Assembly: GCA_009391195.1 (NCBI GenBank) | Contig: VEXB01000011.1 | Location: 1-36,812 of the forward strand | DNA length: 36,812 bases | Reading direction: 5' to 3' | DNA from: SAR202 cluster bacterium AC-647-P02_OGT_505m | Lineage (GTDB): Bacteria > Chloroflexota > Dehalococcoidia > Lucifugimonadales > UBA826 | Shown here: one piece after another, positions 1-36,812 of the stretch | How positions within the stretch are numbered: position 1 is the first letter of the stretch | How the letters are laid out: each line of letters starts with the position of its first letter | Program-made: the position numbers and the translations under genes | The notes under the pieces: generated by a model | Databases searched by the model: none | Told to the model about the DNA's origin: nothing | Seen by the model: only the letters and a program-made list of their open reading frames with translations

Positions 1-156
1 CCTGACTTAGATATTTTTGGAGGCGATCCTCACGAAGAATCCGCTCACACTGAGAAGTTCTTCTGGGCCCCTACTTCTGTAAAACTAGGTGACAGTGGGA
101 AAATATATATTACTGAAAGTAACAGGCACAGAGTGCAAATTTACGACAGAGCGTAA
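1..156 (+). CDS. C-terminal end of an NHL-repeat / beta-propeller protein (partial)
   Basis: The frame is open from the first base of the window and ends at TAA (154-156), leaving 51 codons of a gene that starts upstream. The last 20 or so residues contain GKIYITESNRHRVQIYD, the typical consensus of an NHL repeat blade (G-x-I-Y-V-x-D/E-x-x-N-x-R-V-Q-x-F). NHL propellers serve as binding scaffolds or as lyase/lactonase-like enzymes, and which applies here cannot be told from one blade. It ends 40 bases before the thiamine-diphosphate enzyme on the same strand. Confidence 0.7.
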   Translation, partial: PDLDIFGGDPHEESAHTEKFFWAPTSVKLGDSGKIYITESNRHRVQIYDRA

Positions 157-196
157 ATATGAGTTCTTGAGTAATGATGGTTATTAGAGGGATTTG

Positions 197-1861
197 ATGA
201 TAGATGTGGCAACGGGAATAGCAAGAGTTTTACAGCAAGAAGGTATTGGATGGGTATCCACCTTTCCTGTGTGTAAGGTCAACAATGCACTCGGGAAAGA
301 AAACGTGCCAATGATCATGATGAGAGACGACCGATATGCGGTTGCCTTGGCAGATGGATTTTCTCGGGTTACTGCTGGGGCTCAGATTGGAGTTTGTACG
401 GTTCAAGGTGGAGTCAACGCCGCAGGTCTCCAAGTAGCGTATGCGGGTCTAGCGCAGGCTTATGAAGATGGTTCTCCGGTACTTTGTATTACGGACGGAG
501 TTCCAATAGGAAATAGTGAGAATAGTTACTTCGACGTCACGTCTAGTCTCAAGTCAGTGTCAAAATGGTATGGATATATTGATTCTCCTGAGCGTACCCA
601 CGAATTTATGAGAAGAGCATTTACGATGCTTCGTAATGGTTCCCCGGGTCCCGTTGTAATTGCTGTTCCTGACCCGACGGGACAATATGATGAAACTAAG
701 GATCCATACCACCCTGTTGAAAGTTGGAAATATGGCCCAATTAATCAGGATATTTCCCGTGCAATAGATTTACTTTCAGAGGCATCTCATCCAATTTTGT
801 ATGTCGGTGAAGGAGCTGTATATTCGGGAGCTTCTCAGGAACTTTTGAAGTTCGCAGAATTGTCTAACACCCCAGTTGTAACCACCTTAAAAGCGAAAGG
901 AATATTTCCAGAGAATCATGCATTATCTGCTGGGGTTAGAGGCCTTCACACCGCTCATTTTCTTCACACCAGTGACTTGATCATATCGATTGGATCAAGT
1001 CTTTCACCTGGCAGATTCTCTCACGCTATACCAAACGCTGCGGGAAAGAAGATCATCGTTTGCGACATCAACGAGAACAACGTAAACAAGATATATCACA
1101 CGGATCATGCTCTTATTGGCGATGCGAAAATTACCCTACAGGCGCTAATAGAAGAGTTAACCAAAAGAACATCTGGTTCTGGAATAGAAAGAGACAATAT
1201 AGTCGACGAAATTCTTGGGGAAAGACAAAAAGACGAAGCAAAATACCATGATGCTTTGAATTCATCAGAAACGCCCATTAACCCTTACAGGGTATATGCG
1301 GATATTATGAAGGTACTAGACCCTCAAAAATCATTTGTAACGCATGAATCAGGGAATACAAGAGACCAACTTAGTACGGTTTATGAAACTCAGATTCCAA
1401 GAGGATTTCTGGGTTGGGGCAATGTGTCTTCGCTAGGTTTCAGTTTGCCGGCGGCCATGGCAGCAAAAATTGCATATCCGGATAGGTGTTCTGTGGCAGT
1501 TACTGGAGAAGCTGGACTGGGATATATGCTCGGGAACTTGGAGGTTCCGGTAAGGGAAAATATCGGAATCACGGTTATCCATATAAGCAATGGTGGATTT
1601 TCAGGATATGGTCCAGGTTTTTGGGGTGATGGGCATGATCCATATACTCACAAAGTACTTTCATATGAAAACGTGGACATGTCGAAGGTTATCTGTGAAA
1701 TGGGTCTCCACAGTGAGAGAATATACCAACCGGATGACATAGTAGGAGCGATTGAAAGAGCTATGGCAGCGAATGATAAGGGTCAGCCTGCATATATAGA
1801 ATTCGTGTGCATACAGTACCCAGTATATGGATCTTGGGTAAGTGGCTCACATGGTGAATGA
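197..1861 (+). CDS. Thiamine-diphosphate-dependent enzyme, acetolactate synthase-like (COG0028 family), with altered cofactor motifs
   Basis: This 554-residue protein has the three-domain layout of acetolactate synthase and related decarboxylases: an N-terminal pyrimidine-binding domain (about 1-170), a central domain (about 190-320) and a C-terminal pyrophosphate-binding domain (about 370-540). LADGFSR near residue 51 matches the family's ADGYAR element. The activating Glu of the usual R-H-E-x-x-A element appears replaced (RDDRY, residues 43-47). The C-terminal GDG...NN cofactor motif reads GEAG...SNGG. It may therefore act on an unusual substrate or by an altered mechanism, and the exact reaction cannot be assigned. 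I chose the ATG at 197 over the in-frame TTG at 194 because the ribosome site AGAGG (186-190) is then six bases away. No small regulatory subunit (ilvN) lies nearby, which argues against biosynthetic AHAS. Confidence 0.85.
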   Translation: MIDVATGIARVLQQEGIGWVSTFPVCKVNNALGKENVPMIMMRDDRYAVALADGFSRVTAGAQIGVCTVQGGVNAAGLQVAYAGLAQAYEDGSPVLCITDGVPIGNSENSYFDVTSSLKSVSKWYGYIDSPERTHEFMRRAFTMLRNGSPGPVVIAVPDPTGQYDETKDPYHPVESWKYGPINQDISRAIDLLSEASHPILYVGEGAVYSGASQELLKFAELSNTPVVTTLKAKGIFPENHALSAGVRGLHTAHFLHTSDLIISIGSSLSPGRFSHAIPNAAGKKIIVCDINENNVNKIYHTDHALIGDAKITLQALIEELTKRTSGSGIERDNIVDEILGERQKDEAKYHDALNSSETPINPYRVYADIMKVLDPQKSFVTHESGNTRDQLSTVYETQIPRGFLGWGNVSSLGFSLPAAMAAKIAYPDRCSVAVTGEAGLGYMLGNLEVPVRENIGITVIHISNGGFSGYGPGFWGDGHDPYTHKVLSYENVDMSKVICEMGLHSERIYQPDDIVGAIERAMAANDKGQPAYIEFVCIQYPVYGSWVSGSHGE

Positions 1862-1911
1862 GTAACAGTTATATTAAATTGATGTGACGAATCTGGACGG
1901 TGTTGGGTCGA

Positions 1912-2565
1912 TTATTTATTATGAAGTAAGAATTGCTTATATTCTGACACCGGACCCTGAAAAGATAAATTCCCTTCATCAAGATAGATAATATGGTCGC
2001 TAGCTTCTAAAGAATCCCCGTCATGAGAAACCACAATTACGGTTTTACCTTCGTCAGCTAGCCCTCTTAGTATTTTGGAAAATGCTTTTTTACCTTGTTC
2101 ATCTATGTTTGATAGGGGTTCATCTAGCATAATGATATTTTTTTCTTGAGCTAATGCGAAAGCAAACCATGTTCTTTGTTTTTCTCCTTCAGATACATCA
2201 ACAATATTTTTTGCACTGATAGAATCCACGCCACAGATTTCCATTAGGTGAGAGGCACACTGCACTTTAGTTTTTTTATTCATCTTTTGACCATTGAAAC
2301 CCAGAAAAACAATTTCATAAATGGTCAAGAAAGGCGGGCTATCCAAAGACTGAGGTAGATAAGTTATGTTTTTTACAGGGATTTTGGTGGCTTGTCCAGT
2401 ATAGTTTTGGATTTCATCTGCAAATACTTTCAGTAGCGAGGATTTACCAGAGCCGTTTGGTCCGATAATAGTCGTTAAGGATTCTACGGGTATAGTGAAC
2501 GTTATATTTCTTAAAATTACTGATCCATTTAATGACAAACTCAGGTTATTGGCTTCCATATTCAT
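1912..2565 (-). CDS. ABC transporter ATPase of a FecCD/BtuCD-type metal-chelate importer
   Basis: A 217-residue ATP-binding subunit that would power uptake of a siderophore, haem or cobalamin-type compound. Walker A is GPNGSGKSS (35-43), the Q-loop is at LPQS (70-73), the signature is VSEGE (124-128, instead of LSGGQ), Walker B is IIMLDEP (144-150) and the switch His is H181. It is shorter than typical FhuC/FecE (about 255 residues) and lacks the usual C-terminal tail. Its start codon overlaps the permease stop by four bases, so the two are translationally coupled. It is the last gene of the three-gene importer operon on this strand. Confidence 0.9.
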   Translation of the reverse strand: MNMEANNLSLSLNGSVILRNITFTIPVESLTTIIGPNGSGKSSLLKVFADEIQNYTGQATKIPVKNITYLPQSLDSPPFLTIYEIVFLGFNGQKMNKKTKVQCASHLMEICGVDSISAKNIVDVSEGEKQRTWFAFALAQEKNIIMLDEPLSNIDEQGKKAFSKILRGLADEGKTVIVVSHDGDSLEASDHIIYLDEGNLSFQGPVSEYKQFLLHNK

Positions 2566-3542
2566 CGCAGACGAAATGCCAGATACATCATTGTTGGGGC
2601 TCCCACGAGGGTTGTAATTAGTCCGACGGGTATTTCTATAGGTGAAAACAATAAACGAGCCAATTGGTCTGAGGCGATGGCCATTGTGGACCCAATTAGT
2701 GTAGCTCCTATGATTATGTGAAAGGTTGAATGGCCAAATATTCTTCTAGCAATGTGAGGAGAAACCAATCCCACAAATCCAATAATTCCTCCGACATAGA
2801 CCGCCGAACCGGCGAGGATACCTACAAGGGACATGGAAAGGAATCTAGTTGCCACAGGGTTTACACCAAGTGACCTTGATAAGACGTCACCAAGGGTAAT
2901 TATTTGAAACCTGTTATTCAAAATCAACGAGATAAAAATACAAAGGGAAAGTGTAAATAAACAAAACAGAAAACTATTCCAATTACTGGTGGTGAAGGAG
3001 CCTCCTATAAGACCCAGAAGCTGACTAGGGAATACTCGGCCATAGGCGAATAAAGCAGTCCCAATCGCTATTGTGATGGCTCCTAGACCAATTCCAATTA
3101 TGGCTAGTTTGATTGGGGACATTTCCTTATTTGAAACTAATAAGCCTAATAAGACAGAAACTATAAGGGATGCAGCGGTTGCCCCAAGCATAGTCGCAAA
3201 TGTGCCAGCTGATAGTATTCCAGCTGCGATTAATGCCATGAAAATAACAGATCCTCCTCCAATTCCGAACAGATTTGGGTCTCCTAGAGGACTTCGTGTA
3301 GAAATTTGGATAAGGGTTCCAGCTAGGCCTAGACATCCCCCTGCCATCAAGCTAACGCCAATCCTAGGGAGCCTTATATCCCAAACGATTGTGTGGATAA
3401 CGTTGGAGTGATCCTCAGTGAGAAGTTTTAATATTTCTGATGGTGGAGCGTTGCTTGGGCCCGTAAATAAGCCAAGCAACGCCATTATGACGGATACGAT
3501 GAGTAGGCAGGAATATTTGGCAGTCACTCCTATCCTAGACAT
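2562..3542 (-). CDS. FecCD/BtuC-family ABC importer permease
   Basis: A 326-residue, very hydrophobic integral membrane protein matching the FecCD family (usual length 320-350, about ten helices). Diagnostic segments are DIRLPRIGVSLMAGGCLGLAG near residues 55-75, typical of the first periplasmic loop and second helix, and GFVGLVSPHIARRIFG at about 255-270, the conserved segment contacting the ATPase. It forms the translocation channel for a metal-chelate or corrinoid. It starts 12 bases after the binding protein and its stop overlaps the ATPase start, so all three form one transcription unit. The substrate is unknown. Confidence 0.92.
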   Translation of the reverse strand: MSRIGVTAKYSCLLIVSVIMALLGLFTGPSNAPPSEILKLLTEDHSNVIHTIVWDIRLPRIGVSLMAGGCLGLAGTLIQISTRSPLGDPNLFGIGGGSVIFMALIAAGILSAGTFATMLGATAASLIVSVLLGLLVSNKEMSPIKLAIIGIGLGAITIAIGTALFAYGRVFPSQLLGLIGGSFTTSNWNSFLFCLFTLSLCIFISLILNNRFQIITLGDVLSRSLGVNPVATRFLSMSLVGILAGSAVYVGGIIGFVGLVSPHIARRIFGHSTFHIIIGATLIGSTMAIASDQLARLLFSPIEIPVGLITTLVGAPTMMYLAFRLR

Positions 3543-3554
3543 CTAATAAATCTG

Positions 3555-4673
3555 CTACCTCTTGATACGTTCTTTGAGAAATTCTATCGCTTCGATTACC
3601 CTCGGTCCTGGGGCTTGTAAAAAGAGATTAACATCTGCTTCAATCACGTTTCCAGATTGTATCGCTTTTAATCTAGCGAATGGAGGTATCTGCTTTATTG
3701 TTTCTGATAGCCGAGGTGCCGGCTTAGGCGCAGGGGTAATTGTAACTATAAAGTCAGGGTTTGCCATAAGAATAGCCTCTGGTCCCATGATTGCGAATCC
3801 TGGGTATGGACCAGAATCTGGTAATCCGGCCGCCTTGTTGATTAGACCGATTTCAGTAGCGATTAGTCCCGTGTATGATTCCGGACGGGCAGCATAAAGG
3901 TTCCTGTCATGGTCAGATATGAGTAGCAACACACTTCCACTGTTATAAGTTTTAGCTATGGAGAGCCTGGACAACATCCCCGAAATTTCTGTTCGAGCTG
4001 TGAGTTCTTTATCAATAATTTTCCCAACTTTGAGGATGTTTTCGGTGATGTCGTCAACTGTTTCTACTTTTATTGCCATGACTCTTAAATTTGCCTGCTT
4101 CAAGATTGGGATAAATCTTGCCTGAGTAAGGGCTTCAATTATCACTAGGTCTGGTTGAGCATTTATCAACGCTTCAATCGAAGGATTGTAAGCACTGCCT
4201 ACATGCGGTAGCGTTTGAACCTCCTCAGGAAAATTAGAGGCGCGATCCCGAATTACTGCAGTCCCCCCAGCAGCATAGAGTATTTCCGTTGCTGATGGAC
4301 TTATGGTGGCTATTTTCTTTGGTACGGTATCGAAGGACAACTTTTGCCCCAGATTGTCGATAATAGTGATCGAGTTCGCCAGTGGTAATTCTATGAGTAC
4401 GGTTTCTTTTTTAGCCTTGGTAACAGACTCTGAATTCGTTATCACCGCAGGTAACGGAGGTTCAGCAGGAGATGGTGCGGCTGGAGGTAAAGGCAATTTT
4501 GCTGTTGTCTGAATTACTGTGGCGAGGCTGGCGGGTGTAGCAGGGCTGGCAGCTAATGGAAGAGCAGGTTCGGCTGGCTCAATTGCATCTGATGAAGAAC
4601 AACTAATTGATGTCACCATACAAATTGCGGATAAGAGAAAAATGGATACTATATTTAGCTTCTTTAAAGACAT
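3555..4673 (-). CDS. Substrate-binding lipoprotein of a metal-chelate/cobalamin-type ABC importer (COG0614)
   Basis: A 372-residue exported binding protein. The N-terminus has a hydrophobic signal segment and a lipobox ending at Cys25 (SISC). It is followed by an unusual Ala/Pro-rich linker to about residue 75, then a two-lobed COG0614 fold from about residue 100 to the end. Recognisable elements are KKIATISPSATEILYAAG, the start of the first lobe, and NPSIEALINAQPDLVIIEA, the family's 'sxExilalkPDLVi' element. It probably captures an iron-siderophore, haem or corrinoid outside the membrane and hands it to the adjacent permease. A related but distinct binding protein is cut by the other end of the window (36193-36812). 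I saw no B12-box sequence upstream to assign cobalamin. Confidence 0.88.
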   Translation of the reverse strand: MSLKKLNIVSIFLLSAICMVTSISCSSSDAIEPAEPALPLAASPATPASLATVIQTTAKLPLPPAAPSPAEPPLPAVITNSESVTKAKKETVLIELPLANSITIIDNLGQKLSFDTVPKKIATISPSATEILYAAGGTAVIRDRASNFPEEVQTLPHVGSAYNPSIEALINAQPDLVIIEALTQARFIPILKQANLRVMAIKVETVDDITENILKVGKIIDKELTARTEISGMLSRLSIAKTYNSGSVLLLISDHDRNLYAARPESYTGLIATEIGLINKAAGLPDSGPYPGFAIMGPEAILMANPDFIVTITPAPKPAPRLSETIKQIPPFARLKAIQSGNVIEADVNLFLQAPGPRVIEAIEFLKERIKR

Positions 4674-4766
4674 CGTTAACCTGGGTTACTCCTTTGTGTT
4701 ACGGTCTGGATTTATGGATCAGATCGGAGACAATATTTATCTGCGCCGTGGATTGATACGGATCCG

Positions 4767-4826
4767 ATATTAATTATCACAAGGTTTCAATCTTTTATTA
4801 AATGGAGTCCTTGTGATAATTAATAT
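4767..4826. repeat. 18-bp perfect inverted repeat (stem-loop, 24-nt loop)
   Basis: The arms at 4767-4784 and 4809-4826 are perfectly complementary over 18 bases, beginning ATATTAATTATC. The intervening 24 bases are AT-rich. There is no T-run after the stem on either strand, so it does not look like a plain intrinsic terminator. It sits about 95 bases upstream of the binding-protein gene read on the minus strand, where it could be a leader hairpin or an operator. Confidence 0.75.
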
Positions 4827-4894
4827 TCATTCAATGAATGATGTTGGTTTCAGTGAGCATCTTTTTACTCTTCATCTGAAATAAAACTGGATAG

Positions 4895-5042
4895 AGTTTC
4901 CCCTATAAGAGCGGGAGCAATAATTGCTATTGTTGTTTGAGAAGGGAATCGCAGGTGATTCAGTCAGCGTGGATAGATTAATCACGTTTGAAATACTGAC
5001 GTCCTACCTTTGTCCCGTGCTCCCGCTCTTATAGGGGAAACT
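4895..5042. repeat. 148-bp element bounded by 25-bp perfect inverted repeats
   Basis: The arms 4895-4919 and 5018-5042 are exact reverse complements. They contain the core CCCCTATAAGAGCGGGAGC and flank 98 bases. The internal part can itself pair locally (GAATC with GATTC around 4950, CGTG with CACG around 4970-4985), so the element could fold into a branched structure. The right arm ends three bases before the stop of the iron-binding protein gene. The size and perfect termini suggest a non-autonomous mobile (MITE-like) element or a structured repeat. No clear target-site duplication was seen. Confidence 0.7.
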
Positions 5043-5045
5043 AAA

Positions 5046-6200
5046 TTAATCGAGCATGCCCAGTTCCTTGAATATCTCCTGCGTGCCTTCTAAATCAGAC
5101 AGATCTTCCATACTTAAGGCGGGTATGTTTAGCTCGGCGAATGTTGGCAGGAACTTATGAGTTTTTACGCCATCCACTACTGGATACTCGTAAATCTGCC
5201 CTGTGAAATATTGCTGAGCGACTTTTGAGGTCATGAACTTCAAGAATTTTTCAGCATTCTCTTTGTTTGGTGCAGTGTTCAGTATGCCTGCTCCAGCGAC
5301 CATAACTAGGCTGCCTGGACCTCCGTTACTGAGGTAAAGGTTTCGGGCGTTAAAAGTGTCACCTTCTTCTGCCACAAACCTGTGCAGGTAGTAGTGGTTA
5401 ACGAGTCCAATATTTATTTCTTCTGAAGCCGCTGCAGCAACCTGTGGGGTGTTTTTTGGGTAGACAAGTGGATCATTCGCTAGCATGTCCTGAAGCCAGG
5501 TTTTGGTCTTGTCTTCGCCCCAAGCTATCCTCATACCTGTGATCATTGTCTGAAACGAGCTATTTGTGGGGGCCCAACCTATTTTGCCTTTCCACTTAGG
5601 ATCTGTCAGGTCTTCCAGGGAGGCTGGTAATTCATCTGCAGATAAGCTTCCAGAATATACTAATGTTCGGGCTCTTCCCGACAATCCAACCCACGTTTGA
5701 TCAGCTGGTTTTGCCCAGTCCGCTACCGGGTCTGTTATATCTGTTGAAAGTCGATCTAATCTTCCAGCTGCAGATAGGAATCCTAGTCCACCCGGGTCCT
5801 GAGCGAAAAATATGTCCGCTGGGCTGTTATTGCCTTCCTCTAAAATCATTGCGGCAATAGGGAAGGTTTTGTCATATTTAACTCTTACGTCTATTCCTGT
5901 GGCGTCTTCAAACTGTTCGACTATGGCGCCAACCAGACTCTCTTTTCTACCTGAATACAAAACTAGTTCCCCAGGGTCTTTTTCTACTTCAACAGTGACT
6001 TCGACTTCTTTGATGACCTCGACTGGTACTTCCTTCTCTACCACTTTCACAACTTCGGTTTCGACGATTCTGTCGACGGGTACCTCTACTATTTCAGAAG
6101 AGCATGAGGATGCGGTGAAAGTAACTACCAATGCAGCTACGAGCATGATGCCCATGAGGATCAACATACGTGGATTAAAAATCCTAAACTGATTGTCCAT
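5046..6200 (-). CDS. FbpA-like iron(III)-binding lipoprotein of an ABC transporter
   Basis: A periplasmic-type iron-binding protein of the FbpA/AfuA class. From ELVLYSGRKESLV onward it follows the family, including the YY pair in NHYYLHRF that in FbpA supplies the iron-ligating tyrosines. The N-terminus has a signal segment with lipobox Cys (TASSC, 33 residues from the chosen start). It is followed by a V/E/K-rich linker (EVPVDRIVETEVV... to about residue 75), a hallmark of Chloroflexota lipoproteins. I prefer the ATG at 6200: it gives a normal signal peptide and has AAAGGA upstream. An earlier in-frame ATG at 6254 adds 18 residues and has no ribosome site. No permease or ATPase genes are adjacent, so its partners must be elsewhere. 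Confidence 0.88.
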   Translation of the reverse strand: MDNQFRIFNPRMLILMGIMLVAALVVTFTASSCSSEIVEVPVDRIVETEVVKVVEKEVPVEVIKEVEVTVEVEKDPGELVLYSGRKESLVGAIVEQFEDATGIDVRVKYDKTFPIAAMILEEGNNSPADIFFAQDPGGLGFLSAAGRLDRLSTDITDPVADWAKPADQTWVGLSGRARTLVYSGSLSADELPASLEDLTDPKWKGKIGWAPTNSSFQTMITGMRIAWGEDKTKTWLQDMLANDPLVYPKNTPQVAAAASEEINIGLVNHYYLHRFVAEEGDTFNARNLYLSNGGPGSLVMVAGAGILNTAPNKENAEKFLKFMTSKVAQQYFTGQIYEYPVVDGVKTHKFLPTFAELNIPALSMEDLSDLEGTQEIFKELGMLD

Positions 6201-6254
6201 TGACCTAAATATCCTTTCTTTAGTTACAGCGGAATATGCACGGAAAATGTTCAT

Positions 6255-6660
6255 ACTTATAATCTAAGTTAGTACATACTAAGTTATAGGAAAAGGATAT
6301 GCAATATATAGCATAAAGAAAGTTGATCATGTTGGTAATAAATTATTCTTCAGGAAATTAAATTTTATAGTATTAAGAGAATTCATAAGGGGTAAAGATA
6401 ATTAATAAGAATATGGGAAAGACTAAACTTATCGGATATTTCTATTTTATTGCATAATAATATTTATTGAAAACTAGAGTTAAAAAACATAAATACACTG
6501 CGATATTGAAAAAGTTACGCAAGAAATAGTGTTAATTATTATGATATGAAATTCATATGCTAATTAAAAAACAATGTATAGAAATACCCGGTTACTTAGT
6601 GTGTAGGCACTAACTTAATATGCTCTTACTTACTAATGGATTAATAAGAAGAAGTGATAG
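6255..6660. other. AT-rich intergenic region, 406 bases
   Basis: No supported gene was seen on either strand. The part closest to the iron-binding protein holds the palindrome/direct-repeat cluster described separately. The remainder is very AT-rich with scattered TATAAT-like hexamers that cannot be ranked by eye. Confidence 0.5.
6264..6286. promoter_or_regulatory. Candidate operator upstream of the iron-binding protein gene
   Basis: Two direct copies of CTAAGTTA (6264-6271 and 6279-6286) lie 15 bases apart. They overlap a palindrome TTAGTA-CA-TACTAA (6269-6282). The palindrome is about 70 bases before the preferred start of the FbpA-like gene, a usual place for a metal-dependent repressor. 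The half-sites faintly recall DtxR/IdeR boxes, but no regulator is known here, so this is inference. Confidence 0.35.
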
Positions 6661-7932
6661 CTAAGATCGAGGTAAAGGATCATCTAAGGTGAGCAACAGA
6701 ATAAAACCAGGTGCGGTGAGGGCCGAAATTATATAAAAGCCTGTTTCATAGCTATATTGGTCTGCGCAGTATCCGACTATTAGGGGGCCTATAACCATGC
6801 CCACCATAGCTATACTTTGGGATGTGCCCATGATTGATGCAAATGCTGTTCGACCGAAATAGTCTCCTCTCATGGATGTTAGGACGGGTGTCCTAGCACC
6901 CCAAGACAGGCCTTGAATGATGGCATATACAACAATATGGAGCGTAGAAGTAGCGAGAGCAAGAATAATTATAGCTAAGGTATGTCCGAGTACAGTGAAA
7001 GCGGCCAATTTTCGTTTCTGGAATTTGTCTGCCAATATCCCCCCACCCAGCTGTCCTATCATGTTTATGGAAGTTAATAACATTACGGCAAATGCGGCGG
7101 AGGTTTTGGAAAATCCGAGGGAATTTTCCAGGTAAGGAACTTGATGAATACCTGTCGAAGACACAACAAGCAGCGCTTGTGCATGGGCCACAGATATAAC
7201 CCAAAATGTTTTTGTTTTAAGAGCATTTACAAGGGTAAAGTTTTCGGTTCCAACTAATTGGGTATTTTTCGTACCAGTTCTGAGAATATTGGGAGTGGTT
7301 GGTCTGTTCCTGTTCTCATTTTTTTGAGCTCCGTCTGGTAAATAACCGTAAGGTTCAGGACTGGATCTTACAAAAATGGAAACTATCCCACCGACAATTG
7401 CTACGAATATTCCAGTTGTAAATGCTACTGATTGCCAGGTGAAGTTGTTCAACCCAAAGGCTAGTAATGGCGGAAATATCACACCACCAATGCCCAGACC
7501 TAGCATGGCAAATCCAATTGCCTTAGCTCGGTTTTTAAAGAACCAGTTGTTTATGCTGGTCATGACTGCTATAAACCCAGGGGGATCAGCTCCCGTGGCC
7601 AACGCCACGAAACCTAAGTAGAACACTATTACAGAATTGGCCTGGCTTATTATCACGTATCCTAGCCCAAATATAATGAATCCTATAAACATCACAAGTC
7701 TAGGCCCAAATTTTTGGATCAAGTATCCGAGAAATGGTCCAAGAATAGAGCTTTCAAGTCGAGACACCGCGTATGCCCCGGAGAGTATAGTTCGACTCCA
7801 ACCGAAGTGAGTTCTTATTGGCTCAAAGAAAAACCCGAATCCGGTAAAGAAAAGTCCACTCGATAGGGCCGTAGCTACGCAGCCTGCTACTACGATCCAC
7901 CACCCATAAAATATCGTACGTCTAGCTCGCAT
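6661..7932 (-). CDS. MFS transporter, OFA/monocarboxylate-type
   Basis: A 423-residue major-facilitator protein with twelve predicted hydrophobic segments. It starts with the FYGWW-IVVAG element and the helix 1-2 segment HFGWSRTILSGAYAVSRLE that mark the oxalate/formate-antiporter and monocarboxylate-carrier branch. A loop of about 45 polar residues separates the two halves. It probably moves a small organic acid. It is a clear paralog of the carrier at 31576-32859 (same length, same N-terminal motif, and near the C-terminus R-G-[DE]-Y-F-G-R in both). It is divergent from the enolase-superfamily pair, which suggests it imports their sugar-acid or carboxylate substrate. Confidence 0.9.
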   Translation of the reverse strand: MRARRTIFYGWWIVVAGCVATALSSGLFFTGFGFFFEPIRTHFGWSRTILSGAYAVSRLESSILGPFLGYLIQKFGPRLVMFIGFIIFGLGYVIISQANSVIVFYLGFVALATGADPPGFIAVMTSINNWFFKNRAKAIGFAMLGLGIGGVIFPPLLAFGLNNFTWQSVAFTTGIFVAIVGGIVSIFVRSSPEPYGYLPDGAQKNENRNRPTTPNILRTGTKNTQLVGTENFTLVNALKTKTFWVISVAHAQALLVVSSTGIHQVPYLENSLGFSKTSAAFAVMLLTSINMIGQLGGGILADKFQKRKLAAFTVLGHTLAIIILALATSTLHIVVYAIIQGLSWGARTPVLTSMRGDYFGRTAFASIMGTSQSIAMVGMVIGPLIVGYCADQYSYETGFYIISALTAPGFILLLTLDDPLPRS

Positions 7933-8160
7933 TGTGAGTTATAAATTCTCGCTTGTAATTTTTGAACACGATGAGATGTTTACCACATATTGAATCAATT
8001 CACATCTTGTTATCGACGTCTATAAGCAGAAAATAGTGCTTGAGTAAATTGGGGATATACTACTCATCAGTAGCAGGTTGCTTTGCGGCTCACTAGTTCA
8101 GTCGAATTGCGATCAAGTGAAATTACAGTGAAAAAATATCAACTTATGTAAGGCCTGGGC

Positions 8161-9327
8161 ATGAAAATTACAGACGTGGAAATATTCGTTGTAGATGGCG
8201 GTAGAAAGAAGTGGCTATTTTCAGCCGTTCGGACTGACGAGGGTGTGACTGGGTACGGTGAATTTGGGTATGGAACGGTGGCAAAATCTCTGGTTGGATT
8301 TGTTGAAGATATAAAGCCACTTGTCATTGGGAAGGATCCGAGCGCTGTAGAGAAAATATATTTTGACCTTTACCGCGCATTAAGACAGGTTCCAGGAGGA
8401 ATCGCGCAGATGGGTATCGCGGCTATTGAACTCGCCTGTTGGGATATCAAGGGAAAGGCTCTTGGGCTTCCTGTCTCACACTTGCTCGGTGGCCCACATC
8501 GTGACTCGCAAAGGGTCTATTGGTCTCATATGGCTAGTGCTCGAGCACATAATCCCTCTTTAGCGCCGAACAAACCCTTGAAGGACTGGGAAGCCGTAGC
8601 TGCAGCGACACGTGAAGTTAGGGAAAGAGGATATGATGCGTTCAAAACAAATATATTTTGGCCTGGAGAAATCCCTAAACCTATAAGTCAGGGTAGGGAT
8701 GGGATTAACCACGATCAGAGAGTAGATACTGAACTCCTTCGCCACGCTGAGAAACAAATTTCTGTGATGAGGGATGCTGCCGGTGACTCTGTAGACATAT
8801 TGCTCGATGTGAACTACAACTTTAAGACCGAAGGAGTTATCAGACTCGCAAAAACTTTGGAACCATACAAATTATTTTGGATAGAACACGACAATGAAAA
8901 TCCGCAGGCCTTGGCACAGTTGAGGGATTCTACTTCTATCTCTTTGGCCTCTGGCGAGGAACACTTTACCATGAGAGAGTATCTTCCATATTTTGAATTA
9001 CGGGCGATGGATACGGTTTTGGTTGACGTGCAATGGCAAGGATTTGGACCCTCGAAAAAGGTAGCGGATATAGCTGAAACATATGAAATGAATATAGCGC
9101 CACATAATCCGGCTTCTGAACTAGCCAGTTTTCAGTCCGTACATTTGTGTGCTTCAGTGTCTAATGTACGAATTATGGAGAGTGATCCAGAAGGGGTTCC
9201 ATGGCGGGAAGAACTTTTCACAAATATGCCCGAAGTAGTGAAAGGTCGTATGCAAGTTCCGACATCTCCTGGATGGGGTTGCGATCTTGTTGAAGAGGCA
9301 GCTATTCGTTACGCCTGGTCAGGATAG
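8161..9327 (+). CDS. Mandelate racemase/enolase-superfamily enzyme, tandem copy 1
   Basis: A 388-residue member of COG4948, which abstracts a proton alpha to a carboxylate, usually to dehydrate or racemise sugar acids. Mg ligands are D216 (LLDVN), E242 (WIEHD) and E266 (SGEEH). The general base is the D289-H315 dyad (VDVQWQG ... APHNP), and E340 lies in RIMESD. The first-side KxK motif reads K162-T-N164, so the second Lys is Asn. This makes a racemase unlikely and an acid-sugar dehydratase plausible. The start ATG is preceded by TAAGG. A second copy follows 49 bases downstream, and a carrier gene is divergent upstream. Confidence 0.9.
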   Translation: MKITDVEIFVVDGGRKKWLFSAVRTDEGVTGYGEFGYGTVAKSLVGFVEDIKPLVIGKDPSAVEKIYFDLYRALRQVPGGIAQMGIAAIELACWDIKGKALGLPVSHLLGGPHRDSQRVYWSHMASARAHNPSLAPNKPLKDWEAVAAATREVRERGYDAFKTNIFWPGEIPKPISQGRDGINHDQRVDTELLRHAEKQISVMRDAAGDSVDILLDVNYNFKTEGVIRLAKTLEPYKLFWIEHDNENPQALAQLRDSTSISLASGEEHFTMREYLPYFELRAMDTVLVDVQWQGFGPSKKVADIAETYEMNIAPHNPASELASFQSVHLCASVSNVRIMESDPEGVPWREELFTNMPEVVKGRMQVPTSPGWGCDLVEEAAIRYAWSG

Positions 9328-9376
9328 GATTTTCTACGAGGTTTCGTAGACACATAAAAAGGCAGACAAAATAGGA

Positions 9377-10543
9377 ATGAAAATTACAAAGATCGAAACT
9401 TTTCCCGTGAAGACCATAGGAAATGGCGCATGGATGTTCTGCGCTATCAGGACAGATAATGGTTTAACAGGATATGGAGAGTTCGGTACGGGTCTGTTCA
9501 AGAGAGGTCTACCCGCGCTGGTTATGGATATAGGGGAAACTTTGATAGGTAAGGATCCTAGGGCAGTTGATAAGCATTTTATGGATATGTACAGGCTTAC
9601 TCGCTCTGCCTCTGGAGGCGCAACGGCGATGGCCATTGCTGGTATCGAACTGGCTTTATGGGATATAAAAGGCAAGGATGCTGGAGTTCCGGTATATGAA
9701 TTATTTGGGGGACCTCACAGACAAGAACAGAGAGTTTATTGGTCTCATTTAGCGACTTATAGAGCGATGTATCCAGAACTTTACGATAAGCCGGTTCTAA
9801 AAAATATGAGTGATGTAGGAGACTGCGCTGTTGAAGCGGTAGAAAAAGGATATTCAGCATTCAAAACAAATTTAGTATTTCCAGGAGACAAGCCTTTTAC
9901 AATATCGGATTTTAACCCTGACTCCAACGATCAAAATGCTCCAACTGAGGTAGTAAAACATGCTGAAAATCAGATTTCCGTAATGAGGGAAGCCGTTGGT
10001 TCCGATATTGATATTTGCTTGGACATTAACTTTAACTTCAAGACAGAAGGAGCTATAGCGATAGGAAAGATATTGGAGCCGTATGATCTTTTCTGGATGG
10101 AGATCGATAATCAGGACCCTACGGCATTGGCCCAAATCAAGTCGTCGCAACAGACGCCTATTTGTACCGGTGAACAATTGTTGGGTTTGCGTCAGTACCG
10201 CCCTTTCCTGGAAGTCACAGCAATGGACACTCTTAAAATTGATGTTCAATGGCAAGGATTTTCACAGGCAAAAAAGGTTGCGGACCTTGCAGAAGTATAT
10301 GACGTGAATATAGCTCCTCATAACTATAATTCACACCTATCCTCCTTTCAAAGTTTAAATTTAACGGCGTCGGTTTCAAATGTGCGCATTATGGAAAGTG
10401 ATGTAGATTCTGCTCCTTGGAGAGATGAGATCACAACAGAGATACCTGAGTTGGAGAAGGGGTATATGAAAATTCCTTCAATGCCTGGTTGGGGTTGTAA
10501 CCTAGATGAAAATGCAGCAAAGAAATACGCATATGAAGGTTAA
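9377..10543 (+). CDS. Mandelate racemase/enolase-superfamily enzyme, tandem copy 2
   Basis: Another 388-residue COG4948 protein, aligning end to end with its upstream neighbour without length change (both begin MKIT and end with Y-A-x-x-G). Like copy 1 it has FKTN in place of KxK, LDINFNFKTEG (Mg-ligand Asp), WMEIDNQDP (Mg-ligand Glu), CTGEQL (third ligand Glu) and the DVQWQG...APHNY Asp-His dyad. The substrate-facing segments differ: SGEEH versus CTGEQ, and PHNP versus PHNY. The pair is therefore a tandem duplication with probable substrate divergence, not simple redundancy. Both are likely in one transcript. The product is unknown. Confidence 0.9.
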   Translation: MKITKIETFPVKTIGNGAWMFCAIRTDNGLTGYGEFGTGLFKRGLPALVMDIGETLIGKDPRAVDKHFMDMYRLTRSASGGATAMAIAGIELALWDIKGKDAGVPVYELFGGPHRQEQRVYWSHLATYRAMYPELYDKPVLKNMSDVGDCAVEAVEKGYSAFKTNLVFPGDKPFTISDFNPDSNDQNAPTEVVKHAENQISVMREAVGSDIDICLDINFNFKTEGAIAIGKILEPYDLFWMEIDNQDPTALAQIKSSQQTPICTGEQLLGLRQYRPFLEVTAMDTLKIDVQWQGFSQAKKVADLAEVYDVNIAPHNYNSHLSSFQSLNLTASVSNVRIMESDVDSAPWRDEITTEIPELEKGYMKIPSMPGWGCNLDENAAKKYAYEG

Positions 10544-10670
10544 TAAAAGATTTAATTTGAATTGAGCGGGAAGAGCCCTCAATTATCATGGTCGTATGAG
10601 GTAGAATTTTTTATGATAGAAGCGTGGGGTATAAGCTGATAAAAAATCCTCGCTAGTGTAAAAGGGGCGA

Positions 10671-11525
10671 TTGAATTTGAAATTTAAGTGGCTATCGATA
10701 AGCTTAATATTTGCTAGCTCTGTGTTAATCGCGAGCTGCAATTCTGGTGGTAATCAGGATCAAGATATTCTGGAGCTTCAGGCTACGGTACTTGCTATGT
10801 CATCAGAGCAATTGAAGGAACCAGCTAGGCAAAATGAGACTCCTGCAAAACCCTTACCGACATATACCCCTTTCCCGACATATACTCCTTATCCAACTTT
10901 GGAACCCCTGCCGACCTTAACGCCTTTGCCTCCTTTGCCTCCTTTGCCAACTTTAGTACCACTGCAGACTCATACTCCAAACCCAACATATATTCCCTAT
11001 CCAACTTTGGAACCCCTGCCGACCTTAACGCCTTTGCCAACCTTGGAACCTTTACCGACGTATACACCTTTTCCCACATACACTCCTTATCCAACTCCAA
11101 TTACTCCCACTGCGACCCCTACTCCTGTTCCTACTCCGACTCTAACTCCCACCCCTTATGGGTACCAGTCGATAGTCAGTCAAGCTGGAATGGTAACCTT
11201 GGGGAATAATGGATATCAAGGAGCATTTACTGGTGTAATCGATACTCCTGGGGATACGGATACATACATGTTTGATGCTGTAAAGGGACAAACTCTCGAA
11301 GTTACTATGTCGAGTAATGTAATAGATACTCTTTTGGAACTGACGGATCCCGATGGCCAAAGGGAAATGAGGGTCGATGACTCCGGCGGTGGCACAAACG
11401 CCACTCTCATTAGAACGCTAAGTAAATCAGGAACTTATCTTATTATCGCAAGTTCGGCCACTTCAGGGTTATCTGACTTTGGTGCTTATAATCTGTCATT
11501 CACCCTAAACCCTAAAGCTAACTAG
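10671..11525 (+). CDS. Lipoprotein with Pro/Thr-rich repeats and a C-terminal PPC domain
   Basis: A 284-residue secreted lipoprotein. The signal peptide ends in a lipobox at about residue 23 (IASC). From about residue 60 to 165 it is a low-complexity stalk of repeated PT-Y/L-x-P units (LPTLTPLP, TYTPFPTYTPYP), ending in PTPTPTLTPTP, a style common in Chloroflexota. Residues about 180-280 form a bacterial pre-peptidase C-terminal (PPC) domain with GxxDTPGDTDTYMFDAVKGQTL, an extracellular beta-sandwich. It is probably a surface-anchored binding or spacer protein, with no catalytic residues seen. The start is a TTG with AAAGGGG just upstream. The DNA repeats of the stalk (about 10855-11130) are prone to copy-number change. 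Confidence 0.8.
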   Translation: MNLKFKWLSISLIFASSVLIASCNSGGNQDQDILELQATVLAMSSEQLKEPARQNETPAKPLPTYTPFPTYTPYPTLEPLPTLTPLPPLPPLPTLVPLQTHTPNPTYIPYPTLEPLPTLTPLPTLEPLPTYTPFPTYTPYPTPITPTATPTPVPTPTLTPTPYGYQSIVSQAGMVTLGNNGYQGAFTGVIDTPGDTDTYMFDAVKGQTLEVTMSSNVIDTLLELTDPDGQREMRVDDSGGGTNATLIRTLSKSGTYLIIASSATSGLSDFGAYNLSFTLNPKAN

Positions 11526-11728
11526 CAGAATTATGGTTCCCTATTGCGGTTAGTAATCATAGTTTGTTAAATGCCCCAAGCTCATTCGAGTTTTAATGGT
11601 TTAAAGTATTTATGGGGTAGTTTTTTACCCTTATTTTGCTTTAGTACTTGGTATAGTGTAGGTCAAGTCATGGGGAGCTTATTCAAATAAAATATATGGC
11701 AAGTTAGATAAAATGCTGGAATTGGTTA

Positions 11729-13327
11729 ATGGCGAAAAATAAAACATTAGACACACTAATCGTAGGCGCAGGTTTTGCAGGAATGTATATGCTGCACAAA
11801 CTTCGCAAACAGGGACTAGAAGTGCTAGTGTTGGACGAAGCCAGTGGGGTTGGTGGTACGTGGTATTGGAACCGATATCCAGGAGCACGTTGTGACGTGG
11901 AAAGTGTGGAGTATTCTTACTCTTTTTCAGAGGAATTACAACAGGAATGGAAATGGTCTGATCGATTTTCAACTCAACCTGAAATTTTGGACTATGCCAA
12001 TCATGTAGCTGATCGCTTTTCACTGAGAGACTGGATAAAGTTCAACTCTCGAGTTGAATCGATGGTTTATTCAACTCGGGATAACCTTTGGATAACCACC
12101 ACAAATTCTGGAGAAATATATAAATCCCATTACTGTGTTATGGCTACTGGGACACTTTCTTCTGTCAATAAACCTAGATTTAGAGGAATAGATGACTTCA
12201 AAGGAGATTGGTATGTCACAGGCAAATGGCCTCATGACCCAGTTGACTTTAAAGGAAAAAAGGTAGGGATCATAGGTACAGGTTCCTCTGCTGTACAGAC
12301 GATACCTATAATTGCCCCGCAGGTAGACAGCCTCACAGTTTTTCAGAGAACGGCTAATTATTCTATTCCAGCTCGGAATTATTCTCTTACGTTAGAAGAG
12401 ATTGAAAAAGCCAAAGCTAATTATTCTGAAATCAGAGCTAAAGCTAGGGATAATCGTGCTGGCATAGCTTCTATGGAGGTTGGGCCTTACAGTGCTCTAG
12501 ATGTTAGTGATTCTGACCGTGACCGTGAGTTCAAACGTAGGTGGAAGGAAGGTGGAACGAATTTCTTGGCAGCTTTTAATGATATTGGTACTAATGCCGA
12601 ATCTAATGAGAAAGCGGCTGACTTTGTTAGAGCTAGAATTAATGAAGTGGTTAGAGAAACTAAAGTCGCAGACTTATTGTCTCCAACCAACACGATAGGG
12701 TGCAAGCGACTTTGTGCAGATACGGATTATTATGAAACCTATAATCGGGATAATGTGTTGCTTGTCGACGTTAATAAAACCCCTATCGAGCGGATCGTAG
12801 ATGAGGGAATAAAAACCTCCGATAATGTTTATGAATTTGACATTATTATTTTTGCGATCGGTTTTGATGCTATGACAGGGGCGCTCTTGTCCATAGATAT
12901 AAAAGGAAGAAATGAACTTCGGTTGAAGGAAAAATGGTCAGAGGGACCTAGGACTTTTCTTGGACTTTGTTCTGAGGGATTTCCGAATATGTTTATGATA
13001 ACTGGTCCCGGTAGCCCATCTGTTTTATCCAATATGATGACCTCAATTGAACAGCATGTTGAATGGGTATCCGACTGTGTCTCCTATATGAGCTCACATG
13101 GTAAAAATGCGATTGAGGCAAAGTTAGATTCAGAGAATCAATGGATGGATCATGTGGAAGAGGTTGCTGCAGACACTCTTAGATATAGCTGTAATTCGTG
13201 GTATGTTGGTGCAAACATACCAGGGAAGAAAAGGATTTTTCTTCCCTATGCTGGAGGATTTCCCAAATATACAGAGAGATGCAATGAAGTGGCTGCCAAA
13301 GGATATGAGGGATTTACAATTGCATGA
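11729..13327 (+). CDS. Flavin-dependent monooxygenase, Baeyer-Villiger type
   Basis: A 532-residue class B flavoprotein monooxygenase resembling cyclohexanone monooxygenase. The FAD-binding GAGFAG is at 13-18, the GGTWYWNRYPGARCDVES segment at 42-59 is typical of BVMOs, the ATG motif is at 139-141, and the NADPH-binding GTGSSA is at 183-188. The family fingerprint F-x-G-x-x-x-H-x-x-x-W is present at 157-167 except that its His is Val163. Such enzymes insert oxygen next to a ketone or oxidise sulfur/nitrogen. The altered fingerprint makes the exact chemistry uncertain. It is followed at 46 bases by a small unknown gene and the selenoprotein pair, all on the same strand. Confidence 0.9.
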   Translation: MAKNKTLDTLIVGAGFAGMYMLHKLRKQGLEVLVLDEASGVGGTWYWNRYPGARCDVESVEYSYSFSEELQQEWKWSDRFSTQPEILDYANHVADRFSLRDWIKFNSRVESMVYSTRDNLWITTTNSGEIYKSHYCVMATGTLSSVNKPRFRGIDDFKGDWYVTGKWPHDPVDFKGKKVGIIGTGSSAVQTIPIIAPQVDSLTVFQRTANYSIPARNYSLTLEEIEKAKANYSEIRAKARDNRAGIASMEVGPYSALDVSDSDRDREFKRRWKEGGTNFLAAFNDIGTNAESNEKAADFVRARINEVVRETKVADLLSPTNTIGCKRLCADTDYYETYNRDNVLLVDVNKTPIERIVDEGIKTSDNVYEFDIIIFAIGFDAMTGALLSIDIKGRNELRLKEKWSEGPRTFLGLCSEGFPNMFMITGPGSPSVLSNMMTSIEQHVEWVSDCVSYMSSHGKNAIEAKLDSENQWMDHVEEVAADTLRYSCNSWYVGANIPGKKRIFLPYAGGFPKYTERCNEVAAKGYEGFTIA

Positions 13328-13372
13328 ACGATATTCAGGGGCAAAAAAAGAATCGTATAGTAGAGAAATCAT

Positions 13373-13690
13373 TTGAAAGACTCGGATATACAGAAGTTGA
13401 TTTTCTCAAAAATGTCCCCTGAGACTACGATGAGGCCCCTGAAGGATTTCAAGTTAAATGTTTCCGCGAATACAGGATTTCAAAAAGTGTTTTTTTCTGT
13501 TCGGTGCCTCCAGGAAGAATGTGACACTGCAGCTCTTCTTAGTGTTGAAATTGCCATGTCTAAGTCCGATTTAGAAATTGAAAACGCTGTATCAAGTTTG
13601 GTTGAAAGGCTCGAAAGACAGGAAAGGTCTTTCTATAGCATGGATTGTAGTATGCACGGTATGATGAAGACTGGGGTTGTTGACGATTAG
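13373..13690 (+). CDS. Small protein of unknown function upstream of the selenoprotein pair
   Basis: A 105-residue frame with no family I recognise. It contains four cysteines, two near the middle (R-C-L-Q-E-E-C) and two near the end (D-C-S-M-H-G), plus a charged helical stretch (LEIENAVSSLVERLERQE). The TTG at 13373 has AGAGA upstream; the ATG at 13412 is an alternative start without a ribosome site. It ends 32 bases before the selenocysteine FTR gene on the same strand, so it may belong to the same redox operon, but nothing in the sequence proves a redox role. Confidence 0.5.
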   Translation: MKDSDIQKLIFSKMSPETTMRPLKDFKLNVSANTGFQKVFFSVRCLQEECDTAALLSVEIAMSKSDLEIENAVSSLVERLERQERSFYSMDCSMHGMMKTGVVDD

Positions 13691-13722
13691 TTTTATAGGT
13701 GTAGAAATAGAGGTTTTTTATA

Positions 13723-14148
13723 ATGCCTAAAGAAATGTCTGAGTCTGAAGCATTAGAGAGTTCAATCAAGTTCTCCAGTCGGTATGTTCAGAGAGGGCCT
13801 TATCAATTTTTTCCTGAGAAAGAGGTTGTGGAGGAAGTTCAGAAAGGTCTGGCTGAAAATCATCGAATAGAAGGATATAGGTACTGTCCTTGAATGCCTC
13901 TGAGTGGCGATCCCGTTGAGGATCGAAAAAAGATTTGTCCCTGTGAACGTCATCATGAAGATATAGAGAGGGATGGTTTCTGTATATGAATGTTTTTTGT
14001 AAGTGAAGAGTTTCTTCACAAGTACGAATCTGGAGAGGATTTCACTCAAACGATTGATGAAGCTGTTCCATTAGGAACTGAGTTATTTGAGGATACTGGG
14101 GGCAAAAAAGCCTTCAACGAGCGTCGTAGAAGCGAAAATTCCGAATGA
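13723..14148 (+). CDS. Selenocysteine-containing ferredoxin-thioredoxin reductase catalytic subunit (two Sec)
   Basis: Read with TGA as selenocysteine (U) at 13891-13893 and 13987-13989, this gives a 141-residue FTR beta-type catalytic subunit. The N-terminal segment (FPEKEVVEEVQKGLAENH) and the DPVEDRKKICPC block match the family. The cysteine pattern is C55-P-U57, then 14 residues, C72-P-C74, then 12 residues, C87-I-U89. In the known plant and cyanobacterial enzyme the first Cys of the CPC and CHC motifs plus both middle ones bind [4Fe-4S], and the second Cys of CPC and of CHC form the active disulfide. Here precisely those two redox positions are Sec. The usual central His of CHC is Ile88. 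The ATG at 13723 has AGAGG nine bases upstream. The gene ends at an ordinary TGA (14146-14148). It would accept electrons from ferredoxin and reduce a dithiol/selenol partner, most likely the glutaredoxin encoded 61 bases downstream. Confidence 0.9.
13908..13925 (+). promoter_or_regulatory. Candidate bacterial SECIS element for Sec57 of the FTR-like gene
   Basis: A perfect 6-bp stem CGATCC/GGATCG encloses the loop CGTTGA. The loop begins 20 nt after the TGA at 13891-13893 and has G at its second position. This fits the bacterial SECIS rule (apical loop about 16-37 nt downstream, G within the first two loop bases). Confidence 0.8.
14003..14019 (+). promoter_or_regulatory. Candidate bacterial SECIS element for Sec89 of the FTR-like gene
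   Basis: A perfect 6-bp stem GTGAAG/CTTCAC with loop AGTTT. The loop begins 19 nt after the TGA at 13987-13989 and has G in second place. The outer bases GTA and TAC could add a weak lower stem. Confidence 0.8.
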
Positions 14149-14209
14149 CATAGAATTCATACTTTAAGGTATGATATTAGTGTAAAAAATCTTTGGTGGT
14201 ATATAAATT

Positions 14210-14461
14210 ATGTCTGAATCGATAAAAGTCTTTACGTCGGTAGGTTGAGGCCCTTGTCACATGGTGAAAGTGTATCTTTCACGAAAGGGGTTTGATTACA
14301 CAGAACACAACGTATCGAAGGATAGGGATGCTCTGAAAGAGCTGGTTACTATGGGCTACAGAAGTACCCCAGTGACAGTAATTGGAGACGAAAAAGTCGT
14401 CGGTTATAGCCCTTCTAAAATTGATGAGGCTTTGGACACCGCTGGTTTTTCAGCCTCTTAG
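14210..14461 (+). CDS. Selenocysteine-containing glutaredoxin / NrdH-redoxin-like protein (U-G-P-C active site)
   Basis: With the TGA at 14246-14248 read as Sec, the frame from ATG 14210 encodes 83 residues: MSESIKVFTSVG-U13-G-P-C16, a thioredoxin-fold protein of the short glutaredoxin/NrdH (YruB-like) type. Supporting marks are the beta-strand directly before the active site, the cis-Pro segment RSTPVTVIGDEKVVGYS at about 52-68, and a normal length of about 80 residues. Sec takes the place of the N-terminal, nucleophilic Cys of CxxC. A shorter frame starting at the ATG 14261 would lack the first strand and half of the active site, so it is not credible. TGGTGG (14194-14199) is a modest ribosome site. 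It is the likely electron acceptor of the neighbouring FTR. Confidence 0.9.
14264..14282 (+). promoter_or_regulatory. Candidate bacterial SECIS element for Sec13 of the glutaredoxin-like gene
   Basis: A perfect 7-bp stem GTGAAAG/CTTTCAC with loop TGTAT. The loop starts 22 nt after the TGA at 14246-14248, and G is the second loop base, the same geometry as the two hairpins in the preceding gene. Confidence 0.82.
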
Positions 14462-14562
14462 AGCTTACGTAAGTAGGTTTTGTGCAGGCTCCAGGATTAT
14501 TGACTCACACAGTATTTCGAAAAACAGAATATTTCCCCATAGCCGATAAATGTTTTATTCAC

Positions 14563-14639
14563 GGCCCCGTGGTGTAGCGGTTTAACATACGGCCCTGTCA
14601 AGGCTGAGATCGCCAGTTCGAATCTGGTCGGGGTCGCCA
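14563..14639 (+). tRNA. trnD: tRNA-Asp (anticodon GTC)
   Basis: A 77-base cloverleaf. The acceptor arm GGCCCCG pairs with CGGGGTC (one G-T), the anticodon loop is CTGTCAA with GTC in the centre, and the T-arm contains GTTCGAATC. The discriminator is G and the CCA end is encoded. Confidence 0.95.
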
Positions 14640-14960
14640 ATCTTTTCACTCTGTGTAAGAGGCGACGAAACTAGTTCCATATTAATTATTAGTTTTCTTG
14701 AGTTGCTTAATGTAACTGCGACCAATATAGCCCTGAAATTCTTGATCGCTTTATTATGCGATAGGGATTGTTGATATTCATCCATCCTCAACTTCAGTTT
14801 GAAATCAACTTTCCTCCATCTCTCCTACTGTATGAGAGAGTACGAAAACATTATTACCTCCCATGCACCTAAATTTGCCAAAAGAAGATAAATACATATT
14901 CTCTGTGGTAAATTTGGGGTGACAGATACTTTCGACAAACAAACCCTTGTGGAGATGTAA
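14640..14960. other. Intergenic region, 321 bases, no gene seen
   Basis: Between tRNA-Asp and the molybdenum hydroxylase. No convincing frame was found on either strand. A small hairpin CTCTC...GAGAG lies around 14822-14842. The promoter for the hydroxylase gene is presumably in the last 150 bases. Confidence 0.45.
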
Positions 14961-17282
14961 GTGACTACATACGAACCAAACATGATAATTTCCGAAAAAG
15001 AGTTTAAAGTGGTGGGCACTCGGCCTGTCAGGCATGACGGAGCCGATAAAGTTACTGGTCGGGCACGATATAGTGCTGATTCCCATCCTACGGGTTATCT
15101 TCATGGGAAAATACTGCGTAGTCCCCATCCTCATGCACGTATCAGATCGATTGATGTATCTCGTGCAATTTCCCATCCTGGGGTCAAATCTGTAGTAACC
15201 GCCGCAGATTTACCCGAGGTGTCCGCAGAAATTGCCGATCTTGAGGAAGGGGCGGCAGTTAATTACGGTTTTTACAGCAGAAATGTGCTCGCAAGAGAAA
15301 AAGCTCTTTATCGGGGACATGCGGTGGCGGCTGTTGCGGCGATAAATCAACACGTTGCAGAAGAAGCTGCGTCACTTATCTCTGTGGATTATGAAGTTCT
15401 TCCCGCAGTACTTAATGCAACTGATGCTTTGGCTGATGATGCCCCCGTTCTTCATGACCGACTCTTGACGCAATCTACGGCATTATTTCGTGTTGGAGGA
15501 TGGGGAGAGGAAGAAACAATTGCCCCCAGCAACCTGGCTTTGAAGATACTGGCAGAGGAAGGTGATGTAGAAGCTGCTTTCAGAGAGAGTGATTCGGTCA
15601 TTGTGGAAAGATCATTTAAAACCAAATCAGTACACCAGGGCTATATAGAGCCCCAAGCGACTACGGCTTTCTGGAACAAAGATGGGAAATTGACGGTATG
15701 GTGTAGCACTCAACAGCTTTTTGCGTTCCGAGATCATATTTCGGCTATTTTAGATATACCCGTCGGAGATGTGAAAGTCATACCACTGGAAATAGGTGGT
15801 GGGTTTGGTGGTAAGGGACAGGGTGGAGTTTACCTTGAACCCGTCGCAGCAATGCTTTCCAAGAAATCTGGTGCGCCTGTGAAGATAATCATGAGCAGGG
15901 CAGACGTATTTGAAGGAACTGGACCTACTTCTGGCACCAATATAGACATAAAAATCAGCTCATCCCCAGAAGGTAAGTTAACCGCTGTAAAAGCAAAGCT
16001 TACTTTTGAGGCAGGAGCTTTTCCTGGCTCTCCCGTTGCGGGAGGCAGTAGAACTATGCTTGGCCCCTACGTTATTCCAAACGCTTCAGTAGAAGGACTG
16101 GACGTGGTGACAAACGTTCAAAAGTCATCGGCTTATAGAGCACCAGGGTCTCCGGCGGCCGCGTTTGCCATGGAAACAGTTATTGATGAATTGGCTGAAA
16201 AACTTAAAATTGATCCAGTTGAATTTAGGCTAAATAATGCTGCAAAAGAAGGAACACGTCAGCCTGCAAACGGGCCAATTTATAGACGTATTGGACTTGT
16301 GGAGACGTTGGAGGCAGCAAAAAACCACCCACATTACTCTGCTCCAAAAGAGGGAGAAAATATTGGGAGAGGGATAGCTGCTGGAGCTTGGTTTAATGGC
16401 AGTGGGCCAGCAAGTGCTGTCGCGAGTGTAAATGCAGATGGGACGGTTTCATTGGTTGAAGGATCTCCAGATGTTGGAGGTAGTCGGGCAGCTATGGCAA
16501 TGCAGGTTGCAGATGTCCTTGGCCTTGAATCAGAAGATATTCAACCCTCCATAGGGGATACTGATTCAATTGGTTATAGTTCGGGTGCTGGAGGAAGCGG
16601 AGTTACTTTCAAGACAGGGACTGCTTGTGTCGAGGCTGCCTACGACATACGTGATCAGATGTGTCAGCGAGCTGCAAAAATTTGGGATGTTGATGTTGCA
16701 GATGTTGGATACGAGGGTTCAGACATCAGTCATAAAAGTGATCCTGCTCTGAATATGAGTTTTCAGGAACTATCTTCTATGCTTAATTCTACTGGTGGCC
16801 CCATCGTAGGGAGAGCTACTGTTAATCCCGGTGGTGTTGGGAACGCTTTTGCGGTGCATTTAGTTGATGTTCGAGTGGATAAGAAGACTGGAAAAGTTGA
16901 TGTGCTTCGCTACACTTCGATTCAAGACGTAGGCAAGGCGATTCATCCGAGTTACGTTGAGGGCCAGATGCAGGGTGGAGCCGTTCAGGGAATCGGATGG
17001 GCTCTTAACGAAGAATACATTTTTGACGAATCGGGGAAAATGTTAAATACATCGTTTTTGGATTATCGAATGCCAGTGTCTCTTGATTTACCTATGATAG
17101 ACACGGTTCTTGTTGAAGTGACAAATCCTGGTCATCCATTTGGACTGCGAGGGGTCGGAGAGGCGTGTTTAGTGCCACCTATGGCCGCAATTGCCAATGC
17201 GATCCATGACGCGGTTGGGGTGCGTATGGAGGAGTTACCTATGTCCCCAGGAAAAGTTTCAGCTGCTCTTGGAGAGTATTAA
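14961..17282 (+). CDS. Molybdenum hydroxylase large subunit (xanthine dehydrogenase / CoxL family, COG1529)
   Basis: A 773-residue molybdopterin-cytosine/guanine-dinucleotide-binding subunit. It opens with VGTRPVRHDGADKVTGRARYSAD, the standard N-terminal domain start. It has the GGGFGGKG Mo-cofactor loop (about residues 276-283), the AYRAPGSP segment, and the catalytic Glu734 in GVGEACLVPP. AYRAPG rather than the CO-dehydrogenase loop (AYRCSFR) points to an aldehyde- or N-heterocycle-oxidising enzyme. The FAD-binding and [2Fe-2S] subunits that normally accompany it (CoxM and CoxS types) are not next to it, so partners must be encoded elsewhere. The start is GTG at 14961, with GGAGATG just upstream. 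Confidence 0.9.
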   Translation: MTTYEPNMIISEKEFKVVGTRPVRHDGADKVTGRARYSADSHPTGYLHGKILRSPHPHARIRSIDVSRAISHPGVKSVVTAADLPEVSAEIADLEEGAAVNYGFYSRNVLAREKALYRGHAVAAVAAINQHVAEEAASLISVDYEVLPAVLNATDALADDAPVLHDRLLTQSTALFRVGGWGEEETIAPSNLALKILAEEGDVEAAFRESDSVIVERSFKTKSVHQGYIEPQATTAFWNKDGKLTVWCSTQQLFAFRDHISAILDIPVGDVKVIPLEIGGGFGGKGQGGVYLEPVAAMLSKKSGAPVKIIMSRADVFEGTGPTSGTNIDIKISSSPEGKLTAVKAKLTFEAGAFPGSPVAGGSRTMLGPYVIPNASVEGLDVVTNVQKSSAYRAPGSPAAAFAMETVIDELAEKLKIDPVEFRLNNAAKEGTRQPANGPIYRRIGLVETLEAAKNHPHYSAPKEGENIGRGIAAGAWFNGSGPASAVASVNADGTVSLVEGSPDVGGSRAAMAMQVADVLGLESEDIQPSIGDTDSIGYSSGAGGSGVTFKTGTACVEAAYDIRDQMCQRAAKIWDVDVADVGYEGSDISHKSDPALNMSFQELSSMLNSTGGPIVGRATVNPGGVGNAFAVHLVDVRVDKKTGKVDVLRYTSIQDVGKAIHPSYVEGQMQGGAVQGIGWALNEEYIFDESGKMLNTSFLDYRMPVSLDLPMIDTVLVEVTNPGHPFGLRGVGEACLVPPMAAIANAIHDAVGVRMEELPMSPGKVSAALGEY

Positions 17283-17295
17283 TAGTTTTTGAAAT

Positions 17296-18309
17296 TTAGG
17301 AGTGGATTTCGATAACATCACCATCATGTAGCTGATGATTTCTGCCTACTCTCTGGCCTTCAAATTTTCCTGACTTTCCCCACAGTATGGCAAATTTTAA
17401 GCTTTGACTTAAATCCTTATGGACTTCTTGGGCAGCTTCTCCAACGGTGCTGCCGACTGATAGTACAATTGGATCCTGTTTTCTGAAATCTTGTAGTCGT
17501 TCTCTGGGTGATTTTGGATAGACTCTCATTATGTCGAGGGCTTGAAATATTTCTTCACCCAATTCTTCTTCACCTACATTTTCCTCTGCACTAAACATTA
17601 ATACTGGATATTTTGATCCATATTTATCTTCCATCTCTCCGAATTCATCTAGTGCTCCCGGGATGTCAGCTTTATTGCATATTATTATCGTTGGTTTGGA
17701 TGTATATTGATCATCGTCTTCACCGATCTCGGTCCTAGGACCAATGAGATTGAATCCCCATTCTGAAAGTTCGGAAAACGATTCTTCTGTTTGGTCAATT
17801 GGATTATTGGTCAAATCAGCAACGAAGACGAAAATGTCGCTGGTGCGCAGTAATCCATAGAGTCGACTTTGTGTTGCTCGATTAGTTATTGGAGGAGTAT
17901 CCACCATCTGTATATAAATATCACCGTATGGATACATCCCTGGGACTGGTTCTTGAGTGCTTAACTCATATGCACCGACTTTGGTTCTTGCACCTGTCGA
18001 ACTGTTCAATATCTGGGATTTCCCTACGTTTGTGGGGCCGATTAACGTTACTCTTCCAGCCCCTTCTTTAGGTAATGAAAAGGGTTCTGTTCTTCCTCCT
18101 TTTCCACCGGAAGAAGTTTCCAAATCAGACATTAACCGAGAAAGCCGAGATCTCAGCTGGGCTTTTAAGTGATCAGTGCCCTTATGCTTGGGCATTATTT
18201 GTAGCATTTCCTGCAACGCAGCTATTTTGGCTTGGATAGTGACTGCGTCACGGAAACGTTGCTCTGCATCTCTATATTGTGGTGGAACATTTGTAGGCAT
18301 AGTTTGCAA
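17296..18309 (-). CDS. DRG/Obg-related GTPase with C-terminal TGS domain
   Basis: A 337-residue cytoplasmic GTP-binding protein. The N-terminal 80 residues are helical and charged, followed by the G domain: G1 GPTNVGKS (91-98), G3 DTPP (137-140, lacking the usual Gly of DxxG), G4 NKAD (212-215) and G5 SAEE (about 235). A TGS domain occupies roughly 265-337 and ends HQLHDGDVIEIH, as in DRG and YchF proteins that contact the ribosome or tRNA. The missing switch-II Gly may change GTP hydrolysis. It lies downstream of glnB on the same strand, but a terminator hairpin (18349-18386) separates them, so it is probably a separate unit. Confidence 0.85.
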   Translation of the reverse strand: MQTMPTNVPPQYRDAEQRFRDAVTIQAKIAALQEMLQIMPKHKGTDHLKAQLRSRLSRLMSDLETSSGGKGGRTEPFSLPKEGAGRVTLIGPTNVGKSQILNSSTGARTKVGAYELSTQEPVPGMYPYGDIYIQMVDTPPITNRATQSRLYGLLRTSDIFVFVADLTNNPIDQTEESFSELSEWGFNLIGPRTEIGEDDDQYTSKPTIIICNKADIPGALDEFGEMEDKYGSKYPVLMFSAEENVGEEELGEEIFQALDIMRVYPKSPRERLQDFRKQDPIVLSVGSTVGEAAQEVHKDLSQSLKFAILWGKSGKFEGQRVGRNHQLHDGDVIEIHS

Positions 18310-18348
18310 ATGATATCAGCTAGTTTTCATATATTAAATCCAACTATA

Positions 18349-18386
18349 CAAAACCGGCATCACTAGTTGGCAGGATGCCGGTTTTG
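18349..18386 (-). terminator. Intrinsic terminator after glnB
   Basis: A perfect 12-bp stem (CAAAACCGGCAT at 18349-18360 with its complement at 18375-18386) around a 14-base loop. The A-rich outer end gives a T-run on the minus strand 19 bases after the glnB stop. The symmetric A/T tails could allow function in both directions. Confidence 0.75.
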
Positions 18387-18404
18387 AACTTTTTCAACAT
18401 TTGC

Positions 18405-18749
18405 CTAGATGGCCGAGTCTCCAGACTCGCCAGTACGTACCCTAATTGCGTCTGACACAGCAGTCACAAATATTTTTCCGTCGCCTATTTCACCACTTCT
18501 CGTTGCAGATACAATGGCTTCTATTACAGCGTCTTTTTTGTCATCTTCTACCACCGTCACAAGCAATGTTTTGGATACAGCAGATCTTGTGGTCGTTGTG
18601 CCCCCGCGTCCAGTTACTACTTCAATACCTGCTTGTCGACCTTGACCTGTAACGTTTTGGTAATGGAATCCGGTAACTCCAATATCAGCCAACGCGTCAC
18701 TGACAGCATTTACCCTTTCAGGCCTGAAAATAGCTTCAATTTTTAGCAT
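18405..18749 (-). CDS. glnB: PII nitrogen-regulatory protein (GlnB/GlnK family)
   Basis: A 114-residue trimeric signal protein that binds ATP/ADP and 2-oxoglutarate and usually blocks AmtB. It has the PII start (KIEAIFRPERVNAVSDAL), the ATP-site segment GQGRQAG and the C-terminal signature IGDGKIFVTAVSDAIRVRTGE. The T-loop is unusual: instead of the HTELYRGAEY stretch it reads IEVVTGRGGTTTTRSA, so the Tyr51 that is uridylylated in proteobacteria is absent and the loop is Thr-rich. Adenylylation/uridylylation at Tyr51 is therefore excluded. A strong ribosome site (AGAGGTGAG) precedes the ATG. It is co-oriented with amtB 89 bases upstream. Confidence 0.95.
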   Translation of the reverse strand: MLKIEAIFRPERVNAVSDALADIGVTGFHYQNVTGQGRQAGIEVVTGRGGTTTTRSAVSKTLLVTVVEDDKKDAVIEAIVSATRSGEIGDGKIFVTAVSDAIRVRTGESGDSAI

Positions 18750-18782
18750 TTTCTCACCTCTCTAATGTGTGATTGTTTTTAT

Positions 18783-18829
18783 CAGGTGTGTTCCAAATAT
18801 ATATGGATACGCTCTTTAGAGCACACCTG
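18783..18829. repeat. Nested inverted repeats between amtB and glnB
   Basis: The arms CAGGTGTG (18783-18790) and CACACCTG (18822-18829) enclose a second small palindrome GCTCT-TT-AGAGC (18811-18822). No T-run follows on the minus strand. It could be an mRNA processing or attenuating hairpin that sets the ratio of AmtB to GlnB. Confidence 0.5.
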
Positions 18830-18838
18830 CTTTTGTAT

Positions 18839-20059
18839 TTAGTCAGCCCCGTCTCTGACAGTGGCCTGTTCACCATGTGACGCTAGATCGAGGCCGAGAT
18901 CTTCGTCGGCTTCATCTGCACGAAGTCCGAGTCCAGGGATTTTGTCCAGTATGAATAGGATTATGAGGCTTACTACTCCGGAATATACCAGCGTAGCTAT
19001 CACCCCAACCGCCTGGATTCCTACCTGTTTGATGTTTCCGTCTTCGATGAGGCCTGTTGTCCCGCCCGTAATTAAGGATGTAGCGAATATGCCGGTGGCG
19101 ATAGCTCCCCATATACCACCAATTCCGTGAACTGCAAACACGTCAAGAGCATCATCCATATTAGTTTTGTGAAGGAGTTCAACAGCGTAAAAGCAAATCA
19201 AACCTGCTCCGAATCCGATCGCAAGGGAACCCATAGCGTTTACAGCACCTGCGGCTGGGGTGATAGCCACCAATCCTGCAACCGCTCCGGTAGCGACCCC
19301 CACCGCTCCCATTTTTCCAGTTTTAAAATGTGATATGACCCCCCAAGTTAATGCGGCAGTTGAGGCTGCCAAACTTGTGACTAGGAAAGCATTTGCTGCT
19401 GAATCGCCGGCAGATAGTGCTGAACCAGCGTTAAATCCAAACCATCCAAACCACAGGATAGCTGCTCCAAGAATCACATACGGAACATTATTGGGTTGTA
19501 ATCCCGGGTTTCGTCGTTTGCCAACTATCAGAGATGCTGCTACCGCTGCTATGCCTGCATTGATATGGATTACGGTTCCTCCTGCGAAGTCGAGGGCCCC
19601 GAGCTCTAAGAGCCATCCGTTGTCGGCCCATACCCAGTGTGTTATGGGCGAATAAACTAGGGTGCTCCATATTACTAGGAAAATTAAATAGGTACTAAAT
19701 TTGAATCTTTCTGCGAAGGCTCCAGTTATAAGAGCTGGGGTGATAACCGCAAACATCATTTGGAAGGCAACGAACAGTAAAGGAGGGATATCCTCTCCTT
19801 CTGCTGAGGCAAATGCTATACCAGATAATCCGAGATGGCTGAAGTCTCCAATAAATGCATTACCCGTTCCAAAGGCAAGGCTGTAGCCCCATAGGACCCA
19901 GACAATGCTCACTATTGCAATGGCCATGAAGCTCATCATCATGGTGTTCACGAGATTTTTTGCTCGAACTAATCCCCCATAAAAGAAAGCTAGCCCAGGC
20001 GTCATGAAAAATACCAACGCAGTGGCTATTAACATCCAAGAAGTATGTCCTGAGTCCAT
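18839..20059 (-). CDS. amtB: Ammonium transporter AmtB
   Basis: A 406-residue membrane channel of the Amt/MEP/Rh family with eleven expected helices. Conserved parts include FYGGLVRAKN near residues 26-35, the ammonium-recruiting segment ITGAFAERFKF, the pore twin histidines in GGTVIHINAG (about 165) and DVFAVHGIGG (about 310), and GFNAGSA. Like Chloroflexota and Gram-positive forms it has no cleaved leader and starts directly at the first helix (MDSGHTSWMLIATALVFFMTPG). AGGAGG immediately precedes the ATG. It is the first gene of an amtB-glnB unit, so GlnB is its expected regulator. Confidence 0.97.
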   Translation of the reverse strand: MDSGHTSWMLIATALVFFMTPGLAFFYGGLVRAKNLVNTMMMSFMAIAIVSIVWVLWGYSLAFGTGNAFIGDFSHLGLSGIAFASAEGEDIPPLLFVAFQMMFAVITPALITGAFAERFKFSTYLIFLVIWSTLVYSPITHWVWADNGWLLELGALDFAGGTVIHINAGIAAVAASLIVGKRRNPGLQPNNVPYVILGAAILWFGWFGFNAGSALSAGDSAANAFLVTSLAASTAALTWGVISHFKTGKMGAVGVATGAVAGLVAITPAAGAVNAMGSLAIGFGAGLICFYAVELLHKTNMDDALDVFAVHGIGGIWGAIATGIFATSLITGGTTGLIEDGNIKQVGIQAVGVIATLVYSGVVSLIILFILDKIPGLGLRADEADEDLGLDLASHGEQATVRDGAD

Positions 20060-20413
20060 AATTTATCCTCCTAATTTGTTTTAAATCTAGTGGCAGAATT
20101 TAAACTTTATTACCACTATGCTGATCGTCATGAATTAACTTTAATACTAGGTTGTTTCTTAGATGTTGCTGTGTTGTTAAATCTATGTTTCTAGCTTGTT
20201 ACATAAATGTTTCATATTTACATATGCAATGATCGGTGGGTATATGTAAATCTTATCTAAGAGCTAAAGTTTGCGGGTTTGTAACATTAAATCCACAACA
20301 TATAGTGACCCAGTCTTGTGGCATGATCCACAATATATGGTATAATCCCCTTGCAAAAGATATGCGAATGTGTTTAGTATGTCTCATCAGTTAGTCCTCA
20401 CAAGGAGGGATGT
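20060..20413. other. Divergent intergenic region between amtB and the zinc-ribbon gene
   Basis: These 354 bases hold no gene. The promoter of amtB (minus strand) should lie in the left part, which is AT-rich. The right part has the promoter for the DUF5679 gene, listed separately. Confidence 0.5.
20316..20346 (+). promoter_or_regulatory. Candidate promoter with overlapping palindrome for the DUF5679 gene
   Basis: A consensus TATAAT lies at 20341-20346, about 68 bases before the ATG. TTGTGG at 20316-20321 is a possible -35 with a 19-base spacer. TTGTGG and CCACAA (20328-20333) are inverted repeats around CATGAT, so a regulator could bind between the two promoter elements. Confidence 0.5.
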
Positions 20414-20554
20414 ATGGAAGCGTACTGTGTAAAGTGCAGAGCAAAGCGTGAGATAAAGAACCCAGAGCAGACCACTCTCAAGAACGGTCGGCCCGCAACT
20501 CGTGGGACTTGTCCTACTTGTGGTACGAATGTATTTAGGATCGGGAAAAGCTAA
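20414..20554 (+). CDS. DUF5679 small zinc-ribbon protein
   Basis: A 46-residue protein, MEAYCVKCRAKREI...TCPTCGTNVFRIGKS. Two CxxC knuckles (C5/C8 and C33/C36) form a treble-clef or zinc-ribbon site. Basic residues between them suggest nucleic-acid or ribosome contact. It matches my recollection of DUF5679, a small domain common in Chloroflexota and Actinobacteria, with function unknown. The ribosome site AGGAGGG (20402-20408) is near perfect and decides for the ATG at 20414 over the out-of-frame ATG at 20410. It is monocistronic, with its own promoter and a strong terminator 38 bases downstream. Confidence 0.88.
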   Translation: MEAYCVKCRAKREIKNPEQTTLKNGRPATRGTCPTCGTNVFRIGKS

Positions 20555-20591
20555 AATTAAAATTTAGCTGTCGAGGCCCTTGATGGGTTAT

Positions 20592-20634
20592 ACAGATAAC
20601 TAGCACCGGTGTTTCGCCGGTGCTAGTTATCTGT
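20592..20634 (+). terminator. Strong intrinsic terminator after the DUF5679 gene
   Basis: A perfect 18-bp stem (20592-20609 with 20617-20634, core TAGCACCGG) and a 7-base loop TGTTTCG, followed by TTGTATG. The T-tail is short, but the stem is the most stable in the window. Confidence 0.8.
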
Positions 20635-20684
20635 TTGTATGAAATTCAATAAATTTCTATGCTTGAGTTCCGTATTAATAAATT

Positions 20685-21758
20685 ATGAAACCTGCTGAAC
20701 TGATAGTGGGCACATACACCCATACCAATAGCCTTGGTATATACCGGGTCAAGTTCGATCCCAATTCCATGTCCATGGATACGTTAGGTATAACCACGGA
20801 CATACAAAATCCAACGTTTCTTGCCATTCATCCAAGCGGCTCACATGTTTTTGCGGTTAGCGAGATACCTATTGGACTGGTTTATTCCTATCAAATTGGA
20901 GAGGATGGAGGCCTGATCCTGCAAGGGGTAGAGGAAACAGGTGGAGCAGGACCTTGTCACATAGGGTTGAATAGGGATGGAACTTCAGCAGTTGTTAGTA
21001 ATTACGAAGGTGGTAGCACGGCATTTTTCGAAATTGCACCAGACGGGACAATAAAAAAATCCAATAGTTTTTTCCAACATTATGGGTCCAGTGTCGACGG
21101 GGTAAGACAAACGAAACCACATGTTCATTCGGCTATATATAGCCTTGAAAATGATGAGGTATTTGTTGCAGATCTAGGAATAGATAAGATTGTTACCTAT
21201 GGTCTAAAGAGGACCAATAACGGGATAATCCCGGATCGTAAGAGAGTTAAATCGACTGGTATTGGGTTTGGGCCACGCCATTTTTGCTGGCATCCTTCTG
21301 GACGCTATCTTTATTGTATAAATGAGCTTGATTCATCAATTTCGACATTTATCCATGCGGCTGATGGATTTCTTACTCACCTACAAACAGTTTCGACAAT
21401 ACCCAGTGAAGTGTCTCGTCAAAATACTTGCGCTGATATTCATATCAGCCCCGACGGTAAATATGTTTACGGGTCAAATAGGGGACATGACTCAATAGCG
21501 ATTTTTGCTGTTGACAGCTTATCGGGAGAACTAACGTTTAAAGTCGCTATACCTTCGGGCGGTAATACCCCTCGAAACTTTGCTTTGACACCTGACGGGA
21601 GGTTTATTTTCGTAGCTAATCAGGACTCTAATAATATCGTTATTTTTGAAAGAGAGGCTACAACCGGTTTAATGAACCCAACTGGCGTTGAAACACAGAT
21701 ACCATTGCCAGTCTGCATTAAGTTTTTGCTAGATCCTTGTATCACATATTCGGATTAG
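20685..21758 (+). CDS. Lactonase of the 7-bladed propeller family (6-phosphogluconolactonase-like, COG2706)
   Basis: A 357-residue cytosolic beta-propeller. It starts ELIVGTYTHTNSLGIYRVKFDP, the family's first blade, and has repeated F-L-A/F-x-x-HPSG and P-H-x-H-S segments (KPHVHSAIYS, GPRHFCWHPSGRYLY, NTPRNFALTPDGRFIFVANQD). Members hydrolyse 6-phosphogluconolactone or related sugar lactones. Next to an enolase-superfamily dehydratase (ending 4 bases away, convergent), it fits a sugar-oxidation route in which a lactone is opened to an aldonic acid and then dehydrated. No ribosome site is evident upstream of the ATG. Confidence 0.85.
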   Translation: MKPAELIVGTYTHTNSLGIYRVKFDPNSMSMDTLGITTDIQNPTFLAIHPSGSHVFAVSEIPIGLVYSYQIGEDGGLILQGVEETGGAGPCHIGLNRDGTSAVVSNYEGGSTAFFEIAPDGTIKKSNSFFQHYGSSVDGVRQTKPHVHSAIYSLENDEVFVADLGIDKIVTYGLKRTNNGIIPDRKRVKSTGIGFGPRHFCWHPSGRYLYCINELDSSISTFIHAADGFLTHLQTVSTIPSEVSRQNTCADIHISPDGKYVYGSNRGHDSIAIFAVDSLSGELTFKVAIPSGGNTPRNFALTPDGRFIFVANQDSNNIVIFEREATTGLMNPTGVETQIPLPVCIKFLLDPCITYSD

Positions 21759-21761
21759 CTG

Positions 21762-22907
21762 TTACATACTTAACCGTCGTAGACTTTTTTCATCGACTTT
21801 TATTCCAAGACCAGGACCGTCTGGAACGGTTATATACCCGTTGGCAAAATTGAAGTCCGTTTCGCATAAGTCGTCGCGAATGGCGCTAGGGGTTTGATCG
21901 TATTCCATCACAGGTTCTTGAACAAATGGTTCCGGGTTATGATTCGGAGGGCAAGGTGGAATAGTAGATATAACCTGAAGGCTTGCGGAGATCATAATAG
22001 GGGATCCCCACACATGTGGATTTACCTGGATTCCCATAGTGTTGGCAGTCATTGATACATTTCGCATTTCGCTAATTCCACCAACGTTCACCACGTCGGG
22101 TTGCACGATGTCGTAGGCTCGCCTTGAGAGGAAATCTTGGAATTCATATCGCGTACGCAGGTTTTCACCTCCAGATATTGCCATGGGTACGTTTGACTTT
22201 ACCTGTAGATAAGCCTCTATATCTTGCGCATTTACTGGCTCTTCAAACCATAAAATGTCTTGATCGGCTAACTTATTTCCGATTGTAATGGCCGATGACG
22301 AGTTGTAGGCCTGATTCGCATCGATCATTAATTTGAGATCTGGTCCGATTTCTTTTCTTATTGCCTTGACGCGGGTGATGTCTTTGGCCATTGGGAGACC
22401 CCCAACTTTAGTTTTCATTCCTAAGAAACCTGCATTTGCATAATTTTGGGCTTCAGCTAACAATCTGTGTGGGAATTCTTCCTCAGTGTAATAAAGCCCC
22501 GTAGCGTACACCGCCACCCTGTCTCGGACACTTCCCCCAAGCAGGTCGCTTATGGGGACTCCAAGCATTTTCCCTGTGATATCCCACAGAGCAGTGTCAA
22601 TCGCACTGATAGCAGAGCCGCCAATGCCCACGGCTATATTTGCGTTATACAGCGCATGAAACATTTTCTGCCAGAGCATCTGTCGTTTGGTAGGGTTTTC
22701 TCCGATCAGAATCTGGGACAACTCACTGTCGATTAGATGACCGGATGATCCGGTACATCCCTCTCCCCAACCAACTAATCCATCGTCGGTGGTGATCTTC
22801 ACGATTCCTACGCTTCGACGTTTAATCCAGTCTTGAGACCATCCGAATGGTATATCCAAGTCTGAAGATAGTTGAAACGTTTCAATGTTTGTGATTTTCA
22901 AATTCAC
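21762..22907 (-). CDS. Mandelate racemase-subgroup enolase-superfamily enzyme, probable acid-sugar dehydratase
   Basis: A 381-residue COG4948 protein, more canonical than the tandem pair at 8161-10543. All catalytic elements are present: K165-T-K167 (KxK), Mg ligands D196 (MIDAN), E222 (WFEEPV) and E248 (SGGEN), the dyad D271 (QPDVVNVGG) with H298 (NPHVWGS). A complete KxK plus Asp-His dyad allows proton abstraction from either face, as in mandelate racemase, galactonate and related dehydratases. The substrate is not assignable by eye. It converges with the lactonase gene (3-base gap) and is divergent from the MFS gene at 23064. Confidence 0.92.
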   Translation of the reverse strand: MNLKITNIETFQLSSDLDIPFGWSQDWIKRRSVGIVKITTDDGLVGWGEGCTGSSGHLIDSELSQILIGENPTKRQMLWQKMFHALYNANIAVGIGGSAISAIDTALWDITGKMLGVPISDLLGGSVRDRVAVYATGLYYTEEEFPHRLLAEAQNYANAGFLGMKTKVGGLPMAKDITRVKAIRKEIGPDLKLMIDANQAYNSSSAITIGNKLADQDILWFEEPVNAQDIEAYLQVKSNVPMAISGGENLRTRYEFQDFLSRRAYDIVQPDVVNVGGISEMRNVSMTANTMGIQVNPHVWGSPIMISASLQVISTIPPCPPNHNPEPFVQEPVMEYDQTPSAIRDDLCETDFNFANGYITVPDGPGLGIKVDEKSLRRLSM

Positions 22908-23063
22908 GATGCTCCTATTTTATTTTTATGCAGCCAGAGTCTAGCAATCCGGTTGTTAACCTTCAATTGATAATTTGCTTGGGACGCTATTTTGAAACAT
23001 ATTGGGAAATAGTATTTACAGATTTATTGATTTTAGGCATGTAGAATATATGTTGAATAATTC

Positions 23064-24374
23064 ATGTCAAATATTTCAAGAATAGAAAATAACAGTTCAC
23101 GCCGACTGCATACGTTTGATGCATTCAACAGCCCCAACTATAGACTTCTTTGGGGAACTAATAGCGCCATGTATGTATCGAGATGGATGCAGATGACTAC
23201 TTTGTCTTGGTTTGTGTTAGAACAAACGGATTCTGCATTCAGCGTGGGTCTCGTAGGTTTCTTTGGAATGGTACCTTTTCTGGTCCTAGGCATTTTTGGG
23301 GGATATCTTGCCGATGTGCTGGACCGAAAGTTGCTGATTGCCGTGACCCAATTTCTGAATCTAATTTCCGCTGTGATTATGTGCGTTTTGCTCACTTTTG
23401 GCACGGTGGAATATTGGTATGCTTACATAGCCATAATTATCCCTGGGATTGGTTGGTCCCTCGACATGCCATCAAGGCGATCTCTCATCATGGACATTAT
23501 GGGCCCTCAAGGTTTAACTAACGGCGTCGCTTTGGATTCCGTAGGTATGCACACCAGTAAGATGATTGGGCCTGCTCTTGCCGGGGCATTGATAGCGTTT
23601 ACCGGAGTTGAAGGATCCTACATATTGCTTTCAATAGTAATGTCGGTTGGATGTTTTCTTTTTCTTAGAGTGAATCAACCAAACAGGCCTAATCAACTGC
23701 AAAAATCGGTGGGAACCACTCCAGGTATAAACAATTCTGACAAAAAAAGGTTGGCAAACGAAGTTTTTAGTAACTTATCAGAGGGCTTCAAATATGCTTT
23801 TTCCAATCAAACTATCGTTGCTGTAATAGTGATAACGGTTTTCATGAATTTACTTTTATTCCCGTACATGCAGATGGTTACCGTTGTTTCAAAAAATATT
23901 CTTCATGTGGGACCACTGCTAATGGGGATATTAATGGCTAGTGACGGTTTGGGAGCGTTAGTTGGATCAACACTAATTGCATCAAGGAATAAAATGCTTT
24001 ACCACGGCAGATTTTTTCTTTATGGGTCAATCCTGTCTTTGATTGCTCTTACGGTATTTTCGATGTCGACTTGGTATTTGTTATCGCTTCCCTTATTGCT
24101 AATACTAGGAATAGGTACTAGTGGATTTGGCACAATGCAGTCAGCTATTGTTCTACTTGTATCCCGGCCAGAAATAAGAGGCAGGGCTTTAGGTGTAGTG
24201 ACTTTGGCGATTGGGGCTGGTCCAATTGGTTCACTTGTTGTAGGTGCTGTATCGGAATGGATAGGACCTGCGGATGCCCTCTTATTTAATTCAATATTGG
24301 GTCTTATACTTGTTTGTCTTTCAGGGGTATTTTTTCCTTCGATTAGGGGTCAGATAATTCCAGAAGCGAAATAA
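23064..24374 (+). CDS. MFS transporter of the EntS/MFS_3-like drug- or metabolite-exporter type
   Basis: A 436-residue twelve-helix transporter. It begins with FDAFNSPNYRLLWGTNSAMYVSRWMQMTTLSWFVLEQTDS, the typical N-terminus of the 'MFS_3' exporters related to enterobactin exporter EntS. The loop 2-3 motif GGYLADVLDRKLL (G-x-x-x-D-x-x-x-R-R/K) is conserved. A polar stretch of about 35 residues divides the halves. It belongs to a different MFS branch from the two FYGWW carriers in this window. It is divergently transcribed from the enolase-superfamily gene across a 156-base gap. Confidence 0.88.
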   Translation: MSNISRIENNSSRRLHTFDAFNSPNYRLLWGTNSAMYVSRWMQMTTLSWFVLEQTDSAFSVGLVGFFGMVPFLVLGIFGGYLADVLDRKLLIAVTQFLNLISAVIMCVLLTFGTVEYWYAYIAIIIPGIGWSLDMPSRRSLIMDIMGPQGLTNGVALDSVGMHTSKMIGPALAGALIAFTGVEGSYILLSIVMSVGCFLFLRVNQPNRPNQLQKSVGTTPGINNSDKKRLANEVFSNLSEGFKYAFSNQTIVAVIVITVFMNLLLFPYMQMVTVVSKNILHVGPLLMGILMASDGLGALVGSTLIASRNKMLYHGRFFLYGSILSLIALTVFSMSTWYLLSLPLLLILGIGTSGFGTMQSAIVLLVSRPEIRGRALGVVTLAIGAGPIGSLVVGAVSEWIGPADALLFNSILGLILVCLSGVFFPSIRGQIIPEAK

Positions 24375-24408
24375 TTGTGGGATGTCTGACAGTGTTCGAA
24401 AGCTTCAA

Positions 24409-24774
24409 CTACTCTCTTATTATGTCGTTTCCGTCCATTAACATTAGATACGGCTCTCCGTGCTGGTCAGTGGAATCCGTCGACCAAGGTCCTTGGGAGT
24501 TTTCCAGTCTGAGCCTGATTCCCCAATCGCCACCGTAGACCAGATGTACTACGGCTTGACCAGAATCAGATACCGGTGCGTAAAGTGCCGGGCATATTGT
24601 TCCAGAATATTCACTACTCCATCCAGTAACTTCATATACTCCTGTTTTACGGTCTGGTTCGTCCAGATATATTAGTTTCACTGGAACAGGAGCTTGATGT
24701 GCCTCATACACTTGTAAAGGCATCCACTCACAATTGTTATTTTCCTCAGTCTCTATCCAGATTGATTCATACAT
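24409..24774 (-). CDS. Uncharacterised acidic protein downstream of fabI
   Basis: A 121-residue acidic protein with no family I recognise and no signal or membrane segment. It is rich in aromatic and beta-strand-like stretches (GVYEVTGWSSEY, AVVHLVYGGDWGIRLRLE), suggesting a small beta-barrel or sandwich. It starts 22 bases after the fabI stop on the same strand, so it is probably co-transcribed, although no good ribosome site is visible. Confidence 0.55.
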   Translation of the reverse strand: MYESIWIETEENNNCEWMPLQVYEAHQAPVPVKLIYLDEPDRKTGVYEVTGWSSEYSGTICPALYAPVSDSGQAVVHLVYGGDWGIRLRLENSQGPWSTDSTDQHGEPYLMLMDGNDIIRE

Positions 24775-24796
24775 TTGAGTTAAATTGTGGCCTAAT

Positions 24797-25570
24797 TTAT
24801 ATCCCCATCACATGATATCCAGTGTCGACGTGGATCACTTCACCTGTAACGCCGCTTGACATGTTGCTGCACAGGTACAAAGCAGTCGATGCAACTTCAT
24901 CATGAGTGATATTTCTTTTCATTGGTGCTCTGTCCGAGTGGGCTTTCTTCATATCTCTATATCCGCTTATTACCCTGGAAGACAGGGTGTCGAGAGGTCC
25001 GGCGGAGATCGCGTTTACCCGTATATTATCCGGCCCAAGATCATTTGCAATTTGGCGAACTTCATTTTCTAGAGCAGCTTTGGCCGTGCTCATGACGTTG
25101 TAGCCCGGGAATACCTTTTCAGCAGCCATAAATGACATTGCCATCATTGACCCACCGTTAGTCATCAGGGGGGCTGCGTTCCTGGCAATTGAGACCAGAG
25201 AATAGGCACTTATGTCTAACGCTAATCGAAAACCTTCTCTATCGGTATCGACAAATCTTCCGCCAAGATCCTCCCGTTGAGCGAATGCGATCGAATGAAC
25301 TACGGCGTCAAGAGTTTCGCAATTTTCCTTTACTGTCTCGAAAGCTGATTGTACGTTTCCCTCGTCACTTACATCACATTCCACAGTTATAACATCTTCT
25401 AATTGAGAGGTTAGTTTTTCCACTGAGTCTTTGACCCTATCATTTTGATACGCTGCTATTATTTTCGCCCCAGAGGCGGATAGAATTTTGGCAATTGACC
25501 AAGCAATACTACGTTGATTAGCAATGCCGAAAACAATGGCACTTTTCCCAGAAAGATCTATCTTATACAT
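24797..25570 (-). CDS. fabI: Enoyl-[acyl-carrier-protein] reductase (NADH) FabI
   Basis: A 257-residue SDR-fold enzyme that reduces trans-2-enoyl-ACP in fatty acid elongation. Signature parts are GIANQRSIAW (15-24, NAD site), VHSIAFA (91-97), the catalytic pair Y157 and K164 (YNVMSTAK), and NAISAGPLDTLSS (about 186-198). The other active-site tyrosine common in FabI (about ten residues before the catalytic one) is Phe147. GGAGGG stands nine bases before the ATG. A 12-bp inverted repeat lies in the leader (25596-25624) and may regulate expression. Confidence 0.95.
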   Translation of the reverse strand: MYKIDLSGKSAIVFGIANQRSIAWSIAKILSASGAKIIAAYQNDRVKDSVEKLTSQLEDVITVECDVSDEGNVQSAFETVKENCETLDAVVHSIAFAQREDLGGRFVDTDREGFRLALDISAYSLVSIARNAAPLMTNGGSMMAMSFMAAEKVFPGYNVMSTAKAALENEVRQIANDLGPDNIRVNAISAGPLDTLSSRVISGYRDMKKAHSDRAPMKRNITHDEVASTALYLCSNMSSGVTGEVIHVDTGYHVMGI

Positions 25571-25595
25571 AAATTACTCCCTCCTATTTAGGAGT

Positions 25596-25624
25596 CACTA
25601 GACATAGGAATTCTATGTCTAGTG
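25596..25624. promoter_or_regulatory. 12-bp inverted repeat in the fabI leader
   Basis: CACTAGACATAG (25596-25607) and its exact complement (25613-25624) surround GAATT. It lies 26 bases before the fabI ATG, directly upstream of the ribosome site. No T-run follows in either direction. Its place suggests a repressor operator or a translation-controlling hairpin, not a terminator. Confidence 0.55.
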
Positions 25625-25711
25625 TGTAATGTGATCAAGGATTATCTTAGTACTATCATATAAGTGTAGCCTTGTTCGGTATTATTTGGTTTGCTAAAAT
25701 TTTTTTGTTGG

Positions 25712-25785
25712 TGGGGATTCGTCTAATGGTAGGACAGCGGACTCTGAATCCGTAAGTATAGGTTCGAATCCTATATCCCCAGCCA
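25712..25785 (+). tRNA. trnQ: tRNA-Gln (anticodon CTG)
   Basis: A 74-base cloverleaf. TGGGGAT pairs with ATCCCCA, the anticodon stem GCGGA/TCCGT encloses CTCTGAA (CTG), the T-arm contains GTTCGAATC, the discriminator is G and the CCA is encoded. The T1-A72 pair (TGGGG start) is typical of glutamine tRNAs. Confidence 0.94.
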
Positions 25786-25842
25786 ATCATCTTCGTATTT
25801 TGGGGTCTTTCTTATCGTGACCAAGAAATTCCGTCTTCTTAA

Positions 25843-25963
25843 TGGGCGCCCTTTTATAGGCTCTCCCGGGGCATATTAGTCTGGACGCAAGGTCGTTATT
25901 TAGTCGATTCGGTTGACTATGTTGGGGATTTTGGGGGACTTTTAGGCTATAAAAGGGCGCCCA
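25843..25963. repeat. 121-bp element bounded by 17-bp perfect inverted repeats
   Basis: The arms 25843-25859 and 25947-25963 are exact reverse complements (core GGGCGCCCTTTTATAG) and flank 87 bases. The core resembles the arms of the element at 4895-5042: both carry CTATAA-R-AG followed by a G/C-rich block, but in the opposite inside-outside order. It stands between tRNA-Gln and the terminator of the convergent gene at 26039, a typical parking place for small repetitive elements. Confidence 0.65.
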
Positions 25964-25968
25964 AGAAA

Positions 25969-26008
25969 AAAGTCCGTTACCTATTGTAAACAGAAGGTAA
26001 CGGACTTT
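25969..26008 (-). terminator. Intrinsic terminator of the gene at 26039-26449
   Basis: A perfect 14-bp stem (25969-25982 with 25995-26008, core AGTCCGTTACCT) and 12-base loop. Read on the minus strand it is followed by a run of six T, starting 30 bases after the stop of the minus-strand gene. Confidence 0.85.
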
Positions 26009-26038
26009 AGTTGATCTTAAAAAATTGAAACTAACTTA

Positions 26039-26449
26039 TTACTTCCACTCCCACAGTTCCCACGTTGCATTTCCTGCCCCGTCCACATCCCAGTTGAATA
26101 CTACAGCGGCGCCATTCAGGCTTGCCAAAGATGGAGCTGACGTTTTGAAATAGGCCATTCCTTTGAAGGAAGCTCCTCCATCTTCTGTGAACGAACCAAC
26201 ACCTGTGGCCGAGAAGGTAGCCATACCATCAGCAACCATAACAACCCCAGCATCAGGGCACTCTCCCCGGATTACGCCGTCTGAACCGACTTCTGAGTAG
26301 TAAGTGGACATCGCCTGAAGTACTTCTGCTCCTGCCAAGGTGCCAGACCCACTTGGGACAACGACTTCGAATTTAGGGTTGCCGCCATTTGATGGCAAAA
26401 CTTTCTGTGTTGATACGCATTTCATGGATCCTATTTTCTCTGCGGGCAT
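26039..26449 (-). CDS. Uncharacterised small beta-rich protein (136 residues)
   Basis: The second half (YYSEVGSDGVIRGECPDAGVV...GVGSFTEDGGASFKGMAYFKTS...LNGAAVVFNWDVDGAGNATWELWEWK) follows a pattern I associate with small uncharacterised proteins shared by Chloroflexota, Actinobacteria and ammonia-oxidising archaea. It is predicted to fold as a compact beta-barrel. No catalytic residues stand out, and two Cys (about 11 and 64) are present. GGAGA eight bases before the ATG supports the start. It has its own terminator and is monocistronic. Confidence 0.65.
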   Translation of the reverse strand: MPAEKIGSMKCVSTQKVLPSNGGNPKFEVVVPSGSGTLAGAEVLQAMSTYYSEVGSDGVIRGECPDAGVVMVADGMATFSATGVGSFTEDGGASFKGMAYFKTSAPSLASLNGAAVVFNWDVDGAGNATWELWEWK

Positions 26450-26666
26450 ATTTTCATCTCCATCTGAATTCTTAATTAATAAATTGAACCGGCGGAGTAT
26501 ATATTAAGAAAATTAGCCTGTCACACCCCTATAATTCTGGTTGGGTTTCACTCCTCACTAGACACAGAGCCTACTACTAGATAAATTTTGAATAGTCTTA
26601 TGTAAATATCCTAGTTAGAAAAATGAGACAATCTTTTCAGATCTTTTTATTAGGGGAGGGAAAATC

Positions 26667-27065
26667 ATGAGCAAATGGAGTAACGCTAGTAGTTTGCAGA
26701 AAATAAATAACCCAACTAATGAAGCATACGAAGCTAAGATTCACGCCCCTGAAATTACATTTATAGGTGCGGAAGAGCAGCCGGACTTTGCTACAGCCGA
26801 TATAACTTTTTATCCTGATAAAAGTGTTATCGAATTGAAATCTTTGAAACTATATTTTTACCAGTTTAGAAACACCCATATTTCCTATGAGAGAATCATA
26901 AATACTATATACGATGATTTGATGAATATTTATTCCCCCAAGCGTATTCGCTTAGTTATGAAGTTCAATGTGCGTGGAGGAATAACTAGTCAATTGACGA
27001 TTGATTCAGATTGGAAAGTCCGTGGGGGTAAAGAAGAATTCAACGACTGGGCCAAATCAGAATAA
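26667..27065 (+). CDS. QueF-family protein lacking the catalytic cysteine
   Basis: A 132-residue T-fold protein clearly related to QueF (7-cyano-7-deazaguanine reductase, queuosine pathway). It has QPDFATADITFYPD (38-51), ELKSLKLYFYQFRN (56-69), a Glu at position 75 matching the base-recognising Glu, and FNVRGG (100-105). The preceding catalytic segment, normally V-C-P-x-T-G-Q-P-D-F, reads I-G-A-E-E-Q-P-D-F. It is one residue shorter and has no Cys; the protein contains no Cys at all. The His before the recognition Glu is Tyr. Nitrile reduction through a thioimide is therefore impossible by the known mechanism. AGGGGAGGG supports the ATG. It is either a neofunctionalised or a binding-only homolog. 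Confidence 0.85.
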   Translation: MSKWSNASSLQKINNPTNEAYEAKIHAPEITFIGAEEQPDFATADITFYPDKSVIELKSLKLYFYQFRNTHISYERIINTIYDDLMNIYSPKRIRLVMKFNVRGGITSQLTIDSDWKVRGGKEEFNDWAKSE

Positions 27066-27188
27066 TATTCGCCGTTATATACAAACCCTACCGTATTAGA
27101 CAAAGTTGACTTTTTTGTTAAACAGATAAAGATCGGAAGAAGTGGGATAATGTTGACCCTAAGTGATCCTATAAGGTGAGGAGGAAGT

Positions 27189-27719
27189 ATGAGTGAATCG
27201 CCAGACGAGCTTAACGTCTATCTGAATCTTTATAAATTGACATGGCCGTCTAAAGGACCTACGGATGGTCAGATTATTCAGGGTTTTGGTGGTCCTCATC
27301 CAGGAGGGCCGATATATGCCCCAGCAAGGTGGGATTGGCCGAGCCCACAATGGAATATATTTACGCAGCTGGGGCTACGATGCGACTGCCCAAGGAAAGA
27401 TGTTATTTATAGGCGGGGGGAAACAGAGTCAGGGGTGCATCCACATGCGAATGCTCACACAAGGGAAGATGGCTCAACGTGTCAGGCTGGGCATCAGTGG
27501 ATTTCGGTAGAATCTAGCTTGAATGGAAACAACATAGACCCAATGCCAGAAGACTATCTGGAGTCGTTAATAAGTGCTTATGGTGACTGGATTCCCCCCT
27601 ACAATGGAGAGAAGTCACTGTCTGAGACACCCCTAAGAGAAGGTTATTATCTTGTTATTGAAGGTCTGGAAGCAAACCGAAGTACCTTCTATGAACGTGG
27701 ATATGAAGATAGGCTCTGA
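27189..27719 (+). CDS. Uncharacterised protein with Cys/His-rich centre (176 residues)
   Basis: I do not recognise the family. There is a Gly/Pro-rich part (IIQGFGGPHPGGPIYAPARW). It is followed by LRCDCPRKD, then H-P-H-A-N-A-H and C-Q-A-G-H-Q-W, a spacing of Cys and His that could hold a metal ion. No signal peptide or membrane segment was seen. GAGGAGGAAG directly upstream gives a strong ribosome site. It follows the QueF-like gene by 123 bases on the same strand, but whether they share a transcript is unclear. Confidence 0.65.
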   Translation: MSESPDELNVYLNLYKLTWPSKGPTDGQIIQGFGGPHPGGPIYAPARWDWPSPQWNIFTQLGLRCDCPRKDVIYRRGETESGVHPHANAHTREDGSTCQAGHQWISVESSLNGNNIDPMPEDYLESLISAYGDWIPPYNGEKSLSETPLREGYYLVIEGLEANRSTFYERGYEDRL

Positions 27720-27787
27720 GAGTACTGGATCATAAGGTATCTGGCAAATATAGGAACGCTTATTCGATTAATATCCTGCTGGTACTT

Positions 27788-28228
27788 TCACTCATTTTTT
27801 TCCCACGGTAGAGATGGGTCTCTACGCCACCATTCCCATGTTTCTTTTGGTGTGAGGCCGTAGTGGTTGTAAGGTCCGGCAAGGGGCATTCCTGTTTCGG
27901 GATAACAGCTAAAGCAATACGTGTTTATCCATACCTCTTCCTGACACTCAATATGTTCAATACGTCTCTTTTCATCCACTTGTTCCTTGTATGCCATTCC
28001 AAGGACAGAAATCGTCTTTGTTCTGTCACGCATAGCCATAGTGACTCCATAGAACAACAGGGGAATACCAAAAATAACAGCGAGTAATTCCCATATTCCT
28101 CTCAATCCTAAGTTGTCCAAAGGCCATAGAGCCACGATTAACTCATAAGAAACCCCAGCACCAAATATCCAACCGATACCCAAACGTATATTTTCGTCTG
28201 GAAGGCGCCTTGTAATCCAATCTTTCAT
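27788..28228 (-). CDS. Small membrane protein of unknown function (146 residues)
   Basis: Two hydrophobic segments at about 15-37 and 45-65 form a hairpin with both ends in the cytoplasm. A polar C-terminal domain with a C-F-S-C pair and several Trp follows (TPKETWEWWRRDPSLPWEK). Family not recognised. A ribosome site (GGAGGTAG) precedes the ATG. Confidence 0.6.
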   Translation of the reverse strand: MKDWITRRLPDENIRLGIGWIFGAGVSYELIVALWPLDNLGLRGIWELLAVIFGIPLLFYGVTMAMRDRTKTISVLGMAYKEQVDEKRRIEHIECQEEVWINTYCFSCYPETGMPLAGPYNHYGLTPKETWEWWRRDPSLPWEKNE

Positions 28229-28487
28229 AGCTACCTCCTGGTGAGGATTACTGTACTCTAAAATATTCGTGAAAATATAGGATCACAATAAATAGTGTAG
28301 TGTTTAAAATTCATATGTAGGTCTTGGGTTAAATTTCTTAGCTTGGTTCACCACTTTTTTTGCAATTACTCTCCATCATTTGAGGCAAGTAACTTTCGCA
28401 CAGCTAGTTGAGCATCCGGAAAACGCGGTCGGTTTTCTAAATTAGTTAAAAACTCAAGTGGATATGTATTTGTGAAACACTCACATC

Positions 28488-29228
28488 TTAAACAAGTGCC
28501 CACTCAGGTAATCTACCATTTTGAAAATACTTTAGTCGGCCAAGGCTTTTCTTGTAATTTGGAAACAATCGTTCAAGTTCTTTCCAGAATTCAGACGAAT
28601 GGTTTAGGACTTTTAAGTGAACAAGTTCGTGATGTAGTACGTAATCAACGACATCCGGGGGCATCAGCATAAGGTTGCGATTCAAATTGATATTTCGCTT
28701 GATCGAACAACTTCCCCAAAGCGTCTTTTGTCTTTTGATTCTTACATTTTTGTATGGAAGTTTCAGTGCGACGGATATACTGCTCAGTTGTCTTGGAAGA
28801 TATTCAAGTGCCTTTTCATGGAGCCATTTTTGGAGCAGTGCAGGCACCTGAAACACGTCTTTTTGATTCTCTGGGATTTCAAGAGTGTTAGGGGTCTCTG
28901 TTATGACGTCGACATTTTTGTCCCCCATTCCCCTATATATGATCTTCCAACGTTTTCCAGTTGACGGCAGTGTAATTGATCTTGGCTTAAGTTCTGTTCG
29001 ACCTTTCCGGATTGCAGCAAGATCTTTTTCAATCTGACATTTTCTTCTAGAGAGAACTTCTAGGACCCAGTTATCCTCATAATAGTGTGGAAGGATTATT
29101 TCAAATCCAATACGAATGGAAGTTTTGAAGATAAGTCTTTTCGCTCTGCTGCTGTGTCTAACCGAGAGTAGGGGAATGTTTTCCTGGGATATATCTAGCA
29201 GCTCAAGAAGAGACTCTGTGGATATCAA
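28488..29228 (-). CDS. YgjP-type zinc metallopeptidase (DUF45/COG1451)
   Basis: A 246-residue soluble protein of the YgjP/WLM class. The zinc site is H200-E201-x-x-H204 with H210 as likely third ligand (HELVHLKVLNH). The flanking QKTLWGSCS (167-175) and NLNRNLMLMP are family signatures, as is the N-terminal R-H-S-x-R-A-K-R-L. E. coli YgjP binds phosphorylated UTP, and other members act as proteases; the role here is unknown. The best start is a TTG at 29228, and no earlier ATG is available. Confidence 0.85.
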   Translation of the reverse strand: MISTESLLELLDISQENIPLLSVRHSSRAKRLIFKTSIRIGFEIILPHYYEDNWVLEVLSRRKCQIEKDLAAIRKGRTELKPRSITLPSTGKRWKIIYRGMGDKNVDVITETPNTLEIPENQKDVFQVPALLQKWLHEKALEYLPRQLSSISVALKLPYKNVRIKRQKTLWGSCSIKRNINLNRNLMLMPPDVVDYVLHHELVHLKVLNHSSEFWKELERLFPNYKKSLGRLKYFQNGRLPEWALV

Positions 29229-29380
29229 TTGTGAGCGGCCACCCTTTTAGTTAACTTTTTTTGGTCCTCATAATACAGACCCAGCGAAGTAAGTCCTAGT
29301 GATTGGCCCAAGTCATATGCGGAGCTACTAGAAGCTGGTGGAATGCGGTTGTGACTAGGGTTTTGCTATACAGTTGTGGG

Positions 29381-29980
29381 ATGGAATTGAAAGACGATAC
29401 GACCTATGAAGACATACTTTTCTCCGAGCTAGACTCGGTAAAAAACCGGATTAAAGCAAGTACTTTTGAAAGATGTGAGTTTGTTAGTTGTGATTTTAGA
29501 GAAGCAGAATTTATGGATTGTAGATTTACTGAATGTACATTTCAAGATTCTGACCTATCTTTAGTAAAATTCACGCAAACGGGATTTACTGAAATTCAAT
29601 TTGATCGATGCAAAATTGTTGGAGTGAACTGGACTACACTGGACTGGAAGGGAATTACAGTAGTTGCGCCAGTGGAGTTCTGTTCGTGTGATATTAGTTT
29701 CTCAGTATTTCGCGGTTTACGGCTGCCAGGATTAAAGGTCAGGAATTGTAAAGCTCGTGAGGTTGATTTCGTGTTGTGCGATTTGACTGGTTCAGAATTT
29801 GTTCACAGTGACTTGGCTAACACTCGTTTCAGTTCAACTAAACTCAATGATTGCGATTTTAGAGAATCGAGCAACTACATCATAAATCCAACAGAAAATT
29901 CAGTGGCCGGAGCAAATTTTAATTTTCCTGATGTTCTCAACTTACTTAGTTCTTTCGAAATACATATAGACAAAGACTAA
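29381..29980 (+). CDS. Pentapeptide-repeat protein, Qnr/McbG-like
   Basis: A protein of 199 residues from the ATG at 29381; an upstream in-frame ATG at 29303 would add 26 residues unlike the family. It has many A(D/N)LxX-type repeats: CEFVSCDFREAEFMDCRFTEC, LTGSEFVHSDLANTRFSSTKLNDCDF. These build a right-handed quadrilateral beta-helix that mimics DNA. The ending NPTENSVAGANFNFPDVLNLLSSFEI is close to chromosomal Qnr-type proteins that protect DNA gyrase. The central part (about 85-105) departs from the repeat, as at the Qnr kink. The biological target is inferred. Confidence 0.8.
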   Translation: MELKDDTTYEDILFSELDSVKNRIKASTFERCEFVSCDFREAEFMDCRFTECTFQDSDLSLVKFTQTGFTEIQFDRCKIVGVNWTTLDWKGITVVAPVEFCSCDISFSVFRGLRLPGLKVRNCKAREVDFVLCDLTGSEFVHSDLANTRFSSTKLNDCDFRESSNYIINPTENSVAGANFNFPDVLNLLSSFEIHIDKD

Positions 29981-30138
29981 ATGCATGGTCTCTTGCTCCC
30001 TCAGTTACAGATAAGGATCTAGAAGAGAAGGGAAAGCTACTAAATTATCTGAGATTAAAGTAGGGTGTTTAGTTGAGCAAGCGATCTCTGGACGTACAGG
30101 CGAGGTTGCCAACTAGAGGAAACTATAGGGTTTCTAGT

Positions 30139-30408
30139 TTAAATTTTTTCCAATACTGTTACGTCGACCGGTAATATAACCCCTATATTCTCCATATGTT
30201 TATGGAAATCTGGGTCGCTAAAAAATTCATCAAACACCTTTTTCGAAGGTATTTCACCTATCACATACACTGTGTTTGATGAATCTACTTTTTTGTACGC
30301 TTTAGCAGTAATTCCTGCTGCTGCCCGGGTACTCTCATGAGCACTAAAACCTTCTTTAAAAGTGTCCCAGTCTTTAATATCGTGTGAAACTATTGCTGTA
30401 ATTGTCAT
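30139..30408 (-). CDS. Small dimeric alpha/beta-barrel protein (ABM-like)
   Basis: An 89-residue protein starting MTITAIVSHDIKDWDTFKEGF, the pattern of ferredoxin-like-fold proteins related to antibiotic-biosynthesis monooxygenases and polyketide cyclases (strand, 'kDWdaFkegf' helix, Arg/Gly, then a V-x-x-I-x-E strand). The ATG at 30408 is preferred to 30426 because GAGAGG then lies nine bases upstream. No Cys or metal site. Substrate unknown. It is one of three such small barrels within 3 kb. Confidence 0.7.
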   Translation of the reverse strand: MTITAIVSHDIKDWDTFKEGFSAHESTRAAAGITAKAYKKVDSSNTVYVIGEIPSKKVFDEFFSDPDFHKHMENIGVILPVDVTVLEKI

Positions 30409-30580
30409 ATTCCTGTTCCTCTCCATATTATTTTTTCAATCGTCACAATCATTCCCCCTTCAGACACAAATATCCTAGTGCTTCTTAAATTGAATATCAA
30501 AAAACGAAATTCAAACGATATATATTGAATTTTTATAATGGAGTATAAATTAGTAAGTTAAATGTGGAGAGGTGATCGTC

Positions 30581-30877
30581 ATGCTGTTTGTCACAAAATG
30601 GAAAATTAAACCCGAACATTTCATAGATGCAATAAAAAGGTTCACTTCCGGTGACCCCTCAGAGGAATTCCCTGAAGGCGTTCGTCTTGTTGGAAGATGG
30701 CATACTCCCGCCTCAAATTCAGGAGTGGCTGTCTTGGAGGCTGATAATTCAGAAGCGGCTATCAGATGGACATTAAAATGGAACGATTTAATGGATATAA
30801 CCCTCGAGCCGGCTGTTGATGACGAGCTTGGAGGGCAGATGGCTGTCGAAAAGCTGGCTTCAATAGGTCAGGATTGA
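30581..30877 (+). CDS. DUF3303-like small protein
   Basis: A 98-residue protein: MLFVTKWKIKPEHFIDAIKRF, then GVRLVGRWHTPASNSGVAVLEADNSEAAIRW. This matches the DUF3303 pattern, an alpha/beta ferredoxin-like barrel of unknown function. The ATG at 30581 has GGAGAGG (30566-30572) eight bases upstream, so the in-frame GTG at 30572 is rejected. Related to the minus-strand protein at 32924-33220 (shared V-x-L-G-x-W and AVLEA). Confidence 0.75.
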   Translation: MLFVTKWKIKPEHFIDAIKRFTSGDPSEEFPEGVRLVGRWHTPASNSGVAVLEADNSEAAIRWTLKWNDLMDITLEPAVDDELGGQMAVEKLASIGQD

Positions 30878-30955
30878 AACTTACTGAAATGCGGCTATGC
30901 CACCAATAGCAGTGCCGGTGGTTGGAAATGTAAACATAGTCAGTGTTACTTTTGA

Positions 30956-31013
30956 ACTTTTGTCGCTGTAAGAATTTTAGGCTATAGCAAATGAAGTAGG
31001 AAGTGACAAAAGT
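30956..31013. repeat. Imperfect inverted repeat, 12-bp stem
   Basis: ACTTTTGTC (30956-30964) and its complement (31005-31013) extend by three more pairs with one G-T. The loop is 34 bases. It lies downstream of the DUF3303-like gene, with no T-run. Confidence 0.4.
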
Positions 31014-31119
31014 CAGACTTATGCTGCACGGTTATCTTAATTTTCAGCTCGTACTGTAAGGTTTATTAGTATATTGGAATAGCCAAATCAGCTTTAAGGT
31101 AGTAAATGGAGGTATGGAC

Positions 31120-31500
31120 ATGGGTATAATGAATTTCCTTTCAGACATTCGCAACGCGGCACTCGCTAACGCAGTCATTGTCATCTTCCACATATATATC
31201 GCTTTCGCGGTAGAAGGGGTAGGCTTCCTCGTCATTGTCCTTCCTATTGGGGCTTTGGTCGCTGGGGCATATTTCGTCAAGGGTAAGATTGGAGCCGCTT
31301 TACTTGCTCTTCCAACACTTGCTTATCTATTTGTTGTACCAAATATGTTTGAGGCTTTAACAACTGGACAATCGGGTGGCGATGATCACATCGGATGGGG
31401 CGTGTACATACTAATCCCGTTCTGGTTATTCACTATCCTACTAAACATCATGACTATCATTGCTGAGGTGCGAGGAATCAGCAAATACAGAAATAACTAA
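31120..31500 (+). CDS. Small integral membrane protein (about four helices)
   Basis: A 126-residue protein from ATG 31120, chosen because GGAGG (31108-31112) is seven bases upstream; 31114 would be too close. Hydrophobic stretches occupy most of its length (ANAVIVIFHIYIAF, FLVIVLPIGALVAGAYF, AALLALPTLAYLFVV, YILIPFWLFTILLNIMTII). Family not recognised. It stands 75 bases before the MFS carrier on the same strand. Confidence 0.65.
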   Translation: MGIMNFLSDIRNAALANAVIVIFHIYIAFAVEGVGFLVIVLPIGALVAGAYFVKGKIGAALLALPTLAYLFVVPNMFEALTTGQSGGDDHIGWGVYILIPFWLFTILLNIMTIIAEVRGISKYRNN

Positions 31501-31575
31501 ATTATTTATAACTGTGGTGTATTCCTAATAATCTGTTCTATTAAGTTTGCCGCCACTAAAAAGAGAAACTAGATA

Positions 31576-32859
31576 ATGCCATCTGATCCTGGTAACACTC
31601 GAACCCGTACCTTACGGTCCCTGTTCCCAACAGGAGATATATTTTATGGCTGGTGGCTTGTCGGGGTAGCTGCTTTTCTGCTGACATTGATGTCTCTTAC
31701 GGTGTTTCAAGGTTTAGGAACGATTCTGGTCGCTCTCGAACGTCAATTTGGATGGAGCCGCACTGCGCTATCCGGCGCGTTCTCCCTAGCAAGGGTGGAG
31801 GGAGCCATTCTGGGTCCCTTGGAAGGTTTATTGGTGGATCGTATAGGAACTCAGAAAATGGTGTTGATAGGTTATATCCTTATGGGACTAGGCTTTATAT
31901 GGCTGGGGCAGGTGAAAACTCTCTGGGTATTCTATGCGTCATTTATGACTATCACGCTTGGCTCAGGTCTAGGGGGTTGGCTTGCCATAATCGCTATGGT
32001 GAATAACTGGTTCTCACGGAAACGTTCATTTGCCATGGCTTCTGCCATGTCAGGCATCCACTTTGGAGGTTTACTTGTTCCCCTTTTGGCCCTTGGGATA
32101 GAAACTTTCGAATTTAACGGGGCTGCCACAATAATCGGGGTAATTCTCTTAATAGTTGTAGGCCCGGCGGCTAAAGTCATAAGAAACCACCCTGAGGATA
32201 TGGGTCTACAACCTGACGGTGACTCAGAGAGATTGTCAGAATCCGTCCTAACAGAAGACGAAGAGCCTGATTTTACCGCAGGCCAAGCGTTAAGAACTCC
32301 GGCGTTTTGGATACTAACGATCATGCAAGTAGCCTCAAGTGTTGCAATCGTCACGCTTGCATTGCATTTAGTGCCGAAACTTACCGACATGGGTATGACG
32401 TTGACTGGAGCAGGTACTGTGGTTCTTACCTACACCATAGTGGCCTTGCCGTCCCAGTTTCTTTCAGGTTATTTTGCAGACCGCCTTCCCAAAACTCTTA
32501 TGATCGCCATTTTTCTTGCTATCCAGGGAATCGCCATAACAATAATTGCGTTTGCAGACTCTGTACTCTTAGCATATATGTTCGCCGTACTGTATGGCAT
32601 AGGTTTTGGTGGTCGTAACCCATTAACCACAGCGATCCGAGGAGAATATTTCGGGCGAAAGGCCTTCGCGACGATTATGGGTATATCCCAGTTCCCAATG
32701 AATATAGGGATGATTGGAGCTCCCCTATTTGCCGGCTATATGTTTGATACTACAAATTCTTATGTAATCCCATTCTCTGTGTTCGCAATCTTGACCTTTT
32801 TCGGCGCTTTCCTAATGTTGTTTGTGAAAAAACCTCGGAAGTTAACACAGCAACTATGA
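31576..32859 (+). CDS. MFS transporter, OFA/monocarboxylate-type (paralog of the 6661-7932 carrier)
   Basis: A 427-residue carrier with DIFYGWWLVGVAAFLLTL at the start, QFGWSRTALSGAFSLARVEGAILGPLEG after the first helix, and RGEYFGRKAFATIMGISQ in the second half. These match the paralog at 6661-7932 (HFGWSRTILSGAYAVSRLESSILGPFLG and RGDYFGRTAFASIMGTSQ). It probably moves a small carboxylate. Unlike its paralog it has no catabolic gene next to it; small alpha/beta-barrel genes flank it. No obvious ribosome site precedes the ATG. Confidence 0.9.
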   Translation: MPSDPGNTRTRTLRSLFPTGDIFYGWWLVGVAAFLLTLMSLTVFQGLGTILVALERQFGWSRTALSGAFSLARVEGAILGPLEGLLVDRIGTQKMVLIGYILMGLGFIWLGQVKTLWVFYASFMTITLGSGLGGWLAIIAMVNNWFSRKRSFAMASAMSGIHFGGLLVPLLALGIETFEFNGAATIIGVILLIVVGPAAKVIRNHPEDMGLQPDGDSERLSESVLTEDEEPDFTAGQALRTPAFWILTIMQVASSVAIVTLALHLVPKLTDMGMTLTGAGTVVLTYTIVALPSQFLSGYFADRLPKTLMIAIFLAIQGIAITIIAFADSVLLAYMFAVLYGIGFGGRNPLTTAIRGEYFGRKAFATIMGISQFPMNIGMIGAPLFAGYMFDTTNSYVIPFSVFAILTFFGAFLMLFVKKPRKLTQQL

Positions 32860-32923
32860 GTACCTATGCCTCGCTACCTCTTTTCATGTACAGAGCAGAT
32901 ACTTCCAGAAATTTTAAAGAGAT

Positions 32924-33220
32924 TTATTTGCCCCAGTTGCCCATTTCCTTTCTCATCGCGATGTTGTCATTTACTGGTAAAACTTGAATATCGCCCCTTC
33001 CCATCTGAGGTCTTAAGAGCGAGGTTATACTCTGCATATCCGTTGCTTCTAACACGGCATATACTGTGTGAGACACCTGATAACCCCAAACGCCCAAAAC
33101 TTTTACGTTTTCGTCTCCCTCCATCCAGCGTTGCGAGACCACAGTCTCATCACTATCAAGCCCATGTTGAATTGCAGGACAAGTCTCATAACTATGTTTT
33201 GCTGTTATATGAAAAAGCAT
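32924..33220 (-). CDS. DUF3303-like small protein
   Basis: A 98-residue protein, MLFHITAKHSYETCPA...WMEGDENVKVLGVWGYQVSHTVYAVLEATDMQSI, with the DUF3303-type ferredoxin-like pattern. AAGGAG nine bases before the ATG supports the start. A longer frame on the other strand over this region lacks a sensible protein pattern and is rejected. It is convergent with the MFS gene. Confidence 0.75.
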   Translation of the reverse strand: MLFHITAKHSYETCPAIQHGLDSDETVVSQRWMEGDENVKVLGVWGYQVSHTVYAVLEATDMQSITSLLRPQMGRGDIQVLPVNDNIAMRKEMGNWGK

Positions 33221-33489
33221 ATGTATTCTCCTTAATTTTACTCAGTTTTAGCTGCCACACATGATAGTAGATTAGTCAAGGCGAGTTTTTCGCACTCCTT
33301 CCGTCCTTCGCCCTTCACATATATAGATCCTACCGCCACACAAAATTTTGAATACCCAAATATTCAGCCAATATAAACACTTTAAAGGGGAAATTCCGAC
33401 ATAAATTCTACCCAATTTGCACACTGGATATTGCATAACCCGACATGTCATAATCGGGCGTGTATTCACACTAATAAAGGAGGAGAAAT

Positions 33490-34032
33490 ATGACAATGAT
33501 TACAGCAACCATAAGGAATAGGCGTGAGTTCTTTTATGCCTATGACCTTTGGAGTAGAGGGACGAGTCAGGTTGAGATTACTGACAAGTTGACTGTTACC
33601 TCAAGGACTGTAGAACGGTGGGTAAATCTGTTTAGAACTGCGCCCAAAGAAGAGACAGTAAAAGACCAACCTTTCCGTCTTCTAAATATGAAGAAGTATG
33701 AGATGGATTGGGGTGATGCGGACTCAGTTATTACGAGTAGAAGAGAGTATATAAAGAATGGAAGTATGAGATGGAGTGGCTCATATCGGAATCTACCTAT
33801 GCCGACTGGACGAGAAGTGTTCTGGCTCTTTTCACTAGGGAAGATGCGGACATTCCACCGTACCAGCCCACCGAAGGGGCGTACTCTCCCAACCCAGCTA
33901 CTCCACGACTTTGTGGATAAATTGGTGACGCACGAGCGAGAGACGCTCTTTGGTCAGGATCCTACCGTAACAGAGGAGAAGTTAAACGAAGAGTTAGAGG
34001 AATTACAAGCGAGGTTATTAGTAAGAGTTTGA
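33490..34032 (+). CDS. Helix-turn-helix protein of unknown class (180 residues)
   Basis: Residues 13-50 (FFYAYDLWSRGTSQVEITDKLTVTSRTVERW) form a homeodomain-like HTH as found in small terminase subunits, resolvases and transposase-associated regulators. The rest is not recognised, but the C-terminus (TVTEEKLNEELEELQARLL) is a likely coiled coil. The ribosome site AAAGGAGGAG is excellent. Upstream, CCCGA...TCGGG (about 33440-33458) is a possible operator. The stop overlaps the TTG of the next gene (TTGA), which implies translational coupling. The setting beside a tRNA suggests a mobile-element remnant. Confidence 0.65.
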   Translation: MTMITATIRNRREFFYAYDLWSRGTSQVEITDKLTVTSRTVERWVNLFRTAPKEETVKDQPFRLLNMKKYEMDWGDADSVITSRREYIKNGSMRWSGSYRNLPMPTGREVFWLFSLGKMRTFHRTSPPKGRTLPTQLLHDFVDKLVTHERETLFGQDPTVTEEKLNEELEELQARLLVRV

Positions 34033-34370
34033 GAAAGCAGACAAATATACTCGGTGTAGACGCTGGTCATCTAAGCAGGATGATTAAAGGAAAACACCCA
34101 TGTAACCCAGAGCTTTACGACAGATATCGTCATTTAGTTGGTAACACTCCTCGCAACACTCCTGCCACCACTGATGTAAAATCTATTTGTCAACGGTCGT
34201 TTTCAAGCGTGGCGCATTCGTCTAGCGGCCTAGGACACCGCCCTCTCAAGGCGGAGATCACGGGTTCGAATCCCGTATGCGCTACCAACAATTCTGGAAT
34301 TACTACGAGATTTTCCCAGATTACGCCACTATTTATTCTGTTAAATAAAGCCAATTACATAGAACCATGA
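34029..34370 (+). CDS. XRE-like HTH fragment running into tRNA-Glu
   Basis: The first 40 residues (ILGVDAGHLSRMIKGKHPCNPELYDRYRHLVG) fit the recognition part of an XRE-type HTH. From about residue 61 the frame simply translates the tRNA-Glu gene (VAHSSSGLGHRPLKAE...) and reaches a stop at 34368-34370. A protein sharing sense sequence with a tRNA is improbable, so the real gene has either lost its 3' end or ends by processing at the tRNA. It starts at TTG within the stop of the preceding HTH gene. I treat it as a truncated gene at a tRNA junction. Confidence 0.35.
   Translation: MRKQTNILGVDAGHLSRMIKGKHPCNPELYDRYRHLVGNTPRNTPATTDVKSICQRSFSSVAHSSSGLGHRPLKAEITGSNPVCATNNSGITTRFSQITPLFILLNKANYIEP
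34211..34287 (+). tRNA. trnE: tRNA-Glu (anticodon CTC)
   Basis: A 77-base cloverleaf. GGCGCAT pairs with ATGCGCT (one G-T pair), the anticodon stem CCGCC/GGCGG encloses CTCTCAA (CTC), and the T-arm contains GGGTTCGAATCCC. The CCA end is encoded. Confidence 0.95.
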
Positions 34371-35017
34371 AAACTGATTATTGTCCTCTCTGCATGGCGG
34401 AAAAACCAATTTTTTTCTATCAGAGTAAACGTGTGAATTTAGTCAGAGATTTTCTTCAATGTACTGACTGCGAACTTGTATTTGTTCCATCCGAGTTTCA
34501 TCTGACTTTGTCTCAACAGAGAGATAGATATCTTGAGCATAACAATGACCCTATGGACTCAGAATATAGGGCTTTTCTATCGAGACTAAGAGACCCTTTA
34601 TTGCCGTTATTGAAGGAAGGTGATGTTGGGTTAGATTTTGGTTGTGGACCTGGTCCGGCTCTTGCACAAATGCTGAGAGACTCCGGTTATAAGATGGATT
34701 TGTATGATCCATTGTTTTGGGATGATAATTCAGCTCTTGAAAAAAGCTACGATTTTGTCACATGCACGGAGACTATTGAGCATTTTTCTAATCCTGCTTC
34801 GGATTTTGCTCTGCTCGATAGTGTTGTTAAGGACGAAGGCGTTTTAGGAGTCATGACGTCAATTCTGTACAAGGAAGTAATTTTTGAAGATTGGTACTAT
34901 AAATTGGATCCTACCCATGTGAGTTTTTATACTCCATCGACAATGGAGTGGATATCAAACAAATTTAATTGGGCTATTGAGAGCGCCTACAAAAACGTAT
35001 ATTTCTTTATAAAATAG
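34367..35017 (+). CDS. SAM-dependent methyltransferase with N-terminal zinc ribbon
   Basis: A 216-residue protein. C6-P-L-C9 and C32-T-D-C35 form a zinc ribbon, as in the class I methyltransferases that act on small molecules or sugars. The SAM motif is VGLDFGCGPG (87-96), a later acidic YDPLFW follows the second strand, and ETIEHF (about 134-139) is the common post-II segment. The C-terminal HVSFYTPSTMEW is typical of this type ('H..hft..sl'). It starts 80 bases after tRNA-Glu and is 16 bases ahead of the aminotransferase gene on the same strand, probably co-transcribed. Confidence 0.85.
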   Translation: MKTDYCPLCMAEKPIFFYQSKRVNLVRDFLQCTDCELVFVPSEFHLTLSQQRDRYLEHNNDPMDSEYRAFLSRLRDPLLPLLKEGDVGLDFGCGPGPALAQMLRDSGYKMDLYDPLFWDDNSALEKSYDFVTCTETIEHFSNPASDFALLDSVVKDEGVLGVMTSILYKEVIFEDWYYKLDPTHVSFYTPSTMEWISNKFNWAIESAYKNVYFFIK

Positions 35018-35033
35018 GGATTATAATCATCCT

Positions 35034-36200
35034 GTGCCAGACTTAAGTGACAAATCTCTTCCTTCTCTCCTGGTCGATATAAAACCAGGCATTATTGACC
35101 TTGGTTGGGGACATCCCTCACCCTACCTTCATCCTTTGGACGATATAAAAGAGGCCTCCAACAAACTTTTTTCTCTGGGTGAAAGAGATTCTCTCCAGTA
35201 TGGTGCTAGCCAGGGCTATGGGCCTTTCTTGGAAAGCTTGGCCAGATTTCTGAGTGGCCAAGCTGCATATCAAACGGTGACTCGACCCCAGGAACTTTTT
35301 CTTACCGCGGGTGCTTCGCAGGGCTTAGATCTTGCCTGCACTTTGTTCGCTAAGTCTGGGGATTTGGTACTTGTGGAAGAACCTACATACTTCGTTATAG
35401 AGAAGATATTTAGGGAGCACAATCTGGACGTTAGGGGTGTTTCAACGGACGAGGATGGCATGATTGTTTCAGATCTCAGAGCCAAGCTGGAATCAGGAAT
35501 GCGTCCAAAATTTGTATATGTTATCCCTACATTTCAAAATCCAACGGGAGTTTCCCTGTCAGAAAATAGGAGGAGGGAGCTTATAGATTTAGCAGATGAA
35601 TATGGGTTCTATATATTTGCGGATGAGGTATACCAACTGATTTATTTTGATGAACTTCCTCTGCCTTCAATGCGAGAATTTGATGGATGCAACAGGGTGA
35701 TATCTTTTGGTTCTTTTTCAAAAATTTTAGCTCCTGGACTCAGGACCGGCTGGATACATGCCGCAGAAGAAATAGTGGATAAATTCACTTCGTCCGCTCT
35801 TGCTTTCAGTGGGGGAGGATTTAATCAGTTTGGATCAGTTTTGATAAAACATGCTATTGATCTGGGACTACTGGAAAAGAATACGGATTTATTGAGAAAA
35901 GTTTATTCGAATCGTTCAAGAGTCATGGGTGAATCACTATTGAAGGAGCTAGGAAGCTCAGTTGAATATACTAGTCCAAATGGAGGCTTCTATTACTGGA
36001 TTCAGTTTCCTGAAGGTTTCAATACAGAAGAATTCTTGTCAGAGTGTGAAGACCAAGGAGTATCCTATCGCCCGGGGAATGCCTTTTCAGAATCTGGCAA
36101 GTTCGAAAGATATCTTAGGCTCACATTTACGTTATACGAAGAACCTGAGATAGCGGAAGGTGTTGCAAGATTAGCCTCATCCTACAAGAGGTTTAGTTAG
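35034..36200 (+). CDS. PLP-dependent aminotransferase, class I/II (2-aminoadipate/LysN-like)
   Basis: A 388-residue fold-type I aminotransferase. Key residues are N169 (QNPTG), D197 and Y200 (FADEVYQ), the PLP lysine K230 (SFGSFSK) and R237 (LAPGLRTGW). LQYGASQGYGPFLESLARFL near residue 54 and the NPTG/FADEVY style place it in the LysN/MocR-related aspartate aminotransferase subgroup, which often uses 2-aminoadipate, aromatic or branched-chain amino acids. No N-terminal HTH is attached. The start is GTG at 35034. It overlaps the convergent binding-protein gene by eight bases at its 3' end. Confidence 0.92.
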   Translation: MPDLSDKSLPSLLVDIKPGIIDLGWGHPSPYLHPLDDIKEASNKLFSLGERDSLQYGASQGYGPFLESLARFLSGQAAYQTVTRPQELFLTAGASQGLDLACTLFAKSGDLVLVEEPTYFVIEKIFREHNLDVRGVSTDEDGMIVSDLRAKLESGMRPKFVYVIPTFQNPTGVSLSENRRRELIDLADEYGFYIFADEVYQLIYFDELPLPSMREFDGCNRVISFGSFSKILAPGLRTGWIHAAEEIVDKFTSSALAFSGGGFNQFGSVLIKHAIDLGLLEKNTDLLRKVYSNRSRVMGESLLKELGSSVEYTSPNGGFYYWIQFPEGFNTEEFLSECEDQGVSYRPGNAFSESGKFERYLRLTFTLYEEPEIAEGVARLASSYKRFS

Positions 36201-36812
36201 GTATTTTGCTCCAATCTGAATTCGATCTGGTGCGCGGAAATATTTCGGGTTGGATTATTTCGGCTAGGATCTCTAAACCGTCGACTATCCTCGGCCCAGG
36301 TCTGCTGAAATAAGATGATCCGTCAACTAAATAGGTCTCACCCTTAAAAGTTCCCCAGAAATCAGAACCCCAGTTTTTATTCTTCGACAAACTCTGAAAT
36401 TCGGCAGCTGTCTTTTCGAGGTCAAATCCACAGACCATAAGTATCACTAAGTCTGGAGAAGTGGCTACTGCCTCTTCCCATTTAATTTCTCTGGATGGAG
36501 AGCCCCGTAAACTGATTGCTTCTACTCCACCAGCATAACCAATCATCTCAGGTATCCAGTGGCCTCCACAAAAAGGAGGATCTAGCCATTCCAGCGAAAG
36601 CACCTTTGGATTATAAGAGCTTGAAGATGTCATTTCACTGACCCGATCGATTCTTTTTCTTAATGAGTCTGACAGTTGGCTAGCTTCCAGAGGAGCCCCC
36701 GCGGCATCCCCTATCTCCACTATTGTTTCGAGGATTCCATCCAGAGTAGTAGGCTCGAGTGAGATTACATCAACGTCGCCTTCCAATTTTCGAACGCTCA
36801 CTTCTACTTGAG
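36193..36812 (-). CDS. Metal-chelate/cobalamin-type binding protein (COG0614), N-terminus outside the window
   Basis: The frame is open to the window edge, so the true start is upstream; a GTG at 36801 is only an internal candidate. The 206 residues seen begin in the first lobe (VISLEPTTLDGILETIVEIG) and contain DPPFCGGHWIPEMIGYAGG, the second-lobe signature of BtuF-like proteins, and EEAVATSPDLVILMVCGF. The end YLVDGSSYFSRPGPRIVDGLEILAEII is the usual COG0614 C-terminal segment. This lobe pair often works without a lipid anchor in Chloroflexota and proteobacterial forms. It differs from the binding protein at 3555-4673, so the organism has at least two such uptake systems. Confidence 0.85.
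   Translation of the reverse strand, partial: QVEVSVRKLEGDVDVISLEPTTLDGILETIVEIGDAAGAPLEASQLSDSLRKRIDRVSEMTSSSSYNPKVLSLEWLDPPFCGGHWIPEMIGYAGGVEAISLRGSPSREIKWEEAVATSPDLVILMVCGFDLEKTAAEFQSLSKNKNWGSDFWGTFKGETYLVDGSSYFSRPGPRIVDGLEILAEIIQPEIFPRTRSNSDWSKIPN

Follow-up and report, generated by a model that had tools for sequence, protein, structure and literature searches.

Known selenium-containing FTRs

Selenocysteine (Sec)-containing forms of the ferredoxin-thioredoxin reductase (FTR) are known from a 2008 study of the GOS ocean metagenome, which described two FTR selenoproteins, one of them with two Sec at both redox-active Cys positions (PMC2398784). The first-reported Sec-containing FTR was found on read JCVI_READ_1093012271142 of that metagenome (PMC2398784), and the other GOS sequence could well belong to the single-Sec forms described below. 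FTR is counted among the selenoprotein families in a review (PMC9312934), a newer review gives two Sec per FTR protein (PMC13188914), and NCBIfam holds the equivalog NF041072, named 'FtrB family double-selenoprotein'. In the FTR mechanism, one of the two active sulfurs becomes a further cluster ligand and the other one attacks thioredoxin (PMC3838966).

Here, we analysed 36,812 nucleotides of contig VEXB01000011.1 from SAR202 cluster bacterium AC-647-P02_OGT_505m (GCA_009391195.1), hereafter the window. The initial annotation of this DNA implied that an FTR with both active Cys replaced would be new. Given the 2008 GOS report and the curated NF041072 family, the double-Sec FTR is an already known kind of enzyme and the FTR of the window is a member of it. 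What our analysis adds to this family is its genomic context, its taxonomic spread, the conserved SECIS pairs and the machinery found in relatives.

The FTR gene of the window

Translated with TGA as Sec (U), the FTR reading frame (Table 1) gives a 141-aa protein with the motifs C55-P-U57, C72-P-C74 and C87-I-U89. It matches Pfam FeThRed_B with 78.3 bits (cut-off 22) and NCBIfam NF041072 (FtrB_double_U) with 220.6 bits (cut-off 160) over the full length of the model, and solved FTR chains match it with a best E-value of 1e-11. In the alignment with the plant FTR chain 7bzk, the CPC, CPC and CxC positions coincide, and the four cluster Cys (C55, C72, C74 and C87, arranged as CxC / CxC / CxC) are invariant across 23 aligned sequences. 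U57 and U89 fall on the redox-active pair, which in this family is Cys57-Cys87 in the Synechocystis numbering, with Cys55, 74, 76 and 85 on the cluster. The translation, both family models and the solved FTRs agree with the initial annotation that reading the two in-frame TGAs as Sec restores an FTR catalytic subunit, and its placement of Sec at both redox-active positions and of Cys at the four cluster ligands was supported by every test run. An AlphaFold model of the protein (23 sequences) had low confidence (pLDDT 57.5) and was left out of the argument.

The comparison covered 59 related loci including the window, 45 of them distinct in DNA, from Chloroflexota (SAR202, Dehalococcoidia, Chloroflexi and the same class). 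The gene ends with TAG in 21, TGA in 12 and TAA in 12 of the 45 distinct loci, so that the TGA at 14146 acts as a normal stop codon.

Table 1. Features of the FTR locus (positions in the window)
Feature	Position	Strand	Basis and remarks
Small conserved ORF upstream of FTR, TTG start, 105 aa	13373..13690	+	C-x-C and M-x-C-x2-H conserved in relatives
FTR catalytic subunit, predicted double selenoprotein (U57, U89)	13723..14148	+	Translation with TGA=U, family matches; stop TGA 14146-14148
Predicted Sec57 codon, in-frame TGA	13891..13893	+	Corresponds to Cys57 of Synechocystis FTR, the active Cys that attacks thioredoxin; all 45 distinct relatives have TGA
Predicted bacterial SECIS hairpin for U57	13907..13926	+	Core CGATCC-CGTTGA-GGATCG, G second in loop; synonymous collapse at codons 62, 63, 66 and 68
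Predicted Sec89 codon, in-frame TGA	13987..13989	+	Corresponds to Cys87 of Synechocystis FTR, the active Cys near the cluster; all 45 distinct relatives have TGA
Predicted bacterial SECIS hairpin for U89	14003..14019	+	GTGAAGA-GTT-TCTTCAC; synonymous collapse at codons 94-99; re-written stem in L041
Predicted seleno-glutaredoxin, U13-G-P-C16 (TGA 14246-14248), TAG stop	14210..14461	+	Pfam Glutaredoxin, 49.9 bits; conserved neighbour
Predicted bacterial SECIS hairpin for glutaredoxin Sec	14264..14282	+	GTGAAAG-TGTAT-CTTTCAC

Gene neighbourhood and candidate partner

Directly downstream of the FTR gene lies a predicted seleno-glutaredoxin (Grx) with a UGPC motif, which scores under the cut-offs of the NCBIfam YruB (TIGR02196), NrdH and UXX-star models. 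The initial annotation of the FTR made no reference to this gene. All 22 named SAR202-branch loci have a UGPC Grx adjoining the FTR, as do 11 of the 26 class genomes with a double-TGA FTR. In one genome (G298), the Grx is next to the FTR but divergent. Because the adjacency holds in every SAR202-branch locus examined, once in divergent orientation, the linkage suggests a relay from ferredoxin to the FTR (Sec-Sec) and on to the glutaredoxin (Sec-Cys). From this gene linkage, we consider the adjacent UGPC seleno-glutaredoxin to be the somewhat favoured partner of the FTR in the SAR202 branch.

The main competing explanation accepts a true double-Sec FTR but places its partner, a thioredoxin or other disulfide protein, elsewhere in the genome, with the Grx adjacent for regulation, for example through a shared need for selenium. 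It draws on the fact that studied FTRs reduce thioredoxins (PMC3838966) and that no glutaredoxin neighbours the related double-Sec FTRs of other families: another double-Sec branch has no adjacent Grx (15/26 class genomes, 10/32 named loci), so that not every member can depend on the Grx as its partner. Inspection by eye of the neighbours listed for two loci (L068 and L075) from this Grx-less branch revealed no obvious redox partner beside the double-Sec FTR. Against a purely regulatory association, the FTR-Grx pair has been kept across the 22 named loci, even where the two genes diverge, and we regard a partner encoded elsewhere as a serious but less probable explanation.

Upstream of the FTR, the small conserved ORF is present in 20 of the 22 loci that have both FTR and Grx, and has no Pfam or NCBIfam match. 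Scans for promoters and terminators at the locus performed no better than on shuffled sequences. Elsewhere in the window, three ORFs (8161-9327, 9377-10543 and 21762-22907), two of them in tandem, resemble enolase-superfamily proteins of the mandelate-racemase type by eye, and the ORF at 10671-11525 begins like a lipoprotein and contains a Pro/Thr-rich repetitive stretch (PTYTPYPTLEPLPTLTPLP).

SECIS-type hairpins

The bacterial SECIS consensus has a G in the first two positions of a loop of 3-9 nt, located 16-37 nt after the UGA, and an MFE of at most -7.5 (PMC13188914). The hairpins predicted after the three TGAs all conform, with UGA-to-loop distances of 20 nt (U57), 20 nt (U89) and 22 nt (Grx), the loops CGUUGA, GUU and UGUAU, and MFEs of -10.6, -10.6 and -16.7 kcal/mol, respectively (folding 54 nt of window sequence from each UGA onward). 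Across relatives, 96.9% (U57), 96.7% (U89) and 99.5% (Grx) of the cells are paired, compared with a mean of 66.5%, 64.6% and 59% under a synonymous-codon null in which none of 2000 runs reached the observed value; slid controls for the two FTR hairpins gave 15-68%. This null ignores the relatedness of the sequences, so the contrast in codon usage within the gene is the better evidence. Codon usage is free along the rest of the FTR gene, and codon homozygosity climbs to 0.76-1.0 within the hairpin stems. Near-invariant codons include GGC for G62 (44/45), GAT for D63 (44/45) and GAG for E66 (44/44) in the U57 stem, and AGC for S94 (41/44), GAG for E96 (45/45) and CTT for L98 (44/44; 0.24 expected) in the U89 stem. 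The U89 stem carries a double change from C-G to T-A in the window and has been re-written in one relative (L041) with the loop unchanged. In the U57 stem, six of 37 sequences have an A-C mismatch, and no compensatory change was found among these 37.

Selenocysteine machinery

The source MAG (1.37 Mb) is 55.7% complete, and selA, selB and tRNA-Sec were not found above the cut-off in it. Matches resembling selA and selB stayed under the cut-off, and tRNA-Sec-like matches were discounted as tRNA-Ser and other tRNAs by their anticodons. The genome does encode selD (L012, contig 2, 93251-94168), with an in-frame TGA read as Sec in its catalytic motif (CAGUASK), which independently points to Sec decoding in this genome. 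The initial annotation had proposed searching the source genome for the Sec genes, and the search thus bore out only selD. It had also held that a complete genome devoid of Sec machinery would speak against the reading, which does not apply to a MAG of this completeness; the gap may be explained by the missing part of the assembly, and it is the relatives that answer this objection.

In the class sample, 26 genomes have a double-TGA FTR; 24 of them carry tRNA-Sec, 24 selA (22 above the cut-off) and 21 selB. Only the genome of the window showed none of these genes, the other 25 having one or more. All 12 well-complete genomes of the class with a double-TGA FTR have both tRNA-Sec and selA, and a member of the same family as the source (G168, 94% complete) has selA, selB and tRNA-Sec.

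Internal TGAs in frame do not by themselves identify the inserted residue, which could in principle be another amino acid if UGA had been reassigned, for instance to Trp or Gly, or if an ordinary near-cognate tRNA suppressed it. We reject this as highly improbable: TGA is the stop of the FTR gene in the window and in 11 other relatives, the internal TGAs are confined to catalytic Cys positions and followed by SECIS-type hairpins under synonymous constraint, and tRNA-Sec, selA and selB occur in relatives.

Conservation of both TGAs

Both Sec codons are TGA in 45 of the 45 distinct FTR loci, and neither is TGC or TGT in any of them, a conservation far beyond chance. The pN/pS ratios before, between and after the TGAs are 0.30, 0.08 and 0.34 over all pairs, and 0.17, 0.02 and 0.07 for the window compared with seven close relatives; a shifted-frame control gave 1.3-4.3. 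The comparison with relatives that the initial annotation had called for therefore shows the same codons kept while codon usage varies freely outside the hairpin stems, and its view that the TGAs are not random nonsense agrees with the purifying selection on all three segments. That the gene is a decayed or mis-sequenced Cys-type FTR, its TGAs arising by nonsense mutation or faulty assembly, is an explanation that could appeal to the incomplete Sec machinery of the source MAG. It is untenable and of negligible probability, since independent assemblies yield the same two TGA codons in all 45 distinct genes and purifying selection persists downstream of both.

Together, the conserved TGAs, the SECIS-type hairpins and the machinery in relatives strongly support the predicted Sec decoding of the FTR TGAs. 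The locus is very probably a true selenoprotein gene for a SAR202/Dehalococcoidia FTR catalytic subunit of the NF041072 double-selenoprotein family.

Single-Sec relatives

Many further families of the class possess FTR homologues with a single TGA. In all 56 sequences read, the TGA is at the second, cluster-proximal position (equivalent to Cys87) and the first position is TGC or TGT. These single-Sec loci (L105-L120 and L125-L164) are of CHU and CYU types and belong to several families. Many have a G-loop hairpin downstream of the TGA (GGAAGGUCUUCC in one clade). Three single-Sec FTRs tested match NF041072 under its cut-off and have no other NCBIfam model. In a tree of 110 FTR rows, the double-Sec forms are one clade (97/92), and the single-Sec forms occupy two or more distinct positions among the Cys forms, in an alignment of 97 columns with some long branches and deep forks that are not settled. 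The sample holds Cys-Cys, Cys-Sec and Sec-Sec forms, and no Sec-Cys form with Sec at the first position only.

The exclusive use of the cluster-proximal position in 56/56 sequences would imply that the residue bound to the cluster in the one-electron intermediate is where selenium is first favoured. We give roughly even chances to the joint proposal that the SAR202-branch FTR and the UGPC Grx make up a dedicated relay built wholly on selenium (from ferredoxin and the [4Fe-4S] cluster to Sec-Sec and then Sec-Cys) and that other Dehalococcoidia clades independently replaced only the cluster-proximal Cys. Our search of open-licence papers found no description of the single-Sec FTR clades or of the FTR-glutaredoxin pair.

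Proposed mechanism

SelB, guided by the hairpin that lies some 20 nt past each TGA, would insert Sec at both active-site positions. By homology to studied FTRs, the four Cys would hold a [4Fe-4S] cluster, to which reduced ferredoxin would give one electron as the U57-U89 bond opens. U89 would then stay bound to the cluster as an additional ligand while U57 attacks the bond of the partner, and a second electron would release the partner. An actual Se-Se bond and an altered potential and kinetics of the enzyme, as proposed in the initial annotation, are putative. The two stop codons in this gene are meaningful, in an enzyme of a kind known but little studied. The occurrence of Cys-Cys, Cys-Sec and Sec-Sec FTRs in nature raises the testable question of what selenium contributes at each position, and the linked seleno-glutaredoxin is a candidate substrate for the double-Sec form.

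Comparison with known systems

The FTR of the window resembles NF041072 and the GOS FTR in its fold family, in two Sec at both redox-active positions and in predicted SECIS elements, and we found no difference that separates them. With the plant and cyanobacterial FTRs (FeThRed_B, PDB 7bzk), it has in common the CPC / CPC / CxC motifs and, by homology, a putative [4Fe-4S] cluster with an adjacent active pair. It differs from them in having a predicted Sec-Sec rather than a Cys-Cys pair, in its glutaredoxin-like candidate partner, and in its host, a SAR202/Dehalococcoidia-type Chloroflexota instead of a plastid or cyanobacterium. The downstream gene is similar to known selenoprotein glutaredoxins (UxxC, Pfam Glutaredoxin) in its UGPC motif and Grx match, but falls under the YruB, NrdH and UXX-star cut-offs and, within the SAR202 branch, invariably stands beside the double-Sec FTR gene.
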